Shown here: in pieces, positions 1 to 64,000 of the stretch
Layout of the letters: every line of letters starts with the position of its first letter
Numbering within the stretch: the stretch's first letter is position 1
Assembly (NCBI RefSeq): GCF_963664075.1
Contig: NZ_OY760916.1
Location: forward strand, 3,927,001 to 3,991,000
Direction of reading: 5' to 3'
Source: an uncultured Desulfobulbus sp.
Lineage (GTDB): Bacteria > Desulfobacterota > Desulfobulbia > Desulfobulbales > Desulfobulbaceae
Length of the DNA: 64,000 bases
Position numbers and translations under genes: made by a program
Notes under the pieces: model-generated
The model's database searches: none
Seen by the model: only the letters and a program-made list of their open reading frames with translations
What the model was told of the DNA's origin: nothing

Positions 1-1
1 A

Positions 2-460
2 GCCCATGCCCTGAAAGAGGTCGGAGGTTTGAGAGAATATTTCCTGACAAGTGGAGATATCGATTTTCAACTTCGTTTCGGTGAAACATACCGCGTCTAT
101 TACCTCCCTGACTTCACTTACTATTACAGGATACATGATGCTTCTGTCACCCACAGTCAGCCATCCCCTGTCAGAGAGTTTTACGAGATCACGGCCCGTT
201 TATTCCAAAAACAGCGCCTACAAAGAGGATATGATGACCTGCAGGTTGAAAAAGCTCCCCACCCCCCTGATATTTACGCAAAAGGGAACAGTGCGCAACG
301 CCACATCCGAGGGCTACTGACTGGTGAGGCATGGAGGACGTACAACGAGGGGAAAAAAAAAGATGCAATCAAAACTGGTCTCCAACTTGTAAAAAAATTC
401 CCCTTTGACCCCAATTCTTGGTATCATTTGCTTTTACTCTTGGTAAAAAAATCTCGTTAA
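2..460 (+). CDS. Glycosyltransferase family 2, C-terminal part (5' end outside window)
   Basis: The frame is open from the first bases, so the gene begins upstream and only about 152 C-terminal residues are present. The readable start (AHALKEVGGLREYF, then DIDFQLRFGE) matches the late part of GT2 GT-A domains, where a G-G-F/L-like turn precedes the acidic motif that helps bind the acceptor or catalyse transfer (here around DIDFQLR). A Tyr-rich YYLPDFTYYYRIHDASVTH segment follows, also typical of GT2 ends, then a charged tail. A TTG at 29 could be mistaken for a start but would cut the fold. It is followed 37 bases later by a membrane polysaccharide gene. Acceptor and sugar cannot be told from sequence. 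Confidence 0.75.
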   Translation, partial: AHALKEVGGLREYFLTSGDIDFQLRFGETYRVYYLPDFTYYYRIHDASVTHSQPSPVREFYEITARLFQKQRLQRGYDDLQVEKAPHPPDIYAKGNSAQRHIRGLLTGEAWRTYNEGKKKDAIKTGLQLVKKFPFDPNSWYHLLLLLVKKSR

Positions 461-497
461 CGACACACTTACCGGTCATAAATCCAGAACGTAAGAA

Positions 498-1835
498 ATG
501 AGTTTCCTTATTCCCATTGCCCTTTTGGGCTGGATTCCACTCACCATCCTCCTATTTTTAAATTTCAAACCCCACCATGCCGCGATGGTGTCCGTTATCG
601 GTGGTACGCTTTTCCTGCCTATGGCCGGTTATGATCTCCCGGGCTTGCCACCCTTGACCAAAAACTCTGTCATCGGCATCGGTTTGCTTCTCGGTAGCCG
701 TCTTTCAGGCCAGAGGCGCATCGCCGAATTCAGCTGGAGTCGCTACGATCTGCCCATGCTTATCTGGTGTTTGTGCCCCTTGCCCAGTTCATTGTCCAAT
801 GATCTCGGACTCTATGACGGCCTAGCAGGCATCTGGACAAATCTGTCTCTGTGGGGTATCCCCTATCTTGCCGGCAGGGTCTATATCAACAGCTCTGAAA
901 AATTGCGTGATCTGTGCGTTGCCATCGCCATCGGTGGCCTGGTTTACCTGCCACTCTGCCTGTTCGAAATCAGGATGAGCCCTCAGCTGAGCAATATAAT
1001 TTATGGGTTCTTCCCCCATGACTGGGTGCAGCATATACGATATGGTGGATTTCGCCCCATCGTTTTCATGCAGCACGGCCTCATGGTTGCCCTCTGGATG
1101 GCGGTGACAACGACAGCAACCTTTTGGCTCTGGCGCGCAAAGGTAGTCACCCGTCTCAAGGGCATTCCAATTTCTCTTTGTGCTATCACCATGATCGTGA
1201 CAACGATTCTTTGCAAATCGGCCAATGGCTGGATCACGCTTGCAATTGGTCTCGGCAGTTATTTCCTCTTCCGGCTCTCTGGTTCCATCAAGCCGTTTCG
1301 TTGGCTTATAATACTGATTCCTTGCTATATGCTTTTACGGATTACAGGAGGCATCGAAGCCGGAACGATTGAAACGCGCATGAGTCGCGTATTTGATTCA
1401 GAAAGAGTCAGTTCGCTTACCATTCGCTTGCAACAAGAGGACTTGTTCATTGATAAGATGTTACGACAGCCCATCTTCGGATGGGGAATAATGGGCAAAG
1501 CCTGGCCCCGGGTTGGCGAGGACGACAAGGGTAAAAAAGCCATTGGTATGATTGACGCCCTCTGGCTCATAGTTGTCAGCACGAGAGGTTTGATTGGTAT
1601 CATCGCCATGACGTCGATGATGCTCATCGGTCCATGGCGGTCATTGCCTCGGATGAGGCAGCAGTATCAAACTACCGATACACTCCACCAACCAATACCT
1701 TTAGTACTCAGCCTCACTGTCCTTTTGTTCATGATCGACTCCCTGTTCAACGGCATGATCAACCTTGTCTATATTCTTGTCTCAGGGGCTCTGCTTGGCT
1801 GGTCACTGGAACAAAAACAAGCGCACCCCCAATGA
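498..1835 (+). CDS. O-antigen ligase / polymerase-like multi-pass membrane protein
   Basis: A 445-residue very hydrophobic protein with roughly ten or more predicted membrane segments, beginning with FLIPIALLGWIPLTILLFL. The central part contains the soluble stretch RQPIFGWGIMGKAWPRVG, which resembles the region before the last helices in the Wzy_C/WaaL O-antigen ligase superfamily (family knowledge: a 'P..G.G' element after a large periplasmic loop). It sits between glycosyltransferases and its stop overlaps the next start (ATGA at 1832-1835), so translation is probably coupled. Role: polymerisation or ligation of lipid-linked polysaccharide at the outer face of the inner membrane. Exact subfamily is inference. 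Confidence 0.7.
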   Translation: MSFLIPIALLGWIPLTILLFLNFKPHHAAMVSVIGGTLFLPMAGYDLPGLPPLTKNSVIGIGLLLGSRLSGQRRIAEFSWSRYDLPMLIWCLCPLPSSLSNDLGLYDGLAGIWTNLSLWGIPYLAGRVYINSSEKLRDLCVAIAIGGLVYLPLCLFEIRMSPQLSNIIYGFFPHDWVQHIRYGGFRPIVFMQHGLMVALWMAVTTTATFWLWRAKVVTRLKGIPISLCAITMIVTTILCKSANGWITLAIGLGSYFLFRLSGSIKPFRWLIILIPCYMLLRITGGIEAGTIETRMSRVFDSERVSSLTIRLQQEDLFIDKMLRQPIFGWGIMGKAWPRVGEDDKGKKAIGMIDALWLIVVSTRGLIGIIAMTSMMLIGPWRSLPRMRQQYQTTDTLHQPIPLVLSLTVLLFMIDSLFNGMINLVYILVSGALLGWSLEQKQAHPQ

Positions 1836-2794
1836 AGACAGCCATCATTCTCGTCAACTATCGTACGCCCAAATTAGTCTGTGATTGTCTCCTTAGTTTG
1901 CGTAAAGAAATCGCTTCGATACAAGGAGCTGTCATCATCGTGGACAATAATTCAGGCGACGATTCCACCCAATATATAAATAATTTTATTGAAAAACATG
2001 CATGGCAGCACTGGGTAACCCTTTTACCTCAACAGCACAATCTAGGTTTTGCAGGCGCCAATAACCTTGCATTGCACCATGTTTTTGCTCAGAATTCATC
2101 TGTGGATTTTTTCTGGCTGCTGAACCCCGATACCGTCGTTCGTGAAGGGGCAGGACTACATCTTACTAATTTCCTGACAGCCAATCCAACAGTAGGAATC
2201 GCCGGCAGTCGTCTGGAGGACGATGACGGGACTCCGCAAATTTCAGCCTTCCGTCATCATTCCATTATCAGTGAATTTTTATCTGGAATGCGGCTTGGGT
2301 ATCTCGACAAACTTTTCAGCAATTGGGTTGTTGCCCACCCCCCGGTTGCAGAAATACCGCAACCCACTGATTGGCTCGCAGGAGCCTCAATGATGGTACG
2401 TAGAGAGGTCTTCACTGAAACAGGTTTTTTAGACGACGGTTATTTTCTCTATTTTGAAGAAGAAGATTTCTGCAAAAAAGCAGAGGATGCTGGCTGGTCG
2501 TCTTGGTACGTGCCGGATAGTCGCGTGGTCCACCTAGTCGGCATGGCGAGTGGTTTTTCCGACCACCGCAGAAAAGCACCACGAAGGCCTGGATACTGGT
2601 TTGAATCAAGGCGGAGGTTCTTTTTGAAAAATTACGGCAAATATACACTTGCTTTCGCTGACTTGGCCTGGATGCTGGGTTATAGTTTTTGGAGAGTTCG
2701 TCGTTGTTTGCAAGGCAAACCCAACACCGCCCCACCTTGTTTTCTGAGAGATTTTTTCTCGCATAGCATTTTTTGCAAAGGGTTTCATTTATGA
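1832..2794 (+). CDS. Glycosyltransferase family 2 (rhamnosyltransferase-like)
   Basis: The start is the ATG at 1832, overlapping the previous stop by four bases; the reading frame extends further upstream but that part is a shadow of the ligase gene. About 320 residues. MKTAIILVNYRT opens a GT-A Rossmann fold; VIIVDNNSGDDS is the nucleotide-binding loop; FFWLLNPDTVV carries the metal-binding acidic motif (NPD in place of DxD, common in WcaA/rhamnosyltransferase-like GT2); GASMMVRREVF and the FEEEDFC motif are the acceptor/catalytic-base region. Cytoplasmic, membrane-associated; donor sugar not determinable. Stop overlaps the following start (ATGA at 2791-2794). Confidence 0.85.
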   Translation: MKTAIILVNYRTPKLVCDCLLSLRKEIASIQGAVIIVDNNSGDDSTQYINNFIEKHAWQHWVTLLPQQHNLGFAGANNLALHHVFAQNSSVDFFWLLNPDTVVREGAGLHLTNFLTANPTVGIAGSRLEDDDGTPQISAFRHHSIISEFLSGMRLGYLDKLFSNWVVAHPPVAEIPQPTDWLAGASMMVRREVFTETGFLDDGYFLYFEEEDFCKKAEDAGWSSWYVPDSRVVHLVGMASGFSDHRRKAPRRPGYWFESRRRFFLKNYGKYTLAFADLAWMLGYSFWRVRRCLQGKPNTAPPCFLRDFFSHSIFCKGFHL

Positions 2795-3324
2795 GAAAAA
2801 GTTCAAGTGAAGCACTTTACTTCTTTCGATTAATACATGAAGATTGGATTGCCCATGGTAAAGACTGGACAAAGCCTGGCTTCAAAGCCGTGGCCGTCTA
2901 TCGTTTCGGCGTGTGGCGGATGACAATCCCATGGTTGTTACTGCGAGCTCCTTTCAGCATATTGTATCGTATGCTGTTTCGCTTTGTACGCAATGTCTAC
3001 GGGATAGAGCTCCCCTATTCTGTTAAACTCGGCCGACGGGTAATTTTTGAACATCAGCACGGTATTGTTGTTCATGGAGCGACTGTGATTGGCGATGATT
3101 GTATCATCAGGCAAGGCGTGACTATCGGGAACCGAGCACTCGACAAACCAAATGAGGCAGCAACCATCGGACAGGGGGTAAATATAGGTGCCGGGGCAAA
3201 AATTTTGGGCAACATTACCATAGGACAAGGGGCATCAATCGGCGCGAACGCAGTGGTTCTACGCGATGTGCCCCCAATGGCAACTGCCGTTGGCAATCCT
3301 GCGATCATACATATCCGGCGGTAG
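2791..3324 (+). CDS. Serine-acetyltransferase-like left-handed beta-helix acyltransferase
   Basis: Start chosen at the ATG of the ATGA overlap with the upstream glycosyltransferase (a TTG at 2773 also lies in frame). About 177 residues. After an amphipathic N-terminal part, a hexapeptide-repeat left-handed beta-helix is plain: IVVHGATVIGDDCIIRQGVTIG, then repeating I-G-x-G-x-x-I/A turns, ending in VLRDVPPMATAVGNPA. This is the CysE/SAT catalytic layout (H in IVVHG, and H in FEHQHGI), but short forms like this inside polysaccharide clusters usually O-acetylate sugars or supply O-acetylserine. Its position inside a run of overlapping glycosyltransferases favours polysaccharide O-acetylation (inference). 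Confidence 0.8.
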   Translation: MRKSSSEALYFFRLIHEDWIAHGKDWTKPGFKAVAVYRFGVWRMTIPWLLLRAPFSILYRMLFRFVRNVYGIELPYSVKLGRRVIFEHQHGIVVHGATVIGDDCIIRQGVTIGNRALDKPNEAATIGQGVNIGAGAKILGNITIGQGASIGANAVVLRDVPPMATAVGNPAIIHIRR

Positions 3325-3327
3325 GGT

Positions 3328-4314
3328 ATGGGCGGAGAAATTGGTATTGTCATCATTGGTCGCAACGAAGGGGATCGCCTGAAACGTTGCTTACAAAGCG
3401 CCATTCAACAAACCCAAGCCATCGTATATGTTGACTCTGGATCAACAGATGAAAGCGTCTTCCATGCAGAATCGATGGGGATTGATGTTATACATCTTGA
3501 TATGACCGAACCGTTCAGTGCCGGCAGAGCAAGGAACTACGGATTTCACCATCTCGTGCAAAACTATCAGGTGATAACGTATATTCAATTCATCGATGGC
3601 GACTGTGAGCTTGTTGCCGGATGGCTTGATTTTGCTCAACAACAATTAGAGGAAAATGGTCATTGGGGGGTAGTAGCAGGGAGAAGAAGAGAACGATTCC
3701 CGGAGAGGTCTATCTATAATCAACTTTGCGATATAGAATGGAATACACCGATTGGTGAGGCACGGTCCTGCGGGGGGGATTTCATGGTCCGGGTGGACGC
3801 TTTCCTTGAAGTGGATGGATTTAATCCGAAAGTTATTGCCGGTGAAGAACCCGAACTCTGCTATCGTCTTCGACAGAAAGGCTGGAAAATCTGGCGGTTA
3901 AAGCACGAGATGACAATACACGACGCCGCTATCATGTATTTTTATCAATGGTGGAAGCGTTCTGTCCGTAGCGGCCACGCCTATGCCCAGGGGGTCATGC
4001 TGCATGGCAGAGAACAAAACCGCTATTGCGTATCGGATTCATTGCGGATTTGGTTCTGGGCGTTCTTTCTGCCCATAGCCATCCCCTTTTTCTCTTTGAA
4101 GATTCACCCCAGCTTTTCTTTGTTCTTCATGCTCTACCCTCTTCTCTTTTTGAAGATTATGGCACAGATGAAATCAAGAAACACTCGGTTAAAATTTGCT
4201 TCAGCATACTCACTTTTTAATATTATAGGTAAAATCCCTCAGTTTGCAGGGCAAATCGTTTTTTTTAAAAGAATTCTTTTCAAGAAAAGAATAACTATTA
4301 TAGAATACTCTTAA
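3328..4314 (+). CDS. Glycosyltransferase family 2
   Basis: 328 residues, starting three bases after the previous stop. IGIVIIGRNEGDRL begins the GT-A fold, IVYVDSGSTDES is the nucleotide loop, and YIQFIDGDCELV contains the DGD metal motif. GEEPELCYRLRQKGWKIWRL is the acceptor-side region typical of family 2 enzymes that act on lipid-linked sugars. The C-terminal ~80 residues include two hydrophobic segments (WAFFLPIAIPFFSL and FFMLYPLLFLKIM), suggesting membrane anchoring. Part of the same co-transcribed unit as its neighbours. The 3' end and the following gene become markedly AT-rich. Confidence 0.85.
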   Translation: MGGEIGIVIIGRNEGDRLKRCLQSAIQQTQAIVYVDSGSTDESVFHAESMGIDVIHLDMTEPFSAGRARNYGFHHLVQNYQVITYIQFIDGDCELVAGWLDFAQQQLEENGHWGVVAGRRRERFPERSIYNQLCDIEWNTPIGEARSCGGDFMVRVDAFLEVDGFNPKVIAGEEPELCYRLRQKGWKIWRLKHEMTIHDAAIMYFYQWWKRSVRSGHAYAQGVMLHGREQNRYCVSDSLRIWFWAFFLPIAIPFFSLKIHPSFSLFFMLYPLLFLKIMAQMKSRNTRLKFASAYSLFNIIGKIPQFAGQIVFFKRILFKKRITIIEYS

Positions 4315-4348
4315 CGACACCTGCAAAAAATTATATCCACCACAAAAC

Positions 4349-4954
4349 ATGATTATAAAAAAAATAGTAAAAAAAATCACATTTAAAACTGGAAAATTTA
4401 TCTACTTATATAAAAAAATTTGTCATCCAGATGGATATGAATGGGCTTCTTTTTTAAAAAAAAGAAATTATTTTCATAGCATTGGTGAAAATTGCTCCAT
4501 ACGACCTTATACAAACATTACTGACCCTAAATATGTTAAAATTGGAAACAACTGCCAACTATCAGCCTGCACAATTTTAGGGCATGATGGATCTATTGCG
4601 ATGATCAACCAAGCCTACAACTTAAAACTTGATTCTGTCGGAAAAGTTATCATCAATGATAATGTTTTTATAGGACATGGAGCCATAGTCCTTCCTGGAG
4701 TGACTATTGGGCCAAACGCTGTGGTTGCTGCAGGCAGTGTAGTATCAAAGAATGTTGCCGAAAACAGCATAGTTGCCGGTGTCCCGGCCCGTAAGATTGG
4801 CACTTTTAATGATTTTGTTGAAAAAATTAAAATTAGAACGCAACAATATCCTTGGAATGATATTATACAGCAAAGGGAGGGTGCTTTTGATCCGGCACTT
4901 GAACCAGAGCTAGTTCAACGAAGAGTGAAATATTTTTTTGAAAATGAAAAATAA
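4349..4954 (+). CDS. Hexapeptide-repeat acetyltransferase (maltose/xenobiotic acetyltransferase type)
   Basis: 201 residues. The core shows left-handed beta-helix coils: SIRPYTNITDPKYVKIGNNC, then VFIGHGAIVLPGVTIGPNAVVAAGSVVSKNV, followed by the closing NSIVAGVPARKIG, the standard end of the LbH_MAT-like family that uses acetyl-CoA to O-acetylate sugars. The N-terminal half (MIIKKIVKKITFKTGK) is Lys/Ile-rich and the DNA is clearly more AT-rich than the surrounding genes, with no strong ribosome-binding site, which suggests independent acquisition. Overlaps the next gene's start by 11 bases. Probable role: O-acetyl decoration of the exopolysaccharide. Confidence 0.8.
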   Translation: MIIKKIVKKITFKTGKFIYLYKKICHPDGYEWASFLKKRNYFHSIGENCSIRPYTNITDPKYVKIGNNCQLSACTILGHDGSIAMINQAYNLKLDSVGKVIINDNVFIGHGAIVLPGVTIGPNAVVAAGSVVSKNVAENSIVAGVPARKIGTFNDFVEKIKIRTQQYPWNDIIQQREGAFDPALEPELVQRRVKYFFENEK

Positions 4955-5867
4955 CTACATCCTCATATCACCCTGTCGCAATGAAGAGCAATTCATGGAG
5001 CGTACTCTGGACAGTGTCCTTGTGCAAACCTGTCAACCTACTTTATGGATCATTGTCGATGATGGTTCAACAGACCGTACACCTGAAATCCTAGCTGAAT
5101 ATTCTTCAAAAAATCCATTCATCAAAATCGTCACCCGCCAAAACCGCGGTCACCGCAGTGTAGGCCCTGGTGTTATCGATGCTTTTTATGCCGGTTATCA
5201 AACGGTAGACATTAATCATTTTGATTTCCTCTGCAAACTCGACTTGGACCTCGAACTACCCCAGGGTTACTTTGAAGAATTGTTGCGACGAATGCACGCT
5301 GAACCGCGTCTGGGTTGTTGTAGCGGCAAACCGTATTACATTGACCCAGTAAACGGCAATTTAGTCAGCGAAAAATGTGGCGATGAAAATGCAATAGGAG
5401 CAAGCAAATTTTACCGCAAAAATTGTTTTTTACAAATTGGCGGGTTTGCTCGGCAAGTGATGTGGGATGGCATTGATGGTCATTTTTGCCGTATGCGAGG
5501 GTGGATTGCCAGAAGTTGGGACGCCCCGCAACTCCGTTTTCTCCATCTGCGTCCAATGGGATCGAGCCATAAAGGTATTCTTACCGGTCGAATGCGGCAT
5601 GGATTTGGTCAGTATTACATGGGCACCGGATTGACATACATGATCGCTTCAGCCCTGTACCGGATGACCCGCCCCCCATACGTAACTGGAGGATTAGCCA
5701 TGCTTTGGGGATATATTCGCAGCATGGTCACCGGTTCCGAAAGGCTAGAAGATCCTGATTTTAGAATATTTCTAAGAAGTTATCAGCGAGCTTGCATTCT
5801 TCGTGGAAAAAAAATGGCGACGCTCCAATTAGACCAAGAGGGGGACAGTCGCTGGAACCCCAATTAA
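4944..5867 (+). CDS. Glycosyltransferase family 2
   Basis: Start set at the ATG (MKNNYILISPCRNEE); a TTG two codons upstream is also in frame. About 307 residues. YILISPCRNEEQFMERTLDSV and WIIVDDGSTDRT are the classic GT2 N-terminal motifs; FLCKLDLDLELP is the DxD-type metal site, and the IGGFARQVMWDGIDGHFCRMR region is the acceptor/catalytic part. Similar proteins occur in exosortase-linked exopolysaccharide loci. It is the last gene of the tight cluster that runs from before the window edge; the next 236 bases are non-coding up to the IS66 end at 6104 and show nothing recognisable. Confidence 0.83.
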   Translation: MKNNYILISPCRNEEQFMERTLDSVLVQTCQPTLWIIVDDGSTDRTPEILAEYSSKNPFIKIVTRQNRGHRSVGPGVIDAFYAGYQTVDINHFDFLCKLDLDLELPQGYFEELLRRMHAEPRLGCCSGKPYYIDPVNGNLVSEKCGDENAIGASKFYRKNCFLQIGGFARQVMWDGIDGHFCRMRGWIARSWDAPQLRFLHLRPMGSSHKGILTGRMRHGFGQYYMGTGLTYMIASALYRMTRPPYVTGGLAMLWGYIRSMVTGSERLEDPDFRIFLRSYQRACILRGKKMATLQLDQEGDSRWNPN

Positions 5868-6183
5868 AACCAAAAGACGTGTCAACGGGAACATTTTTTT
5901 AGTTATGCACGCCTCTTGATTTTTCACGTCGAGCCCCCCATGGCCTAGGTGTCGATTGCTTTAGCCCCCAGCTTTGACGTATTACAGACACTAAGATTTC
6001 ATGCATTAAGTGTGGATCATGCGCATATTAGAGTTCAAGGTGATCCACTTGGTAATGGCTGAACCAGCCAACCTTGCCACCAAACCACTCCATCCGCACT
6101 ACCGTAAGCGCGAATTCTACCGCACTTTTTTTCATCGAGCTATTCTGTCAAGTTGATCTCCCGATCAACTCAAGGAGAGTGCG

Positions 6184-6285
6184 ATGAAACAAAACAAATA
6201 TTCACCCTCAGGTGGTGGCAGCCGATTCTGGCTCACTCATGCTAATGCTCAGGTTAAAAGCGGATTAAGCCGGGCTGAATATTGC
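6184..6285 (+). pseudogene. IS66 TnpA of the outer element, 5' fragment
   Basis: Reads MKQNKYSPSGGG, then FWLTHANAQVKSGLSRAEYC, where the inner IS66 element begins; a few codons later the frame stops. The matching remainder (RQHELSYQTLTYWQKK...) resumes in frame at 8717 after the second copy of the 8-bp duplication. An SD-like AAGGAGAG lies just upstream of the ATG. Joined, the two parts give a normal-sized TnpA of about 112 residues (HTH protein that helps TnpC). Confidence 0.85.
6278..6285. repeat. 8-bp target site duplication of inner IS66, left copy (AATATTGC)
   Basis: AATATTGC directly precedes the GTAACCGTCT left end of the inner element and is repeated exactly at 8709-8716 after its right end. 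An 8-bp duplication is the established IS66 signature. Confidence 0.95.
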
Positions 6286-6363
6286 GTAACCGTCTAATTA
6301 ACTGCTTCTTCACAAACAACTGAAACCATGTTCATGTTTGCCAAATTTTTAATGGAGGCGAAC

Positions 6364-6708
6364 ATGAACGAGACGAAAAAGGGCTGCCCCTCAGCCAAAG
6401 AGCTTTTCTGGCGAGATCACTTTGATTCCTGGAAGGCTTCCGCTTTAAGCCAACAGGAATATTGCCGCCAACACCAACTCGCGCTTGCGACTTTTGGGTA
6501 CTGGCGACGCAAGCTGAAGGATTCGTCGGCCATCAAGCCCCAGTTTTATCCCTTGGCTCTCCCGCCGAAGATTGTTGCTTCTGATCATGGCGACAAACGC
6601 AGCAGCCTTCGGTTGATGCTATGCGACAATCGATTTGCCATAGAAATCGATGAAGGTTTTTCACCGGCTGCCTTGCAGCGGCTTGTACAGGCTCTCGAGC
6701 AAGCATGA
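6364..6708 (+). CDS. tnpA: IS66 family accessory protein TnpA (inner element)
   Basis: Start set at ATG 6364 because AATGGAGGCGAAC gives a good Shine-Dalgarno just before it; an upstream in-frame ATG at 6328 lacks one. 114 residues. WRDHFDSWKASALSQQEYCRQHQLALATFGYWRRKL is the IS66 TnpA helix-turn-helix region (cut here in prose to its key part SQQEYCRQHQL and FGYWRRKL). Ends in a four-base ATGA overlap with tnpB. Needed with TnpB for IS66 transposition; DNA-binding is the presumed role. Confidence 0.9.
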   Translation: MNETKKGCPSAKELFWRDHFDSWKASALSQQEYCRQHQLALATFGYWRRKLKDSSAIKPQFYPLALPPKIVASDHGDKRSSLRLMLCDNRFAIEIDEGFSPAALQRLVQALEQA

Positions 6709-7055
6709 TCTTTGAAAACAAGAATGATGCACGTGTCTTTCTCGCCTTAGGGGCAACGGACATGCGGAAATCGATCAACGGACTGTCGCTGCTTGTCGAG
6801 GAACAGTTTGCAATGAATCTCTTCACCGGAAACCTGTTTGCGTTTTGCAATCGAAGACAAGATCTGGTGAAGATTCTCTATTGGGACGGCAACGGCTTTT
6901 GCGTATGGATGAAACGCCTGGAGGAGGATCATTTCCGCTGGCCGAACAGTGAGGAGGACGTCTTGGAGATTCATGCAAGTGCCCTGAGTTGGTTACTCAA
7001 CGGACTTGATCTACGTCAGGCTCATCGCCCGTTGGCCTATGAATCTGTGTCGTGA
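6705..7055 (+). CDS. tnpB: IS66 family accessory protein TnpB (inner element)
   Basis: 116 residues starting inside the stop of tnpA (ATGA). Contains the family hallmark ATDMRKSINGLSLLVEEQF near residue 14 and the segment VKILYWDGNGFCVWMKRLE, both highly conserved in IS66 Orf2 (TnpB) proteins. Role in transposition is required but biochemically unclear. Very similar in layout to the copy at 8953. Confidence 0.95.
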   Translation: MIFENKNDARVFLALGATDMRKSINGLSLLVEEQFAMNLFTGNLFAFCNRRQDLVKILYWDGNGFCVWMKRLEEDHFRWPNSEEDVLEIHASALSWLLNGLDLRQAHRPLAYESVS

Positions 7056-7119
7056 AAATATCGACTATATAGCTGATATTTCAGATGTTATTAACACGTA
7101 TTTATGGTAATGATTTGCC

Positions 7120-8700
7120 ATGAATGCGGATCAAAAGACATTACCTGACGACCCGGAAGAGTTAAAACGGATCATTGTAGATATGGCGACTAAACAGAGC
7201 CGCTACATCAAAGAAATCGATCTGTTACACGAACGGGTGCGTTTGCTGTACGCCAAACTCTTTGGAAAAAAGAGTGAGAAGTACAGTGATGGGCAGAACC
7301 CGCAACTGCCACTGTTCGACATGCCAGAGCCCGAAGAGATCGAACCGGAGCAGGAGAAATCTGAAGTCACGGCGCATAGCCGAAAAAAGCGTGGCCGTAA
7401 GCCGTTGCCTCCCGATTTACCCCGAATTGATGTTGTTCACGATATTGAAGAAAGCGAGAAGGTCTGTGCTTGCGGAACACATTTAAGTAAGATCGGCGAG
7501 GAAGTAAGCGAAAAACTCGACATTATCCCCGCTGTTATCCGAGTGATTCGCCATATCCGCCCCAAATATGCCTGCCGGCAATGCGAAGGCGTGGAGACGG
7601 AAGGCCCAACCGTTAAAATAGCACCACCGCCGAAACAGATTATCCCCAAATCGATAGCCACAGCAGGGCTTCTGGCACACATTCTTACCGCAAAATTCTG
7701 TGACGCTCTCCCATTTTACCGCCAGGAAAAACAATTTACCCGACTGGGAACAGAATTGGGCCGCGCAACCATGTCTAACTGGGCTATGCAGGCTGCTGAT
7801 GCCTGCCAGCCGGTGCTCGATCTCCTCCATAGCGAGATACGATCCGGGCCTTTAATCAATCTGGACGAAACAACAGTCCAGGTTTTGGCTGAACCCGGCC
7901 GTAACCCAACAACGAAATCCTATATGTGGGTTTGTCGCGGAGGTCTGCCCGAAAAACCTGGCATCTGGTATCATTATGCGCCAAGCCGATCATCAGAGGT
8001 AGCCAGGCAATTGCTTCAAGGCTACTGTGGCATAGTGCAGACCGATGGGTATGCGGGGTATGGCTTTATTGATCTACTCCCGGAGATCACCCATGCAGGA
8101 TCCCTGGCTCATGCTCGCCGCAAATTTGACGAGGCGGCCAAGGGACAAAGCAAAGGCAAAAGCGGCAGCGCGCATGTGGCGCTGAAGTATATCGGAAAAC
8201 TCTATCGTATAGAGTCTGAGGCAAAACGGAAAAAGTTAACGCCAGAGCAATTGCAAGCAGTTCGCCACAAGCAGGCAAAGCCACTTGTTGATGAATTTCT
8301 ATTGTGGCTCCAGAAGAAAGCAAGCCAGGTAGTACCCAAAAGCCTGCTAGGCAAGGCTGTACGTTACACGTTGAGCCAGTGGGAGAGACTCGTTGTCTAT
8401 CTGGAACATCCGGAAATGACACCGGACAACAACAACGCCGAAAATGCTATTCGACCATTTGTTGTCGGAAGAAAGAACTGGCTCTTTTCTGGAACTCCAA
8501 AAGGAGCCAAGGCAAGTGCCGACCTTTACAGCCTGATCGAGACAGCAAAAGCCAACGGCCTGGAACCTTACCGGTACCTGCGCTATCTTTTTGAGAAGAT
8601 CCCCTTTGCTGAAACGAAAAAGGAGTACGAGGCATTGCTCCCTATGAATATATGCATTGAGGATATTGTGCTCCACGATGCTATGAAGGCAGTTAAATAA
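7120..8700 (+). CDS. tnpC: IS66 family transposase TnpC (inner element)
   Basis: 526 residues. The N-terminal coiled coil (LHERVRLLYAKLFGKKSEKY) is followed by the zinc-finger-like part (CACGTHL ... KYACRQCEG), then the DDE catalytic core: INLDETTVQVL (first Asp), IVQTDGYAGY (second Asp) and DNNNAENAIRPFVVGRKNW (Glu). The C-terminal IS66_C part is complete (LFSGTPKGAKASADLYSLIE). Sixty-four bases separate it from tnpB. No frameshift or stop, so likely functional. Confidence 0.95.
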   Translation: MNADQKTLPDDPEELKRIIVDMATKQSRYIKEIDLLHERVRLLYAKLFGKKSEKYSDGQNPQLPLFDMPEPEEIEPEQEKSEVTAHSRKKRGRKPLPPDLPRIDVVHDIEESEKVCACGTHLSKIGEEVSEKLDIIPAVIRVIRHIRPKYACRQCEGVETEGPTVKIAPPPKQIIPKSIATAGLLAHILTAKFCDALPFYRQEKQFTRLGTELGRATMSNWAMQAADACQPVLDLLHSEIRSGPLINLDETTVQVLAEPGRNPTTKSYMWVCRGGLPEKPGIWYHYAPSRSSEVARQLLQGYCGIVQTDGYAGYGFIDLLPEITHAGSLAHARRKFDEAAKGQSKGKSGSAHVALKYIGKLYRIESEAKRKKLTPEQLQAVRHKQAKPLVDEFLLWLQKKASQVVPKSLLGKAVRYTLSQWERLVVYLEHPEMTPDNNNAENAIRPFVVGRKNWLFSGTPKGAKASADLYSLIETAKANGLEPYRYLRYLFEKIPFAETKKEYEALLPMNICIEDIVLHDAMKAVK

Positions 8701-8708
8701 CCGCTTAC

Positions 8709-8716
8709 AATATTGC
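8709..8716. repeat. 8-bp target site duplication of inner IS66, right copy (AATATTGC)
   Basis: Exact match to 6278-6285, immediately after the inner element's right end ...CCGCTTAC. Confidence 0.95.
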
Positions 8717-8953
8717 CGCCAACATGAGCTGTCTTACCAAACGCTGACGTACTGGCAGAAAAAATCGTCCAGAATAAAGAACCAGACCAACGGCACCTTG
8801 GTTGCCATACCGGCCGCAACGTTCAAAAAAGCTCAATCGCAGTCAACGCCTCACATGCGTGTGGTGCTACCCAATAACATCATAATTGAGCTCAGCAATA
8901 CCTTCAGCGCTGCGGCATTGGGTGAGTTGCTCAATGTTTTGGAGACGCGCTGA
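8717..8953 (+). pseudogene. IS66 TnpA of the outer element, 3' fragment
   Basis: Continues the frame cut at 6285: RQHELSYQTLTYWQKKSSR ... MRVVLPNNIIIELSNTFSAA ... LNVLETR, then TGA overlapping the ATG of the outer tnpB (TGATG). The conserved YCRQHxLxxxTxxYW motif of TnpA is thus split exactly at the duplication, showing that the outer element was whole before the inner one landed. Confidence 0.88.
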
Positions 8954-9303
8954 TGTTGTTGTCCTCCGTTCCGCTGCACGTATATTTGGCCACCGGGGTA
9001 ACGGACATGCGCAAATCGATCAACGGATTGTCGCTGATTGTTGCCGAGCAATTTGAGCTGGATCCCTTATCCGGTCATCTCTTTTGTTTTTGCAACCGGC
9101 GGCGTGATATCATTAAAATCCTTTTTTGGGACCGTAATGGGTTTTGTATCTGGCATAAACGGCTTGAGCGGGATCGTTTCCAGTGGCCGCAAAGTGAACA
9201 GGAGGTCATGAGTCTGCCAGGGCATGCTTTATCCTGGTTGCTGGATGGATTATCCGTCGAGCAGGCTGATGCTCATGTTCCGCTCTCCTTTTGCCAGATA
9301 TAA
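8953..9303 (+). CDS. tnpB: IS66 family accessory protein TnpB (outer element)
   Basis: 116 residues, starting in the stop of the broken tnpA. Carries GVTDMRKSINGLSLIVAEQF and the IKILFWDRNGFCIWHKRLE segment, as in its inner counterpart, with many substitutions in between, so the two IS66 copies are related but distinct members. The reading frame is intact. Confidence 0.93.
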   Translation: MLLSSVPLHVYLATGVTDMRKSINGLSLIVAEQFELDPLSGHLFCFCNRRRDIIKILFWDRNGFCIWHKRLERDRFQWPQSEQEVMSLPGHALSWLLDGLSVEQADAHVPLSFCQI

Positions 9304-9362
9304 TCAATGATTTTTCAGTAGTTTAAGGTGATAAAAGTGGGCAAGTATGGTATGGATATGTC

Positions 9363-10946
9363 ATGAAATTCAATGCCGCCACATTGCCCAATACCCCTGA
9401 AGCGCTCAAGCAGATTATTGCTGAATTGCACGGTCAGCTTGATACCTTACAGGCGGCACACCAAAAAGAAACATCTTTGCTCCATGAGCAGATCCGTCAC
9501 CTTCGGGCACAACTCTTTGGCCCCAAAAGCGAAAAAATCACCAGCGATAGTTCAATTCAAATCCTGCCCCTGTTTGACATGCCGGAACCGGAAGAGTGCG
9601 ATGCCGAGCCGGAAAAAATCAACATCGAGGGGCATCAGCGAAGCAAGAAGGGCCGGAGGCCGCTTCCTGAGGATCTTCCCCGTGTTGAGCAGGTGCATGA
9701 TATAGATGAAAGCGAGAAGACCTGTGGATGTGGGTGTCGCCTAGTCCGCATAGGAGAAGAAGTCTCCGAGCAGTTGGACATTGTTCCAGCCAGAATGCAG
9801 GTCATTCGCCATATTCGGCCTAAATACGCCTGCAAGGCGTGTGAAGGCGAAAAAAACACTGGCGCCGCGGTCAAAGTTGCACCGGTTCATCCCCAAATTA
9901 TTCCCAGATCCATGGCGACAGCAGGACTGCTGGCCTTTATCCTGACCGGCAAGTTTATTGATCACCTTCCTTTTTACCGACAGGAAAAGCAATTTACCCG
10001 TCTTGGGGTGGATATTTCCCGTACTTCCATGTGCAACTGGGCCATGCGGGCCGCAGAAGCCTGCATCCCACTCTTAAACTTGCTGCACGATGCGCTTTTA
10101 GACGGCAATTACCTGGCGATTGATGAAACACCTGTGCAGGTTCTCAAAGAACCGGGGCGGTCACCTCGAACCAAGTCCTATATGTGGGTCTTTCGTCGGG
10201 GGGATCCGGATAAATCCCCCATTATCATCTACCAATATCAACCAACCCGTGAAGGCGATGTGGTTCGTCATTTTCTTGGGGATTTTTCCGGGTATATCCA
10301 AAGCGATGGCTACAGCGGTTATGCTTTTCTCGATACCCGAGAAGGGGTGCGCCATATCGGCTGCCTTGCGCACGTACGTCGCAAATTTAACGACATTGTC
10401 AAGGCGCAGGGCAAGAAACGCAAAAGCGGGGCTGCCGATGTTGCGCTCTCCTTTATCAGCAAACTGTACAAACTGGAGCGACAGTTTGAAAAACAGCACC
10501 TGGGCAGCGACGAGATCTACCAGCAGCGGCAAAATTACGCAAAACCCATCCTGAAAGATTTTCACCAGTGGTTACTGAAACAATCTGCAAGGACGCTCCC
10601 CAAAGGATTATTAGGCCAAGCCGTTACCTATGCCCTCAATCAGTGGGATCGAGTTAAAGGCTATGTCGAGCATGGCGCCCTCAGGCCAGATAACAATCTG
10701 ACCGAAAATTGCATACGCCCCTTTGCCGTAGGCAGGAAAAACTGGCTTTTTGCAGGGACACCCCAAGGAGCGGAAGCCAGCTCCGCCCTTTATAGCCTGA
10801 TCGAAACGGCCAAAGCCAATACTGTCGAACCCTACTCCTACCTGCGCTACATCTTCGAGAAGTTACCATTAGCTGCGACACTCGAGGACTACGAAGCACT
10901 GCTGCCGTGGAATGCTAGAGAGGAATGCGCGCGGACTATTGTGTGA
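9363..10946 (+). CDS. tnpC: IS66 family transposase TnpC (outer element)
   Basis: 527 residues; same layout as the inner TnpC: coiled coil (LLHEQIRHLRAQLFGPKSEK), Cys cluster (CGCGCRLVRIG and KYACKACEG), DDE core with LAIDETPVQVL, YIQSDGYSGY and DNNLTENCIRPFAVGRKNW, and the C-terminal region FAGTPQGAEASSALYSLIE. Intact although its tnpA partner is broken, so this element could now move only if TnpA is supplied in trans, for instance by the inner copy. Confidence 0.94.
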   Translation: MKFNAATLPNTPEALKQIIAELHGQLDTLQAAHQKETSLLHEQIRHLRAQLFGPKSEKITSDSSIQILPLFDMPEPEECDAEPEKINIEGHQRSKKGRRPLPEDLPRVEQVHDIDESEKTCGCGCRLVRIGEEVSEQLDIVPARMQVIRHIRPKYACKACEGEKNTGAAVKVAPVHPQIIPRSMATAGLLAFILTGKFIDHLPFYRQEKQFTRLGVDISRTSMCNWAMRAAEACIPLLNLLHDALLDGNYLAIDETPVQVLKEPGRSPRTKSYMWVFRRGDPDKSPIIIYQYQPTREGDVVRHFLGDFSGYIQSDGYSGYAFLDTREGVRHIGCLAHVRRKFNDIVKAQGKKRKSGAADVALSFISKLYKLERQFEKQHLGSDEIYQQRQNYAKPILKDFHQWLLKQSARTLPKGLLGQAVTYALNQWDRVKGYVEHGALRPDNNLTENCIRPFAVGRKNWLFAGTPQGAEASSALYSLIETAKANTVEPYSYLRYIFEKLPLAATLEDYEALLPWNAREECARTIV

Positions 10947-10951
10947 AACCA

Positions 10952-11146
10952 GGTGCGGTCCGGTTGGCGCTTACCCAGAACCTGAGCCCCGCCGGAGGTG
11001 AGGGGGTGGGGGCACCTGCCGCCCCGTCACCCTTGCCACCTTCAGGTGGAGCAGGGAGGACCGGCTCTGTCAAGGCTGGGCGCACGGCGCACACCCGCAG
11101 GGCTTGGCCTTGATAGAGGCGAGCCTCCATGCTACCGGACCGCACC
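10952..11146. repeat. 13-bp perfect inverted repeat spanning the IS66 right end
   Basis: GGTGCGGTCCGGT at 10952-10964 (inside the outer IS66 terminus) is repeated in inverse as ACCGGACCGCACC at 11134-11146, 170 bases downstream. It may be a relic of a second IS66-like end, but the adjoining GTAA-type terminus is not preserved. Confidence 0.6.
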
Positions 11147-11534
11147 GTACTAAAAACGGTGCATAGGGTTGAGCCACCGAACGATCCTAATGCTCCCGTT
11201 CAGCCTAAACAGTGTAAGGCATACTGAAACAATGCGTTGCGATGCAAAACAGTTTCCTATCAACCCACACATTCTGCTGAGGAACCAAAAAACAACTCCG
11301 CTAAAGATTGCAAGCCAATAGCCTTCTACAAGGAAAAATTAATTCAACATAGGGACACCTTGAAAATGAGGCTGGAGTGTCTCTCTCACTCCTCCCTTTG
11401 GTTGAATTTTAGAGAAATGGTGCCAAAAATTCGGACAAGGCCAACAATGAAGGAGAGCCATTTGTTGTAATTTTTTATGAGAAAATCTTCTTCAGCAATA
11501 AATCTAATTAATCAACGCTACCGGTATATTCCCC
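10975..11534. other. 560-bp gap between IS66 and the acyltransferase gene
   Basis: No convincing gene. The first ~150 bases are strikingly GC-rich with a run of GGxGG/CCxCC words, unlike the AT-richer flanks. A 13-base inverted repeat links the IS66 right end (10952-10964) to 11134-11146. The rest is AT-rich and includes one arm of the long inverted repeat at 11354-11397. A 77-codon frame at 11237-11470 has no family resemblance and is probably chance. Confidence 0.6.
11354..11397 (-). repeat. Long imperfect inverted repeat, left arm (pairs with 15178-15219)
   Basis: On the minus strand this begins AGGGAGGAGT, then GAGAGAGAC, ACTCC, AGCCTCATTTTCAAGG. The plus-strand partner at 15178 has the same order with about 80 percent identity over ~42 bases. 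Each copy holds a small GGAGT...ACTCC stem with a nine-base loop. Nothing on the minus strand reads from this copy. Confidence 0.75.
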
Positions 11535-12515
11535 GTGGAAAATAGATTGTCAGTTTTAGATGGTTGGCGCGGTATAGCCATATTATTCGTCCTTGCTGGA
11601 CATTTGTTGCCATTAGGCCCTAAAATGTGGCATATGAATTATGCTTTTGCGGCAACGGGAATGGTGATTTTTTTCAATTTGTCTGGTTTTTTAATCACCA
11701 ATATTCTTCTCCACAACCAAAATATCGCCACCTTTCTTACAAAGAGATTAATACGTATAGTTCCGCTGGCCTGGCTTACATTGGTGGTCACGTTTACCTG
11801 CGCCCCTGTCGAGAAGCAGGCTCTTCTTCCCCATTTTTTATTTTACGCCAACTGGGGGAACCCTATGGCTTTAACGGGCCAAACCAGCCACTTCTGGAGC
11901 CTCTGCTTAGAAATGCAGTTCTATGCTGCTATCGCAGGACTCGTTTTAATTTTCAAAAAAAACGCGTTTTATCTACTTCCTTTTTTTTGTTTACTTATCA
12001 CCATAAACCGCTGGCACAACAATGTCGGTCTTGCAATTAACACGGATTATCGTCTTGATGAAATATTAGCTGGCTGTATATTGGCCCTTGTATTTAACAG
12101 CAGCAACAATCTAATAAAAAAAATTATCTCCAGCTTAAACCCTATCTTGCTTTTTCTGCTTGTTCTGATTTCCGCTCACCCCATGGGCGGATTTTTCATG
12201 TATCTCAGGCCATATTTCAGCATGGCAATGGTCGGGGCTACTCTATTTAGTGACCGCCCGGCAATCCTCAACCGTTGGTTGAGCGGGAAGTTCCTCTTTT
12301 ATATCGCAACTATTTCATATGCTCTCTATGTCATTCATGGTGGCCTTCGTTACACGTGGCTGGGAGAGGGGGACAAGGTAATACGCTATCTCAAGCGTCC
12401 CCTTTATTTCATGGTCACATTTGCGCTAGCCCACCTTTCCACCTTTTACTTTGAAAAAAAGTGGATTGCCTTTGGAAAAAGGATCACAATGAGGCACACT
12501 AAAATTATCTCATAA
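11535..12515 (+). CDS. Acyltransferase family 3 (OafA/YrhL-like) membrane protein
   Basis: Starts with GTG at 11535. 326 residues, about ten membrane segments. LDGWRGIAILFVLAGHLLPL carries the conserved Arg and the essential His of the acyltransferase-3 family, and SHFWSLCLEMQFYA is the family's second signature (W-S-L-x-x-E-x-Q-F-Y). These enzymes transfer acyl groups, usually acetyl, from cytoplasmic acyl-CoA to surface sugars across the inner membrane. No SGNH domain is attached. Lies alone between an IS66 block and a GT4 gene; likely decorates the same polysaccharide. Confidence 0.88.
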   Translation: MENRLSVLDGWRGIAILFVLAGHLLPLGPKMWHMNYAFAATGMVIFFNLSGFLITNILLHNQNIATFLTKRLIRIVPLAWLTLVVTFTCAPVEKQALLPHFLFYANWGNPMALTGQTSHFWSLCLEMQFYAAIAGLVLIFKKNAFYLLPFFCLLITINRWHNNVGLAINTDYRLDEILAGCILALVFNSSNNLIKKIISSLNPILLFLLVLISAHPMGGFFMYLRPYFSMAMVGATLFSDRPAILNRWLSGKFLFYIATISYALYVIHGGLRYTWLGEGDKVIRYLKRPLYFMVTFALAHLSTFYFEKKWIAFGKRITMRHTKIIS

Positions 12516-12887
12516 TTATTTATTGTGATTACCAACAAAGCTCAGCTCAAATTATTTCTCAAGAGTTGCGTTTCGTAGGCAGATGTTGTTTCCTGCCCAA
12601 TGAAAGACACAGCAGGCACGGAACTGATCCAATGGGAAGGCAAGTTGCCATGGTGGGCACAGACAAACGTGCCCACCCCATCGCGGAACAATGGAAACCA
12701 TTAAATTATCAGCTGAGATTTATTGGTAATCACTATTTTTTTAGATTTTATCGTGAAATAAAAAATTGGCCCTTGCAAAAAACAGTACGTATAGGAATAT
12801 GAAACGTTGCCTCCGTGGCCTCTTACAGGAACAACAAGAATTGGATTGAGCCACTTGGCCTACAGCTGATTTTTAGAGAAAGATACC
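12516..12887. other. 372-bp gap with a hairpin, no clear gene
   Basis: Contains an isolated 9-bp hairpin at 12652-12677 and a 78-codon frame (12566-12802) that has no recognisable features. No promoter was identified with confidence. The following gene begins with GTG at 12888 and has only a weak ribosome site (AGAGAAAGA). Confidence 0.5.
12652..12677. repeat. Hairpin GGTGGGCAC / GTGCCCACC
   Basis: A perfect 9-bp stem with an eight-base loop (AGACAAAC). A close relative (GGTGGGCAG/CTGCCCACC) lies at 28845-28873, so this looks like a dispersed REP-like palindrome. No T-run follows, so it is not a simple terminator. Confidence 0.7.
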
Positions 12888-14147
12888 GTGCAACACATAA
12901 AACGCATCGCCTATTTAGCTCCTGAGATCCCAGCCCTTTCAGCGACCTTTGTTTATAATGAGATTATAGCACTCCAAGATGAAGGTTTTGAGGTTGTATC
13001 AATTTCAGTTCACACACCAGGGGCTCCAGCTGCAGGTGTCCGAGTTGAAGCTCTCCATAAAACGACACATTATCTGTACAATCAAGGACTACTGCCCATT
13101 GCGTTTTCTGCCATAAGACAGCTAATTGTTACACCACGTGAATTTTTCCGCACCTTTCGTCTCCTACTTCAAGATCTCAACACCCTACGATCTGATGCGC
13201 GGCTTTGCTGTGGTCTCATATATCGTTTTTGCGCGGCATGCAATGTGGCGGAAATATTGCGTAACGCACACTGCCTGCATCTCCACGCACATTTCGCGCA
13301 CGTTCCAACAGACATAGCCATGTATGCCGCAGCGATGGCAGGAATTTCTTTTAGCTTCACCGCACACGCCAATGACCTCTTCGAACGGAGGTGGTTGTTA
13401 ACTGAAAAAATTATGCGAAGTAAATTCACAGTTACCATTTCGGAATTCAACCGCAAATTCATGATTGGCCAAGGTGGCAAACCCAACAAAATTCACGTCA
13501 TTTATTGTGGGGTCGATATTTCCCGCTTCACACCGACACAACGGCCCAAGCGGATACCTCCGCTCGTTATTGGTAGCCTTGGAAGGATGGTTGAAAAAAA
13601 AGGCTTCGATATGCTATTAAAAGCTGCCAATGTTCTAAAAAAACAAGGTGTAGATTTCCGCCTAATCATTGCTGGCGACGGACCATTAAATCAAAAACTA
13701 CAGGCCATTGCCAAAGAACTTAACCTTCTTGAGGTTGTAGAATTTTCTGGTCCCGTTACCTATGAACAAGTTCCAAATTGGCTTCATACCCTAGATATAT
13801 TTGTACTCCCCTGTCAGCAAGATACCCATGGCGATATGGATGGTATTCCGGTAGTGCTTATGGAGGCGATGTCTGCAGGAGTTTCGGTTGTTTCCACCAA
13901 TATTTCTGGTATTCCAGAATTAATCCAGCATGGGCAAGACGGATTCTTAATCGATCAAAAATCTATAAATTCTCTTGTCAACAGCATTACCATATTGCAA
14001 CTCAACCCTGAGATTCGCGAAAAATTCGCCATAAATGGAAGAGAGAAGATCACCAATAAGTTCAACAAACACACCAATATCATCAAGTTATCTAACTATT
14101 TCCAACAAATATTGCAAATATCCAGCGACGGCACGTATGTTGCTTAA
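12888..14147 (+). CDS. Glycosyltransferase family 4 (WcaL/colanic-acid-type)
   Basis: 419 residues from GTG 12888. RIAYLAPEIPALSATFVYNEI is a typical N-terminus of GT4 enzymes of capsule loci (the ...P.xSxTFIxxEI motif). GSLGRMVEKKGFDMLLKAA marks the start of the GT-B C-terminal domain, LIIAGDGPLNQKL follows, and GIPVVLMEAMSAGVSVVSTN carries the E-x7-E donor-binding motif. Retaining GT-B fold enzyme, cytoplasmic, adding a sugar to the lipid-linked repeat unit. Isolated between two mobile-element relics. Confidence 0.9.
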   Translation: MQHIKRIAYLAPEIPALSATFVYNEIIALQDEGFEVVSISVHTPGAPAAGVRVEALHKTTHYLYNQGLLPIAFSAIRQLIVTPREFFRTFRLLLQDLNTLRSDARLCCGLIYRFCAACNVAEILRNAHCLHLHAHFAHVPTDIAMYAAAMAGISFSFTAHANDLFERRWLLTEKIMRSKFTVTISEFNRKFMIGQGGKPNKIHVIYCGVDISRFTPTQRPKRIPPLVIGSLGRMVEKKGFDMLLKAANVLKKQGVDFRLIIAGDGPLNQKLQAIAKELNLLEVVEFSGPVTYEQVPNWLHTLDIFVLPCQQDTHGDMDGIPVVLMEAMSAGVSVVSTNISGIPELIQHGQDGFLIDQKSINSLVNSITILQLNPEIREKFAINGREKITNKFNKHTNIIKLSNYFQQILQISSDGTYVA

Positions 14148-14306
14148 ACAAATTATCGTCAAGTGGCAATTAGCTCCTGAACCAGTGGCACCATTCTCTA
14201 AAGGGTTTCTTGAAAATCAGATACAGTAACTTGTTGATTTTTCATTATTTTATTATAAAAACGTCGGTTTAAGGCATCGATCACCTCAACCCGATGGAGC
14301 CCCATA

Positions 14307-15067
14307 ATGATTCAGCCCGGCTTTTTCGATCTGCACATAAGCCAGAAGGTACCGGACGCCACCACTATTTGGCGTCTCCGTGAAGACCTCATCGAAGCCG
14401 GAGTTATCGAACAACTTTTTTCAACCTTTGACGAACACCTCCGTGCCCATGGTTTCATGGCAATGAAAGGGCAAATCGTTGATGCAAGCATTGTCAATGT
14501 CCCCCGGCAGCGAAACAGTCGGGAGGAAAACGCCGAGATCAAGGAAGGCAACGTCCCTGATTGGTCAGTAAACAAGCGACGCCAAAAAAGATGTGGATGC
14601 CCGATGGACCAAGAAGAACGGAAAAATATTTTTCGGCTACAAGAACCACATCTCGGTGGATGTGAAGTACAAGTTCATTCGATCTTTTGCGGTAACAGAC
14701 GCCGCATTACATGATAGCCAGGTATTCGAGCAACTCCTTGCCGACAACACGAGCAGAAATATATGGGCAGATTCAGCCTACCGGTCAGAGGAACGACTCA
14801 ATAGCCTTGCAGAAGATGGCTTTCGCGGACACATTCAACGCAATGTGACCCCGGAATCGCCAGTTGACGCCAAGGGAGCAAGAAGGCAACCGGACTCGGT
14901 CCAAGATCCGCTCGCGGGTAGAGCATGTCTTCGGCGTACAAGCTCAGAGAGCCGGAAACCTAGTGTTGCGCACAATCGGGATAGCCCGGGCTCGAGTAAA
15001 AATCGGCTTGCGCAACTTTGCCTACAACATCGATAGAATGGGGATGCTATTAGCCCCCTGTAGGTGA
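14307..15067 (+). pseudogene. IS5-family transposase, degraded (internal deletion and two frameshifts)
   Basis: MIQPGFFDL matches the extreme N-terminus of IS5-group transposases, but the next residues (SQKVPDATTIWRLREDLIEAG) belong about 80 codons further on, so an internal segment is missing. Near 14585 the run of six A's shifts the frame into DARWTKKNGKIFFGYKNHI, which contains the DDE-region motifs (NTSRNIWADSAYRSEE). A second shift near 14848 leads into TPREQEGNRTRSKIRSRVEH, then the conserved C-terminus RTIGIARARVKIGLRNFAYN. No intact transposase can be made. Confidence 0.88.
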
Positions 15068-15177
15068 AATGCGCCTTCAGAGAAAATTTACCTCTCCAAA
15101 CGGCAGCTGCCCGACACAATAACGAGAATTGCACAATGCAATCATCAAGAAAAACATAGGTTTTTTTAAAAAATCAT

Positions 15178-15219
15178 AGGGAGGAGTACGAGAGGCACTC
15201 CAACCTAATTTTCAAAGTA
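15178..15219 (+). repeat. Long imperfect inverted repeat, right arm (pairs with 11354-11397)
   Basis: AGGGAGGAGTACGAGAGGC, then ACTCCAACCTAATTTTCAAAG. It ends about 30 bases before the ATG of the secreted beta-helix gene at 15250, so it would be in that gene's promoter or leader. Confidence 0.75.
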
Positions 15220-15249
15220 CCTTAATTTAAATATTAGGTAGGATTCGCC

Positions 15250-17124
15250 ATGCCAAGTAAAATTAATCTATTTCCAGTAATGCTATCCTATGAAAAAATG
15301 CGCCTGACAAATCGATTCCTAGGGCAATATTACTTTCCCCGCAAAATTTTGGCTAAAACCCTACCACTCATCGTTGCATTTGTCCCTACTCTCACCTTTT
15401 CAGCACCGCTTGACCTGCAAAAGAATACAGACGGATGGACAAAATTCTCCCCGTCCGTTGACAGCCGAATAGTTTACATATCCAGTTCGTCCGGGGACGA
15501 CTCGACATGCACCTACCACCTACCATATTCCGTTGGATCAGATGCATTCAATCCAACCTCTACTGCACCATGTGCCACCTACAAAAAAGCATTAACCTTC
15601 GCACGAGAAGGGTACCCGGATTGGATTTTGTTTAAGCGAGGAGAAACTTTCACCATTGACACAGCGGGCGCCCAAAGCGGGACTTACGCTATCGTTCCAA
15701 CGAGTGGAAGGGGGGCATCGGAACCGTCGTTAACCGGGGCATACGGCACAACTGGCGCAAGCCCGATAATCCAAATTGACGCCGGAGTTAGCCAGGCAGT
15801 ACGCATATTCCGCAGCACACCAAATTGGATCGCTCTAGAAGGGATTGATTTTTATTCATTTACACGTGACCCTTCTAATGCAGGCTACGCTACACCAACA
15901 GGAAACCAACTCGGACTTTTTATCTACAGTGCTGCAGGAACAACTGATAAATACAATGGCATTGCTATCGAGGGGTGTAAATTTAGATATTTTGACGACA
16001 ATATGGTTAGTTCCGTCAATCTTCCGGTTCCAGATTTAGTCATACGGAGAAGTTTATTTCTCGATGGATATGCCGGAACAGGCCAGAGCCATAATCAGGG
16101 CCTCTTGCTATCCAAGCAAAACACAACACTAGTAGAAAACATATTCATTCATAATGGATGGCTTGTACCAGCAGGAGGTGGCGTCGGAGAAGCGACTATA
16201 TTCAATCACAACGTTTATACATCATCACCACTAGGAGCTACATACAAGAATAACGTCTTTATACAAGGCAGCAATATGAATACAAAATTCACCGCAGACC
16301 AATACGACGATTGGGCGCATGGCAATAGCTCTCCGATTATTATCGATGGGAATCTATACATTGATGGGCAGCAAGGAATTGGCTTTGGCAACAATAGCGT
16401 TGGGAATACTTTTCCATTTTCAAATGTTATAATCAAAAATAATATCTTCTCTAACATTGGTCGTCAAAAAAACCTGCAAGGAATTTCCTGGGGAATTGAC
16501 GTGAGCTACGACACTACTAATGCAGAAATTTACAATAATTTATTTATAAATCAGTCAGATCCAACAGTAAAAAATGGAAATTTCATCTTTGCCATGGCAG
16601 GAATACTAACTGACATTTCAGTGCATGACAATAAATCATACAATGTCCTCAACACAGTATGGTTACGTGGCATGGCAAATGGCTCACAGAACTCAACCGG
16701 ATCAACCAAAACAAATATCATTTTTTTCAACAACAAGCATTCGACTACATCTGCAGGATATTTTGTAGATACAAATAGCATTTCTGGATATTCTTTTGCA
16801 AAAAACTCCTATTATGGAGATAAATCGTCAAGTTCATTGTTTCGTGTAGAGGGCACCGAATATTCACTAACTGGTTGGCAATCATTGACCAACGACACCT
16901 CAATGGTTGCTGATTCATCATTTCCTGACCCTACACGATCGATTGAAACATACATGACCTCCATCGGACAAAACGCATCCATCGATGCATTTATCACCAA
17001 ATGTCGAGCTCAAGATCGGTATAACTGGGATCAGCGATTTGCAGCTGAAAATGTGAACCAATGGGTGCGTGGCGGCTTTGCCATATTATCTCCACCGGTT
17101 GGATTTAAAAAGCTTTCCAATTGA
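15250..17124 (+). CDS. Secreted right-handed beta-helix protein (polysaccharide lyase/epimerase-like)
   Basis: 624 residues. A hydrophobic stretch (LPLIVAFVPTLTFSA) near residues 37-51 looks like a signal peptide; if so, the ATG at 15298 would give a more usual signal length, but 15250 has the better upstream site (GGTAGGA). The body has Asn-rich repeating strands such as NNIFSNIG, IYNNLFINQS and VENIFIHNG, the pattern of parallel beta-helix pectate-lyase-like folds that act on or bind polysaccharides. No PEP-CTERM tail. Beside an exosortase/EPS locus it may trim or modify exported polysaccharide; catalytic residues could not be assigned. Confidence 0.7.
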   Translation: MPSKINLFPVMLSYEKMRLTNRFLGQYYFPRKILAKTLPLIVAFVPTLTFSAPLDLQKNTDGWTKFSPSVDSRIVYISSSSGDDSTCTYHLPYSVGSDAFNPTSTAPCATYKKALTFAREGYPDWILFKRGETFTIDTAGAQSGTYAIVPTSGRGASEPSLTGAYGTTGASPIIQIDAGVSQAVRIFRSTPNWIALEGIDFYSFTRDPSNAGYATPTGNQLGLFIYSAAGTTDKYNGIAIEGCKFRYFDDNMVSSVNLPVPDLVIRRSLFLDGYAGTGQSHNQGLLLSKQNTTLVENIFIHNGWLVPAGGGVGEATIFNHNVYTSSPLGATYKNNVFIQGSNMNTKFTADQYDDWAHGNSSPIIIDGNLYIDGQQGIGFGNNSVGNTFPFSNVIIKNNIFSNIGRQKNLQGISWGIDVSYDTTNAEIYNNLFINQSDPTVKNGNFIFAMAGILTDISVHDNKSYNVLNTVWLRGMANGSQNSTGSTKTNIIFFNNKHSTTSAGYFVDTNSISGYSFAKNSYYGDKSSSSLFRVEGTEYSLTGWQSLTNDTSMVADSSFPDPTRSIETYMTSIGQNASIDAFITKCRAQDRYNWDQRFAAENVNQWVRGGFAILSPPVGFKKLSN

Positions 17125-17185
17125 GATTGCCCCAACAACATTTGACGGTTTTTTAAGCAACCAGTGACCATGGAAGCGCATCTTT

Positions 17186-17195
17186 CCGCCTTAGC
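17186..17195. repeat. 10-bp target duplication of ISAs1 element, left copy
   Basis: CCGCCTTAGC directly before the CAGGGCAAGCGCAC end; exact match at 18492-18501. Confidence 0.93.
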
Positions 17196-18491
17196 CAGGG
17201 CAAGCGCACGAAAAAGCTAGCCAGCAAGTACCTTGGCGAGGAAGTTATTATCGCAGGCACATCGAAACTGTTTTTGCTTGATACTCATTTTGGTTTGCTC
17301 TTGCTGAAGAAGATTGCGTGCAATATGTCGCAGTACGGCAAAATTTTCGGGGGCATCGTCTTTTCGGATTCGGCATTCATCTTCTCGAAATGTGACATCA
17401 AGTACATAGTGAAGAGAATTTTCTATGCCCCAGTGGGAGCGAACCGCTTTGGCAAAAAATTCAGTTTTGCTTTCTTGGCTCGAAATATAATAGCGGCATT
17501 CTGTCGTTTTTTTGTTCTTTACTTGCCGCTCTGCAACGACAACACCAATTGTCCGGAGCCCCTTCCACTGTGCAGCCATTGGCAACTCGGAGGCATCGGT
17601 TGTGTAATGAGAGAGGATTTCATGGCGGCCATGGCCCTTGCTCTCGCTTTGGTAGAAATCAAATTTATCGCTGTTAAAGGTCTCTGCGTCTGCTTGATTG
17701 AAAATCGTCTCAACGGCTTTCAGCAATGAGCCCTGATTGCCTTTTAAGCCTAATACGTAATCACCACCTTGTTGGACGATCTGTTCGGCTATCTTCTTTT
17801 GACACCCCATGGCGTCAATAGTCACGATGCAGCCTTTGATTTCCAGCAGTTTTAAAAGTTCAGGAATTGCGGTGATTTCGTTTGATTTTTCTTCGGTTTT
17901 GACTTGCCCTAAAACAAGTCGATTGTTCGCGGCCCAGGCACTGACCATATGAATGGCTGACTTCCCCGACTTGGAGTCGTGCGACCGCCTTAAGGTCTTA
18001 CCGTCGATAGGGATAATTTCGCCATCAGTAACCTCGACCACGGAGTGCACCCAACTCAAAAAGCATTCTTGAAAAATTTTGGTATTAAGACGAGATATGA
18101 CTCGTCGAAATGTATCGTGCCCAGGGATACCATTAGGGAGTTCAAGAAACGTTGCGAGCCATGCTTGTTTGGCTTGCCCGAAAATTTCTATTTGTTCCCA
18201 GCCAGATGCACCAGATGCTACCCCGCAGATGGCAATGGTAATAATATCGATGAGCAGGTGTCGGTTTTTACCTTCGACTCTCGGATCTTTCAAGTTTTCG
18301 AAATGGGAAGCTATGTCTGGTTTTGTTGATTTCATACCCCTTCTCCAATTGGTGATTTTTGAAGGGTAGTTTATATAGCATATACGAACAAGATTGAATA
18401 ATAATTCGATTTCATTCATTTTTTAACGCCAAGTTAGCCGAACCCAGTCGCTAAACAGGCTTTGTTAGGACATTTTGGTGCGCTTGCCCTG
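17196..18491 (-). mobile_element. ISAs1-family insertion sequence, complete (1296 bp)
   Basis: Terminal inverted repeats CAGGGCAAGCGCAC at both ends (right end read as reverse complement), flanked by an exact 10-bp duplication CCGCCTTAGC. One transposase gene on the minus strand fills the element. It landed three bases beyond the stop codon of the acyltransferase gene at 18505, so no gene is broken. Confidence 0.94.
17217..18335 (-). CDS. ISAs1 family transposase
   Basis: Start set at the ATG giving MKSTKPDIASHFENLKDPR because GGAGAAGGGGT precedes it; the frame extends 28 codons further without a ribosome site. 372 residues. DPRVEGKNRHLLIDIITIAIC is the family's N-terminal DDE_Tnp_1-associated domain. 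IPIDGKTLRRSHDS holds the first catalytic Asp, IVTIDAMGCQKKIAEQIV the second, and RSHWGIENSLHYVLDVTFRED the Glu (the 'H-W-x-I-E-N' signature). Frame is intact, so likely active. Confidence 0.95.
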   Translation of the reverse strand: MKSTKPDIASHFENLKDPRVEGKNRHLLIDIITIAICGVASGASGWEQIEIFGQAKQAWLATFLELPNGIPGHDTFRRVISRLNTKIFQECFLSWVHSVVEVTDGEIIPIDGKTLRRSHDSKSGKSAIHMVSAWAANNRLVLGQVKTEEKSNEITAIPELLKLLEIKGCIVTIDAMGCQKKIAEQIVQQGGDYVLGLKGNQGSLLKAVETIFNQADAETFNSDKFDFYQSESKGHGRHEILSHYTTDASELPMAAQWKGLRTIGVVVAERQVKNKKTTECRYYISSQESKTEFFAKAVRSHWGIENSLHYVLDVTFREDECRIRKDDAPENFAVLRHIARNLLQQEQTKMSIKQKQFRCACDNNFLAKVLAG

Positions 18492-18501
18492 CCGCCTTAG
18501 C
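18492..18501. repeat. 10-bp target duplication of ISAs1 element, right copy
   Basis: CCGCCTTAGC, identical to 17186-17195. Confidence 0.93.
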
Positions 18502-18504
18502 CTA

Positions 18505-19575
18505 TTACTGTGACCAGGTGAACAGATATCGAACATTAAGCCTATTAGCAATACATACAAGAATTAGAGGGCCAAGCAGGCCAGCAATCACTGCACCGGG
18601 GAGATGAATGCCTATTGAAGCGATACCAAGCAATTTTATACAGACGATACGGTAGCCAGCAGAAAAAATTGTATGAGCAACAAATATTTGCAGAGATTTC
18701 CCTCCAAGCAGAGAGAAAAACCTGGCTAAAAAATGAGCTTTTCGCTGGAGCACTACAACTACCAGCAGCGTAAGACAGATGCCAGGGATGGCGAAAACAG
18801 GAACAAACCATGTTACTATTTGTACACTCAAATGCTCCTTGCACATGGGTATCATTGCGGTAAGAATGAAGGCGAGAAGCGTAAGAACAAGCAACAGATC
18901 AGTTCGGAAGCGTTTACTAGTCGACAAAGAGAGCAGAAAAGGAGAAAGAATAATTCCAGTTGCAAAATAAACAAAATTGTTAGCGAGAAAAGTAATCGGC
19001 AGACAAGAATAAACCAAGCCCATTCGAGCCACTACAAATAAAATTACACCTACACCAAGATACAACGCAGGGCGGACTGTACATTGACGCAGAATGATAA
19101 AAAAAATGAAGATCAAGAACAGTGCATATAAAAACCAGTACTGCATTACCGGAATAAATGGGATGAGTAGAATATCCTTGAGGACTATAGAGTGGGTCGT
19201 GCTTCCTGATAATAAGAGCTGTAAAACAGATTGAATAACCGACCAAAGCAGATAAGGGTAAGCAATCATACGCAGCTTACCTCCTATAAAAACCTTCCAG
19301 GGTTTACAGGAGGATTGTATCGCAAAAATTCCGGCTAGAAAAAAAAAGGCCGGCATGTGAAATGAATATATCCAGGAATCTACCCAGTGATAGACATATT
19401 CATCACGTAATATATTGTTATTGAATACCGCTCGCCAAGCATGCCCGAAAACGACAAGCAGAATAAGGAGTCCTTTAGCGGCATCAATAAATTTGTTCCG
19501 CCGTTGCCCCACCTCATTTTTGCTAGCTATATTGTCTTGCACAGTCAAGAAACCGCAGCCCCAAAACTTTACCAA
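18505..19575 (-). CDS. Acyltransferase family 3 membrane protein
   Basis: Up to 356 residues; the 5' end is uncertain because the longest frame starts with TTG, and a GTG twelve codons in is also possible. FIDAAKGLLILLVVFGHAWRAV carries the conserved His of the acyltransferase-3 family and FHMPAFFFLAGIF is the second motif (H-M-P-x-F-F). About ten membrane helices follow. Predicted to move acyl groups onto exported glycans. It reads in the same direction as epsI and the exosortase and lies just downstream of them, probably at the end of their transcription unit. An ISAs1 element sits immediately 3' of the stop. Confidence 0.87.
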   Translation of the reverse strand: MVKFWGCGFLTVQDNIASKNEVGQRRNKFIDAAKGLLILLVVFGHAWRAVFNNNILRDEYVYHWVDSWIYSFHMPAFFFLAGIFAIQSSCKPWKVFIGGKLRMIAYPYLLWSVIQSVLQLLLSGSTTHSIVLKDILLIPFIPVMQYWFLYALFLIFIFFIILRQCTVRPALYLGVGVILFVVARMGLVYSCLPITFLANNFVYFATGIILSPFLLSLSTSKRFRTDLLLVLTLLAFILTAMIPMCKEHLSVQIVTWFVPVFAIPGICLTLLVVVVLQRKAHFLARFFSLLGGKSLQIFVAHTIFSAGYRIVCIKLLGIASIGIHLPGAVIAGLLGPLILVCIANRLNVRYLFTWSQ

Positions 19576-19649
19576 ATCAATGTGAATCGCTCAGCACATG
19601 GAAGTTTCACTTCACCCATCCTGGTGAATTATCACTATTTACGAAATAA

Positions 19650-20309
19650 TTACATTTTCGATGACTGGTTAGCGAATCGTAGTATGAAAGGATAAGCGGT
19701 CTGAATAAATCTTATCGCTCTCTTCTTCGTGACATCATAACCGGCATCGCCAACAAACGGCGTTGATACCCGGATAAATCCATGCTTGGGGTCATTAAAC
19801 ATCAGCTTATTATACCCCATATCAATTTTGTTACGATATACCTTCACATTTGCCTTTTCCCGCGCCTGGTACCAATACAAAACCAATTCTCGCTGTTGGC
19901 CAAGTGATGTCACGATTTCCTCGTAGACAATTTTATGTTTCCCTAATTGCAGCACCTGTGTTTTCGGTTGCTCGTCAACTTTCCAGCCATGACTAGGGTA
20001 ACAAATCAACGGGGAGTGGGCAGCATATGCTTTATTCGAGGTATAATAATAGCCAACATAAAGCGTTATCGGACCATTTTGGTTACTATAGGTTTTGAAA
20101 AGGTAATCGTCTAGCTTGAGCATTGCATACGCTTCTGCCCCCAAATCGATATCGAAAGACGCCGTATAACCAGGTATTTCTGCTAAGTACGCTTTAAGGG
20201 GGGCAGCTTTTCCTGTAGCGGTAGGAGCGTTATATAAATAGACAAACAGGCTGGACCCCAGAAAAAGGGCAATCAGCACAAATAGTTTTATTATTTTTTG
20301 TTTTCCCAA
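19650..20309 (-). CDS. epsI: Exosortase-associated protein EpsI (DUF3485)
   Basis: A TTG at 20309 is preferred because GGGGAGGA lies ten bases upstream; a TTG eight codons earlier (20333) is the longest option. About 219 residues: one N-terminal membrane anchor (IKLFVLIALFLGSSLFVYLY), then a periplasmic domain with YVGYYYTSNKAYAAHSPLIC and YPSHGWKV, the H-S-P...C-x-P-x-x-G-W signature of EpsI proteins. EpsI accompanies exosortases in EPS loci; its biochemical role is not established. Overlaps the 3' end of the exosortase gene, so co-translation is likely. Confidence 0.9.
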   Translation of the reverse strand: MGKQKIIKLFVLIALFLGSSLFVYLYNAPTATGKAAPLKAYLAEIPGYTASFDIDLGAEAYAMLKLDDYLFKTYSNQNGPITLYVGYYYTSNKAYAAHSPLICYPSHGWKVDEQPKTQVLQLGKHKIVYEEIVTSLGQQRELVLYWYQAREKANVKVYRNKIDMGYNKLMFNDPKHGFIRVSTPFVGDAGYDVTKKRAIRFIQTAYPFILRFANQSSKM

Positions 20310-21193
20310 AATTCCAAAATCCTCCCCGCCCAAAAAAGAACAGCCAGGGCAAGGCCAAAAATGACCAGACCTGTCAAAGTATGCAGTGTTCCCTGATACA
20401 AATCCAACCCAAAGAAATGAAATAACAGTATAATCGAGACAACACGTATCAAATTAACGACTATCGCCACTGGCACGCTAATGGCTATAAGGATCACTTT
20501 GCTCCACACCTGTCGCAGAACAAAAAATCCCATGATAACGCTCAACGTGAGCAGAGTTATGACCGAGCGTAACCCACTGCAGGCCTCGATTACCTCAAAA
20601 CTTTTTTCTGGAATGGTCAAAACATTCCCTGCGCGAAAAACAGGGATCCCTACCCAGTCCACGATGGCAGCACTCATTTGCGAGACTTTAAGCTGCAGGG
20701 GGAAGGTTAGTTGAATGTAGAGTTGATCAGGGAAAGGAATCAGCATGAGGAGGAGGAGCAGGGGCGTAAAAAATACCCGCAACGCCTGGATGCCGAACAA
20801 AAAAATCAGTGCTCCGACGATAGTCAGATACATCGATAATGCAATGACAGTGTGGACTTCAGTCAGTAGGCTGAAAAAATAACAGATAGATGAGATGCCA
20901 AGGATCCCTCCCCCCAGCCAGCTGAATCTGGGGGAGAGACCAATCAATTTGTCTTTTGCTTGATAAGCTATATACAAAATTATGGGAAGCGTAAGAAAAG
21001 CATGCGAGTACTCTTCAGAATCTGCCCATTTTGCAAAGAGAATCTTAAAAACTGGCCAATAGGCCACCCCAAACAAAATACAGGCTACAAGCCCCAGCAA
21101 TATAGCACGACGTTCCCTCATAACCACCTGAACAGGATGCGATGTCACAGGCATCACGCAGAAGACGTCTGTGCATTCGAATTGTATTTTCAT
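20291..21193 (-). CDS. Exosortase (Xrt family) membrane transpeptidase
   Basis: Up to 300 residues with about eight membrane segments. The three catalytic positions of the exosortase/archaeosortase family are visible: Cys in EVIEACSGLRSVITLL, Arg in VAIVVNLIRVVSIILL and His in QGTLHTLTGLVIFG. The enzyme recognises and processes PEP-CTERM C-terminal signals at the inner membrane. The first ATG has no clear ribosome site; an ATG at codon 25 (MRERRAILLG) follows AGGTGG and may be the true start. Next gene is epsI; upstream on the same strand are three secreted proteins. A likely substrate with a VPEP tail lies at 26712-27371. Confidence 0.93.
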   Translation of the reverse strand: MKIQFECTDVFCVMPVTSHPVQVVMRERRAILLGLVACILFGVAYWPVFKILFAKWADSEEYSHAFLTLPIILYIAYQAKDKLIGLSPRFSWLGGGILGISSICYFFSLLTEVHTVIALSMYLTIVGALIFLFGIQALRVFFTPLLLLLMLIPFPDQLYIQLTFPLQLKVSQMSAAIVDWVGIPVFRAGNVLTIPEKSFEVIEACSGLRSVITLLTLSVIMGFFVLRQVWSKVILIAISVPVAIVVNLIRVVSIILLFHFFGLDLYQGTLHTLTGLVIFGLALAVLFWAGRILEFWENKK

Positions 21194-21300
21194 GCAGATA
21201 GAATAGGTGCGGAAAAAAGTAACTTGGCAGTCCCTTTTTTCTATGTAGTCGTATTCTAATACCGTCCTGTCCCTATAGCAACACCAAAGCCCACTATTAT

Positions 21301-21696
21301 CTACTGCACGTAATGGATATCGAGAAGCTGTGGGATTGGCAGAGCCGAAACTGCTTCAGTAGGGTTAATAGTTATTATAGATGAATAACCGCTCTCTTCT
21401 GTACCGATAAAGGCTGTCAAGGTAAAATGGTAGATGGCATTGGCATCCAGGCCCGTAATAGTGTATGTCGTCACGTTACCTAAGGTTATAGGCGATGGCC
21501 CATCGCCTGCCTCCGTGCCATCAAAGGGGGCTGTAGCGGTCCCCCCTTTTTTGTAGTACAGCTTGTAGCCGTCGACAGGCTCCTCATTTGCGGTCCAATT
21601 GAACGTATAGTCCTGGGCTAAACAGGTTGCCGAGTCAGCAACGAACCCAGTAAAAAGCAAACATCCTACCATGAACCATGCACGCTTCATAATCAT
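21301..21696 (-). CDS. Small secreted fibronectin type III-like protein
   Basis: 131 residues. An N-terminal signal peptide (MKRAWFMVGCLLFTGFVADS, cleavage probably near ATCLA/QD) is followed by one FN3-like beta-sandwich: FNWTANEEPVDGYKLYYKKG, then TYTITGLDANAIYHFTLTAF. No PEP-CTERM or anchor at the C-terminus (ends LLDIHYVQ). Lies directly upstream of the exosortase on the same strand and downstream of two larger secreted proteins, so it belongs to the same export-linked module. Probably a carbohydrate- or protein-binding component of the extracellular matrix (inference). Confidence 0.75.
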   Translation of the reverse strand: MIMKRAWFMVGCLLFTGFVADSATCLAQDYTFNWTANEEPVDGYKLYYKKGGTATAPFDGTEAGDGPSPITLGNVTTYTITGLDANAIYHFTLTAFIGTEESGYSSIITINPTEAVSALPIPQLLDIHYVQ

Positions 21697-21723
21697 TACA
21701 CTTTTATTTTTTCATTCTATGAA

Positions 21724-22524
21724 TCAAGGATTGTAGGTCAGTTTGACGGCATCAGCTATTACATAGCCATCAGGTGCACTTGACAATGTAACCTTTACCT
21801 CCCCAGCTTCGAGAGGATAAGTACCCAATGTAACAAATTCCCCAGAACCAGTCTGCTGATTTATATACACTGCACCGAGTGATGTTGTATTATTCATAAT
21901 TACGAATGGCGCTTTAGAACTCCTACTACTTCCAGTAGCCGACATATGGCTGTATAGTGTATAATTTCCTGCGACAGGAACCGAGAAAGACCATGTAGCC
22001 TGGGATGCTCCATCTCCTTTATCAGTAAACTTATACCCTGTTCCATAATAATCAGGATGAAAGGTAGAATCCCCCCAGGTACCAACAGTTGAAAAATTTG
22101 CAGCATCTGCATCATCAACAATTACATCAAAGGATTCTGTATATAAGGAAAGAGCCACCTGCTTTATTGCCACACCGCCATTATTGTCCGTCACTGTCAA
22201 GGTCACAGTAGCAGAGCTAGATAAAAATTGATGCGTGGATGAGACTCCTTCTGCACTTGATCCATCTCCAAAATCCCATACATATTTTTCAATTGTTCCA
22301 TCTGTATCGGTTGATCCTGAGGCATCAAAAGTAACTGTTTTACCATCAACTGCAGTAGACAATTGGGCAACAGGAGGTGAATTTGCATTCAAAACATCGG
22401 TAATGGTCACCTCTTTAAGGCTTCCTGAAAAATCAACCGCTGAAGCAGAGGTCGCAATTAGCAGGGTTCCCCAAAATACCATCTGGGCGCGAATTTCGTA
22501 TCGGGGGAGAATAAACCGTTTCAT
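21724..22524 (-). CDS. Secreted PKD-domain protein with golvesin/Xly-type C-terminal domain
   Basis: 266 residues: signal peptide (ending near SASAVD), a PKD domain at about 50-125 (VTFDASGSTDTDGTIEKYVW, DFGDGSSAEGVSSTHQF), then at 130-264 a golvesin C-terminal-like domain: FDVIVDDADAANFSTVGTWG, YYGTGYKF, ATWSFSVPVAGNYTLYSHM, and the closing GYVIADAVKLTYNP. That second domain is known from golvesin and xanthan lyase-type proteins and is thought to bind polysaccharide. Has good ribosome site (AGGAGATTCAAG). No sorting tail, so it is probably released or held by polysaccharide. Confidence 0.82.
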   Translation of the reverse strand: MKRFILPRYEIRAQMVFWGTLLIATSASAVDFSGSLKEVTITDVLNANSPPVAQLSTAVDGKTVTFDASGSTDTDGTIEKYVWDFGDGSSAEGVSSTHQFLSSSATVTLTVTDNNGGVAIKQVALSLYTESFDVIVDDADAANFSTVGTWGDSTFHPDYYGTGYKFTDKGDGASQATWSFSVPVAGNYTLYSHMSATGSSRSSKAPFVIMNNTTSLGAVYINQQTGSGEFVTLGTYPLEAGEVKVTLSSAPDGYVIADAVKLTYNP

Positions 22525-22617
22525 CTTGAATCTCCTATAATGAATGCGACATATGACTTTCAGTCAAATACATGCTTTAAACAATTGCCACTTTACGGGT
22601 TCAATACTCTTCGGAGT

Positions 22618-25257
22618 TCAAGGAGCATACAGCACGCCGTTTGAGGCTTCGCTCAGTTCTCCGCTGTTTTCAAGCGCTCGAATAGTGAAGGTTGTGACTT
22701 CAGCCGGACGGGCTATTTCGCATTGCACCTGTCGGGCCGAGGGGTCAGAAACCGTACACACCTGCTTTCCATTTGCCTCAATACTGAACCCGGAAATGTT
22801 TAGTTCCTGTGCTGTATCATAGGTCCAGGTAAAGGTTGCCAGAGCTATTTCCTGGCTCTGGGCGAGGGCTATATACCCCACCGTTTCTTCTACATGGGCC
22901 ACTTCTGCATCTTTTGACTGCTCTTCTTCAATTTTGACCTCCACACCAGAGGACGAAAGGCTCTGCATCCTGAGCGACGAAGGCTCGGTACTGTTGCACG
23001 TCTGCATATCGGCCAGAAGCAACGGAGGTGTAGAATACACGTTTGTAAACGCCAGATTTTTCCAGGAATCTTGCACCATACCAGCTGATGTCACCACAGA
23101 ATAGTTCACCATTCCCAAATCGCCTTTACCCGGTTCCCAGGCCAGATAAAAGACTGTTTCAGCGACGTGTTTATTGACGTTGAGTTCTTGTTCGCGAAAA
23201 TAATAGCTAAACCCTGTCGTAGTAACACTCTTCACACGTCCGCTGATAGCGTCCTCTTCGTTTGCCGTTGCCACGGTTGTGAGAACCAGAGGCGCGGTGG
23301 CAAAGGATTGGCTGTACGGTATGGTGGCCCATTTTGTGGTTCCCGCAAAGCTGCCAGCCTCAAGCATAAGACCATTTGGCAATGTATGCAGCCCTTTTTC
23401 TACAACAAGATAACTGACGAATTCTTCTCCATGAATAGCGTCCAGATAGTTCCACTCCGCAAATTTGATGTCGAAGCCTGTCGAATCGACATTACGTAGG
23501 CGAATTGCACCGGGTGCAGCATCGTTGAAGCTGGCCGGCCCTGCAACGACAATAGGATCTGTAAACGTCGTTTCCAATGAAACGCGTACCCAGTCCCCAG
23601 TTACCGCAACTTCACCTATTTCAACATTTAAGCTCGCCTCATCCTCTTCGGGCTGAACAGTAACTGTCGTGGACGCAGTTCCCGTTGCCCCCAGATCGTC
23701 CGTAACCTGCAGCGTTGCGGTAAAAGAGGCCTCCGTTGTGTAGGTATGAGTAACAGTTTTACTCGTGCCAGAGCCACCATCTCCATAATGCCAGGTGTAG
23801 GAAGCTATAGAGCCATCACTATCTGCAGAGCCTGAAGCATCAAATGTTACGGTTAACGGGGCCGCCCCACTGTTGGGAGTTACGTTGATTGCCGCAGTTG
23901 GTGCTGCATTCTCGGTGGCTGCTGTTACAACAACTGGCGTAGTCGTCGTATCTGTAAGCCCATTGCTATCGATCACCTGCAGCGAGGCTGAATATGTACC
24001 GGCGGAGGTGAATGAATGTGATACATTTGCCCCGCTTGCAGATGTTCCATCACCAAAGCTCCAGAAATAGCTGCTTATTGTCGCCGGAGCAATCACAGTG
24101 GACTTCGAACCATCGAAACTCACCACGAGAGGTGCCGCTCCCACCGCCACAGACGAGGAAATCACTGCGATCGGAGGAGAATTGACAACCACAGGTTCGT
24201 TAACAACAACCGAAACGAATGCCGAACTAGTTACCCCAAGCGAATCAACCACGTTCAGCTTGGCAGTGTATGTACCGGCATTGCTATACTCTTTACTTAT
24301 CTGACTGGCCTCACCTGTGGAACCGTCACCAAAATCCCATTGGTATTGAATGATATTCCCTGTGGAAGACGCCGCATCAAAATTAACCGTCAGAGGGGCG
24401 GTTCCTTCAAGTTGATCAGCCTGGATAACCGCAAACAGCACACTCGGTTCAGGCGACAATTTAAAATATGCCAGGACATTAGAGAGTTCGGTTTCTTTAT
24501 CATCGACATCCACCGCTTTGATTCCATAGGCAAGGGCATCACTCGGAACATCAACGACACAGGTAAGCGAACGAGCTGTAGTGTCTGTTGTTTGACAAAT
24601 TGCCATATTGTTCTGATACACGCGAAAGGCTGTAATTGCGGTGGGATCGCCGGTGTAATCCCAGGTGAAATCCAGAGATTTAAATGTATATATTTCTGGA
24701 TACGAGGTAGGGTTAAAATTCAAGAGATTTGATCGCTCACTTTCAGTACCATCAGTCAACACCTGGCTCATTGAGAACTCCATCTCTCCTGCTATGAGAT
24801 TAGCCGTGCACGATATGGAGGTGTCTGAAGGGGTTGTCGTTGCACACAATTTTTCTCCATTAAGCCAGATGTTATACCCCGTTATGATAGATGTATCTTC
24901 AGGCGGTTCCCAATGAAAAGTAAATTGTTTATTGCCGACATGAGGTTCACCGAGAGATCCAAGTGCAAATGGCGCGGAATGCTGGCTTTTCGAACCATCA
25001 GCGAAGGTGGCAACCAACGTAAAATTAGTAACCAGGGCCGTGATATCAACCTCACATTGCATGGAGGTCGCATTCGGATTTTGAGTCTCGCAAACAGGGC
25101 TCCCTTCCTGATAAAGAGTGAAGCCTGTCACTTCCGGCTCAGAGGGGGGGGTATATCCCCATTCAACCTGGATTGTTCGTGTTTCCGCGAAGGCCGTTGC
25201 CGTAAACAAAAGACTGCAGAACAATAAAGTGACGAGGCGGTGAATTATACGTTGCAT
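22618..25257 (-). CDS. Large secreted multidomain protein: FN3-like repeats, three PKD domains, H-type-lectin-like repeats
   Basis: 879 residues. Signal peptide 1-24 (ends TATAFA). Residues 25-280 hold three related FN3-like repeats, each with a conserved pair of Cys (CETQNPNATSMQCEV, CATTTPSDTSISCTA, CQTTDTTARSLTCVV). PKD domains at about 285-360, 365-450 and 455-545 carry WDFGDGST, WSFGDGTS and WHYGDGGS. Residues ~555-800 contain two H-type-lectin-like units (FTDPIVVAGPASFND... and FATAPLVLTTVAT...). A last FN3-like repeat with the same Cys pair closes the protein. No PEP-CTERM. Likely an extracellular adhesin or matrix protein tied to the EPS locus. Confidence 0.8.
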   Translation of the reverse strand: MQRIIHRLVTLLFCSLLFTATAFAETRTIQVEWGYTPPSEPEVTGFTLYQEGSPVCETQNPNATSMQCEVDITALVTNFTLVATFADGSKSQHSAPFALGSLGEPHVGNKQFTFHWEPPEDTSIITGYNIWLNGEKLCATTTPSDTSISCTANLIAGEMEFSMSQVLTDGTESERSNLLNFNPTSYPEIYTFKSLDFTWDYTGDPTAITAFRVYQNNMAICQTTDTTARSLTCVVDVPSDALAYGIKAVDVDDKETELSNVLAYFKLSPEPSVLFAVIQADQLEGTAPLTVNFDAASSTGNIIQYQWDFGDGSTGEASQISKEYSNAGTYTAKLNVVDSLGVTSSAFVSVVVNEPVVVNSPPIAVISSSVAVGAAPLVVSFDGSKSTVIAPATISSYFWSFGDGTSASGANVSHSFTSAGTYSASLQVIDSNGLTDTTTTPVVVTAATENAAPTAAINVTPNSGAAPLTVTFDASGSADSDGSIASYTWHYGDGGSGTSKTVTHTYTTEASFTATLQVTDDLGATGTASTTVTVQPEEDEASLNVEIGEVAVTGDWVRVSLETTFTDPIVVAGPASFNDAAPGAIRLRNVDSTGFDIKFAEWNYLDAIHGEEFVSYLVVEKGLHTLPNGLMLEAGSFAGTTKWATIPYSQSFATAPLVLTTVATANEEDAISGRVKSVTTTGFSYYFREQELNVNKHVAETVFYLAWEPGKGDLGMVNYSVVTSAGMVQDSWKNLAFTNVYSTPPLLLADMQTCNSTEPSSLRMQSLSSSGVEVKIEEEQSKDAEVAHVEETVGYIALAQSQEIALATFTWTYDTAQELNISGFSIEANGKQVCTVSDPSARQVQCEIARPAEVTTFTIRALENSGELSEASNGVLYAP

Positions 25258-25415
25258 AATGGTCCTCGGGTTAATTCTCTAAAGATTTCAGACGCATTCT
25301 TTGATATTGCACGCACAATGCCACGGACCGAAAATATTTTTCAACGATACTTCAAGCCCTTACCATCTACCCCTCAAGCACAGCCACGCGCGAATTCCCA
25401 TTTGGTAACTTCATC

Positions 25416-26231
25416 TCAAAATGCTTTTGAAATCGCCCATCGTGTCCATTCGTATTGAGCCGATGAGAGATCGTTCCTTTTATTGTCCACAAACCTCCCT
25501 AAAGCATCTTTCGATTCAAACTCTATCGAGTAATACCCAGCCGCATATGCCCCTCGTCCCAGTAAGGTCGCCTTACCAGATCGCTCTATGCCGACCATTA
25601 AGTCATGATTTTTGTAAATTACCGAATCTGCTGTTCGGGTTTCTGTTCCATACTTAGATTCTTTGTAAAATTGGTACGTAAACACGGCAACAACCAGAAT
25701 CATGCATAACGCAAGTGTGGATGCCAGTTTTGCATAAGGTGTAAAGCTCTGAGCGTTAAACAAATCCCGTAAGGAGAAACTGACGTGCTTCTTCGTTGCA
25801 AAGTTGATCTCTGTCAGCCGGGCCAAACATGGCTTCACAGCCATTTTAGTAAATTTTTCTACGCTTTCGATCGCCTCATTATCCAGGGGATCGGTCATCG
25901 CCAGGTCAATAATGTTTTTATCTTCATCAACATTGAGCGGCAAAACATCAAACTTGTCACAAAGATATCTTGGCAAAACACGCCTGGCATCGGGTTGAAA
26001 TGCTGCATCAGGGTCGATGATCGGCATACCAAGATGCTTAGACAGCATTTCTGTCATGTGATCGCTTGAAACCACATTCATCCTCACCAAAATGCGCCCT
26101 AATCGACGGTTACCACCAACTTGCATTTTAAGGGCAAGATCGACCTTTTCTTGAGAGGCCAAACCTGATTCTACCAATAGCTCACCCAAACGTTTCTTAG
26201 CTGGTCCAGTTTGCTGTTTCTCTGCAGACAT
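25416..26231 (-). CDS. MshEN (GspE N-terminal) domain protein with one transmembrane segment
   Basis: 271 residues; ATG preceded by AGGAGGAACA. Residues ~13-60 show two tandem 24-residue-type motifs, KRLGELLVESGLASQEKVDL and RRLGRILVRMNVVSSDHMTE, matching the RLGxxLVxxG pattern of MshEN domains, some of which bind cyclic di-GMP (family knowledge). A further GspE-N-like part runs to ~150, then one membrane helix (LASTLALCMILVVAVFTYQF) and a ~75-residue periplasmic tail. There is no ATPase domain, so this is not a secretion motor. Upstream of the secreted-protein/exosortase genes on the same strand; could gate export or EPS production in response to c-di-GMP. Confidence 0.8.
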   Translation of the reverse strand: MSAEKQQTGPAKKRLGELLVESGLASQEKVDLALKMQVGGNRRLGRILVRMNVVSSDHMTEMLSKHLGMPIIDPDAAFQPDARRVLPRYLCDKFDVLPLNVDEDKNIIDLAMTDPLDNEAIESVEKFTKMAVKPCLARLTEINFATKKHVSFSLRDLFNAQSFTPYAKLASTLALCMILVVAVFTYQFYKESKYGTETRTADSVIYKNHDLMVGIERSGKATLLGRGAYAAGYYSIEFESKDALGRFVDNKRNDLSSAQYEWTRWAISKAF

Positions 26232-26711
26232 GTTGTTCCTCCTATAATTGCGGAACTGAATTTTCTAACAATTTATTAGTGGATTCAGGTACTCACGCTC
26301 ACCATTTCATAAAAATGTGATTAGTATCAATGTTCAGCTTGAAAAAACGAGATCTTTCCCTCTGGTCGAGATATGACACCCGGGTTTAATTTTCTCCATT
26401 GGCAGCAGCCGCTCCTCCGGCATTTCGACTGAATGGGAGAAATCCCTGTAAGAGCTGGCAGCTCATTCGTCCCTTCAACATACTCAACGATTAGCCCCCA
26501 AAATTTGCATTTTGTGACTTTACCTCCCAGCTACAGAGGGGCATACTCCAAAATACAATCCGTACAAAATCGCAAACTGCTGAAAGTATATCGTTATTTA
26601 AAGGTTTATTTATATTATACGGCGAAGCAAATGAATATGACAAGGAAGAAGTCGGAAGATTTTCCAACAGGCACAAAGACCCCTCTCTGTCGGCGCAAGA
26701 AAGGTGAACGA
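26232..26711. other. 480-bp gap with a dispersed 63-bp element
   Basis: Holds the leader of the MshEN gene, the repeat at 26321-26383 and an AT-rich stretch toward 26711. A 107-codon plus-strand frame (26433-26756) has no recognisable content and overlaps the end of the PEP-CTERM gene on the other strand. Confidence 0.5.
26321..26383 (-). repeat. 63-bp dispersed element, copy A (upstream of the MshEN gene)
   Basis: Minus strand reads CGGGTGTCATATCTCGACCA, GAGGGAAAGATCTCGTTTTT, TCAAGCTGAACATTGATACT, AATCA. A near-identical copy in the same relation to its downstream gene is at 56887-56950. The word ATCTCG occurs twice within it, spaced by 13 bases. Confidence 0.8.
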
Positions 26712-27371
26712 TCAGTGAGTTTTTCTGCGAGTTCGGACAAATGTAAAACTGAGTAAAGCCGTCATAAACAACCCTGCAACTGAAGGTTCTGGAACAGCTG
26801 ACCTTACGGCGATGGCGTAGGCAACATTACTCGTATTAAGTTTAAATTGAGATCCCCAACCGAAATCAAATCCCCACCCAGTCTCCGCACCATTGATCTC
26901 TTCACTGGCGAGTGTCTCAAACCAATAGCAAGCAGGAATTAAATTTTCAAACCATCGGCTGGCTAGTTTATTGATATCATCTTGAGAATTGCCTGATTGT
27001 TTGTATTGCGATGTAAGCCCTATACTCACGTAATACAAATGTCCAATATCACTTACGTCTACATTGTATTTACTTGCATTAACCTGACCATCATAGATAT
27101 TCCCATTCCCCCAGTCTCCATCTGGCGTCCGGGGTAAATGCCAATCAGTATACCCTCCGTAGGCAGTATCCCTGAGCCATGCAACCCACTCGAGCGCTTT
27201 GCTATATGTCAACGGAGTGCTGGAAACCGCAGAGCGTGTCCAATACAGCCCTGTTGTTTCTTCAATAACGATTTCCCCCTCGACTCTCAACGAATCTGCC
27301 GAGGCGATAGAAGTAAAAACACAAACATTTAACAATAGAGAGACCAAGAGTGAAACAACGGGAATAGGCAT
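26712..27371 (-). CDS. PEP-CTERM sorting-domain protein with Lcl (DUF1566)-like domain
   Basis: Start set at the ATG giving MPIPVVSLLVSLLLNVCVFT because GGAGAG precedes it; the frame extends 16 codons more. About 219 residues: signal peptide ending near SIASA, a domain with TGLYWTRSAVSSTPLTYSKA, GYTDWHLPRTPDGDW and AYAIAVRSA that resembles Lcl/DUF1566, then the tail SAVPEPSVAGLFMTALLSF, TFVRTRRKTH. That tail is a textbook PEP-CTERM signal: VPEP motif, hydrophobic helix, Arg-rich end. It is the only protein in the window with one, and so the obvious local substrate of the exosortase at 20291. Confidence 0.88.
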   Translation of the reverse strand: MPIPVVSLLVSLLLNVCVFTSIASADSLRVEGEIVIEETTGLYWTRSAVSSTPLTYSKALEWVAWLRDTAYGGYTDWHLPRTPDGDWGNGNIYDGQVNASKYNVDVSDIGHLYYVSIGLTSQYKQSGNSQDDINKLASRWFENLIPACYWFETLASEEINGAETGWGFDFGWGSQFKLNTSNVAYAIAVRSAVPEPSVAGLFMTALLSFTFVRTRRKTH

Positions 27372-27499
27372 ATGCTCTCTCCAGGGAGTAACAGGACATT
27401 GAAATGGAACTGATGACACCGGGACATTGAAAACTATACAGCTTTAAGTGCATTATCAATGTTTTAATGAAAAAGATAGATTTTTTTCAAAATCTCATC

Positions 27500-28768
27500 T
27501 CACTCCAGTGCTCTCCTCAACGCTTCCTGCGCCTCTCTGTCTCCATGAACAAGCCGAACTTCACCAGGGGGCTTAGGCATGGAACGCACCCAATCAACTA
27601 GCATCTTCTGATCAGCATGTGCAGAATATCCACTCAGGCTATAAATTTTCGCCCGAACCGATTTGGTCCCATCTACGAGTTGCCTCCCCAAAGTCCCTTT
27701 CGCCTGATACCCAACGAAGAAAACGTCATTTTTAGGATCATCAAGCCCTCGCTCAAAATGATCAACAATGCGACCGCCAGTACACATACCACTACCTGCG
27801 ATGACTATGGCTGGCCCTTTCACTTGCAGCAATTTTTCATGATCCTTAAATCGTCGCACTGCATAGAGCCCTTTAAAATCAAAAGGATGATCTCCTCTGG
27901 CCATCAGTGACCGTGACTCGGCATCCCAAAACGATTCAAGAGATGAATATATCTCAGTAATTTTTAGTCCCAAGGGAGAATCGACAAAGACCGGCACATC
28001 CATACCAATGCGGTCCAATTCGTAGAGCAACTCTTGGGTCCGGCCAAGAGCAAAGGCGGGGATATAAACGATGCCTTCGTCGGCAAGGGCCATCTTCAAT
28101 AAATCCCGCAGTTCTGCAATACGATTATTGCGGTCTGGATGGAACCTGTCTCCATAGGTCGATTCGAGTATTAAAAGATCGCAGTTTTCCGGCCGATCTG
28201 GGTCCGGCAAAATAGGGGTTCCAGAGCACCCTAAATCACCAGAAAATACAACCTTATACTCCGATTGGTTTTGCAGTGAAAAATAGAACTGGATAAAGCA
28301 GGACCCCAGAATGTGACCGGCATTACAAAGTTTGAATGATATTCCATTGCGTAAGGTGAATTGTTTATGCAACTCAAATCCCCATGACAACTCATCGATA
28401 AGTCGTTCGAGGTTGTTGATCTCGTTACGGCTTCGTCGGTCATGACCAAAAGAGAGTGCATCGTGTAGCATGGGAACAAGCAGAGCTTTCGTTGCGTGGC
28501 TGCAAATAATTTCTCCTCGAAAACCAGCTTCGATCAAATCAGGGACACGCCCGATATGGTCAATGTGAGCATGTGTCAAAAAGAGATACTGTATTGATGC
28601 AGGACAGACAGGAAACTGATCAAAGGGTAGGGCAAGATCCTTTCCATAGGTTGCACCGCAGTCAACAAGGATCTGTACCCCCTCATCTTTTTCAGGGTTT
28701 GACTCAACAAGATGACAGGAGCCGGTCACACAGTTTTCAGCTCCAAGATGCGTAATGCGAGGAATCAT
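27500..28768 (-). CDS. MBL-fold beta-CASP metallo-hydrolase (RNA-processing exonuclease type)
   Basis: 422 residues. Metallo-beta-lactamase zinc motifs: FLTHAHIDHIGRVPDLIEAG (HxHxDH), NAGHILGSC, FSGDLGCSG. The beta-CASP insertion includes LLILESTYGDRFH, YIPAFALGRTQELLYEL and GSGMCTGGRIVDHFE, and the C-terminal RMMBL part has LSGYSAHADQKMLVDWV. This combination is found in CPSF-73/YSH1-like and bacterial beta-CASP nucleases acting on RNA. Cytoplasmic. Not obviously linked to neighbouring EPS genes. Confidence 0.9.
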   Translation of the reverse strand: MIPRITHLGAENCVTGSCHLVESNPEKDEGVQILVDCGATYGKDLALPFDQFPVCPASIQYLFLTHAHIDHIGRVPDLIEAGFRGEIICSHATKALLVPMLHDALSFGHDRRSRNEINNLERLIDELSWGFELHKQFTLRNGISFKLCNAGHILGSCFIQFYFSLQNQSEYKVVFSGDLGCSGTPILPDPDRPENCDLLILESTYGDRFHPDRNNRIAELRDLLKMALADEGIVYIPAFALGRTQELLYELDRIGMDVPVFVDSPLGLKITEIYSSLESFWDAESRSLMARGDHPFDFKGLYAVRRFKDHEKLLQVKGPAIVIAGSGMCTGGRIVDHFERGLDDPKNDVFFVGYQAKGTLGRQLVDGTKSVRAKIYSLSGYSAHADQKMLVDWVRSMPKPPGEVRLVHGDREAQEALRRALE

Positions 28769-28844
28769 AAGAATACGAAATGTAGAGTTGTTTACTCAAA
28801 CTCGTGAATGCTATTGAATAGCATCATTGGGTGCTCCCAAACAC

Positions 28845-28873
28845 GGTGGGCAGAGAGCATCAATCTGCCCACC
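28845..28873. repeat. Hairpin GGTGGGCAG / CTGCCCACC
   Basis: Perfect 9-bp stem, 11-base loop, between two minus-strand genes. Related to the hairpin at 12652-12677 (shared GGTGGGCA core). Followed on the plus strand by TTTCATT only. Confidence 0.65.
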
Positions 28874-28911
28874 TTTCATTCACCTCACGGGCTCAGTTTT
28901 TTTGCAAATAA

Positions 28912-29166
28912 TTATTCTTTAACCGTGATATCGGCTCTTATTTTTTCCATGATTTTCTCACCAATCCCTTTTACCTTGGCAAGGTCATCAATGGTTTTAA
29001 ATTCGCCATGGGCATCTCTGTATTCAATAATGGCACCGGCCTTGGACAGCCCAATGCCATTGAGCGTTGCAAGCTCTGCCTGGGTGGCAGTATTGATATT
29101 GATTTTGGCAAAAGCTGCGGTCGCAAAAAAGAGGACTAGCAACAACGTCATGTAAAATTTTTTCAT
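28912..29166 (-). CDS. Small secreted ComEA-like helix-hairpin-helix protein
   Basis: 84 residues: a signal peptide (MKKFYMTLLLVLFFATAAFA) and then a double helix-hairpin-helix: ININTATQAELATLNGIGLS and KTIDDLAKVKGIGEKIMEKI. This is the DNA-binding unit of ComEA, the periplasmic DNA receptor for uptake, but many short family members lack a demonstrated role. Good ribosome site (AGGAGAAATCT). Stands alone, with a REP-like hairpin downstream. Confidence 0.88.
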   Translation of the reverse strand: MKKFYMTLLLVLFFATAAFAKININTATQAELATLNGIGLSKAGAIIEYRDAHGEFKTIDDLAKVKGIGEKIMEKIRADITVKE

Positions 29167-29345
29167 AGATTTCTCCTATTTTCGAAAAAGAAAAATGTAT
29201 TCAGGACGCCCTCTACTTGTCCATCGTAAAGAATTTGTATATTTTTTGTCAAACTCTATATCTTCACAACTAACTAATTTACCGATACAAAACAATTAAA
29301 ACCTTTGCAGCCCAGCTCATTTGAGCCAATGACTTTTTCTCTTCT

Positions 29346-30314
29346 TTGTCTATCAGTCCTGTGAAACACAACAAAAAGATACATATTTTATCTCTAGGCG
29401 CTATCCTAATCATAGGATTTCCCTTTTTCTTTTACGGGGGACCTGGGTACCACTCAAGCCGATCCTTTATGTCATTATGGGATCTGGGTCACGTTTTATT
29501 TTTTGCTTTTGCCACATTCTTTTTTTTACAAATTGCCGAGAAAAAAATGCTTCAATGGAAACTTTGGCAACTTATCATTTCGGTCCTTTTCACTGTTGTC
29601 GCTGCCGGTAGCTGTATAGAATGGCTTCAAAGCCTGACCAGTGATCGTTCCCCAGATATTATGGACGTGGTCCGCAACCAAATCGGCTGTTTTTTCGCTC
29701 TTTCTTTTTCCAAAGTCACAAGTCAACTCTGCATTCCCCGAATTAAGCTCAAATTTCTTAAAGCCCTTGCCGTGGTTTTGCTTCTCTTCGCTTGTATTCC
29801 CCTGATCAAAGCCTTCAGCGACGAACAAGTTGCCCGTTCTCAGTTCCCGCTTTTAGCTGATTTTGAAACTCCCTTTGAAATAAGTCGCTGGACGAATACT
29901 CTCCACCTCTTTGACGAAAGGACGCATGTACGCCATGGCTCACATGCTCTAAGGGTTCAGCTCACAACGGCAAAGTATTCCGGCACTGCTCTTTTTCACT
30001 TCCCTGGGAACTGGCAAGGATACTCTTTCCTTCACTGGAGTGTGTATAATACGCTAACGAGTTCATTACCAATCACGTTGCGGATTCACGACGTTGAGCA
30101 TAAAAAGCACGGCTCTCAATATTCAGACCGTTTCAACAGAGTGTTCCAGCTACAACCGGGCTGGAATGACCTAACCGTTAATTTAGAAGATGTTCGCTCG
30201 GCCCCGAAAAACCGGAGTATGGATATGAAACACATTGAACTGCTAGGCTTTTTTGTTATCCAATTATCGGAGCCTTCTGCAATAATCGTCGATCACTTTT
30301 ATCTCAGCCGCTAA
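29346..30314 (+). CDS. VanZ-like membrane protein with C-terminal carbohydrate-binding-like domain
   Basis: Up to 322 residues. Starts are uncertain: TTG 29346 or GTG 29361, neither with a clear ribosome site. The first ~150 residues have four membrane segments with the VanZ-like signature WDLGHVLFFAFATFF and CIEWLQSLTSDRSPDIMDVV, then NQIGCFFA. The remaining ~150 residues (DFETPFEISRWTNTLHLFDE ... GWNDLTVNLEDV ... HIELLGFFVIQL) look like an extracytoplasmic beta-sandwich similar to CBM-type domains. Immediately upstream of the sensor kinase, seven bases apart, so likely the first gene of that operon. Confidence 0.75.
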   Translation: MSISPVKHNKKIHILSLGAILIIGFPFFFYGGPGYHSSRSFMSLWDLGHVLFFAFATFFFLQIAEKKMLQWKLWQLIISVLFTVVAAGSCIEWLQSLTSDRSPDIMDVVRNQIGCFFALSFSKVTSQLCIPRIKLKFLKALAVVLLLFACIPLIKAFSDEQVARSQFPLLADFETPFEISRWTNTLHLFDERTHVRHGSHALRVQLTTAKYSGTALFHFPGNWQGYSFLHWSVYNTLTSSLPITLRIHDVEHKKHGSQYSDRFNRVFQLQPGWNDLTVNLEDVRSAPKNRSMDMKHIELLGFFVIQLSEPSAIIVDHFYLSR

Positions 30315-30320
30315 TTCCCC

Positions 30321-31793
30321 GTGAATCGAATATATCACCCGCGTTCCTTTTTCTCTCTCCTGCTCACTGGCTTTGTTGTCGTGGCCCTGCCCCTTATTGT
30401 GGCCATGGCCAGCTCTCTCCAGATACTCGATAGTTTGGCCGAACAAAGCACGGTGGCGGTTTTACGGTCTGTCTCTCGGATTGATAACAGCAAAAAGGTG
30501 ATAGAATTACTCAAAAATCAGGAACGTGCAGCCAGACTCTTTCGAGTGCTCAAAGAACAGGTCCATCTTGAAGATGTTAATCAGCTACACGTGCAGATAG
30601 AGGGGCTGTTTCGCCAGATAGCGGCAACAAGTACGGAAGCACGGCTCACCCCTCTCATCAGCGCCCTGGATGAAAATGAGCAAAAATTGGTCACCCTGCT
30701 TAATGCGTCGGCGAAAGATCCGAATACACCCTCTCAGGCCATTGAAACAGCCCTGGCCGGCTATGAACAGATTGCAATGCTCGCCTCCCAAATAGAACGA
30801 CTTTCCAGCACGTTGATGATTGAGGAGGTCGACCAGCTTCGAAAACAGGTCCAGCGCAATAAAACGGCACTCATGTGGCAGATTTGCGGATTGCTCACTT
30901 TTTGCGCCCTGCTCATCGCCCTTTTTATAGCGCTGATCATTCGTCCGGTGTACCAGATGGATCAATCTATAGAACGACTGGGGGAGGGAGACTTTACCAC
31001 GCCTATCCTGGTGAATGGCCCTCGTGACCTGGAAGCTATCGGCAAAAAACTGGACTGGCTCCGCAAACGGTTGGATGTTCTGGATCGGGATAAAGCCAAG
31101 ATGCTTGCTCATATCTCCCATGAACTCAAAACTCCTCTGGCATCCATCAAAGAAGGCGCAGGTCTCCTGAAAGATGGCGTCGTTGGCCCACTCTCGGCTC
31201 AACAGGCAGAGGTTCTTGCAATCTTGGATAACAACTGCCGCAAACTCCAGGGACTCATCCAAAATATTCTAGATTTCAACATGGCTCGAGCTCGCGAACA
31301 ATCCCTGCCTGTTGATACCATTGAACTCCATACCCTTATCGAAGACGTCATCGATAACCATAAAACAACAATCCTTGCCCACGACATCCACCTTACGCTT
31401 GACTTGCCCCCTACCCTGGTTGCGGCTCAGTCGGACAGAATGGTCACTGTCATTGATAATCTTTTGAGCAATGCCGTCAAATTCACACCTAATGGTGGCG
31501 AGATACAACTCACCCTCAAACATAAAGAGCGCCATGCAGAGCTCTTGGTGGAAGACTCTGGACCGGGCGTGAATGAAGAAGAGCGATCACAAATCTTTCA
31601 ACCCTTTTTCACAGGTCAACAAGAAAACCACTCACCCATTAAAGGGTCTGGCCTGGGACTTGCTATAACAAGGGAATATCTCCAAAACTGCGGAGGATCC
31701 CTGCGGCTACTCCCCAACACCCCAAATCAGGGTTCGAGTTTTTTGGCAACCATTCCTCTTGCTCAAACACAGGAGTCAAACATAATAGCATGA
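30321..31793 (+). CDS. glrK: GlrK-like membrane sensor histidine kinase
   Basis: 490 residues from GTG 30321. First membrane helix ~11-33 (LLLTGFVVVALPLIVAMASS), a ~150-residue helical periplasmic sensor, second helix ~188-208, HAMP, then the H-box MLAHISHELKTPLASIKEG with the phosphorylated His, N-box DNLLSNAVKFTPNGG and G-box KGSGLGLAITREYL. Overlaps a lipoprotein gene by four bases (ATGA), which is followed by a GlrR-like regulator: the same three-gene order as enterobacterial glrK-qseG-glrR. The assignment rests on that order and on the clear GlrR match. Confidence 0.85.
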   Translation: MNRIYHPRSFFSLLLTGFVVVALPLIVAMASSLQILDSLAEQSTVAVLRSVSRIDNSKKVIELLKNQERAARLFRVLKEQVHLEDVNQLHVQIEGLFRQIAATSTEARLTPLISALDENEQKLVTLLNASAKDPNTPSQAIETALAGYEQIAMLASQIERLSSTLMIEEVDQLRKQVQRNKTALMWQICGLLTFCALLIALFIALIIRPVYQMDQSIERLGEGDFTTPILVNGPRDLEAIGKKLDWLRKRLDVLDRDKAKMLAHISHELKTPLASIKEGAGLLKDGVVGPLSAQQAEVLAILDNNCRKLQGLIQNILDFNMARAREQSLPVDTIELHTLIEDVIDNHKTTILAHDIHLTLDLPPTLVAAQSDRMVTVIDNLLSNAVKFTPNGGEIQLTLKHKERHAELLVEDSGPGVNEEERSQIFQPFFTGQQENHSPIKGSGLGLAITREYLQNCGGSLRLLPNTPNQGSSFLATIPLAQTQESNIIA

Positions 31794-32347
31794 AACAATC
31801 TATTTCTATTGGGATAATCATCAGCTTGCTCTCCTTGCTCAGTGGTTGTGCAGCCTTAAATAATCATTTTTCATCAAATGGGGATGCAAACGGCAACAGA
31901 GCTCTGTCCCCTTCTGAGACCATTCTCAACTGTATCCAGAAGAAGACAGATATCTCACGTGCCGAATACAACCTTATGCTCCAGAAAACTGAAGAATTAT
32001 ATGCCCAACAGCCAAACAAACAACACTCGCTGGAGATGATCTGCCTCAACATCCATCCCCTCGCAGGCTACAGTCAGTTTCGCAAAGGAATTCAGCAAAT
32101 TTCAAAATATGTAGAAGCACATCCGGCAGATGCATCTGGGTTGAGCGGTCTGGAAAACATCCTGGATCAACTCAATCGCGAACGGGTTGTCCGTTGGAAT
32201 CTCTCCATTGAAAACCAAAATCTCGAGGAGCAGAACAAGCAACTGCAACAGAAAGCTTCCCAGGATAAGCATCGCCTGAGTGAGCTCAAAAAACAGATTG
32301 ATCAGCTCAAAAACATCGAAAATATCATTAAAAATCGGGATAACTAA
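31790..32347 (+). CDS. qseG: QseG-like lipoprotein with coiled coil
   Basis: 185 residues. Lipoprotein signal SIGIIISLLSLLSGCAALNN with the lipobox LSGC; after the Cys come Ala-Ala, so outer-membrane sorting is expected by the +2 rule. The mature part has two conserved-looking Cys (TILNCIQKK and LEMICLN), and a C-terminal coiled coil (NLEEQNKQLQQKASQDKHRL). Sequence similarity to QseG cannot be judged closely by eye; the call is based on lipoprotein type and on position between glrK and glrR homologues. Confidence 0.68.
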   Translation: MKQSISIGIIISLLSLLSGCAALNNHFSSNGDANGNRALSPSETILNCIQKKTDISRAEYNLMLQKTEELYAQQPNKQHSLEMICLNIHPLAGYSQFRKGIQQISKYVEAHPADASGLSGLENILDQLNRERVVRWNLSIENQNLEEQNKQLQQKASQDKHRLSELKKQIDQLKNIENIIKNRDN

Positions 32348-32348
32348 T

Positions 32349-33698
32349 ATGGATCAGCACCAAGCTAAAGTTCTGCTGATTGATGACGAGAGCGACCTGC
32401 TCCGACTGTGGAAACTCCGCCTGGAAAGCAACGGATATATGGTGATTACCGCAGAAAGCGGTGAAGAAGGACTGGCAGCCTTTGCCGCCTGGAAACCCGA
32501 GGTGGTCCTCACCGATCTGCGTATGCCCGGTATCGATGGCATGGCTCTCTTTGAAGCCATCCGCCAACAGAATAAATCTGTACCGGTCATCATTATCACC
32601 GCCCATGGCTCCATCCCCGAGGCGGTCGAAGCAACCCGACAGGGTGTATTTTCCTTTTTAACCAAACCCATTGATGGTGCGGCGCTTGTTAAAGAGGTCG
32701 CCAATGCACTGGAGCTTTCCAGTGGTCATCCCGAGAACACCTCAAAACGCAACACCTGGCGCCAGGATATTGTCTGCCAGAGCCAAGCCATGGAGGAGCT
32801 GCTTTCTCGGGCCAAACTGGTGGCAGAAACGGATGCGACCGTGCTGATTCGGGGAGAAAGTGGCACCGGCAAGGAACTTTTGGCCATAGCCCTGCATAAT
32901 GCCAGTCAGTACCGCAATGGACCTTTCATTCCGGTGAACTGTACGGCTATTCCAGAGAGTTTGTTGGAGTCAGAATTATTTGGCCATGTAAAAGGTTCCT
33001 TTACAGGGGCTGTCAAAAACTATGCAGGCCTGTTTCAGTCGGCGCACAACGGCACGCTTTTTCTTGATGAAATCGGTGACATGCCTCTGCATATTCAGGT
33101 GAAACTGCTGCGGGTACTCCAGGATCGGCAGATCAGACCAGTAGGGAGCTCTCAACCTATTCCTGTGAATGTGCGCATCATATCGGCTACCCACCGCAAC
33201 CTGGAAGAGGCAATCAAAGAAAACACCTTTCGAGAGGATCTCTTTTACCGCCTCAACGTGGTCAGCCTTGAATTGCCCCCCCTGCATCAACGCAGGGAAG
33301 ACATTCCTTTGCTGGCCGAGCATTTTGTCCAACAGCTGCAGAAAAAGGGGGATGGTCAGGATAAGCGATTCACGCCAGAGGCGATGAAGGTATTGGTGGA
33401 AGCCCCCTGGCCAGGAAACGTACGCCAACTGTTTAATGTGGTGGAAAACGCCATGGCCCTGGCAACCTCTTCCCTTATCTCAGAGGACTTGCTGCACGAC
33501 GCGATCAAACAGCATCAAAATAAAATTTTGCCACTTTCAGAAGCCAAGCGCCAGTTTGAGCAACAGTACCTGATTCAGTTGTTGCAAACTACCCAAGGCA
33601 ACGTCTCCCAAGCGGCTCGTCTTGCCCAGCGCAACCGAACTGATTTCTATAAATTATTGAATCGGCATCATATTGTCCCAGCTTTGTATAAGGATTAG
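32349..33698 (+). CDS. glrR: GlrR-like sigma-54-dependent response regulator
   Basis: Start set at ATG 32349, one base after the lipoprotein stop; the frame continues upstream as a shadow. 449 residues. Receiver domain with acidic pocket DDE 12-14, phospho-acceptor Asp56 (VLTDLRMPG) and Lys in FLTKP. The AAA+ domain has Walker A GESGTGKE, Walker B TLFLDEIGDMP and the sigma-54 contact loop, here GSFTGA rather than the usual GAFTGA. The Fis-type HTH end, GNVSQAARLAQRNRTDFYKL, is strikingly like enterobacterial GlrR. Activates sigma-54 promoters in response to its kinase; in this setting probably surface or EPS genes. Confidence 0.92.
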   Translation: MDQHQAKVLLIDDESDLLRLWKLRLESNGYMVITAESGEEGLAAFAAWKPEVVLTDLRMPGIDGMALFEAIRQQNKSVPVIIITAHGSIPEAVEATRQGVFSFLTKPIDGAALVKEVANALELSSGHPENTSKRNTWRQDIVCQSQAMEELLSRAKLVAETDATVLIRGESGTGKELLAIALHNASQYRNGPFIPVNCTAIPESLLESELFGHVKGSFTGAVKNYAGLFQSAHNGTLFLDEIGDMPLHIQVKLLRVLQDRQIRPVGSSQPIPVNVRIISATHRNLEEAIKENTFREDLFYRLNVVSLELPPLHQRREDIPLLAEHFVQQLQKKGDGQDKRFTPEAMKVLVEAPWPGNVRQLFNVVENAMALATSSLISEDLLHDAIKQHQNKILPLSEAKRQFEQQYLIQLLQTTQGNVSQAARLAQRNRTDFYKLLNRHHIVPALYKD

Positions 33699-34024
33699 TA
33701 TGAGCAATATCGAGTTAGAGAAACTCGCAGAGGCATGGATGCTATGGAACCTACAGCACAAATATCGTTCAACAAATCGTACGTGTCTTGTAACTTAGGT
33801 TGTCGTTTGATATGCTCGTTAATATAATTCTATCAGCAGATATAAACGCTGTGATCTTTTCGAATGCTTCACGGAGCCAGATCTATTTTTAGATATTATT
33901 ATGCCTACTCCAACAATAAATTCAAATATCACCAATTCAACGACTTACATCTTTCTACAATCATTTATTCCTTTCAGATAATTCAAATTATTATCCCTCG
34001 AAGGTACCAACTCTAGAAAATCAT
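33699..34024. other. 326-bp gap; one tiny possible ORF
   Basis: A 32-codon frame (33700-33798, MSNIELEKLAEAWMLWNLQH...) starts two bases after the glrR stop. It has no recognisable domain and no strong ribosome site. The remainder is AT-rich non-coding sequence leading to the dehydrogenase gene; no clear terminator or promoter was identified. Confidence 0.4.
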
Positions 34025-35302
34025 ATGCTCAATCTCGATAAAGTCTCTATTGCCGTCATTGGTCTTGGTTATGTTGGCCTTCCCCTGGCCGTTGAATTTA
34101 GCAAAAAACGCCCCACTTTCGGCTTTGATTTAAAAGAAAAACGAATTGAGGAACTTAAACAACACATAGATGTAACTCGGGAGGTTACCACAGAAGAACT
34201 CAAACAGGTCGGCAAATTGCAATATAGTTGCCACATCAAAGATCTCTCTGAATGCAATATCTTTATCGTCGCTGTCCCCACCCCAATCGACGATAATAAA
34301 CGACCTGATTTCACCCCTTTGATCAAAGCCTCAGAGACCGTCGCCCAAGTCCTTAAAACGGGCGATATCGTTATTTATGAATCGACAGTCTATCCAGGAG
34401 CGACCGAGGAAGTTTGTGTCCCTATTTTGGAACGAGTTTCTGGCCTCCAGTTCAACCAGGATTTCTTTACAGGCTATAGCCCAGAGCGCATCAATCCCGG
34501 TGACCACCAACACCGCTTACCAACCATCGTCAAGGTCACTTCTGGATCCACGCCCGAGGCGGCCGATTTTGTTGACGCGCTCTATGGGCTCATCATCACT
34601 GCTGGCACCTATAAAGCAAGCTCCATTCGTGTAGCCGAGGCGGCCAAGGTTATCGAAAATACCCAACGCGACGTCAATATTGCTTTGATTAATGAATTGG
34701 CACTAATCTTCAATAAACTTGGGATAGACACTTTGGAAGTACTCAAAGCGGCGGGAACTAAATGGAATTTCTTACCGTTTCGCCCTGGTCTTGTTGGAGG
34801 TCACTGCATTGGTGTCGATCCCTATTATCTCACTCACAAAGCCCAGGAGGTTGGTTATCACCCGGAAATGATCTTGGCGGGACGACGACTTAACGATGAT
34901 ATGGGCCGGTATATTGCTTCGGAAACCGTCAAACTGATGTTGAAACGGCGCATCCATGTAGCCGGTGCTCATATACTGGTTCTTGGTTTGACTTTTAAAG
35001 AAAATTGCCCAGACTTACGCAATACCCGAGTGATAGACATTATCAATGAATTGACATCTTTTGGTGCCAATGTGGAAGTCTATGATCCTTGGGTCGATCA
35101 GGAAGAAGCAGCTGCCATGTATAACGTGACCATGATCCCAGAACTTCCTCCACTACGCTACGATGCCGTGGTCTTGGCAGTGGGCCACCAGGAATTTGCA
35201 AGGCTTACTGAATCTGAATTACGTAAAATTTGTCGGACAAATGCGGTAATCTACGACGTAAAACACGCCCTGCCTTCCGATGTTGCCGATGGAACGCTTT
35301 AG
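34025..35302 (+). CDS. tviB: Nucleotide-sugar dehydrogenase, TviB/WbpO type (UDP-GlcNAc/GalNAc 6-dehydrogenase)
   Basis: 425 residues. [20 protein letters not shown] is the NAD-binding Rossmann motif; [15 protein letters not shown] follows; the catalytic Cys lies in [20 protein letters not shown]; the C-terminal UDP-binding domain includes [17 protein letters not shown]. The SPERINPGD segment and the GVDPYYL motif fit the TviB/WbpO/CapL branch, which oxidises UDP-N-acetylhexosamines to uronic acids, rather than Ugd (UDP-glucose). It would feed an amino-uronic acid into the polysaccharide made by the upstream transferases. Stands alone, last plus-strand gene of the surface-sugar region. Confidence 0.87.
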
Positions 35303-35441
35303 CTGATACAAGGAAGGAAAATGAGGACAGACCACGGCTTACTTCTCGGGTCGCAATTTAACGACATTTTTGCTTGTCAATGATCAATAAGTCCAATATT
35401 TCAAAAAGATAACACTGTCACTTTTAAGCGACACAAGAACC

Positions 35442-36272
35442 TTATTTCTGGCAACGGGGGCAATAGTAGGTTGCCCGTCCACCGATATCAGCCTTGCTAA
35501 TTTCTGTTTCACAATGAACACACAGCTCACCTTTACGTCCGTAGACCTGAAGCTGAAGCTGAAAGTAACCTGGATGCCCGTTGGTTCCGAGAAAATCTGA
35601 GATTGAAGAACCTCCTGTATCGATAGCCTGCTGCAAGATCTGTCTCGCCGCCTCAACGATCTCCTGCCACTTATGTTCGCTTATCGTGTTTGCGGGCTGA
35701 AATGGATTAAGCCCAGTGGCAAAAAGAATTTCATTGGCATAAATATTCCCAATTCCGGCGATTATTTTAGAATTCATGAGAAATGATTTCACCGGGACAG
35801 TGCGTCGCAGGGCCATCTTCATCAGGTTCGCTCCAGTAAACTCTGGCCCAAAAGGCTCGACACCTTCATTTTGAGAAAAGGCTGCCTCCAGCTCGGCGGC
35901 CTGTCGCGCTCCCCAGACCACAACCAATCCGAAGCGACGACAATCGTTAAAACGCAGTTCAAAACCGTTATCCAGGGCCAGAGCCATGTGATCATGTTTG
36001 TTCCGGGGCTGACTCGACTCAATCACAGTGAGTTTTCCAGTCATGCCCAGATGGAGGAGCAGTACGGCTCCGCTGCTCATACGCACCAGGATATACTTTG
36101 CCCGGCGGTCAACATCCACCACCTGCTGCCCCACTATTTCTTTGTTCAACAAGGCACGCGGTATACTTTTTCGTAAACGAAATTTCGAACAGCGGACACC
36201 TTCAACCAGGCAGCCTGGCAGCGACTCAAGCAAGCCACGCCGAGTGACTTCTACCTCGGGTAATTCAGGCAT
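35442..36272 (-). CDS. mutM: Formamidopyrimidine-DNA glycosylase (MutM/Fpg)
   Basis: Start set at the ATG giving MPELPEVEVTRRGL, as the N-terminal Pro is the catalytic nucleophile after Met removal. 276 residues, normal length. Asn/Lys/Arg landmarks include KFRLRKSIPRALL, LLHLGMTGKL, the helix-two-turn-helix around MNSKIIAGIGNIYANEILF, and the C-terminal zinc finger with four Cys (CVHCE ... YYCPRCQK). Excises 8-oxoguanine and related lesions, with AP lyase activity. Overlaps the 3' end of the upstream phosphopantetheinyl transferase gene by eight bases, so both are probably co-transcribed. Confidence 0.96.
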   Translation of the reverse strand: MPELPEVEVTRRGLLESLPGCLVEGVRCSKFRLRKSIPRALLNKEIVGQQVVDVDRRAKYILVRMSSGAVLLLHLGMTGKLTVIESSQPRNKHDHMALALDNGFELRFNDCRRFGLVVVWGARQAAELEAAFSQNEGVEPFGPEFTGANLMKMALRRTVPVKSFLMNSKIIAGIGNIYANEILFATGLNPFQPANTISEHKWQEIVEAARQILQQAIDTGGSSISDFLGTNGHPGYFQLQLQVYGRKGELCVHCETEISKADIGGRATYYCPRCQK

Positions 36273-37116
36273 TGTTCCCTCCCTGGACAGCAGCGAGTGC
36301 ATACTGCTGCAATGACACAACCTGGATATTTGCAAAACGTTTCCCGCCTTGTTCAAGCGCACACTGAAACTGCCAGAGATGTGATTCTGTTTTTTGGGCC
36401 CGCACAAGGTGAAAATGCCCAAAGAAACTGGAATCCTTTGCAAAAAAACACTTTTTCATCGCTTCTTTTGCTGCCCAGAGCAGGCCTAAGCGCCGCACAT
36501 CGTCTGTCTCGTCCTGGAGAAGCGAGAGCTCTTCTCCAGAGGCAAATCGCTCTTGAACACGCATTAAACGATCAGAAAATTGCTGAATATCAACACCACA
36601 GGTTCCTGAAGCATTTGCCAAGGCAACTGCAAAGTCAACACTATGAGAAATTGAAACCTGCTCTGCGAGATCCTGCTGTCCAGAGTAATACACCCCCGGT
36701 TGCCCGTGTTCCTGAGGAAGAATCGAGATCTCGTTCCAGTGCACTCCACTAAGAGGTGATTGGCACAGGGCTTTTTTCGCAGCCAATCTGCCACCGAGCC
36801 ATTCAATTCTTCGTTTTTTATAGGAGAACCCTTTAAAAATCTCTTTTTCCTGCACAGAAAGTAGACTTTGCACCGATAGATCTGTTTTTGCATCCTCTAG
36901 CATTGCGGCTAAGCGGTTTAAATCTACCAGACTGAGCGCGTGCTGCTCAGTGATCGACAGAGGGAGAAGTTCGCCTTTGAAGATGGAACGCACCATCAAG
37001 GGTATTTCCATATTCACACTTTCAGGACAATCTATTGTCATATCAATTGCATTAGGTATAATTAAACCCTGAATTCGTGGGCAGGTGAAACGCATATCCT
37101 GCTCACCCGCTTTCAC
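36265..37116 (-). CDS. 4'-phosphopantetheinyl transferase superfamily protein
   Basis: Up to 283 residues; several in-frame ATGs (codons 8, 25 and 36) make the start uncertain. The Sfp-type motifs are present: KRRIEWLGGRLAAKKAL, VSISHSVDFAVALA, CGVDIQQFSDR (metal-binding Asp) and LGLLWAAKEAMKKC (the W-x-x-K-E-A signature). Transfers phosphopantetheine from CoA to carrier proteins such as ACP. Divergent from the CvpA-like gene at 37178 and overlapping mutM downstream. Confidence 0.9.
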   Translation of the reverse strand: MKAGEQDMRFTCPRIQGLIIPNAIDMTIDCPESVNMEIPLMVRSIFKGELLPLSITEQHALSLVDLNRLAAMLEDAKTDLSVQSLLSVQEKEIFKGFSYKKRRIEWLGGRLAAKKALCQSPLSGVHWNEISILPQEHGQPGVYYSGQQDLAEQVSISHSVDFAVALANASGTCGVDIQQFSDRLMRVQERFASGEELSLLQDETDDVRRLGLLWAAKEAMKKCFFAKDSSFFGHFHLVRAQKTESHLWQFQCALEQGGKRFANIQVVSLQQYALAAVQGGNNA

Positions 37117-37177
37117 GAATCGAGGGGGAAGACAACCTTGTATCCGTGAGGTACGACACTACTACCATAAAGCAGCT

Positions 37178-37756
37178 ATGCCTACTTTCAACAGCCTTAC
37201 CTATTTTGATTACACAGTCTTTGCCATTTTTCTGCTATTTTTCCTACACGGGTTATGGACCGGTGGTACACGGCAGATGACCGGACTGGTTGCGCTTGTG
37301 GGGGCATATTTTCTGGCGGGGCGATCCACTTCGACCATTATCCCCTACATGCAGAAGTATATCGAAAGTCCCAAAATAACCTTTCTCCTGAGCTTTGGGC
37401 TGCTTGTTGTACTGGTGAGCGCTGTTTTTTCTATTATCGGTAAAATTATTCAGAGATTTGTGCAACCAACTCACCCCAGCTTGGCAGATCGTGTGGTCGG
37501 TCTTTTTGTGAGTGGAGCCAAGGCACTTTTTGTGAGCTCGTTACTTTTTATGGCCATGGCGTCTATGCTTTCTACCACCAATAACCTCCTGCGCAACTCA
37601 GCGACCACTCCCTACTTGAAAGTCGGGGCAAATATCTTTCGCACCTGGATCCAAGACCAGCACTTGCAACAGGAATTTATCCAAAAAGAGCCTGCTATTC
37701 GTACTATGCCTCTCCCGCCTCCAGCACAAAAGCAGCAGGTAAAAATCAAACTCTAG
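37178..37756 (+). CDS. CvpA family membrane protein
   Basis: Start set at ATG 37178 (MPTFNSLTYFDYTVFAIFLL); the frame extends upstream into the divergent gene's region. 192 residues with four hydrophobic segments. FDYTVFAIFLLFFLHGLWTG, then TGLVALVGAYFLAGR, and VVGLFVSGAKALFVSSLLF match the CvpA/colicin-V-production family layout, in which the fourth segment follows an R-x-x-G element. Function poorly known; CvpA proteins affect envelope stress. A short, basic C-terminal tail. Followed 58 bases later by the phosphomannomutase gene. Confidence 0.82.
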   Translation: MPTFNSLTYFDYTVFAIFLLFFLHGLWTGGTRQMTGLVALVGAYFLAGRSTSTIIPYMQKYIESPKITFLLSFGLLVVLVSAVFSIIGKIIQRFVQPTHPSLADRVVGLFVSGAKALFVSSLLFMAMASMLSTTNNLLRNSATTPYLKVGANIFRTWIQDQHLQQEFIQKEPAIRTMPLPPPAQKQQVKIKL

Positions 37757-37814
37757 TTGACGCTCTCTCAAAATTCCACCTGACAACCGAGTCTCTCCTT
37801 AAGGATTAACGACC

Positions 37815-39188
37815 ATGACCACCAGCTTACGTTGCTTTACCGCCTACGACGTTCGAGGCAAGATTCCCGATGATTTTGATGAGCACATCGCCTTACGCAT
37901 CGCCCTGGCCTTCACTGAACATTGTAAGGTAAGAAAAATGGTCATTGGGCGCGACATGCGCCTGACCAGCCCCCTGCTTGCCGAAACGATCACTGCAGGG
38001 TTGCTTAAGCAAGGCATCGATATTGTTGACATCGGTCTCTGTGGCACAGAAGAGGTCTACCAGGCGGTATTCGGAGGGGTGGAGGCAGGTATTGATGGCG
38101 GCATCATGATTACCGCCAGTCACAACCCTGCAGCCTACAATGGAATGAAGATTGTCCAGCGAGAGTCCCGCCCTGTCTCCTCAGACAGCGGGCTGCTTGA
38201 AATAGAGCAACTGGCGGCTGACGATGACTGGTTTACTCAAAAAACAATCCAGCCGGCACCCCATGAGGGGGCGTACACCTCAGTCACCAATAAAGACACT
38301 TACATTAAACACATTCTCAGTATGGTTGACTGCTCGGTGATGCAGCCCATGAAAATTGTGGTTAATGCGGGGAACGGATGTGCTGGCCCTGTGCTTGACC
38401 TGCTGGCTGCCCACCTGCCCTTCGAGTTCATTCGTTTGAACCACGAGCCTGATGGCACCTTTCCCAATGGGGTCCCCAATCCGCTCCTCCCTGAAAAACG
38501 TGAAGTAACAGCTCAGGCTGTACGCGAACATAAGGCCGACCTGGGCATAGCCTGGGATGGCGACTTTGACCGCTGCTTTTTTTATGATGAACAGGGCCGT
38601 TTTATTGAAGGGTATTATATTGTCGGTCTCCTGGCGGTTTCCATGCTGCAGCAGGCCCCTGGCTCCACCATCCTCCATGACCCCCGTCTGACTTGGAACA
38701 CCATCGAGATGGTCAAAGCTGCTGGCGGTGTTCCTGCCGTGACCCGGACTGGGCACGCCTTCATTAAAGAAAATATGCGGGCAAAAAACGCAATCTATGG
38801 CGGTGAGATGTCCGCCCATCATTATTTTCGAGATTTTGGCTATTGCGATTCAGGCATGCTGCCCTGGCTCTTGGTCTGCAGGCTTATGAGTCTCAGTGGA
38901 AAAACCTTATCAGCCCTGTGCAATGAACGCATGGGAGCCTTTCCAGTCAGTGGTGAGATTAACTCCAAGGTGGAGGATCCTGATGCTGTTATTGCTGAAA
39001 TTGAACGACGTTATGCTGATGGGGCCAAGGACTATATTGATGGAGTATCTGTAGAATACCCCACTTATCGCTTTAACCTGCGCAAATCCAACACCGAGCC
39101 TGTCCTACGGCTCAATGTGGAATCCCGAGGCGACCAGAACCTGATGGAACGAAAAACAGAAGAACTCCTGAATATTATTCGTAGTTAA
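37815..39188 (+). CDS. manB: Phosphomannomutase/phosphoglucomutase (ManB/AlgC type)
   Basis: 457 residues, the usual length. GIMITASHNPAAYNGMKIV contains the active-site phosphoserine loop (TASHNP), AWDGDFDRCFF is the Mg-binding DGDxDR loop, GGEMSAHHYF binds the sugar, and the C-terminal RKSNTEPVLRLNVE is the phosphate-binding loop. Converts Man-6-P to Man-1-P (and Glc-6-P to Glc-1-P). Coupled to manC, which starts 33 bases downstream, giving a two-step GDP-mannose supply unit probably serving the polysaccharide region. Confidence 0.96.
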   Translation: MTTSLRCFTAYDVRGKIPDDFDEHIALRIALAFTEHCKVRKMVIGRDMRLTSPLLAETITAGLLKQGIDIVDIGLCGTEEVYQAVFGGVEAGIDGGIMITASHNPAAYNGMKIVQRESRPVSSDSGLLEIEQLAADDDWFTQKTIQPAPHEGAYTSVTNKDTYIKHILSMVDCSVMQPMKIVVNAGNGCAGPVLDLLAAHLPFEFIRLNHEPDGTFPNGVPNPLLPEKREVTAQAVREHKADLGIAWDGDFDRCFFYDEQGRFIEGYYIVGLLAVSMLQQAPGSTILHDPRLTWNTIEMVKAAGGVPAVTRTGHAFIKENMRAKNAIYGGEMSAHHYFRDFGYCDSGMLPWLLVCRLMSLSGKTLSALCNERMGAFPVSGEINSKVEDPDAVIAEIERRYADGAKDYIDGVSVEYPTYRFNLRKSNTEPVLRLNVESRGDQNLMERKTEELLNIIRS

Positions 39189-39220
39189 CCTGCGATATCC
39201 CCTTAAATCAGAGGTGACCA

Positions 39221-40630
39221 GTGGCAATTCAACCCGTTATCTTAGCCGGAGGCACCGGCTCTCGTTTGTGGCCTCTTTCCCGTGAGCTGTATCCCAAGCA
39301 GGTGATTAACCTGACCGGTAATCTGTCTCTGCTTCAAAATACAGTGCAGCGCCTGAGCCATTTAAACGACGTACTCGACCCAATTATTGTGGTCGGTGAA
39401 GAGCACCGTTTTCTCACCAAAACCCAGCTTGAAGATTTAGACGCTTTTCCTCAATTTCAAATCCTCCTTGAGCCCTGCGGAAAAAATACGGCCCCTGCAA
39501 TCTGCGGAGCTGCCGCCTTTGTTGCCCAGAAAGGGCGAGCACAGGATATCCTCCTGGTTCTTCCAGCAGATCATCTCATTCAAAAAGAAGAACCATTTGC
39601 CCAGGCAATTGAGCAGGCAGTGACACTGGCCGAAGCGGGCAAGATCGTTACCTTTGGTATTGTCCCCGATCGTCCGGAAACAGGGTATGGCTACATTGCC
39701 CGAGGCGAGGGCAATCAGGTGGAGAGCTTTGTCGAAAAACCAGATCTGGCCACTGCTGAGCAGTACCTAGCCAGCGGTCGCTACTTCTGGAACAGTGGCA
39801 TGTTTGCCTTTACCGCAGAGACCATGCTCGCAGAAATGGAGCTGCACGCACCTGTGATTGCCGAACAAATGAGTAACGCCGTCCAGCAGGGTACACCTGA
39901 CGGCGTTTTTTTCCGCTTTAACGCTCAAAACATGGGGGCTTGCCCTTCTGATTCCATCGACTATGTGGTCATGGAAAAAACCACCAGGGCCTGCGTGGTC
40001 GAGGCGGACATAGGCTGGTCGGATATTGGTTCCTGGCAGGCTTTATGGGAAGTTTCAGAAAAAGATGATCAGGGCAATGTCAGCTATGGCGATGTAGTGC
40101 TTGAGGATGTCAAGAATTCCCTAATTCGTGCAGAACATACCTTAGTGGCAACCGTTGGCCTGGAAGATACGCTAGTGGTAGAAACTGCAGATGCGGTCCT
40201 GGTTGCACCAATGAATCGATCTCAGGATGTAAAAAGGATTGTCAGCAGACTCAAACAGGAAAAACGTCCGGAATATCATACCCACCGAACCGTCTATCGG
40301 CCTTGGGGAAGCTACACGACCCTGGAGCTACAACCACGCTTTCAGATCAAACGAATCACGGTTAATCCTGGGGCACGACTCTCCCTGCAGATGCACCATC
40401 ACCGGCATGAACATTGGGTGGTGGTCTCCGGCACGGCAAAGATTCAGAATGGTGAGCAGGAAATTTTACTCAAAGAAAACGAATCCACCTATATTCCCAG
40501 CTGCACTGTCCACCGCCTGGAAAATCCTGGTGTCATTCCATTAGAGTTAATCGAAGTCCAGATCGGCAGCTACCTGGGCGAAGATGACATCGTTCGTTTT
40601 GACGACGAGTACGGAAGAACAAAAAATTAA
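39221..40630 (+). CDS. manC: Mannose-1-phosphate guanylyltransferase / mannose-6-phosphate isomerase (ManC/AlgA)
   Basis: 469 residues from GTG 39221, preceded by GAGGTG. VILAGGTGSRLWPLSRELYP is the nucleotidyl-transferase signature, FVEKPDLATAEQYL the substrate-binding motif. The C-terminal cupin with RPWGSYTTLE and ARLSLQMHHHRHEHWVVVSG is the type II phosphomannose isomerase domain. Forms GDP-mannose from Man-1-P and GTP and can also make Man-6-P from Fru-6-P. Ends before a perfect 29-bp palindrome that separates it from a convergent PilZ gene. Confidence 0.97.
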   Translation: MAIQPVILAGGTGSRLWPLSRELYPKQVINLTGNLSLLQNTVQRLSHLNDVLDPIIVVGEEHRFLTKTQLEDLDAFPQFQILLEPCGKNTAPAICGAAAFVAQKGRAQDILLVLPADHLIQKEEPFAQAIEQAVTLAEAGKIVTFGIVPDRPETGYGYIARGEGNQVESFVEKPDLATAEQYLASGRYFWNSGMFAFTAETMLAEMELHAPVIAEQMSNAVQQGTPDGVFFRFNAQNMGACPSDSIDYVVMEKTTRACVVEADIGWSDIGSWQALWEVSEKDDQGNVSYGDVVLEDVKNSLIRAEHTLVATVGLEDTLVVETADAVLVAPMNRSQDVKRIVSRLKQEKRPEYHTHRTVYRPWGSYTTLELQPRFQIKRITVNPGARLSLQMHHHRHEHWVVVSGTAKIQNGEQEILLKENESTYIPSCTVHRLENPGVIPLELIEVQIGSYLGEDDIVRFDDEYGRTKN

Positions 40631-40653
40631 GGCCATATAAAGCACATTCCATG

Positions 40654-40730
40654 TTGGGGTTCCTTCGTCACCACCAACCTACACTGCTTCCTGGGAGCAT
40701 GGTAGGTTGGTGGTGACGAAGGAACCCCAA
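40654..40730. repeat. REP-like palindrome, copy 1 (29-bp perfect stem)
   Basis: Left arm TTGGGGTTCCTTCGTCACCA, CCAACCTAC pairs without mismatch with the right arm at 40702-40730, leaving a 19-base loop. A related palindrome lies at 52866-52946. Both copies are between convergent genes, so they could also serve as two-way transcription stops. Confidence 0.9.
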
Positions 40731-40770
40731 TATTTGTATCCCCTATTTCCTCCCGATTCCTGCCACTATT

Positions 40771-41211
40771 TTATTGTCCTTCGAGTTCTCTGAGTTCCTC
40801 AGAATACAGCGAATGAAAGGCGCTGACATAGCGCTCTAGAATCTGCTTATCGATATCAGAAAGATGAAAAAATTCTATACCGTTATGAAAACGGCCTGCG
40901 GTGCCAACAACGTAGACAATACGCCCCATGACATCGATAAGTTGATCTTGTAGTCCGAGAGTTATCATAACCTGCTGCCCCTTAGGAAGCTGCTTATGCG
41001 TCTCCATGAGTATCCCCCCTTTACTGACATTCAGGGTTCTCGCCATAGAATATTCTCCCTGGCGCCCCTGTTCATCAACAACCAGGTAATCAAGCAAATT
41101 AAGTGCTTCTGGCCTAATGTATCGTCTACGTTCTGAAGTCATCAGCTTGCTATCCTTTGCATCGACAGCGGAAGGGATTTTTTGATACGAGAGCTCTTTT
41201 CTCAAAGACAC
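40771..41211 (-). CDS. PilZ domain protein (c-di-GMP binding)
   Basis: 146 residues; an internal ATG (MTSERRRYIRPEA) could be the real start. The PilZ signature is present in full: RRRYIRPEA for the RxxxR part, and NVSKGGILMET for the [D/N]xSxxG part about 35 residues later. No other domain, so a single-domain receptor that must act by contacting a partner. Convergent with manC. Together with the MshEN protein this hints at c-di-GMP control of polysaccharide functions in the region. Confidence 0.88.
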   Translation of the reverse strand: MSLRKELSYQKIPSAVDAKDSKLMTSERRRYIRPEALNLLDYLVVDEQGRQGEYSMARTLNVSKGGILMETHKQLPKGQQVMITLGLQDQLIDVMGRIVYVVGTAGRFHNGIEFFHLSDIDKQILERYVSAFHSLYSEELRELEGQ

Positions 41212-41877
41212 CTCGAAAAAACAAATAAAACCTACAACTTCAAACTCTAGCGGCTTGCCAGATCTTTGTCAAACGCCCTAGCCCGAATTTATCATGAACA
41301 GTACTTTCAAGTGAAGATAAATGACACCAAACGAGTCTTCTCTAATAAAACTGATGAGCAATTCGCGCAGAGAAAACAATGAACACCGTGATTCAGGAAA
41401 CAAATATACTTGCCGTATTTTTCCCCTTCACCACAGCCACATTTTTGTGTATTCCCACTCGAATATTGACAAAAACGTAGCAAAACCCAACTCTCAGACT
41501 CATCACTCTATTATTTTATTATTTAATTCCAGTATTATACACCCACGCTCATTTTATGGTATTTTTTTTGCAAAAAGCCGCAAATAAGACGACTTCATTT
41601 CAGCCCAATAAAAGCACATGACGCATCACCAGCGTCCAGATGTTTTCACTGGGCATGACGAAGTCTGCGGCACAGTCCGGTGCCCGTTTTTGCACATTGA
41701 TTTTTTGCGTTCCCCCTCTCATCTCCTCAAACGCCAAAAAGCAGCGGCAAAAGCACCCCATTTACCTGTTCTTTGACAAAAGATAGCGTTTGATTCTTGA
41801 TTATTTCACCCCCCTTTGTTACAATCGCGTGAAATTTTATAACAAGATTGTAATTTTCCTTTTGAGAGGGGGGACAA
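41212..41877. other. 666-bp gap upstream of amt
   Basis: AT-rich, no convincing gene (an 88-codon frame at 41321-41587 shows no recognisable content). The last 80 bases hold a sigma-70-like promoter. I looked for a GG-N10-GC sigma-54 element and saw only imperfect spacings. Confidence 0.5.
41797..41825 (+). promoter_or_regulatory. Putative sigma-70-like promoter of amt
   Basis: TTGATT (41797-41802) and TACAAT (41820-41825) separated by 17 bases, 53 bases before the start codon. Consensus fit is good (4/6 and 5/6), but no experimental support and nitrogen genes can have other promoters. Confidence 0.5.
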
Positions 41878-43098
41878 ATGATCAACGGTGCTGATACGGC
41901 GTTTATATTAGCCGCAGCGGGGTTGGTCCTGTTGATGACACCAGGACTGGCCTTATTCTACGCGGGAATGGTACGCAGCAAGAACGTGCTGGGCACAATC
42001 ATGCAAAGCCTGGTATTGATTTCTATTATTTCACTGGAATGGGTTTATATTGGCTACTCCATGTCTTTTGGACCCGATATAGGTGGTTTTGTTGGCGACC
42101 TGAGCTGGTTTGCCCTGAAAGGCGTAACCAATGCCCCCAGCGACACCTATGCCACGACCATTCCGCAAACGGTATTCATGATTTATCAATGCATGTTTGC
42201 CGTTATTACCCCTGCTCTGATCGCAGGTGCCTTTGCCGAACGTGTGCGTTTTCCGTCCTTCGTTCTGTTCAGTCTTCTTTGGGCAGTGCTGGTTTACAAT
42301 CCGGTATGTCACTGGATTTGGGGAAGTGGCGGTTGGCTAGCCAAACTTGGTGTGCTTGACTTCGCAGGCGGCCTGGTGGTGCACGCGACCTGTGGTATGG
42401 CAGCCTTGGCCTCCGTCATGATCATTGGGCCACGTAAAGGCTTTGGGCAGACCAACTTTATGCCCCACAGTTTGCCCATGACCATGCTCGGCACCGGCTT
42501 ACTTTGGTTTGGCTGGTTTGGCTTTAATGGCGGCTCAGCCTTGGCTGTCAACGAAGTCGCAGCTACGGCATTTGTCGCCACCCATCTCGGCGGTATGGCC
42601 GGAATGGCCATGTGGACGGCTCTTGAATGGGTAAAACTGGGTAAACCAACAACTTTGGGCGCAGCCTCTGGTGCGATTTCCGGCCTGGCCACCATCACCC
42701 CGGCCGCTGGTTTTGTTGGACCGAACGCAGCGATTATAATAGGATTAATTGCAGGTGTTGTCTGCTATATCGCGGTCAACTTAAAAAGCAGATTCAAATT
42801 CGACGATTCGCTTGATGTTGTTGGTATCCATGGGATCGGTGGGGTTACCGGAACAATCCTTCTGGGAATTTTTGCAACAAAAACGGTTAACCCTGGCGGG
42901 GCTGATGGATTACTTGCCGGTTCTGCAACCCAGCTGATGAATCAGTTGATCGGAGTTGCAGTGGTTTGTGCCTACGCCTTTATCGTGAGTTGGGTTCTTT
43001 TGAAGGTAATCAACGCCGTGATAGGGTTACGCATCAGCGTAGAGGCCGAACATCAGGGATTGGATTATACTGAGCACTCGGAGACAGCCTACAATTAA
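41878..43098 (+). CDS. amt: Ammonium transporter (Amt/AmtB)
   Basis: 406 residues, eleven membrane segments, with a strong ribosome site GAGAGGGGGGA. Landmarks: ADTAFILAAAGLVLLMTPGL, ALFYAGMVRSKN, the gate Phe residues region TVFMIYQCMFAVITPALIAG, the pore twin-His positions in VVHATCGMAALAS and VVGIHGIGGVTGTILLGIFA, and AGMAMWTALEW. Conducts ammonium/ammonia across the inner membrane. Lies just before glnK, the PII protein that blocks this channel when nitrogen is plentiful; the pair is conserved across bacteria. Confidence 0.97.
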   Translation: MINGADTAFILAAAGLVLLMTPGLALFYAGMVRSKNVLGTIMQSLVLISIISLEWVYIGYSMSFGPDIGGFVGDLSWFALKGVTNAPSDTYATTIPQTVFMIYQCMFAVITPALIAGAFAERVRFPSFVLFSLLWAVLVYNPVCHWIWGSGGWLAKLGVLDFAGGLVVHATCGMAALASVMIIGPRKGFGQTNFMPHSLPMTMLGTGLLWFGWFGFNGGSALAVNEVAATAFVATHLGGMAGMAMWTALEWVKLGKPTTLGAASGAISGLATITPAAGFVGPNAAIIIGLIAGVVCYIAVNLKSRFKFDDSLDVVGIHGIGGVTGTILLGIFATKTVNPGGADGLLAGSATQLMNQLIGVAVVCAYAFIVSWVLLKVINAVIGLRISVEAEHQGLDYTEHSETAYN

Positions 43099-43202
43099 GG
43101 GTGCTTTCTTTTAAGCATTGCTCCATTAGGTTACGTCATCAAACGATGAACACCAAAGAAATTGTGCAATAGCAGGGCTGCTCAGCAGAGCCAGACAAGC
43201 AC

Positions 43203-43247
43203 TTCTCTCACAGAAAAACGATTTATACATTCCTGTGAGAGAATTTT
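43203..43247 (+). terminator. Hairpin between amt and glnK (terminator or attenuator)
   Basis: Perfect 11-bp stem TTCTCTCACAG / CTGTGAGAGAA with a 19-base loop, followed by TTTTACT. The U-run is short, so it may end only part of the transcripts and set the amt:glnK ratio. Confidence 0.6.
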
Positions 43248-43341
43248 ACTGCTTGATTTTGACTCAACACATCGCATTGTTCATGGGGACACCAAGTGAT
43301 CACCCTGGAATTCGAATCTGCAGGATGCGAGCTATCTTTGA

Positions 43342-43688
<347 letters not shown>

Positions 43689-43689
<1 letters not shown>

Positions 43690-46280
43690 TGGCATCCACC
43701 TTACGTCCGCAGCAGGATGCTCTGGCCGATGCCTGGCGTCAGGGACTGAGCGGGCAGGAGATTCTGCACCGTTGTGCAACCTTGGTTGACGATTTTATCG
43801 TCAACACCTACAATGCTGCCCCTGCAGTGCAGAACGCTCGAGGAAAAATAGCTGTAATAGCTTTGGGCGGTTATGGACGGAGCGAGTTGTATCCGTATTC
43901 GGATATCGACTTGCTCCTGGTCCATGACTGGTGGGCGAAGAAATCTATCCCCCAGGTGGTTGAGGCGCTTCTCTACCCCTTGTGGGACGAAGGATTTGAA
44001 GTCGGTCACAGCGTTCGTGGTGTAAAGGACGCTATTGCCTTTGCCCAGGAAGATTTTCATTTTCAAGTAGCTCTTTTGGATGCTCGCCTTCTAACGGGCT
44101 CAGAGGAGCTGTTTGAGGAGTTGAAAAATCGCTACACCAAAAAAATTCTCGATGGTCGCCGTCATCAGTTTGTCGAGACCATGGAAGAACACATTCAGGA
44201 ACGATGGCAAAAATACGGTTCACACACCTACCTGCTTGAGCCCCATGTCAAAGAAGGGAAAGGTGGCCTGCGTGATATTCAGGCCATGATGTGGGTGGCG
44301 AAAGGTGTTTTTGGACTCAACGATCTGTCGGCCATCGAGTCATCCGGAATGTTAGAAGCAGATAATCGTCAGGCCCTGGAAGCAAGCTGGTCCATGCTTG
44401 CAAAAATTCGGAACCATGTTCACCTGCTGAATCGCCGTAAAAGTGACCACCTGATCTTTGAATTGCAGGAAGAAACGGCCAACGCTCTCGACTATCAGGA
44501 CGAATCCGGACAGCTGGGCGTCGAACATTTCATGGGTGATGTCTACGGACACCTGCAGACGGTCTCCCGCATCACTGACCTTTTTTTTGAACATGTTCAT
44601 GAGATTTTAGGCCTCACCAGTGGCGGCAATGTTGAGCAAAAATTAGAACGCTCCATTGTTGTGCGTGGTGGGACCATTCGTTTGAGCTCAGCGGAGGAGC
44701 TAACTGAGCGGCCGTATCTTTTAATGCGCCTTTTCCTCCAGGCGGGAAGAAGTGGCTCCCCCCTGCATCACCGTACACGTCAGGTGGTAACTGCCAATCT
44801 GGATAAAGTTGACGATCATTTTCGTCAATCAAAACGGGTCAGTCGCGTATTTATTGAACTGCTGAGCCAGTCCAATAAAATCTTTGATGTTTTGGAGGCT
44901 ATGCTCTCCACCGGATTACTCCCCCAATACATCCCGGAGTTTTCCGGAGTCGAGTCTCTAGCCCAGCATGATCTCTACCATCTGTACACTGTAGATAGAC
45001 ACTCTCTGCAGGCAGTGACGGAGCTCAATGCACTTAAAAAGAGTCACCAAGAGCTTTTTGCAGAGCTGGAGGCACCAGAGGTTCTCTACCTTGCAGCCCT
45101 ACTCCACGACATTGGCAAGGGAAAACAGAGCGATCACTCGGTACTCGGCGCAGAGATGGTGGAGGCGATAGGGAAACGGTTGCATCTTGCTGATGACGAA
45201 CGGGAAACGCTTGCCTTTCTGATCCGCTATCACCTCTATTTGCCCGAAAATGCCATGCGTCGCGACTTCACAGATCGTGAATTTATCCATCAGGCGTCTG
45301 AGCTGATTGGCGATGTGCAACGGTTGACCATGCTCTATCTTTTGACCATAGCCGACTCCAAGGCCACCGGGCCTTCAGCCTGGTCAGACTGGAAGGCAAG
45401 CCTGCTCTCCGAGCTCTACTTAAGTCTCAAATCCTGTCTGGGTGCGGACTGTCATGTTGAGCAAGTTGGTCAAGATGAGGAAGAACAAGGGATTCGCTGG
45501 CTTCAGGAACAAATCGCTCAGAGAATGGAAGGCAAGGAAATACGTATCGATATTGACAGCCTTCCTTCGGACTACCTGCTCAGCTACAGCCTTGACGCCG
45601 TTGAACGCCACCTTGAGATTCACGCGGAGCAATCTTCCAAGCTGAGGCAACAAGTCAAGCTCTTTGCCGAACCAGGTACCCGTTCTTGGACCCTGCTTAT
45701 CATGGGGCCAGATAAGGTCGGATTATTGGCAAAATTCTGTGGCGTACTTGCCCTGCACAATCTCACCGTGCTCTCTGCTGAAATCTTTACCTGGCCAGAT
45801 AATATTGTAGTGGACACCATTGAGGTTGTGCCTTCGTCCTCTCTGAGCTTTGACGAACAAGATTGGTTGAAGGTTGAAAACGATCTGAACCTGGCAATAA
45901 ATTACCGACTCGATGTGGGCTACCAGTTGCACGAACGCAGCCAGCCACAGAGCTATCGAAGCCAGCGCCAGATCCAGCAACTTGAGCGCAAGGTGGTGAT
46001 CGACAATACAACATCTCTGCAATACACCCTCGTCGAGGTGTATGGCGGAGACAACAGAAGCGCCCTTTATCAACTGACTCAGACACTGGCAGACTTTGGA
46101 CTTGCCATACATCGGGCACGAATTGCCACAGAAGTGGAACAGTTGATCGTTATCTTTTATGTCAGTACCCAAACCGGTACCAAGCTTGAAGAGAGCAGCA
46201 TACAAGAAAAAATCAGTATGACACTGATGCGCATTATCGGTGCCGATGATGCAGAGCTGGAAGCTGCCAGCGCATCGTAA
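43689..46280 (+). CDS. glnD: Bifunctional PII uridylyltransferase/uridylyl-removing enzyme
   Basis: 863 residues. Nucleotidyltransferase domain with IALGGYGRSELYPYSDIDLL (GG...D-x-D) near residues 57-77; GlnD-UTase linker including PHVKEGKGGLRDIQAM; HD domain with LAALLHDIGKGKQSDHS near residue 475; two C-terminal ACT domains starting near WTLLIMGPDKVGLLAKF and YTLVEVYGGDNRSALYQL. Adds UMP to the GlnK T-loop Tyr when glutamine is low and removes it when high. Both active domains retain their key residues, so it should be fully bifunctional. Confidence 0.97.
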
Positions 46281-46320
46281 GGGTATTGTTTAATGCCCTT
46301 AAAGCACCAGTACCAACGAT

Positions 46321-46349
46321 ACCGAGCAACCTCTCGGTTTTGTTTTTGT
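46321..46349 (+). terminator. Rho-independent terminator after glnD
   Basis: Stem ACCGAG/CTCGGT with a six-base loop (CAACCT), then TTTGTTTTTGTT. It separates glnD from glnN, so glnN likely has its own promoter in the following ~55 bases. Confidence 0.7.
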
Positions 46350-46404
46350 TAAACGCCTACGGCTGTAGTCATCATTATTCTCAACAAATTTGGAGAGTGC
46401 ACCA

Positions 46405-48588
46405 ATGAGTGGAATCCAGGCCCGTCTGAATGCTATTTCTGCAATCATCAATTACAAGCCCTCCCATGAGCCTCTGAACTTCAATGAAACCAAACCCACT
46501 GAAGCGTTTGGTTGCAATGTATTCAGCGATAAGGTCATGAAAGAGCGGCTGCCCAAACCGATATACAAATCGCTGAAAAAAACCATCATTTATGGTGAAA
46601 AACTGGATGCTTCCGTCGCTGATGTGGTTGCCACCGCCATGAAGGACTGGGCCATTGAGAAGGGTGCTACCCACTTCACCCATGTTTTCTACCCACTCAC
46701 CGGTCTGACTGCAGAAAAACATGACTCCTTCCTTTCCCCTGACGGCGAAGGTGGTGCTATTGCCGAGTTCTCTGGTAAGCTCTTGATCCAGGGTGAGCCG
46801 GACGCCTCTTCCTTCCCCTCTGGTGGCCTGCGCGCAACCTTTGAGGCTCGTGGTTATACCGCATGGGATGTAACCAGCCCTGCATTCATCATGGAGAATC
46901 CCAACGGTACCTTCCTCTGCATCCCCACCGCCTTTGTTTCCTGGACCGGTGAGGCTCTGGACAAAAAGACCCCGCTGCTGCGTTCTCTCCAGGCCCTGAA
47001 CAAACAGGCAAAACGTGTACTCAACCTGTTTGGCACCAGCACCTCCCTGCCTGTTACTGCCTTTGCCGGTCCTGAGCAGGAGTACTTCCTCATTGACCGC
47101 AACTTCATCTTTGCTCGCCCTGACCTGCTCACCGCCGGCCGTTCACTCTTTGGTGCGCCTCCTTCCAAAGGCCAGGAGTTTGACGATCAGTACTTCGGTT
47201 CTATCAACCGTCGCGTTCTCGCTTTCATGATGGATGTAGAGCGTGAGCTTTACAAACTGGGTGTTCCTGTTAAAACCCGTCATAACGAGGTTGCACCGGC
47301 CCAGTTTGAGATTGCACCGCTCTACGAGCAGGGCAACCTGGCCACCGATCACAACCAGCTGGTTATGACCACCCTCCAGACAGTTGCCAAACGCTACGGC
47401 ATGGTTTGCCTGCTCCATGAGAAACCTTTTGCCGGTATCAACGGTTCCGGTAAACATCTCAACTACTCCATCGGTAACGCCGAGCTGGGTAGCCTCTTTG
47501 ACCCGGGCGAAACTCCGCATTCCAATGCGCAGTTCCTGGTTTTCTGTGCAGCTGCCATCCGTGCACTCCATAAATTTGGTCCCCTGCTCCGCGCCACTGC
47601 AGGTTCTGCATCCAATGACCATCGTCTCGGTGCCAACGAGGCTCCGCCTGCGATCATCAGCACCTACCTGGGCGAGCAGCTTGCCGATGTTTTTGAGCAG
47701 ATCAAGAAAGGTAAGGTTGAAGGCTCCAAGACCAAAGGTGTGATGAACATCGGTGTTGACACTCTGCCTCCGCTGCCCATGGATCCGGGCGATCGTAACC
47801 GTACCAGCCCCTTTGCCTTCACCGGTAACCGCTTTGAGTTCCGCGCTGTTGGTTCTTCTCACTCCATCGCCGGTGCCCAGGTTGCCCTGAACACCATGAT
47901 GGCCGAGTCCCTTGATTATGTTGCCACCAAGCTCGAGAAACTGGGTAAGGTCAACAAAACCAAGTTCAACGAGGGCGTACAGGAGCTTCTCCAGAAGATC
48001 ATGGAGAAACATGACGCTGTTGTCTTCAACGGTGACGGTTACTCTGACGCGTGGCACAAAGAAGCAGTCGAAAAACGTGGTCTGCCCAACCTGCGCACCA
48101 CCCCTGAGGCACTGCCGGTTCTCACCAGCAAGGAAGTTGTTGAGCTTTTTGGTAAATACGACGTCCTCTCCGAGGCCGAGCTGGCCAGCCGTAAAGAGAT
48201 TTACTTTGAGCAGTATGCATTGACTGTCAATGTAGAGGCCAACCTGGTTATCCGCATGGCTCGCACCATGATCTTCCCGGCTGCAATGCGCTACCAGGGA
48301 CAGCTTGCTGAGACCTGCGAGAAACTCAAAGCAATCGGTCAGGACTTCAAGATGGAAGCACTCGAGGATGTTACCACCAAGCTGCGCGCTATGCAGGCAG
48401 AGGTCAACAACCTGGAGAAACTCTTGGCCCACGAGGCTGGTGACACCGAGGCACACGCCGTCTATATGTGCAACGAGATCCTGCCGGCCATGCTGAAAGT
48501 TCGTGAGCACGCTGACGCACTTGAAAAAGTTGTTGCTGACGATCTCTGGCCGCTGCCGTCTTACCAGGAAATGCTGTTCATCCGTTAA
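46405..48588 (+). CDS. glnN: Glutamine synthetase type III (GlnN)
   Basis: ATG 46405 follows TTTGGAGAGTGCACCA; a TTG five codons upstream is the longest frame. 727 residues, the length of GSIII (about twice GSI subunit mass). The GSIII signature [20 protein letters not shown] is present, as are [13 protein letters not shown] (metal ligands), [20 protein letters not shown], and the ATP/ammonium-site regions [12 protein letters not shown] and [20 protein letters not shown]. Dodecameric enzyme making glutamine from glutamate, ammonia and ATP. Unlike GSI of enterics it is not adenylylated. Strong codon bias suggests high expression. Confidence 0.96.
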
Positions 48589-48615
48589 TTACGTAACGAA
48601 TACGCAGTAACTTGA

Positions 48616-48650
48616 ATGCCGCCCTCTTTTGAGGGCGGCATTTTTTTTTA
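48616..48650 (+). terminator. Rho-independent terminator after glnN
   Basis: Perfect 11-bp GC-rich stem ATGCCGCCCTC/GAGGGCGGCAT, four-base loop TTTT, then a run of nine T's. Confidence 0.95.
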
Positions 48651-48734
48651 AACTGGTATACTTTTGTCTATCCTGAATCCGTGATGTCTATGTTGAATGG
48701 ACCCTACAAACCACCACACACAAGGAGACGAGTT

Positions 48735-50063
48735 ATGACACGTGACGAAATCATGCAAATTATCAAGGAGAAGAACGTTAACTTCTTCCGCATGCAGTTT
48801 GTCGACATTTTCGGCATGATGAAAAACATAGCCATTCCGCGCAGTCAGATCGAAAAAGCGCTGGACGGACAGATCATGTTTGACGGCTCTTCCATTGAAG
48901 GTTTTGTCCGCATCAACGAGTCCGACATGTACCTCAAGCCGGATTATGACACCTTTGTTGTCCTGCCTTGGCGTGAAAAAGATGGCTCCAATGCCGCCCG
49001 TATCATCTGCGACGTCTATAAACCCGACGGCACCCCCTTTGAGGGCTGTCCGCGCGGGAACCTCAAACGTGTCATGGCAGAGACCAAAAAACTTGGCTAC
49101 ACCATGAATGTTGGCACCGAGTGCGAGTTTTTCCTCTTCCGTCGCGATGAAAATGGTCGCCCCACCACCATAACAGATGACATTACCGGCTATTTTGACG
49201 TCGAGCCCGATGACGGTGGAATCGAATGCCGCCGCGCCATCATCGAAACTCTGGAAGAGATGGGCTTTGAGATCGAAGCCTCCCACCATGAGGTGGCTGA
49301 AGGCCAGCATGAGATCAACTTCAAATATGCCGACGCCGTCACCGCAGCCGACAACACCATCACCTATAAGTGGGTTGTCCGCTCTATCGCCGCCGAGTTC
49401 GGACTTGCTGCCACCTTCATGCCCAAACCGATATTTGGTATCAACGGATCCGGTATGCACACCAACCAGTCGCTGTTCAACCTGGACGGGACCAACGCTT
49501 TCTATGACGACAAAGGCCCGCTGGAACTCAGTGAAATTGCCTACAAATACATTGCGGGCATCGCCAAAAATGCGCGAGGTTTTGCTGCGGTCACCAACCC
49601 CTTGGTCAACTCCTACAAACGGTTGGTTGCCGGATACGAGGCACCAGTTTACATCGCCTGGTCGGCCTCCAACCGCTCAGCCCTGATTCGTATTCCTGCA
49701 TCCCGTGGTCTGGGAACCCGCACCGAAGTACGTTGCCCGGATCCCACCTGCAACCCCTACCTGGCCTTTGCCATGATGCTCTGCTCCGGTCTTGACGGGG
49801 TCAAAAATAACCTGCCCGCGCCGCCTGCAACCAACGAGGATATCTTTGAGATGACCCCTGCTGAGAAGGAAGCAGCCGGTATCGCCAGCCTGCCGGCCAA
49901 CCTCCAGGAGGCGCTTGAAGCCCTCAAAGAGAACCCTATTGCCAAGGAAGCCTTGGGTGAGCATATCCTTGCCAAATACCTTGAGGGCAAAGAGCAGGAA
50001 TGGGACTCCTACCGAACCGCGGTCACCGACTGGGAGCTCGATAACTACCTGGGTAAGTATTAA
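48735..50063 (+). CDS. glnA: Glutamine synthetase type I (GlnA)
   Basis: ATG 48735 has the site AAGGAGACGAGTT; the open frame begins 18 codons earlier without one. 442 residues, the GSI-alpha length (shorter than adenylylated GSI-beta, ~470). Beta-Grasp part VNFFRMQFVDIFGMMKNIAI and FDGSSIEGFVRINESDMYLK; catalytic domain with GTECEFFLFR, EVAEGQHEINFKYADAV, and the ATP site KPIFGINGSGMHTNQSLF. The adenylylation-loop Tyr motif of GSI-beta is not seen, agreeing with feedback or PII-type control instead. Second GS in tandem with glnN, each with its own terminator. Confidence 0.96.
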   Translation: MTRDEIMQIIKEKNVNFFRMQFVDIFGMMKNIAIPRSQIEKALDGQIMFDGSSIEGFVRINESDMYLKPDYDTFVVLPWREKDGSNAARIICDVYKPDGTPFEGCPRGNLKRVMAETKKLGYTMNVGTECEFFLFRRDENGRPTTITDDITGYFDVEPDDGGIECRRAIIETLEEMGFEIEASHHEVAEGQHEINFKYADAVTAADNTITYKWVVRSIAAEFGLAATFMPKPIFGINGSGMHTNQSLFNLDGTNAFYDDKGPLELSEIAYKYIAGIAKNARGFAAVTNPLVNSYKRLVAGYEAPVYIAWSASNRSALIRIPASRGLGTRTEVRCPDPTCNPYLAFAMMLCSGLDGVKNNLPAPPATNEDIFEMTPAEKEAAGIASLPANLQEALEALKENPIAKEALGEHILAKYLEGKEQEWDSYRTAVTDWELDNYLGKY

Positions 50064-50090
50064 CCGCTCGCAACTCTTTGAAGTTAATGG

Positions 50091-50120
50091 GGGAACCTCT
50101 TTGCGAGGTTCCCTTTTTTT
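50091..50120 (+). terminator. Rho-independent terminator after glnA
   Basis: Perfect 9-bp stem GGGAACCTC/GAGGTTCCC with loop TTTGC, followed by seven T's. Confidence 0.93.
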
Positions 50121-50232
50121 CATTTTCAGCAACGCTTCATGCCCAAAAATACGCCCCATTACCCAGCCCCCGCAGAAAGCAAGAATGTAGGAGACGGGCC
50201 ATGCCCGCGACCCGCATTACGGGGATCACTTA
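50121..50232 (+). repeat. REP/BIME-like direct repeat, copy 1
   Basis: Shares long blocks with copy 2: CAACGCTTCAT, CCCAGC-CCCGCAGA-AGCAAG, ATGTAGGAG, and the palindromic core CGGGCCATGCCCGCGA. The core resembles the GTAGGAGCGGG...CCCGCGA type of REP sequences. Confidence 0.8.
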
Positions 50233-50441
50233 ATAAGTCAGATAAATAGAAGGGAATCCCTACACGGAAAAAGAGGAGGCCGCGGCGAGCAAAGAACTCC
50301 AACAGTAGGAAGAAGAATGGAACTTCCGGAATAAAGGAAGAGTTTTTTCATGCCCCAAGTCCCCATCTCGCGGGCATGGCCACGCTCCTTGTATCTACAG
50401 CCGATCAGGCTGCAACCATCTGTACTCGCGTCAAAATTTTT

Positions 50442-50553
50442 CATTTCCTGCAACGCTTCATTTCAAATAATATTCCCCATCACCCAGCGCCCGCAGAGAG
50501 CAAGGATGTAGGAGCCGGGCCATGCCCGCGACAAACATTGCGGGGAACGTTTA
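50442..50553 (+). repeat. REP/BIME-like direct repeat, copy 2
   Basis: Second copy of the block at 50121-50232, about 80 percent alike by eye, including GGATGTAGGAGCCGGGCCAT and GCCCGCGA. Confidence 0.8.
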
Positions 50554-50821
50554 AACGGCCAGGTACATATGGTTGCCTCTGGTACATGCCCAAGATTTTG
50601 GTACGGGAAACGCGTGAGGTTATACTCCCAAACATTGTTGTTCCCGTAGAAAACCCCGAGAACGACGTTTCGAGCTTCGTAACATACTGATTTCGCGATG
50701 GGTGATTTGGAGCGTTTCGACTTTTTACGAAGCCATCAATATTGCTCAAGCCTATGCCTATGTTATAGTAAGAAGACAAACACCAGAATATACACAGTAT
50801 TAATGATCCAGGTTGGCGACG

Positions 50822-51748
50822 ATGAACAACAACAGTGGCAGCGTTGATATAAATGGGGAAAAAATTCGCCAGGCGCGCGAAGAGCTCGGGCTTACCCAGC
50901 TCTATCTGGCCACAGTGGTGGGTGTCACCACGGATACCATCTCCCGATGGGAGAACCGTCGTTATCCCTCCATTAAGCTGGAAAATGCAAAAAAACTTGC
51001 GGAAGCACTGGAACTCCCTCTTGAAGAGCTGCAGGAAACTCTTGAAGAAAACTCTGAACCTCAGAATCAGGATCCTCCCCCAAAAACGCTCGCCTCATCT
51101 TCCTGGCTGAGTCGCCGAAAACTTTTGGGGCTCACCGCTCTTCTGGTGTCCTGCATTGGCCTCGGCGTGGGGCTTTTTTTCTTTTATGCGCAAACTCCGC
51201 TCACGGCCCGTCGCATCATGCCTGCGCAGACCGCGCCCAATCTGAGTTTTCCCGTCATTGTAGAACTCAGCGGGCCAGTGCAGTTTAGAAAGAGCATGCT
51301 GATCCGTGAGGAAGTTCAAGGTCAGCTCTCGACCTACAGCGTGCTCGAGGACGACACCCATAAACCCTTTGGACACAGTCCTCGCTGGATTGGCCGCCTG
51401 CGCAGAGGCAAGGCTCATTTCATCTATGTGGTCACTCCAGAGAAAAATCTCTCCCCAGGGCAGGTGCTCACCTTTTCCGGAAATGTCATGTCCAGCGAAG
51501 GACAACTTCTTGCAGACCCCATAGAAGGCACGCAGACAATTCAAATTGGTCTCTACCATTGGGCGGATACCAACCGGGATTACGCCATCAGTGATGATGA
51601 AATTCTTTCCGCCTACGAGACTTTTGCGCCTCGACGCAGCCCCTCAATCAGCTTTTCCGCACTTGAGCAACTCTGGCTGGCTGGCAGCTATACCTGGAAT
51701 ACCCGCAAACAAATCTTTGAGCCTATCCAGTTAAAGGAAAAGGAGTAG
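50822..51748 (+). CDS. RodZ-like membrane protein: XRE HTH, one transmembrane helix, EF-hand-like loop
   Basis: About 308 residues (ATG 50822; a TTG three codons earlier is possible). Residues ~10-70 form an XRE helix-turn-helix (IRQAREELGLTQLYLATVVG, TTDTISRWENRRYPSI). A single membrane helix at ~100-122 (KLLGLTALLVSCIGLGVGLF) follows a basic SRRK, so the HTH is cytoplasmic and the rest periplasmic. The C-terminal part contains ADTNRDYAISDDEILSAY, a good EF-hand/dockerin-type calcium loop (D1, N3, D5, I8, E12). Architecture is like RodZ or other membrane-tethered regulators. Followed by a small secreted protein three bases later. Confidence 0.7.
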   Translation: MNNNSGSVDINGEKIRQAREELGLTQLYLATVVGVTTDTISRWENRRYPSIKLENAKKLAEALELPLEELQETLEENSEPQNQDPPPKTLASSSWLSRRKLLGLTALLVSCIGLGVGLFFFYAQTPLTARRIMPAQTAPNLSFPVIVELSGPVQFRKSMLIREEVQGQLSTYSVLEDDTHKPFGHSPRWIGRLRRGKAHFIYVVTPEKNLSPGQVLTFSGNVMSSEGQLLADPIEGTQTIQIGLYHWADTNRDYAISDDEILSAYETFAPRRSPSISFSALEQLWLAGSYTWNTRKQIFEPIQLKEKE

Positions 51749-51751
51749 CCT

Positions 51752-52135
51752 ATGGTCCGCTTAATGATCGCCTTCTTTACCTTCCTTCTTTTTGCGGCTC
51801 CCTGCCTGGCTGATGGACAGGTAGAGGGCCAATATATTTACGGTCCTGGAGCAACTGTTTCGCTCCAGATTTCAGTGCCTCGTCCCGCGCCCGCTGCCCT
51901 TATCCTCCGCCAACAGGTAACAGGGGGCGCACATCTGGTTGCGGTGCGCCCCGCTCCGGTTGGAGAGGACCTCTCCGGTTCCGCCCTTAAATGGCTTTTT
52001 AAACGCCCCCGACCAGGAAATTTTTCCATCCAGATGCAGTTTGCAGCACCTGTCTCCCCCGGTATCCTCCAGGGGACGCTTTACTACCGGGACCGGGCAA
52101 CAGGCAACCGTGTCCGCGCAGTTGTACACAACTAG
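51752..52135 (+). CDS. Small secreted protein of unknown function
   Basis: 127 residues with a clear signal peptide (MVRLMIAFFTFLLFAAPCLA, cleaved before DGQ). The mature part is beta-rich (VSLQISVPRPAPAALILRQQ, GTLYYRDRATGNRVRAVVHN) and I do not recognise a family. Starts three bases after the RodZ-like gene, so the two are probably translated together and the product may interact with the periplasmic domain of that protein. Confidence 0.6.
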   Translation: MVRLMIAFFTFLLFAAPCLADGQVEGQYIYGPGATVSLQISVPRPAPAALILRQQVTGGAHLVAVRPAPVGEDLSGSALKWLFKRPRPGNFSIQMQFAAPVSPGILQGTLYYRDRATGNRVRAVVHN

Positions 52136-52166
52136 ACACAACACGAACCACACAAGGAGGTACCCT

Positions 52167-52847
52167 ATGTATATCGGCCAGATCATGCACACCAACCTTG
52201 TCACCGTCCCCCCTGAAACCACTTTGGTGCAAGCCCGAAAAATTATAGAAAGCCACAAAATTGAGCATCTTCTGGTGGTGGACTCCAATGGAAAACTCAT
52301 CGGAGTCATCTCCGATCGAGACCTCAAACAGAATTGGGCTTCACCAGCCACCACCCTCAGCACCCATGAACTCAATTACCTTCTGGAAAAGGTGGAGGTG
52401 CAGATGTTCATGGTGACGACACCCAAAACCGTTACCCCCGAGACCACCGTGGAGCGGGCCGCCTTGATCATGCAACAGGAGTCGATCAGCTCACTTCCGG
52501 TTATGTCCGAGAATGCCCTGGTCGGTATCGTGACCAGTACCGATGTTATGGGAGTATTACTGCAGGCAATAGGCATGGAAGAGGACAGTGTCCGCTTGGG
52601 TGTACTGGTGCGGGATCAGATTGGACGCCTGGCAGAGGTCACCTCGCTGCTCAAAAAGGCCGGAATTAATATCCAAAGCTTTTTCTGTTGGCCGGTACGG
52701 AAATCACCAGGGATCTCTCATCTAGTTATGCGCGTACATCGAAACGACGGGGAGCAGGCGATTAGCGCCCTGGAGGGAGGAGGGTTTAAAGTTCTGACCC
52801 AGTACGAGGAAGATCTACAGCCATTTCTTCCTAGCACTTCAGATTAA
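52167..52847 (+). CDS. CBS-domain pair plus ACT domain protein
   Basis: Start set at ATG 52167 (AAGGAGG eight bases upstream); the longer frame is a shadow. 226 residues. Two CBS motifs: MYIGQIMHTNLVTVPPETTL ... GVISDRDLKQ, and TVTPETTVERAALIMQQESI ... GIVTSTDVMGVLL. The C-terminal ~75 residues are ACT-like: LGVLVRDQIGRLAEVTSLLK, AGINIQSFF. This AcuB-like fold combines adenine-nucleotide sensing with small-molecule (amino acid) binding. Downstream of glutamine synthetase genes, but no direct tie is visible. Convergent with ftsH, separated by repeats. Confidence 0.85.
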   Translation: MYIGQIMHTNLVTVPPETTLVQARKIIESHKIEHLLVVDSNGKLIGVISDRDLKQNWASPATTLSTHELNYLLEKVEVQMFMVTTPKTVTPETTVERAALIMQQESISSLPVMSENALVGIVTSTDVMGVLLQAIGMEEDSVRLGVLVRDQIGRLAEVTSLLKKAGINIQSFFCWPVRKSPGISHLVMRVHRNDGEQAISALEGGGFKVLTQYEEDLQPFLPSTSD

Positions 52848-52865
52848 TCATTGAAATACGTCTCA

Positions 52866-52946
52866 TGTTGGGGTTCGTGCCTCACCACCAACCTACCTTC
52901 CCTCCCGGGACAGTGGTAGGTTGGCAGTGACGAAGGAACCCCAACA
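52866..52946. repeat. REP-like palindrome, copy 2
   Basis: Same family as 40654-40730: TGTTGGGGTTCGTGCCTCAC ... pairs with the right arm GTAGGTTGGCAGTGACGAAG, GAACCCCAACA, with a few mismatches. Lies between convergent CBS-ACT and ftsH genes. Confidence 0.88.
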
Positions 52947-53023
52947 CGATATCAAGCAAATATCTGCAGAGATGTTTTCAGGTAACTGATCAGGGGGGTA
53001 AGTTCCGAAAGAACCCGTATCAT

Positions 53024-53136
53024 CGAATCTGTAAGCGTTACGGGGTGCCTTTGAACTAGGCATCGGCCTGTGCAGCGTACACCTGTACGTAATCAGGTCG
53101 ATAACACCGCAGATTCGGTGCCCCGTGATCGCTTAC
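53024..53136. repeat. MITE-like inverted repeat with IS66-like termini
   Basis: GTAAGCGTTACGGGGTGCC at 53031 and, in inverse, GTAAGCGATCACGGGGCACC ending at 53136, enclosing about 70 bases. CGAATCTG sits just before the left arm, and its inverse CAGATTCG just inside the right arm. The GTAAGCG terminus matches the IS66 ends at 6104 and 10974. No target duplication is seen. Confidence 0.6.
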
Positions 53137-53140
53137 GTTT

Positions 53141-54961
53141 TCAGCTCTGCAGCCCTTTACTCAACTCAGCCAATTCCTCCTCAAGCAGGGTCTCTTTATC
53201 CAGGAGGACCTTGGCGCAGCGATCCAAAACATCTTTATTCTTTTCCAGAATCTCGTAGGTCCGCACGAAGGTATCATCGATAATCTTGCGTACGGAAGCA
53301 TCGATCTGATGGGCGGTAGAGTCGCTGATTTGGCACCCGCTCACGCCATGCCCATGCTGCTGGTTAAGAAAACTCTGCTGATTTTCCTCATAGACCACAA
53401 AACCAATATCAGGGTCCATTCCGTAGCGCGTGACCATGTTACGGGCAATATCTGTGGCTCGGGCAATATCATCGGAGGCCCCGGTGGAGAGATGGTTAAA
53501 AAAGAGTTTCTCAGCTGCCCGGCCTCCAAGGAGCACAGCAATTTTATTTTCCAACTCTTCTTTGGTCATTAGAAACCGATCTTCGGTTGGCCGCTGCAGG
53601 GTGTAGCCCAGCGCACCAATACCACGAGGAATGATGGAAATTTTGTAGACCGGATCACTGCCCGGCAAGGCCAGGGCAGCCAACGCATGTCCCACCTCAT
53701 GATAGGCGACAATCTCTCGCTCCCGCGGATTGAGGAGCCGATTTTTTTTCTCCAAACCTGCAACGATACGCTCAATCGCCTGGGTAAAATCTTCCATAGC
53801 CACCTTTTCTGCCTGCCGACGGGTGGCCAGAAGTGCGGCCTCATTGACCAGGTTAGCGAGATCGGCTCCGGAAAAACCGGTTGTAAAATCTGCCACCTGG
53901 GATGCATCGACGTCTTCGCCGACCTGCACTTTTTTCATGTGGACATTGAGGATTTCGATACGTCCTTTCTTGTCCGGACGATCCACCAGCACCTGTCGAT
54001 CAAAGCGTCCGGCACGGAGTAAGGCCGGATCCAGGACCTCGGGTCTGTTGGTGGCGGCCAAAAGCACCAGCCCCGTGCTCGGATCAAAACCATCGAGTTC
54101 CACCAGGAGCTGATTGAGGGTCTGTTCCCGCTCGTCATTACCGCCAAGCCCTGCCGCAGAGCGGGCACGACCAAGCGCGTCCAATTCGTCGATAAAAATA
54201 ATTGCCGGTGCAGATTTTCGCGCCTGCTCAAAAAGGTCGCGTACTCGGGCGGCTCCCACACCGACAAACATCTCCACAAACTCGGAACCAGAGATGGAAA
54301 AAAACGGAACCGCTGCCTCACCGGCAACCGCCCGCGAGAGCAGAGTTTTACCCGTGCCAGGAGGGCCAACAAGTAAAATCCCCTTGGGCATACGAGCCCC
54401 CAGTTTACCGTAATCTTCCGGGGATTTCAAAAACTCGACGATTTCCTGCAATTCCGCCTTGCTCTCCTCAACGCCTGCCACATCCTCAAAGGAGACACCT
54501 GTCTGCTGTTCGACATAGATCTTGGCTTTGGATTTGCCAATATTCATAAAACCGCCCCCCATGCCGCCCTGCCGTTCCATGAGTTTACGAATAAGCAGAA
54601 ACCAAATCCCAAAGAAGATCAGGGCAGGGACAATCCACGACAGCAGGGTCGAAAAAAATTTACTCTCATGTACCTGAGTATACGGGACCTTATATTGGGA
54701 GAGCTGCTCTGCAAGCTTTGGGTCAACCCGATTGGCAATAATATAGGTTTTCCCGTTTGGGTCCGGATCTTTCAGTTCACCCACGATGTACTGCTCACGG
54801 ATAGTCAGCTCTTTGACCTTTCCCTGTTGGAGCAAGGCCTCCATCTCGCTGTAAGGGACAGCTTCAACCTTTTGTTGTTCTGTCCATATTTCATGAAAGA
54901 AGAGAATGCCAAAAACAGCGATAATGGCAAAAATCATGTTAAATTTCTGGTTCTTGTCCAT
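53141..54961 (-). CDS. ftsH: ATP-dependent zinc metalloprotease FtsH
   Basis: Start set at the ATG giving [20 protein letters not shown], with AAGGAAAAAGTT upstream; the frame extends 26 codons further. 606 residues. Two membrane helices flank a short periplasmic domain (~5-20 and ~108-128). AAA+ module: Walker [13 protein letters not shown], Walker [18 protein letters not shown] region [18 protein letters not shown]. Zinc site [12 protein letters not shown], third ligand in the [14 protein letters not shown] region. Degrades membrane and regulatory proteins. IDELDALG instead of the common IDEIDAVG and the modest C-terminus suggest a possible second FtsH rather than the only copy. Confidence 0.96.
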
Positions 54962-55204
54962 AACTTTTTCCTTAAAGGGAGAGCGTGGATTGCCCCTGAA
55001 TGTATTAGAACGGTTCGTTACTTTGTGACCGTCCAGCAATGAAAATTTTGTTCAGGTTCAGGTAAGCCCTGACTCCGAGGCATGCAAGTTAGCCTGTCTT
55101 CAACAGTATGCATCCCGAGGAGAGTTTTCCAGAAAAAACATTACATCTCAATGATCTAGCAACCTGTCCTCATGGGACAAAATGCGCTGTCTCCATCTGT
55201 CCCC

Positions 55205-55711
55205 CTACTGCAGCCTCTGATTGATATGATGCATCGTTGTCTCCTTTAAAAGCTCAATCACCTTGGAATCCTTGGAATAGGGTTCTTCCAAAAAAACTTC
55301 CTGAATCTGGGGAATCGTCTCGACCAACAGCTGATGAAAAGAATCTGGCTCTTCCAGGTTCAACTGTCCCGGCTGGGCAACCATCACCGCGGCCACCTTG
55401 ACTGCAATCTCCCCATCAAAACGCTTGAAAGCGGTGACCAGGGTACAGTGATTTTTTTTGCGTGCTTTGGAGAGACGAAAACGATCAGAACGACGGACAA
55501 ACTCATGAATCACGGAACTGAGCGCCTCATCAGGGCCTGGAAAGAACTGGCCCTTGCCAAAAACATTACTGATAACCAGGGAGAGTTCCTCGGTTTGCAC
55601 CTGCCCCATTTTTTCACGGGTAAAGGCAAGCACCTCCTGGCTCTCCGGAATCATGCCATTTTGTTGTTCCCCGACAATGTAAATAAACTGTTCTACCTCA
55701 GGTGCTGCCAT
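55205..55711 (-). CDS. Conserved-looking cytoplasmic protein of unknown function
   Basis: Start set at the ATG giving MAAPEVEQFIYIVGEQQNGM, preceded by GGGGGAAAC; the frame extends 15 codons further. 168 residues, no signal peptide or membrane segment. Mixed alpha/beta with an acidic C-terminal half (LNLEEPDSFHQLLVETIPQI). No motif that I recognise. Codon use and ribosome site look like a true gene. Transcribed toward ftsH, with ~240 bases between them, so a shared transcript is possible. Confidence 0.6.
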   Translation of the reverse strand: MAAPEVEQFIYIVGEQQNGMIPESQEVLAFTREKMGQVQTEELSLVISNVFGKGQFFPGPDEALSSVIHEFVRRSDRFRLSKARKKNHCTLVTAFKRFDGEIAVKVAAVMVAQPGQLNLEEPDSFHQLLVETIPQIQEVFLEEPYSKDSKVIELLKETTMHHINQRLQ

Positions 55712-56134
55712 GTTTCCCCCTGGTTGTTGCCTGAATCCGTGACGGCGGGTGGGCACTGATCCAGTGGCTCACGGATGCAGATGTAGTATTCAAATTTAGA
55801 GATACGTCCCCTTTCAGGTGACATTAACGCCGAGTCGGCATCCTACCTGTCCCATCATACGAGTTCAAGGTAATATGCTTATTTTTGGCATATTCTCAAT
55901 GACTTCTCCAACCCGACATAGACCCGACATCCCCCTCTCATTCAGGGGAATACCGCCCGATGTCCACTGACAGCAGCGCAAGAAAACGTTTAGGGTGAAG
56001 ACACAGCAAAGAAAACCTTCCTCCTGCATACCTGCAGACGAGGGAAGCGAATCCAGCCATCCTTAAGCAAAAATAAATCAGGATGGAGAAAACCAGGAAG
56101 AGAGATGATAACGCATCACTTCCAAGGAGGTACC

Positions 56135-56464
56135 ATGAAACGCATTGCTTTGTTTTCCGCCCTTGTCATTCTGAGTGTCTTTTCCGTTGTCACTCAGCCC
56201 AACAAAGCACAGGCAGAAAGTCGCGTCTACCTGGGGGTAGGACTCGGTCCCTTTATAGCCGCCTTTGATAACGGTCCACGTTATGTCTACCCGGTTCCGG
56301 TTGTTGAAAACCACCACTACGCCAGGCACCGACCGCATCGAGTCTATCACAAGGTGAGACACCATCGTTATGCCCCGCCACCAGAACGTTGGTATCGGTA
56401 TCATGACAAACATCAACCGGACCATCGCTGGCATGATGACAGACGTGAGCATCATCGTCGTTAA
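56135..56464 (+). CDS. Small secreted His/Arg/Tyr-rich protein
   Basis: Start set at ATG 56135 after CCAAGGAGGTACC. 109 residues. Signal peptide MKRIALFSALVILSVFSVVT ... AQA/ES. The mature protein begins with a glycine-rich strand (VYLGVGLGPFIAAFDNGPRY) and then becomes a string of His, Arg and Tyr with about 20 His in the last 55 residues (ENHHYARHRPHR, RHHRYAPPPERWYRYH, HDDRREHHRR). Possibly a periplasmic metal-binding protein (inference from composition). No family recognised. Confidence 0.68.
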   Translation: MKRIALFSALVILSVFSVVTQPNKAQAESRVYLGVGLGPFIAAFDNGPRYVYPVPVVENHHYARHRPHRVYHKVRHHRYAPPPERWYRYHDKHQPDHRWHDDRREHHRR

Positions 56465-56575
56465 AAGCAAGCTCGATACATTTTAGCAATTGTCAGACAG
56501 GGAGACAGGCTCTCTGTCTGGCAGACAGCGCCTGACCTCTGTCTCTTTCCTTGCAGAAGGCGTTGCTTGCCACCT

Positions 56576-56612
56576 GCAATCACGGATTCTCCATCCGTGA
56601 TTGCTCTTTTTT
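56576..56612 (+). terminator. Rho-independent terminator
   Basis: Perfect 12-bp stem GCAATCACGGAT/ATCCGTGATTGC with a five-base loop, then TCTTTTTTG. It lies 110 bases after the His-rich gene. Confidence 0.9.
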
Positions 56613-56886
56613 GTAAAAAATCAACTTTCTCTTACAAAGTAGCAATCCAACACCTCTCCCATTTCTCCCAAAAACACTTTTCCTTTCATCCCCCCCACAA
56701 GCCGTGCTATATATTGAGTATTTGTAGGCAATCTTGAATAATTGCTTTTTCTGCAAATCTCGGCGTCATGCTAAAAACTTTGTAATTACCACTGAACCTC
56801 AGTTGTCGGTCATATATAGCGAGATCCCTCACATGCGTTCGGGATGACATCAAGAAATCTGCAATAACGAGGTTGCATTGAACCTC

Positions 56887-56950
56887 TCGGGTGTTATCTC
56901 GACCAGAGGGAAAGATCTCGTCTTTTCTAGCTGAGCATTAATGGTAATCA
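56887..56950 (+). repeat. 63-bp dispersed element, copy B (upstream of the ABC transporter)
   Basis: Reads CGGGTGTTATCTCGACCAGA, GGGAAAGATCTCGTCTTTTC, TAGCTGAGCATTAATGGTAA, TCA, nearly identical to copy A at 26321-26383 in reverse. It ends 42 bases before the ATG of the ATP-binding protein, as copy A lies ~90 bases before its gene. Confidence 0.8.
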
Positions 56951-56992
56951 AAAAAACAACCGAATCCCGCCAACACAGACAAAGGAGTTGGA

Positions 56993-57733
56993 ATGATTAG
57001 ATTCGAGGGAGTACATAAATGGTTCAAAAACCTGCATGTACTCAACGATATTCACCTGCATATTCCCAAGGGCGAGGTTCTGGTGGTCTGTGGGCCATCG
57101 GGATCCGGAAAATCAACGCTCATCCGGACCATCAATCAGCTTGAGCCCATTGACGAGGGACGACTGATCGTTGATGAAATGGATCTTTCTGATCCCAAGA
57201 CTGATATCAACAGTTTGCGGGCAGAGATAGGGTTTGTCTTTCAACAGTTCAACCTGTACCCGCACCTCTCGGTCCTGAAAAATATCACCTTGGCACCGAT
57301 AAAAATTCGTAAAGTCCCCCCCAAGGTTGCTGAAGAAGAGGCGGTGGCTCTGCTTGATCGAGTGGGACTGGCTGATAAACGCAATGCCTACCCAAGTCAG
57401 CTCTCGGGTGGCCAGCAACAACGGGTGGCGATTGCCCGCTCGCTTGCCATGAAGCCCAAAATCATGCTATTTGACGAGCCCACCTCCGCCCTTGATCCAG
57501 AGATGATCGGTGAAGTTTTACTGGTTATGAAAGATCTCGCAACCACCGGCATCACCATGGCCGTCGTTACCCACGAGATGGGCTTTGCCCGAGAAGTCGC
57601 CCATCGGGTCGCCTTTATTGATGGCGGCACCATTCTTGAGTTGGCACCACCCGAGGATTTTTTCCTGCGCCCCCAACACGATCGGGCGAAAAAATTTCTG
57701 AACCAGTTGCTCACGCCGATGCACAACGGTTGA
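56993..57733 (+). CDS. Polar amino-acid ABC transporter, ATP-binding protein (GlnQ-like)
   Basis: 246 residues. [20 protein letters not shown] is Walker [21 protein letters not shown] the Q-loop region typical of the polar amino-acid group (HisP/GlnQ), [20 protein letters not shown] the signature, and [20 protein letters not shown] Walker B. The H-loop follows in [12 protein letters not shown]. Energises uptake of a polar amino acid (glutamine, glutamate or aspartate). First gene of a four-gene operon with its binding protein and two permeases. Confidence 0.95.
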
Positions 57734-57778
57734 GTTCTGTTCCCACAAGTCCCATCATCCACAAGAGGAGGATCAATC

Positions 57779-58603
57779 ATGAACAAATTGGGTAGTTTGC
57801 TCGCTGCACTGGCACTCGTTGCCATGACCACGGCATCGGCCATGGCCGAAAAACCCGCTGATCCCCTGGCTGCGATCAAGGCAAAAGGTGTTCTCGTTGC
57901 CGGTGTCAAGGATTCCACGCCCCCCTTTGGGTACATAGATGCAGAGAGTCGAAAAATTATTGGCTATGACATCGATTTTATTAATGCCTTGGCAAAACGA
58001 CTGGGCGTATCTGTCGAACTCAAGCCCGTTACCTCAGCCAGCCGTATGCCCCAGCTGCAGGAAGGCCACATCGACATCATCGCGGCGACCATGACTAAAA
58101 ATGCTGAACGCGCCAAAGTAATCGACTTCAGCCATGCCTACTTCATCACCGGCCAAAAGTTCATCACCAAAAAGGGAACTGTCACCTCGTTAAAAGATCT
58201 CAACGGCAAACGCATTGGTACGGCCAAAGGTTCAACCTCCGAGCAAAACGTGACCAGAGCCCTTGCCACAGCAAAGGTTCTCTCCTTTGACGATTATCCC
58301 CAGGCTTTCATGGCTCTCCAGCAGGGCAAAGTTACCGCCGTCACCACCGATGAGGCCATCCTGGCCGGAATTCTTGCCAAAGCTCCCAACCGGGATCGTT
58401 TTGAGATTCCCAACGTGCAGATCTCTGTTGAGCCCTACGGTCTTGGAATGCGTCAAGGCGACAGCAACTTTGTCGATTTTGTCAACAAGACCCTGCTTGA
58501 GATGGAAGCAAACGGTGAAGCTGCAGCCATCTTTGAAAAATGGTTTGGCGAAGAAACCCCATACAAACTTAAGCGAACCTTCACCATTACCGCAGAACAT
58601 TAA
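57779..58603 (+). CDS. Amino-acid ABC transporter substrate-binding protein
   Basis: 274 residues with a signal peptide ending at ASAMAE and a strong ribosome site (GAGGAGGAT). Family 3 solute-binding protein: ADPLAAIKAKGVLVAGVKDS, PPFGYIDAESRKIIGYDIDF, then the binding-pocket segment LQEGHIDIIAATMTKNAERA and GTAKGSTSEQN in lobe two. Type II periplasmic binding fold. Specificity is probably glutamate/glutamine/aspartate-like (GlnH/PEB1 group), not provable here. Followed by a strong hairpin before the permease genes. Confidence 0.93.
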   Translation: MNKLGSLLAALALVAMTTASAMAEKPADPLAAIKAKGVLVAGVKDSTPPFGYIDAESRKIIGYDIDFINALAKRLGVSVELKPVTSASRMPQLQEGHIDIIAATMTKNAERAKVIDFSHAYFITGQKFITKKGTVTSLKDLNGKRIGTAKGSTSEQNVTRALATAKVLSFDDYPQAFMALQQGKVTAVTTDEAILAGILAKAPNRDRFEIPNVQISVEPYGLGMRQGDSNFVDFVNKTLLEMEANGEAAAIFEKWFGEETPYKLKRTFTITAEH

Positions 58604-58647
58604 TGAATTGAAACACATAAGCCATTACGGCGCACTGGAAATGCAAA

Positions 58648-58691
58648 GCATCTGCCTGTGGAGCGCTCCTTGAGAGCTCACAGGCAGATGC
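58648..58691 (+). promoter_or_regulatory. 13-bp perfect hairpin between binding-protein and permease genes
   Basis: GCATCTGCCTGTG (58648-58660) pairs with CACAGGCAGATGC (58679-58691); a further AAGCCAT...ATGGCTT pair lies outside it. No T-run, so it is more likely an mRNA-stabilising stem that raises binding-protein mRNA over permease mRNA, as known for malE-malF REP elements. Confidence 0.7.
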
Positions 58692-58760
58692 CAGCTTAGC
58701 CAGGGTCCCCTGTGATGGCTTATTTGCAACAGGCTGTTGCCACTCTCCACGGAGGAATTT

Positions 58761-59468
58761 GTGCTCTCCTACCACTTTGACTGGTCCATCATAACCAGTG
58801 GCACCTACCACGACTGGCTGGTTTCAGGGGTCATCGTCACCCTCAAACTCTCTGCTCTCTCCATAGCCCTGAGCTTTATCATCGGGCTACTGGTTGCGGT
58901 CATGCGGATGAGTACCAATCGACTTGTGCGCTGGAGTGCACACATCTACCTGGAATTTTTCAGGAATACTCCGCTTTTGGTCCAGATTTTTTTCTGGTAC
59001 TTTGGCTCGTACCGGGTTTTGCCCATGTTTGTTAACGACTGGCTCAATGAGGTGGGTTTTGAGTTTGCGGCAGCGGTTATTGCCCTCTCCATCTACACCT
59101 CGGCTTTTATCGCCGAAGATATCCGCTCCGGCGTGCTGTCTATTCCCAAAGAACAGATGGAAGCCGCCCGCAGCGCTGGATTTTCCTATCTCCAGTCCAT
59201 GCGTCATATTATTTTGCCCCAGGCGGTGCGTATTACCATTCCACCTCTGATTAACCAATTTCTCAACCTGGCAAAGAACTCTTCCCTGGCCATGACCATT
59301 GGGGTTATGGAGCTGACCTACCAGGCTCGCCAGGTAGAGAGCTATACCTTTAAGGGGTTTGAAGCCTTTACCGCGGCGACAGTGGTCTATGTGGTGATAT
59401 CTCTGGCAATTACCTTTGCTGTCAATATGTACAATGACAGGGTACTCAACATTCACCGGGCCAAGTGA
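58761..59468 (+). CDS. Amino-acid ABC transporter permease (HisM/GlnP family), first
   Basis: GTG 58761 has the site ACGGAGGAATTT; the longer TTG start at 58737 does not. 235 residues with five membrane helices. IVTLKLSALSIALSFIIGLL opens the permease fold; EAARSAGFSYLQSMRHIILP and QAVRITIPPLINQFLNLAKN form the EAA loop that contacts the ATPase. Pairs with the next permease to form a heterodimer. Confidence 0.93.
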   Translation: MLSYHFDWSIITSGTYHDWLVSGVIVTLKLSALSIALSFIIGLLVAVMRMSTNRLVRWSAHIYLEFFRNTPLLVQIFFWYFGSYRVLPMFVNDWLNEVGFEFAAAVIALSIYTSAFIAEDIRSGVLSIPKEQMEAARSAGFSYLQSMRHIILPQAVRITIPPLINQFLNLAKNSSLAMTIGVMELTYQARQVESYTFKGFEAFTAATVVYVVISLAITFAVNMYNDRVLNIHRAK

Positions 59469-59469
59469 T

Positions 59470-60165
59470 ATGGATCAGATCTTTAATTTTTCCGTCATTG
59501 CCGACAACTTTACCTACTTCATGGTTGGCCGTTTCCCCCACGGTCCCTTGGGTGGCCTGGGCCTGACCATTTATCTGGCGGTTGTCGCCTGTGTTCTCTC
59601 CTTTTTCGGAGGCCTTGTTCTGGGCTTATTGAGCCTCTCCCGCTCTGCGCTCATTCGTTACCCGGCCTTGGCCTTTATCAACCTGCTGCGCAGCATGCCG
59701 CTGTTGATGGTCATCTTCTGGATGTACTTTCTCATGCCCGCGCTCTTTGGCAAAGTGGCTGAAACCCAGACCGTGATCATGGCCCTGACTCTTTTTACCT
59801 CTGCCTACATGTCACGCATCGTGGTTGCCGGCGTTGAAGGTATTCCCAGGGGACAGATGGAGGCAGCCCTGTCCACCGGCCTGTCCCATAGTCAGGCAAT
59901 GCTCTACATCATTTTGCCCCAGGGATTGCGCAACATGATCCCTTCATTCGTCAACCAGTTCGTCTCCCTCATTAAAGACACCTCCCTGGCCTTTATTGTC
60001 GGAGTCTCCGAGCTGACCCATGTCGCCACGCAAATCAACAACCGTGAGCTGGCCTACCCTTTTGAAATTTTTATTTTTATTGCGCTCGTTTATTTTCTGC
60101 TCTGTTTCGCCTTTACCACCCTCTCCCGTTGGTTGGAGCAACGACTCTCCTGGCGCAAAAACTGA
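59470..60165 (+). CDS. Amino-acid ABC transporter permease, second
   Basis: ATG 59470, one base after the previous stop; the longer frame is an overlap shadow. 231 residues, five helices. LGGLGLTIYLAVVACVLSFF begins the domain; EAALSTGLSHSQAMLYIILP and QGLRNMIPSFVNQFVSLIKD are the EAA loop. SLLMV-type helices and ELTHVATQINNRELAYPFEI match HisMQ/GltK-like permeases. Last gene of the transporter operon. Confidence 0.93.
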   Translation: MDQIFNFSVIADNFTYFMVGRFPHGPLGGLGLTIYLAVVACVLSFFGGLVLGLLSLSRSALIRYPALAFINLLRSMPLLMVIFWMYFLMPALFGKVAETQTVIMALTLFTSAYMSRIVVAGVEGIPRGQMEAALSTGLSHSQAMLYIILPQGLRNMIPSFVNQFVSLIKDTSLAFIVGVSELTHVATQINNRELAYPFEIFIFIALVYFLLCFAFTTLSRWLEQRLSWRKN

Positions 60166-60289
60166 GGGTAAAGATCACAGAGAACTGCCACCGGAATCCG
60201 TGAGCATTCATTTTTGGGATTGCCAGTTCGTTGACCTGGTGGTAGGCTTGCGTCCTCAGCTCACAGAGCTGTTTAACTTAACTTACACT

Positions 60290-60470
60290 ACATAAAGACA
60301 GTTCTATAAACGGAACACGGTGTAAATCCGTGACGGTCCCGCCGCTGTAACCGGTTGTATAGATCGCATTCTTCATCCTGATGGATGGAAAAAGCCACTG
60401 ACCCCAAAAAGTCGGGAAGGCGCGATGTAAGCAGTCACCGGAAGTCAGAAGACGTATAGACAGATTCTTC
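60290..60470 (+). promoter_or_regulatory. Cobalamin (AdoCbl) riboswitch
   Basis: The conserved core is readable: CGGAACACGGTGTAAATCCG, TGACGGTCCCGCCGCTGTAA, CCGG, then GCCACTGACCC, GTCGGGAAGGCG and the B12 box AGTCAGAAGACGT at 60444-60456. Spacing and order fit the Rfam cobalamin riboswitch. It controls the downstream lower-ligand genes; a perfect terminator follows at 60487, so binding should stop transcription. Exact ends are approximate. Confidence 0.93.
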
Positions 60471-60486
60471 TTGGGAACGCGATGGC

Positions 60487-60534
60487 AAAGGGTTTCAAAA
60501 GGTATTTTCCCCTTTTGAAACCCTTTTTCTTTTT
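60487..60534 (+). terminator. Expression-platform terminator of the cobalamin riboswitch
   Basis: 16-bp perfect stem AAAGGGTTTCAAAAGG/CCTTTTGAAACCCTTT with an eight-base loop (TATTTTCC), then a pyrimidine tract (TTCTTTTTCC). It precedes the start codon at 60569 by 35 bases. Confidence 0.92.
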
Positions 60535-60568
60535 CCGCACTCGGACTGTCGCAACGTACGGAGGATAC

Positions 60569-61891
60569 ATGAAAACCCAAATCGAGCACGCCCGTGCTCT
60601 CACCCTGACCCCTCAAATGGAAGCCGTAGCCCAGGCCGAGGGGCTCTCTCCACAGTATATTTGTGACAAGGTCGCCCTTGGCGAGATCGTCATTGCCAAC
60701 CATCCCAATCGACCGCAACAAAAGGTTGTTGGCATCGGTACGGGATTGCGCACCAAGCTCAACGCCTCCATCGGCACCTCCTCGGATATCTGTGACCTGC
60801 AAGCTGAAATTCGCAAGGCTCAGATCGCCGAGGCTGAAGGCGCCGACACCCTGATGGAGCTCTCTGCAGGCGGTGACCTGGACAAAATCCGACGAGAAGT
60901 CCTGGCCAACACCACGCTTCCTGTGGGAAATGTCCCACTCTACCAGGCCTTTAAAGAAACGGCCCGTCGCTATAAAAATCCTGCAAAACTGGATCCGGAA
61001 TTTCTCTTTGAGCTGATCGAACGGCAGCTTGACGATGGCCTGAGTTTTATGGCCATCCACTGCGGCATCAACCGCTACACCATCGAGCGGCTGCGTAAAC
61101 AAGGGTTTCGCTACGGCGGCCTGGCCTCCAAGGGCGGCACCTTCATGGTGGCCTGGATGGATGCCACCGGCAAGGAAAACCCTCTCTACGAACAGTTTGA
61201 TCGCGTCTGTGCACTGATGAAAAAATATGATGCCATTCTCTCTTTAGGAAACGGCATACGTGCTGGCGCCATCCACGACAGCCACGATCGGGCTCAGATG
61301 GCGGAGATGATCATCAACTGTGAGCTCGCTGAACTGGGCCGGGAGATGGGCTGCCAGATGATGGTGGAAGGGCCGGGCCATGTGCCCCTGGATGAGATTG
61401 CAGCCAACATTCAGCTGGAAAAAAAGATGAGCGGCAACGCCCCGTATTACGTTCTGGGCCCCCTGCCCCTGGATACCGGCGCCGGCTACGACCACATCAC
61501 CTCGGCCATTGGCGCGGCCAACTCCGCTCGCCATGGAGCAGACCTGGTCTGTTATATCACCCCGGCCGAGCACCTGGCGCTGCCCAATGAGGCTGATGTT
61601 CGCGAGGGCGTGCGCGCCACTCGTCTGGCACTACGCATTGGTGATGTGGCCAAATATCCCGAGCGGCGAGAGCGGGAAAAACAGGCAGCCATGGCCCGTC
61701 GTGACATGCGCTGGCAGGATCTGGAGCAGCATCTGCTTTTCCCCGAACTGGCCCGAGAGATTCGCAGGGAACGCACGCCCCAAGCCGATGACACCTGCAC
61801 CATGTGTGGTGATTTCTGCGCCATGAAAAAGGGAATGGAGGTTTTTGCCCAGGATATCAGCTGTGAAAAACGGGCTCAGCAGGGCCAATAA
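60569..61891 (+). CDS. bzaF: ThiC-family radical SAM enzyme; probable 5-hydroxybenzimidazole synthase BzaF (alternative: phosphomethylpyrimidine synthase ThiC)
   Basis: Start set at ATG 60569 (ACGGAGGATAC); the frame runs 29 codons further upstream through the terminator. 440 residues. ThiC-fold motifs: GIGTGLRTKLNASIGTSSD, DTLMELSAGGDLDKIRREVL, AIHCGINRYTIERL, MVEGPGHVPLDEIAANI and LGPLPLDTGAGYDHITSAIG. The C-terminal cluster is CTMCGDFCAMK, one residue shorter between the last Cys pair than the ThiC CX2CX4C. ThiC makes thiamin pyrimidine; its paralogue BzaF makes 5-hydroxybenzimidazole from aminoimidazole ribotide. A cobalamin riboswitch (not TPP) and neighbours cobT and a methyltransferase point to BzaF. 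Confidence 0.78.
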   Translation: MKTQIEHARALTLTPQMEAVAQAEGLSPQYICDKVALGEIVIANHPNRPQQKVVGIGTGLRTKLNASIGTSSDICDLQAEIRKAQIAEAEGADTLMELSAGGDLDKIRREVLANTTLPVGNVPLYQAFKETARRYKNPAKLDPEFLFELIERQLDDGLSFMAIHCGINRYTIERLRKQGFRYGGLASKGGTFMVAWMDATGKENPLYEQFDRVCALMKKYDAILSLGNGIRAGAIHDSHDRAQMAEMIINCELAELGREMGCQMMVEGPGHVPLDEIAANIQLEKKMSGNAPYYVLGPLPLDTGAGYDHITSAIGAANSARHGADLVCYITPAEHLALPNEADVREGVRATRLALRIGDVAKYPERREREKQAAMARRDMRWQDLEQHLLFPELAREIRRERTPQADDTCTMCGDFCAMKKGMEVFAQDISCEKRAQQGQ

Positions 61892-61939
61892 CCTTGTATC
61901 CGGCATAATTCCACATTTTCTCATACCCAGGAGAGCACC

Positions 61940-63004
61940 ATGCGCCTTCTCGATACAACCATAGCCGCAATCAAACAACCAAATCAGACTGTCCACCAGC
62001 AAGCCCTGCAACGGCTGGCCGATCAGGCCAGACCCCAGGGGAGTCTGGGTATTCTCGAGCCTCTTTCCGCTCGACTCGCTGCCATTACCGGCACCCTTGA
62101 TGTACGATTTTCCCAAAAAATTATCGTCACCTGCGCAGGCGATCATGGCGTGGTCGAGGAAGGGGTCAGCCTCTTCCCCCAGGAAGTCACCCCGCAGATG
62201 GTCTACAACTTTATCCAGGGGGGGGCCTCGGTCAGCGTCCTGGCAAACAATGCCGGTGGATCGGTCCGGGTTGCTGATCTGGGGGTTAAACACGATTTCC
62301 CCGAAGACCTGCCCATCTTCCATAAAAAGATCGCCTACGGCACGGCCAATTTTACCAAAGAGCCCGCCATGACCCGGGAACAGGCGATACTATCTCTTGA
62401 GGCGGGCATTGAAATCGTCAATCAGCTGGTCGATGAGGAAGGACTCGATCTTCTGGGGACCGGTGATATGGGGATTGGCAACACCACTCCTTCGGCAGCG
62501 ATTATCGCTGCATTCTCCGGGCTACCGGTGGAAACTGTCACCGGTCGCGGGACCGGCATTGACAATGAGGCGCTGGCAAACAAGATCCGAGTGATCGAAC
62601 AGGGACTGGCCCTGCACAAACCCAACCCAGACGATGCCTTGGATGTTCTTTCCAAGGTGGGAGGGCTGGAAATAGGCGGTCTGGCCGGACTGGTGATCGG
62701 TGCTGCCGGACGGGGCATTCCTGTGGTCTGCGACGGCCTGATCTCAACAGCCGGGGCATTGATTGCCTGTGAGCTGGTTCCGGCAGCCAAAGATTACCTC
62801 TTTGCCAGCCACAACTCGGTTGAAATCGGACACCGCTGCATGCTCGATCGCCTTGGCGTCCAGCCCCTGCTCAACCTTGATTTTCGGCTCGGCGAGGGAA
62901 CCGGTGCGGCAGTTGCCATGCACCTTATCGGCGCGGCAACCCGTGTCCTGGCAGAGATTAAGACCTTTGCCGAGGTCGGCATTAACGACGCCCAGCAGCA
63001 ATGA
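61940..63004 (+). CDS. cobT: Nicotinate-nucleotide-dimethylbenzimidazole phosphoribosyltransferase (CobT)
   Basis: 354 residues. ARPQGSLGILEPLSARLAAI opens; IIVTCAGDHGVVEEGVSLFP and LGTGDMGIGNTTPSAAIIAA carry substrate-binding residues; the closing LLNLDFRLGEGTGAAVAMHL has the catalytic Glu region (Glu317 in Salmonella CobT). Activates a benzimidazole base to its alpha-ribotide for attachment as B12 lower ligand. Downstream of the ThiC-family gene (48 bases) and overlapping the methyltransferase by four bases, so it acts on the base made by the operon. Confidence 0.96.
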   Translation: MRLLDTTIAAIKQPNQTVHQQALQRLADQARPQGSLGILEPLSARLAAITGTLDVRFSQKIIVTCAGDHGVVEEGVSLFPQEVTPQMVYNFIQGGASVSVLANNAGGSVRVADLGVKHDFPEDLPIFHKKIAYGTANFTKEPAMTREQAILSLEAGIEIVNQLVDEEGLDLLGTGDMGIGNTTPSAAIIAAFSGLPVETVTGRGTGIDNEALANKIRVIEQGLALHKPNPDDALDVLSKVGGLEIGGLAGLVIGAAGRGIPVVCDGLISTAGALIACELVPAAKDYLFASHNSVEIGHRCMLDRLGVQPLLNLDFRLGEGTGAAVAMHLIGAATRVLAEIKTFAEVGINDAQQQ

Positions 63005-64000
63005 GCACTCACGACACGGAACAAAGCCCCCTTGTGGGGGCTTCGTTTCTCCAGTTCTCTGACCTGCTCACCAGCTATCGCCTCGGCATTGTTCTCATGC
63101 TGGTGGAAAAAATCGGATTGGTCAAGATGCTGGGTGAGCAAGGGGCGACCAGTGAACAGCTCTGCGAGCAGCTGGGGTGGAATGGAGCCTATGGTCAACG
63201 CTTTTTTGACTGCCTCTGTCGCCTGGGCCTGCTTGAAATCAAGGCTGAACGCTATTTTCCCGGCAGCTTCAGCCAAAGGTTTCTGACTCCAGGCGCCTGC
63301 GCCTACCAGGGGGGCACGCTGAGCTTTGAACAGCAATTGCTGCAATCCTGGATGCAACTGGAGCCAACCCTGCAGGCTGGGAACCGAATCTACGCAACAG
63401 AAGACAAAACTCCAGAAGAACTCAACCAGGCATTTCGCCGGTATCTTGGCGCCATGGATGAGGCAGCTTGCCAACGGGCTGCAGAAGTTATTGCAGCACT
63501 TGGGCACCTGCCCCAAAAGGGAACAATCCTTGATCTCGGCGGCGGCTCAGGAGCCTACCTGGCACAGTTTTTAACGCAGAATCCTTCCTGGTCGGCAATC
63601 TTCTGCGATCTGGATCAGGTGGTGAGTGCGGCCCTGCAAGGGCGCCTTGCACCTTTTGCCCCGCGTATCACTCCCTGTCGCTGCAACCTGCTGGCTGAAG
63701 ATGCCCGCGAACTCAAAGCCATCAAGGACCAGAGCTGCGACCTGGTACTGCTCTCCAACCTGATACATTGCCAGGGATCCAAGGAAACAGCAGGCATCAT
63801 TCGGCTCGCTGCCCAAAAAACAGCCGGTTCAGGGGTGTTGCTCCTCCATGATTTTTTCAGTGATTGCGGCTGGCGAGATGCGCTCTACGATCTGCACATG
63901 ATGCTCAATACCTATAACGGCCGCACCTACCGGATCCAGGAATGTATCGCCATGGCAACCAGTGCCGGATTCTGCACCCATCGCCAATATGCTCTTCCCT
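63001..64000 (+). CDS. SAM-dependent O-methyltransferase (Methyltransf_2-like), probable BzaC; 3' end outside window
   Basis: ATG 63001 overlaps the cobT stop (ATGA). The frame is open to the window edge (333 codons), so it is truncated. Residues ~15-90 form a winged-helix dimerisation domain (FSDLLTSYRLGIVLMLVEKI, ATSEQLCEQLGWNGAYGQRF). The SAM-binding Rossmann part starts at ~175: TILDLGGGSGAYLAQFL, then FCDLDQVV and LVLLSNLIHCQG. In anaerobic lower-ligand operons the corresponding enzyme (BzaC) methylates 5-hydroxybenzimidazole to 5-methoxybenzimidazole. Assignment rests on context and family. Confidence 0.72.
   Translation, partial: MSTHDTEQSPLVGASFLQFSDLLTSYRLGIVLMLVEKIGLVKMLGEQGATSEQLCEQLGWNGAYGQRFFDCLCRLGLLEIKAERYFPGSFSQRFLTPGACAYQGGTLSFEQQLLQSWMQLEPTLQAGNRIYATEDKTPEELNQAFRRYLGAMDEAACQRAAEVIAALGHLPQKGTILDLGGGSGAYLAQFLTQNPSWSAIFCDLDQVVSAALQGRLAPFAPRITPCRCNLLAEDARELKAIKDQSCDLVLLSNLIHCQGSKETAGIIRLAAQKTAGSGVLLLHDFFSDCGWRDALYDLHMMLNTYNGRTYRIQECIAMATSAGFCTHRQYALP

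Follow-up and report, generated by a model that had tools for sequence, protein, structure and literature searches.

A riboswitch, a terminator, and three co-directional genes

The DNA analyzed here (the window, a stretch of 64,000 nucleotides) belongs to a Desulfobulbus sp. whose genome consists of one contig of 4,775,109 bases. At its right edge, a single co-directional unit on the plus strand runs from a cobalamin riboswitch and a terminator through a ThiC-family gene and cobT to a methyltransferase gene (Table 1). The three genes very probably serve to synthesize and attach an unusual lower base of a B12 relative. A first-pass annotation of this DNA had named the same three genes, and matches to PF01964, TIGR03160, and PF00891 support those names. 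It had also described an overlapping gene order, which holds for cobT and the methyltransferase gene (the latter starts inside the end of cobT, with an overlap of 4 bases) and not for the ThiC-family gene and cobT, which are separated by a gap of 48 bases. We set the start of the ThiC-family gene at 60569, behind GGAGGA, because the ATG of the longer ORF (60482) precedes the terminator. The left neighbor of the operon is, by our own reading of the ORFs, an amino-acid-type ABC transporter.

Table 1. Features of the three-gene unit, in window coordinates
Feature	Position	Strand	Evidence
Cobalamin riboswitch aptamer (RF00174)	60258..60473	+	77.3 bits vs. gathering score 31.5, full-length match
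Intrinsic terminator	60487..60526	+	16-bp perfect stem, 8-base loop, T-rich tail
bzaF, ThiC-family radical SAM enzyme, proposed 5-hydroxybenzimidazole synthase (440 aa)	60569..61891	+	Pfam/NCBIfam, tree, residues
cobT, lower-base phosphoribosyltransferase (354 aa)	61940..63004	+	TIGR03160
Methyltransferase, proposed BzaC (354 aa)	63001..64065 (window ends at 64000)	+	PF00891, homology, gene position

The riboswitch match spans model positions 1–189 and is the only Rfam match above gathering score in the window. The full riboswitch core and perfect terminator described in the first-pass annotation were both recovered, the former with the Rfam score given in Table 1 and the latter with 16 pairs and zero mismatches; the element is thus real, and only its start, placed at 60285, had to be moved slightly further left, to 60258. 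The terminator stem, located by a pattern scan, is followed by TTCTTTTT. The fold of 60478–60540 has an energy of −25.4 kcal/mol (z −5.7), equaled by none of 200 shuffles. In a search for an antiterminator, a weak alternative hairpin came out as possible, and pairing to the leader upstream did not surpass that of shuffles (277 of 300 were as good). From this anatomy we infer riboswitch-controlled transcription termination: When cobamide is scarce, transcription would pass the terminator, and when it is plentiful, the riboswitch would let the terminator form.

Genome-wide, 13 cobalamin riboswitches (one partial) scored over the gathering score. The first genes behind some of them (eight proteins scanned) include three TonB-type receptors, a DUF3450 gene, and a cytochrome c assembly-type gene, as well as cbiK and one weak PrkA match. 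A tandem pair lies at genome positions 2276565–2277122 (minus), and its nearer riboswitch ends about 180 bases before a gene for methylmalonyl-CoA mutase, a cobamide-dependent enzyme. Two further riboswitches, at 1056128–1056718, stand back to back with about 220 bases between them; a DUF3450 gene follows the one that points right.

Identity of the ThiC-family protein

The first protein matches PF01964 with 565 bits. It also matches three NCBIfam equivalog models for ThiC, of which it passes two (554 bits vs. a cut-off of 410, and 492 vs. 460) and fails the third (363 vs. 650). The BzaB model TIGR04386 gives 492 bits, under its curated cut-off of 700, and no BzaF model was found among the NCBIfam matches of this protein. 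Since two ThiC models accept the protein, an automatic annotation as ThiC would probably be wrong here. Taken at face value, the two passed models would make the gene a second, ordinary thiC serving thiamine synthesis, a reading that we consider hardly credible in view of a thiC elsewhere in the genome, the clade and residue differences described below, and the company the gene keeps, with cobT as its neighbor and a cobalamin riboswitch upstream. The other ThiC-family gene (1,610,395–1,609,133, minus strand; product 42% identical to the window protein) is the fifth and last gene of a series read by eye as thiG, thiH, thiF, thiE, and thiC; upstream of these thi genes lies the one TPP riboswitch that was found genome-wide (1,614,056–1,613,964). 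The first-pass annotation had proposed looking for such a separate thiC under a TPP riboswitch and placing the protein in a tree.

We inferred a midpoint-rooted tree of 77 rows, comprising 75 of 161 collected sequences and two ThiC sequences from the PDB; the tool flagged long branches in it. All 49 BzaF-type rows, the window protein among them, grouped together (SH-aLRT 100). Four BzaA/BzaB rows from two genomes fell on the BzaF side, with the 24 ThiC rows opposite (supports of 82 and 94, the latter for the split from the ThiC rows); the name BzaA was assigned by position before a BzaB that exceeds its model cut-off (752 and 750 bits).

The alignment was mapped onto Arabidopsis ThiC, and the residue letters looked up all agreed with the numbering in the passages available from PMC4389238. 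According to these passages, ThiC contacts aminoimidazole ribotide (AIR) through Asn228, which bonds a ribose hydroxyl, and through Asp383, which bonds the imidazole N3. The BzaF-type rows, 49 of 49, have Ser for Asn228, Asn for Asp383, and Lys for Arg343, and these replacements occur in none of the 24 ThiC rows; the window protein has Ser67 at the position of ThiC Asn228 and Asn228 at that of ThiC Asp383. The residues for the AIR phosphate, SAM, the metal, and the cluster are retained in the BzaF-type rows, with Tyr286, His322, Ser342, Arg386, Glu422, His426, Tyr449, Glu489, and His490 kept in 49 of 49, as are the three cluster cysteines and the counterpart of Caulobacter ThiC Cys474. In the two bzaAB genomes, the Asn228 position holds Ser in BzaA and Leu in BzaB, and Asp383 is kept in both. 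The D383A variant of Arabidopsis ThiC gave no HMP-P, and D383N rescued activity only partly, as stated in a passage of PMC11117688; a natural Asn at this position is therefore compatible with a different reaction. We found no discussion of the three replacements in the literature at the level of passages from outside the primary BzaF papers.

The window protein thus shares with ThiC (phosphomethylpyrimidine synthase; PDB 3epm and 4s25; PMC4389238, in part) the fold family and the residues for AIR phosphate, SAM, metal, and cluster, and differs in its three replaced residues, its separate clade, and its location outside the thi operon. It is not ThiC, and we rejected that plain label because of the separate thiC in the thi operon, the BzaF-type clade, and the changed residues, all of which agree with the first-pass warning that such a label would be wrong. 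As had been suspected from the presence of a single ThiC-like gene in the operon, the protein is best called BzaF, a putative 5-hydroxybenzimidazole synthase. Where two current ThiC models would give BzaF-type proteins the wrong label, the three residues offer a test to distinguish them from ThiC.

The methyltransferase and the operon in relatives

The CobT protein matches TIGR03160 with 430 bits, over the curated cut-off of 319.3. The methyltransferase matches PF00891 (38 bits vs. a cut-off of 22), and its best solved relative is the O-methyltransferase 3mcz (E 3e-15). In one genome of the phylum (G437), bzaA, bzaB, and cobT are followed by a methyltransferase gene whose product is 30% identical to that of the window over 339 residues; no methyltransferase was found after cobT in the other of the two bzaAB genomes (G362). 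Because of this identity and the same gene position after bzaA–bzaB–cobT, the methyltransferase is likely BzaC, an assignment based on homology, gene position, and shared residues. N253, H283, D284, and D297 are common to the 15 window-type rows (counted as shared when present in 14 or 15 of 15), to four other bzaF-linked rows, and to the G437 row. In a set of 19 remoter homologues, the N253 position holds His in all 19, H283 is found in six, and D284 in four. All four residues are also carried by L111, a homologue without known bza linkage.

In a midpoint-rooted tree with a single bzaAB-linked row, the 15 window-type methyltransferases constitute a separate clade (100/100), and those of loci L028, L031, L045, and L088 cluster elsewhere, with L111. 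Divergence is also much faster in the methyltransferase than in BzaF and CobT: The methyltransferase is 71% identical in L018, where BzaF and CobT are 92% and 94% identical, and 56% in L192, where they are 91% and 90%. Both the separate clade and the fast divergence would suit a methyltransferase that does not act on this base, leaving the operon to yield 5-hydroxybenzimidazolyl cobamide and its third gene to do something else; the residues in common with the bzaAB-linked methyltransferase and the overlap of the methyltransferase start codon with the cobT stop speak against such a split of functions.

We searched 395 genomes of the phylum, considering matches of 1e-110 or stronger. Copies at least 60% identical to the window protein occur in at least 82 genomes, 81 of them full-length at 572 bits or more and one a fragment (436 bits at 65%); the remaining phylum matches, among the matches listed, reach at most 50% identity and 444 bits. 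Within the genus, six of 23 genomes carry bzaF. For the comparison of operons we used 80 named BzaF loci, the best 80 of 578. Among these best 80, the closest named relative is Desulfobulbus rhabdoformis (92% identical in the first protein), which carries all three genes of the operon, cobT lies downstream of bzaF in 50 of the 72 loci having at least 1.3 kb of downstream sequence, and a methyltransferase is present in 14 of the 67 loci having 2.4 kb. With two shorter contigs included, bzaF occurs with the methyltransferase in 16 of the 80; in one of the 16 (L037), the methyltransferase comes after bzaF, and cobT is absent. That most BzaF loci do without the methyltransferase (on the count of 14 of 67 among the best 80 of 578) would again fit an operon product that stays at the 5-hydroxy stage. 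In the family (73 genomes), however, all six genomes with a methyltransferase at 47% identity or more also carry bzaF, on the same contig in five, the contig of the sixth (G032) breaking inside cobT. On these lines of evidence taken together, we consider it unlikely that the methyltransferase acts on something other than this base.

An Rfam cobalamin riboswitch lies upstream in all 11 loci scanned out of the 16 with bzaF and methyltransferase. In L074, about 1.3 kb separate its end from bzaF. The wider phylum sample (L198–L217, 20 loci) has such a match in only seven; the riboswitch is thus characteristic only of the closer relatives. These counts are of Rfam matches only; a home-made pattern proved too loose, with both halves matching 54 of 586 control stretches and the second half by itself matching 300 of 586, and in the wider-phylum sample its first half picked out 15 of 20 loci, versus the seven found by Rfam.

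Some relatives have longer operons. In two Desulfobacteraceae MAGs (L031, 7345–12975; L088, 7350–12336), bzaF–cobT–methyltransferase is accompanied by a BzaD-like gene and a BzaE-like B12-radical SAM gene; the BzaD-like gene of L031 scores 391 bits, under the cut-off of 450, and the BzaE-like genes of both are named by position. In L031 the methyltransferase carries a fused DUF2284 domain, and the L088 methyltransferase also matches DUF2284.

The predicted cobamide

The first-pass annotation proposed that the methyltransferase would give 5-methoxybenzimidazole, or dimethylbenzimidazole if bzaD and bzaE lay just beyond the window. The first product is the one we predict, and the route to the second through adjacent genes was rejected: Right of 64000, bzaD and bzaE do not follow, the methyltransferase gene giving way to a stretch of about 1.45 kb that contains no ORF of 120 aa and then to a YeiH-like membrane protein (read by eye). 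Nor was a BzaD over the cut-off found in the genome (best match 151 bits vs. 450). The radical SAM gene at 4639819 was rejected as BzaD, being over the cut-off of TIGR04072 instead. No close BzaE was found in the genome either, the best match to the L031 BzaE-like protein being 24% identical, and for the aerobic route no BluB over the cut-off was found there (best 51 of 150 bits). Because adjacent bzaD and bzaE are absent and the genome matches are weak, the predicted base is 5-methoxybenzimidazole and not dimethylbenzimidazole.

Characterized systems lead to the same product. Passages of PMC8123684 describe the Moorella thermoacetica operon bzaA–bzaB–cobT–bzaC as giving 5-methoxybenzimidazolyl cobamide; in a comparison of gene order and not of sequence, the Desulfobulbus operon has a ThiC-family base synthase, cobT, and a methyltransferase in the same order and the same predicted product, with one BzaF-type synthase replacing the BzaA–BzaB pair. 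It departs further from bzaAB operons in its methyltransferase, which is only 30% identical to the one available from this phylum (G437). In Geobacter sulfurreducens, bzaF and cobT are stated to give 5-hydroxybenzimidazolyl cobamide (PMC7726332 and PMC8123684, both in part). This system resembles ours, by description and not by sequence, in pairing a single BzaF-type synthase with CobT, and a product left at the 5-hydroxy stage would match the one stated for that species; the Desulfobulbus operon adds a downstream methyltransferase and an upstream cobalamin riboswitch. The BzaD/BzaE pathway to dimethylbenzimidazole has the same first steps and the same cobT–bzaC order, and bzaD and bzaE are not recognized in the Desulfobulbus genome. 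Judged by what these gene sets are stated to produce in Moorella and Geobacter, the product is most likely 5-methoxybenzimidazolyl cobamide (factor IIIm).

We regard it as probable that the unit is a cobamide-controlled bzaF–cobT–bzaC operon of a Desulfobulbus-like anaerobe, with predicted activities and regulation and with factor IIIm as its predicted product. BzaF would convert AIR to 5-hydroxybenzimidazole using SAM and a [4Fe-4S] cluster, CobT would activate the base, and the methyltransferase, acting on the base before or after its activation, would form the 5-methoxy derivative. The pathway should stop at 5-methoxybenzimidazolyl cobamide because no recognizable BzaD or BzaE is present in the genome. 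Profile models for six bza genes, together with product prediction from gene sets, have already been published (PMC6461909, in part), so the operon adds no new pathway; its parts and pathway are already known, and it is to be annotated as lower-ligand and not thiamine synthesis. We found no description of this operon in Desulfobulbus in literature listings and main-text passages. From the assignment one can predict the B12 relative that is produced, and may be shared, by a group of anaerobic sulfate reducers.

We know of no bza gene set that makes 5-methylbenzimidazole. Desulfobulbus propionicus is reportedly among the sulfate reducers of a study from 1988. The title of that study announces 5-methyl-, and not 5-methoxybenzimidazolyl cobamides from some sulfate reducers, and the relevant part of a review lists D. 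propionicus as a cobamide producer with the base unnamed. The 1988 title, along with the BzaD-like and BzaE-like genes in the operons of the relatives L031 and L088, could mean that unlinked enzymes, missed by the BzaD model and the BzaE-like query, carry the base on to 5-methyl- or 5,6-dimethylbenzimidazole. Given that the best BzaD match is far below its cut-off and exceeds that of TIGR04072, and that the best BzaE-like match is so distant, we think this improbable, slightly more so than a product left at the 5-hydroxy stage, and retain factor IIIm as the predicted product.

A related gene set was noted in a Kiritimatiellia MAG (L074, 5920–11604), with the order bzaF–cobT–methyltransferase::DUF2284–BzaE-like, making it a candidate gene set for 5-methylbenzimidazole. 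Its BzaE-like protein is 33% identical to that of L031. No bzaD was found between or after the operon genes within the locus; the best BzaD match in the L074 genome (297 bits) has other radical SAM genes as neighbors, and the 19 kb around it showed no bza gene. This gene order suggests a possible 5-methylbenzimidazole route, and the bzaF–cobT–methyltransferase operons of Desulfobulbaceae and their relatives might conceivably form the front half of such an undescribed route, although we would give this little credence. Just as speculatively, the route would run from 5-hydroxy- through 5-methoxy- to 5-methylbenzimidazole, its last step falling to a BzaE-type enzyme without BzaD (linked in L074) or to an unlinked enzyme in the Desulfobulbus genome. 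For the window itself the case is weak because its genome is without such a close BzaE. With the operon described here, the old mismatch between the 5-methylbenzimidazolyl cobamides reported from sulfate reducers and the bza gene sets becomes testable.

Finally, the genome encodes three CobT homologues, that of the operon included. The other two (2887170–2888213 and 4543334–4544368, minus) are 50% and 45% identical to it, and with two more CobT genes present, other bases may be used as well. The homologue at 4543334–4544368 adjoins a gene read by eye as cobS.
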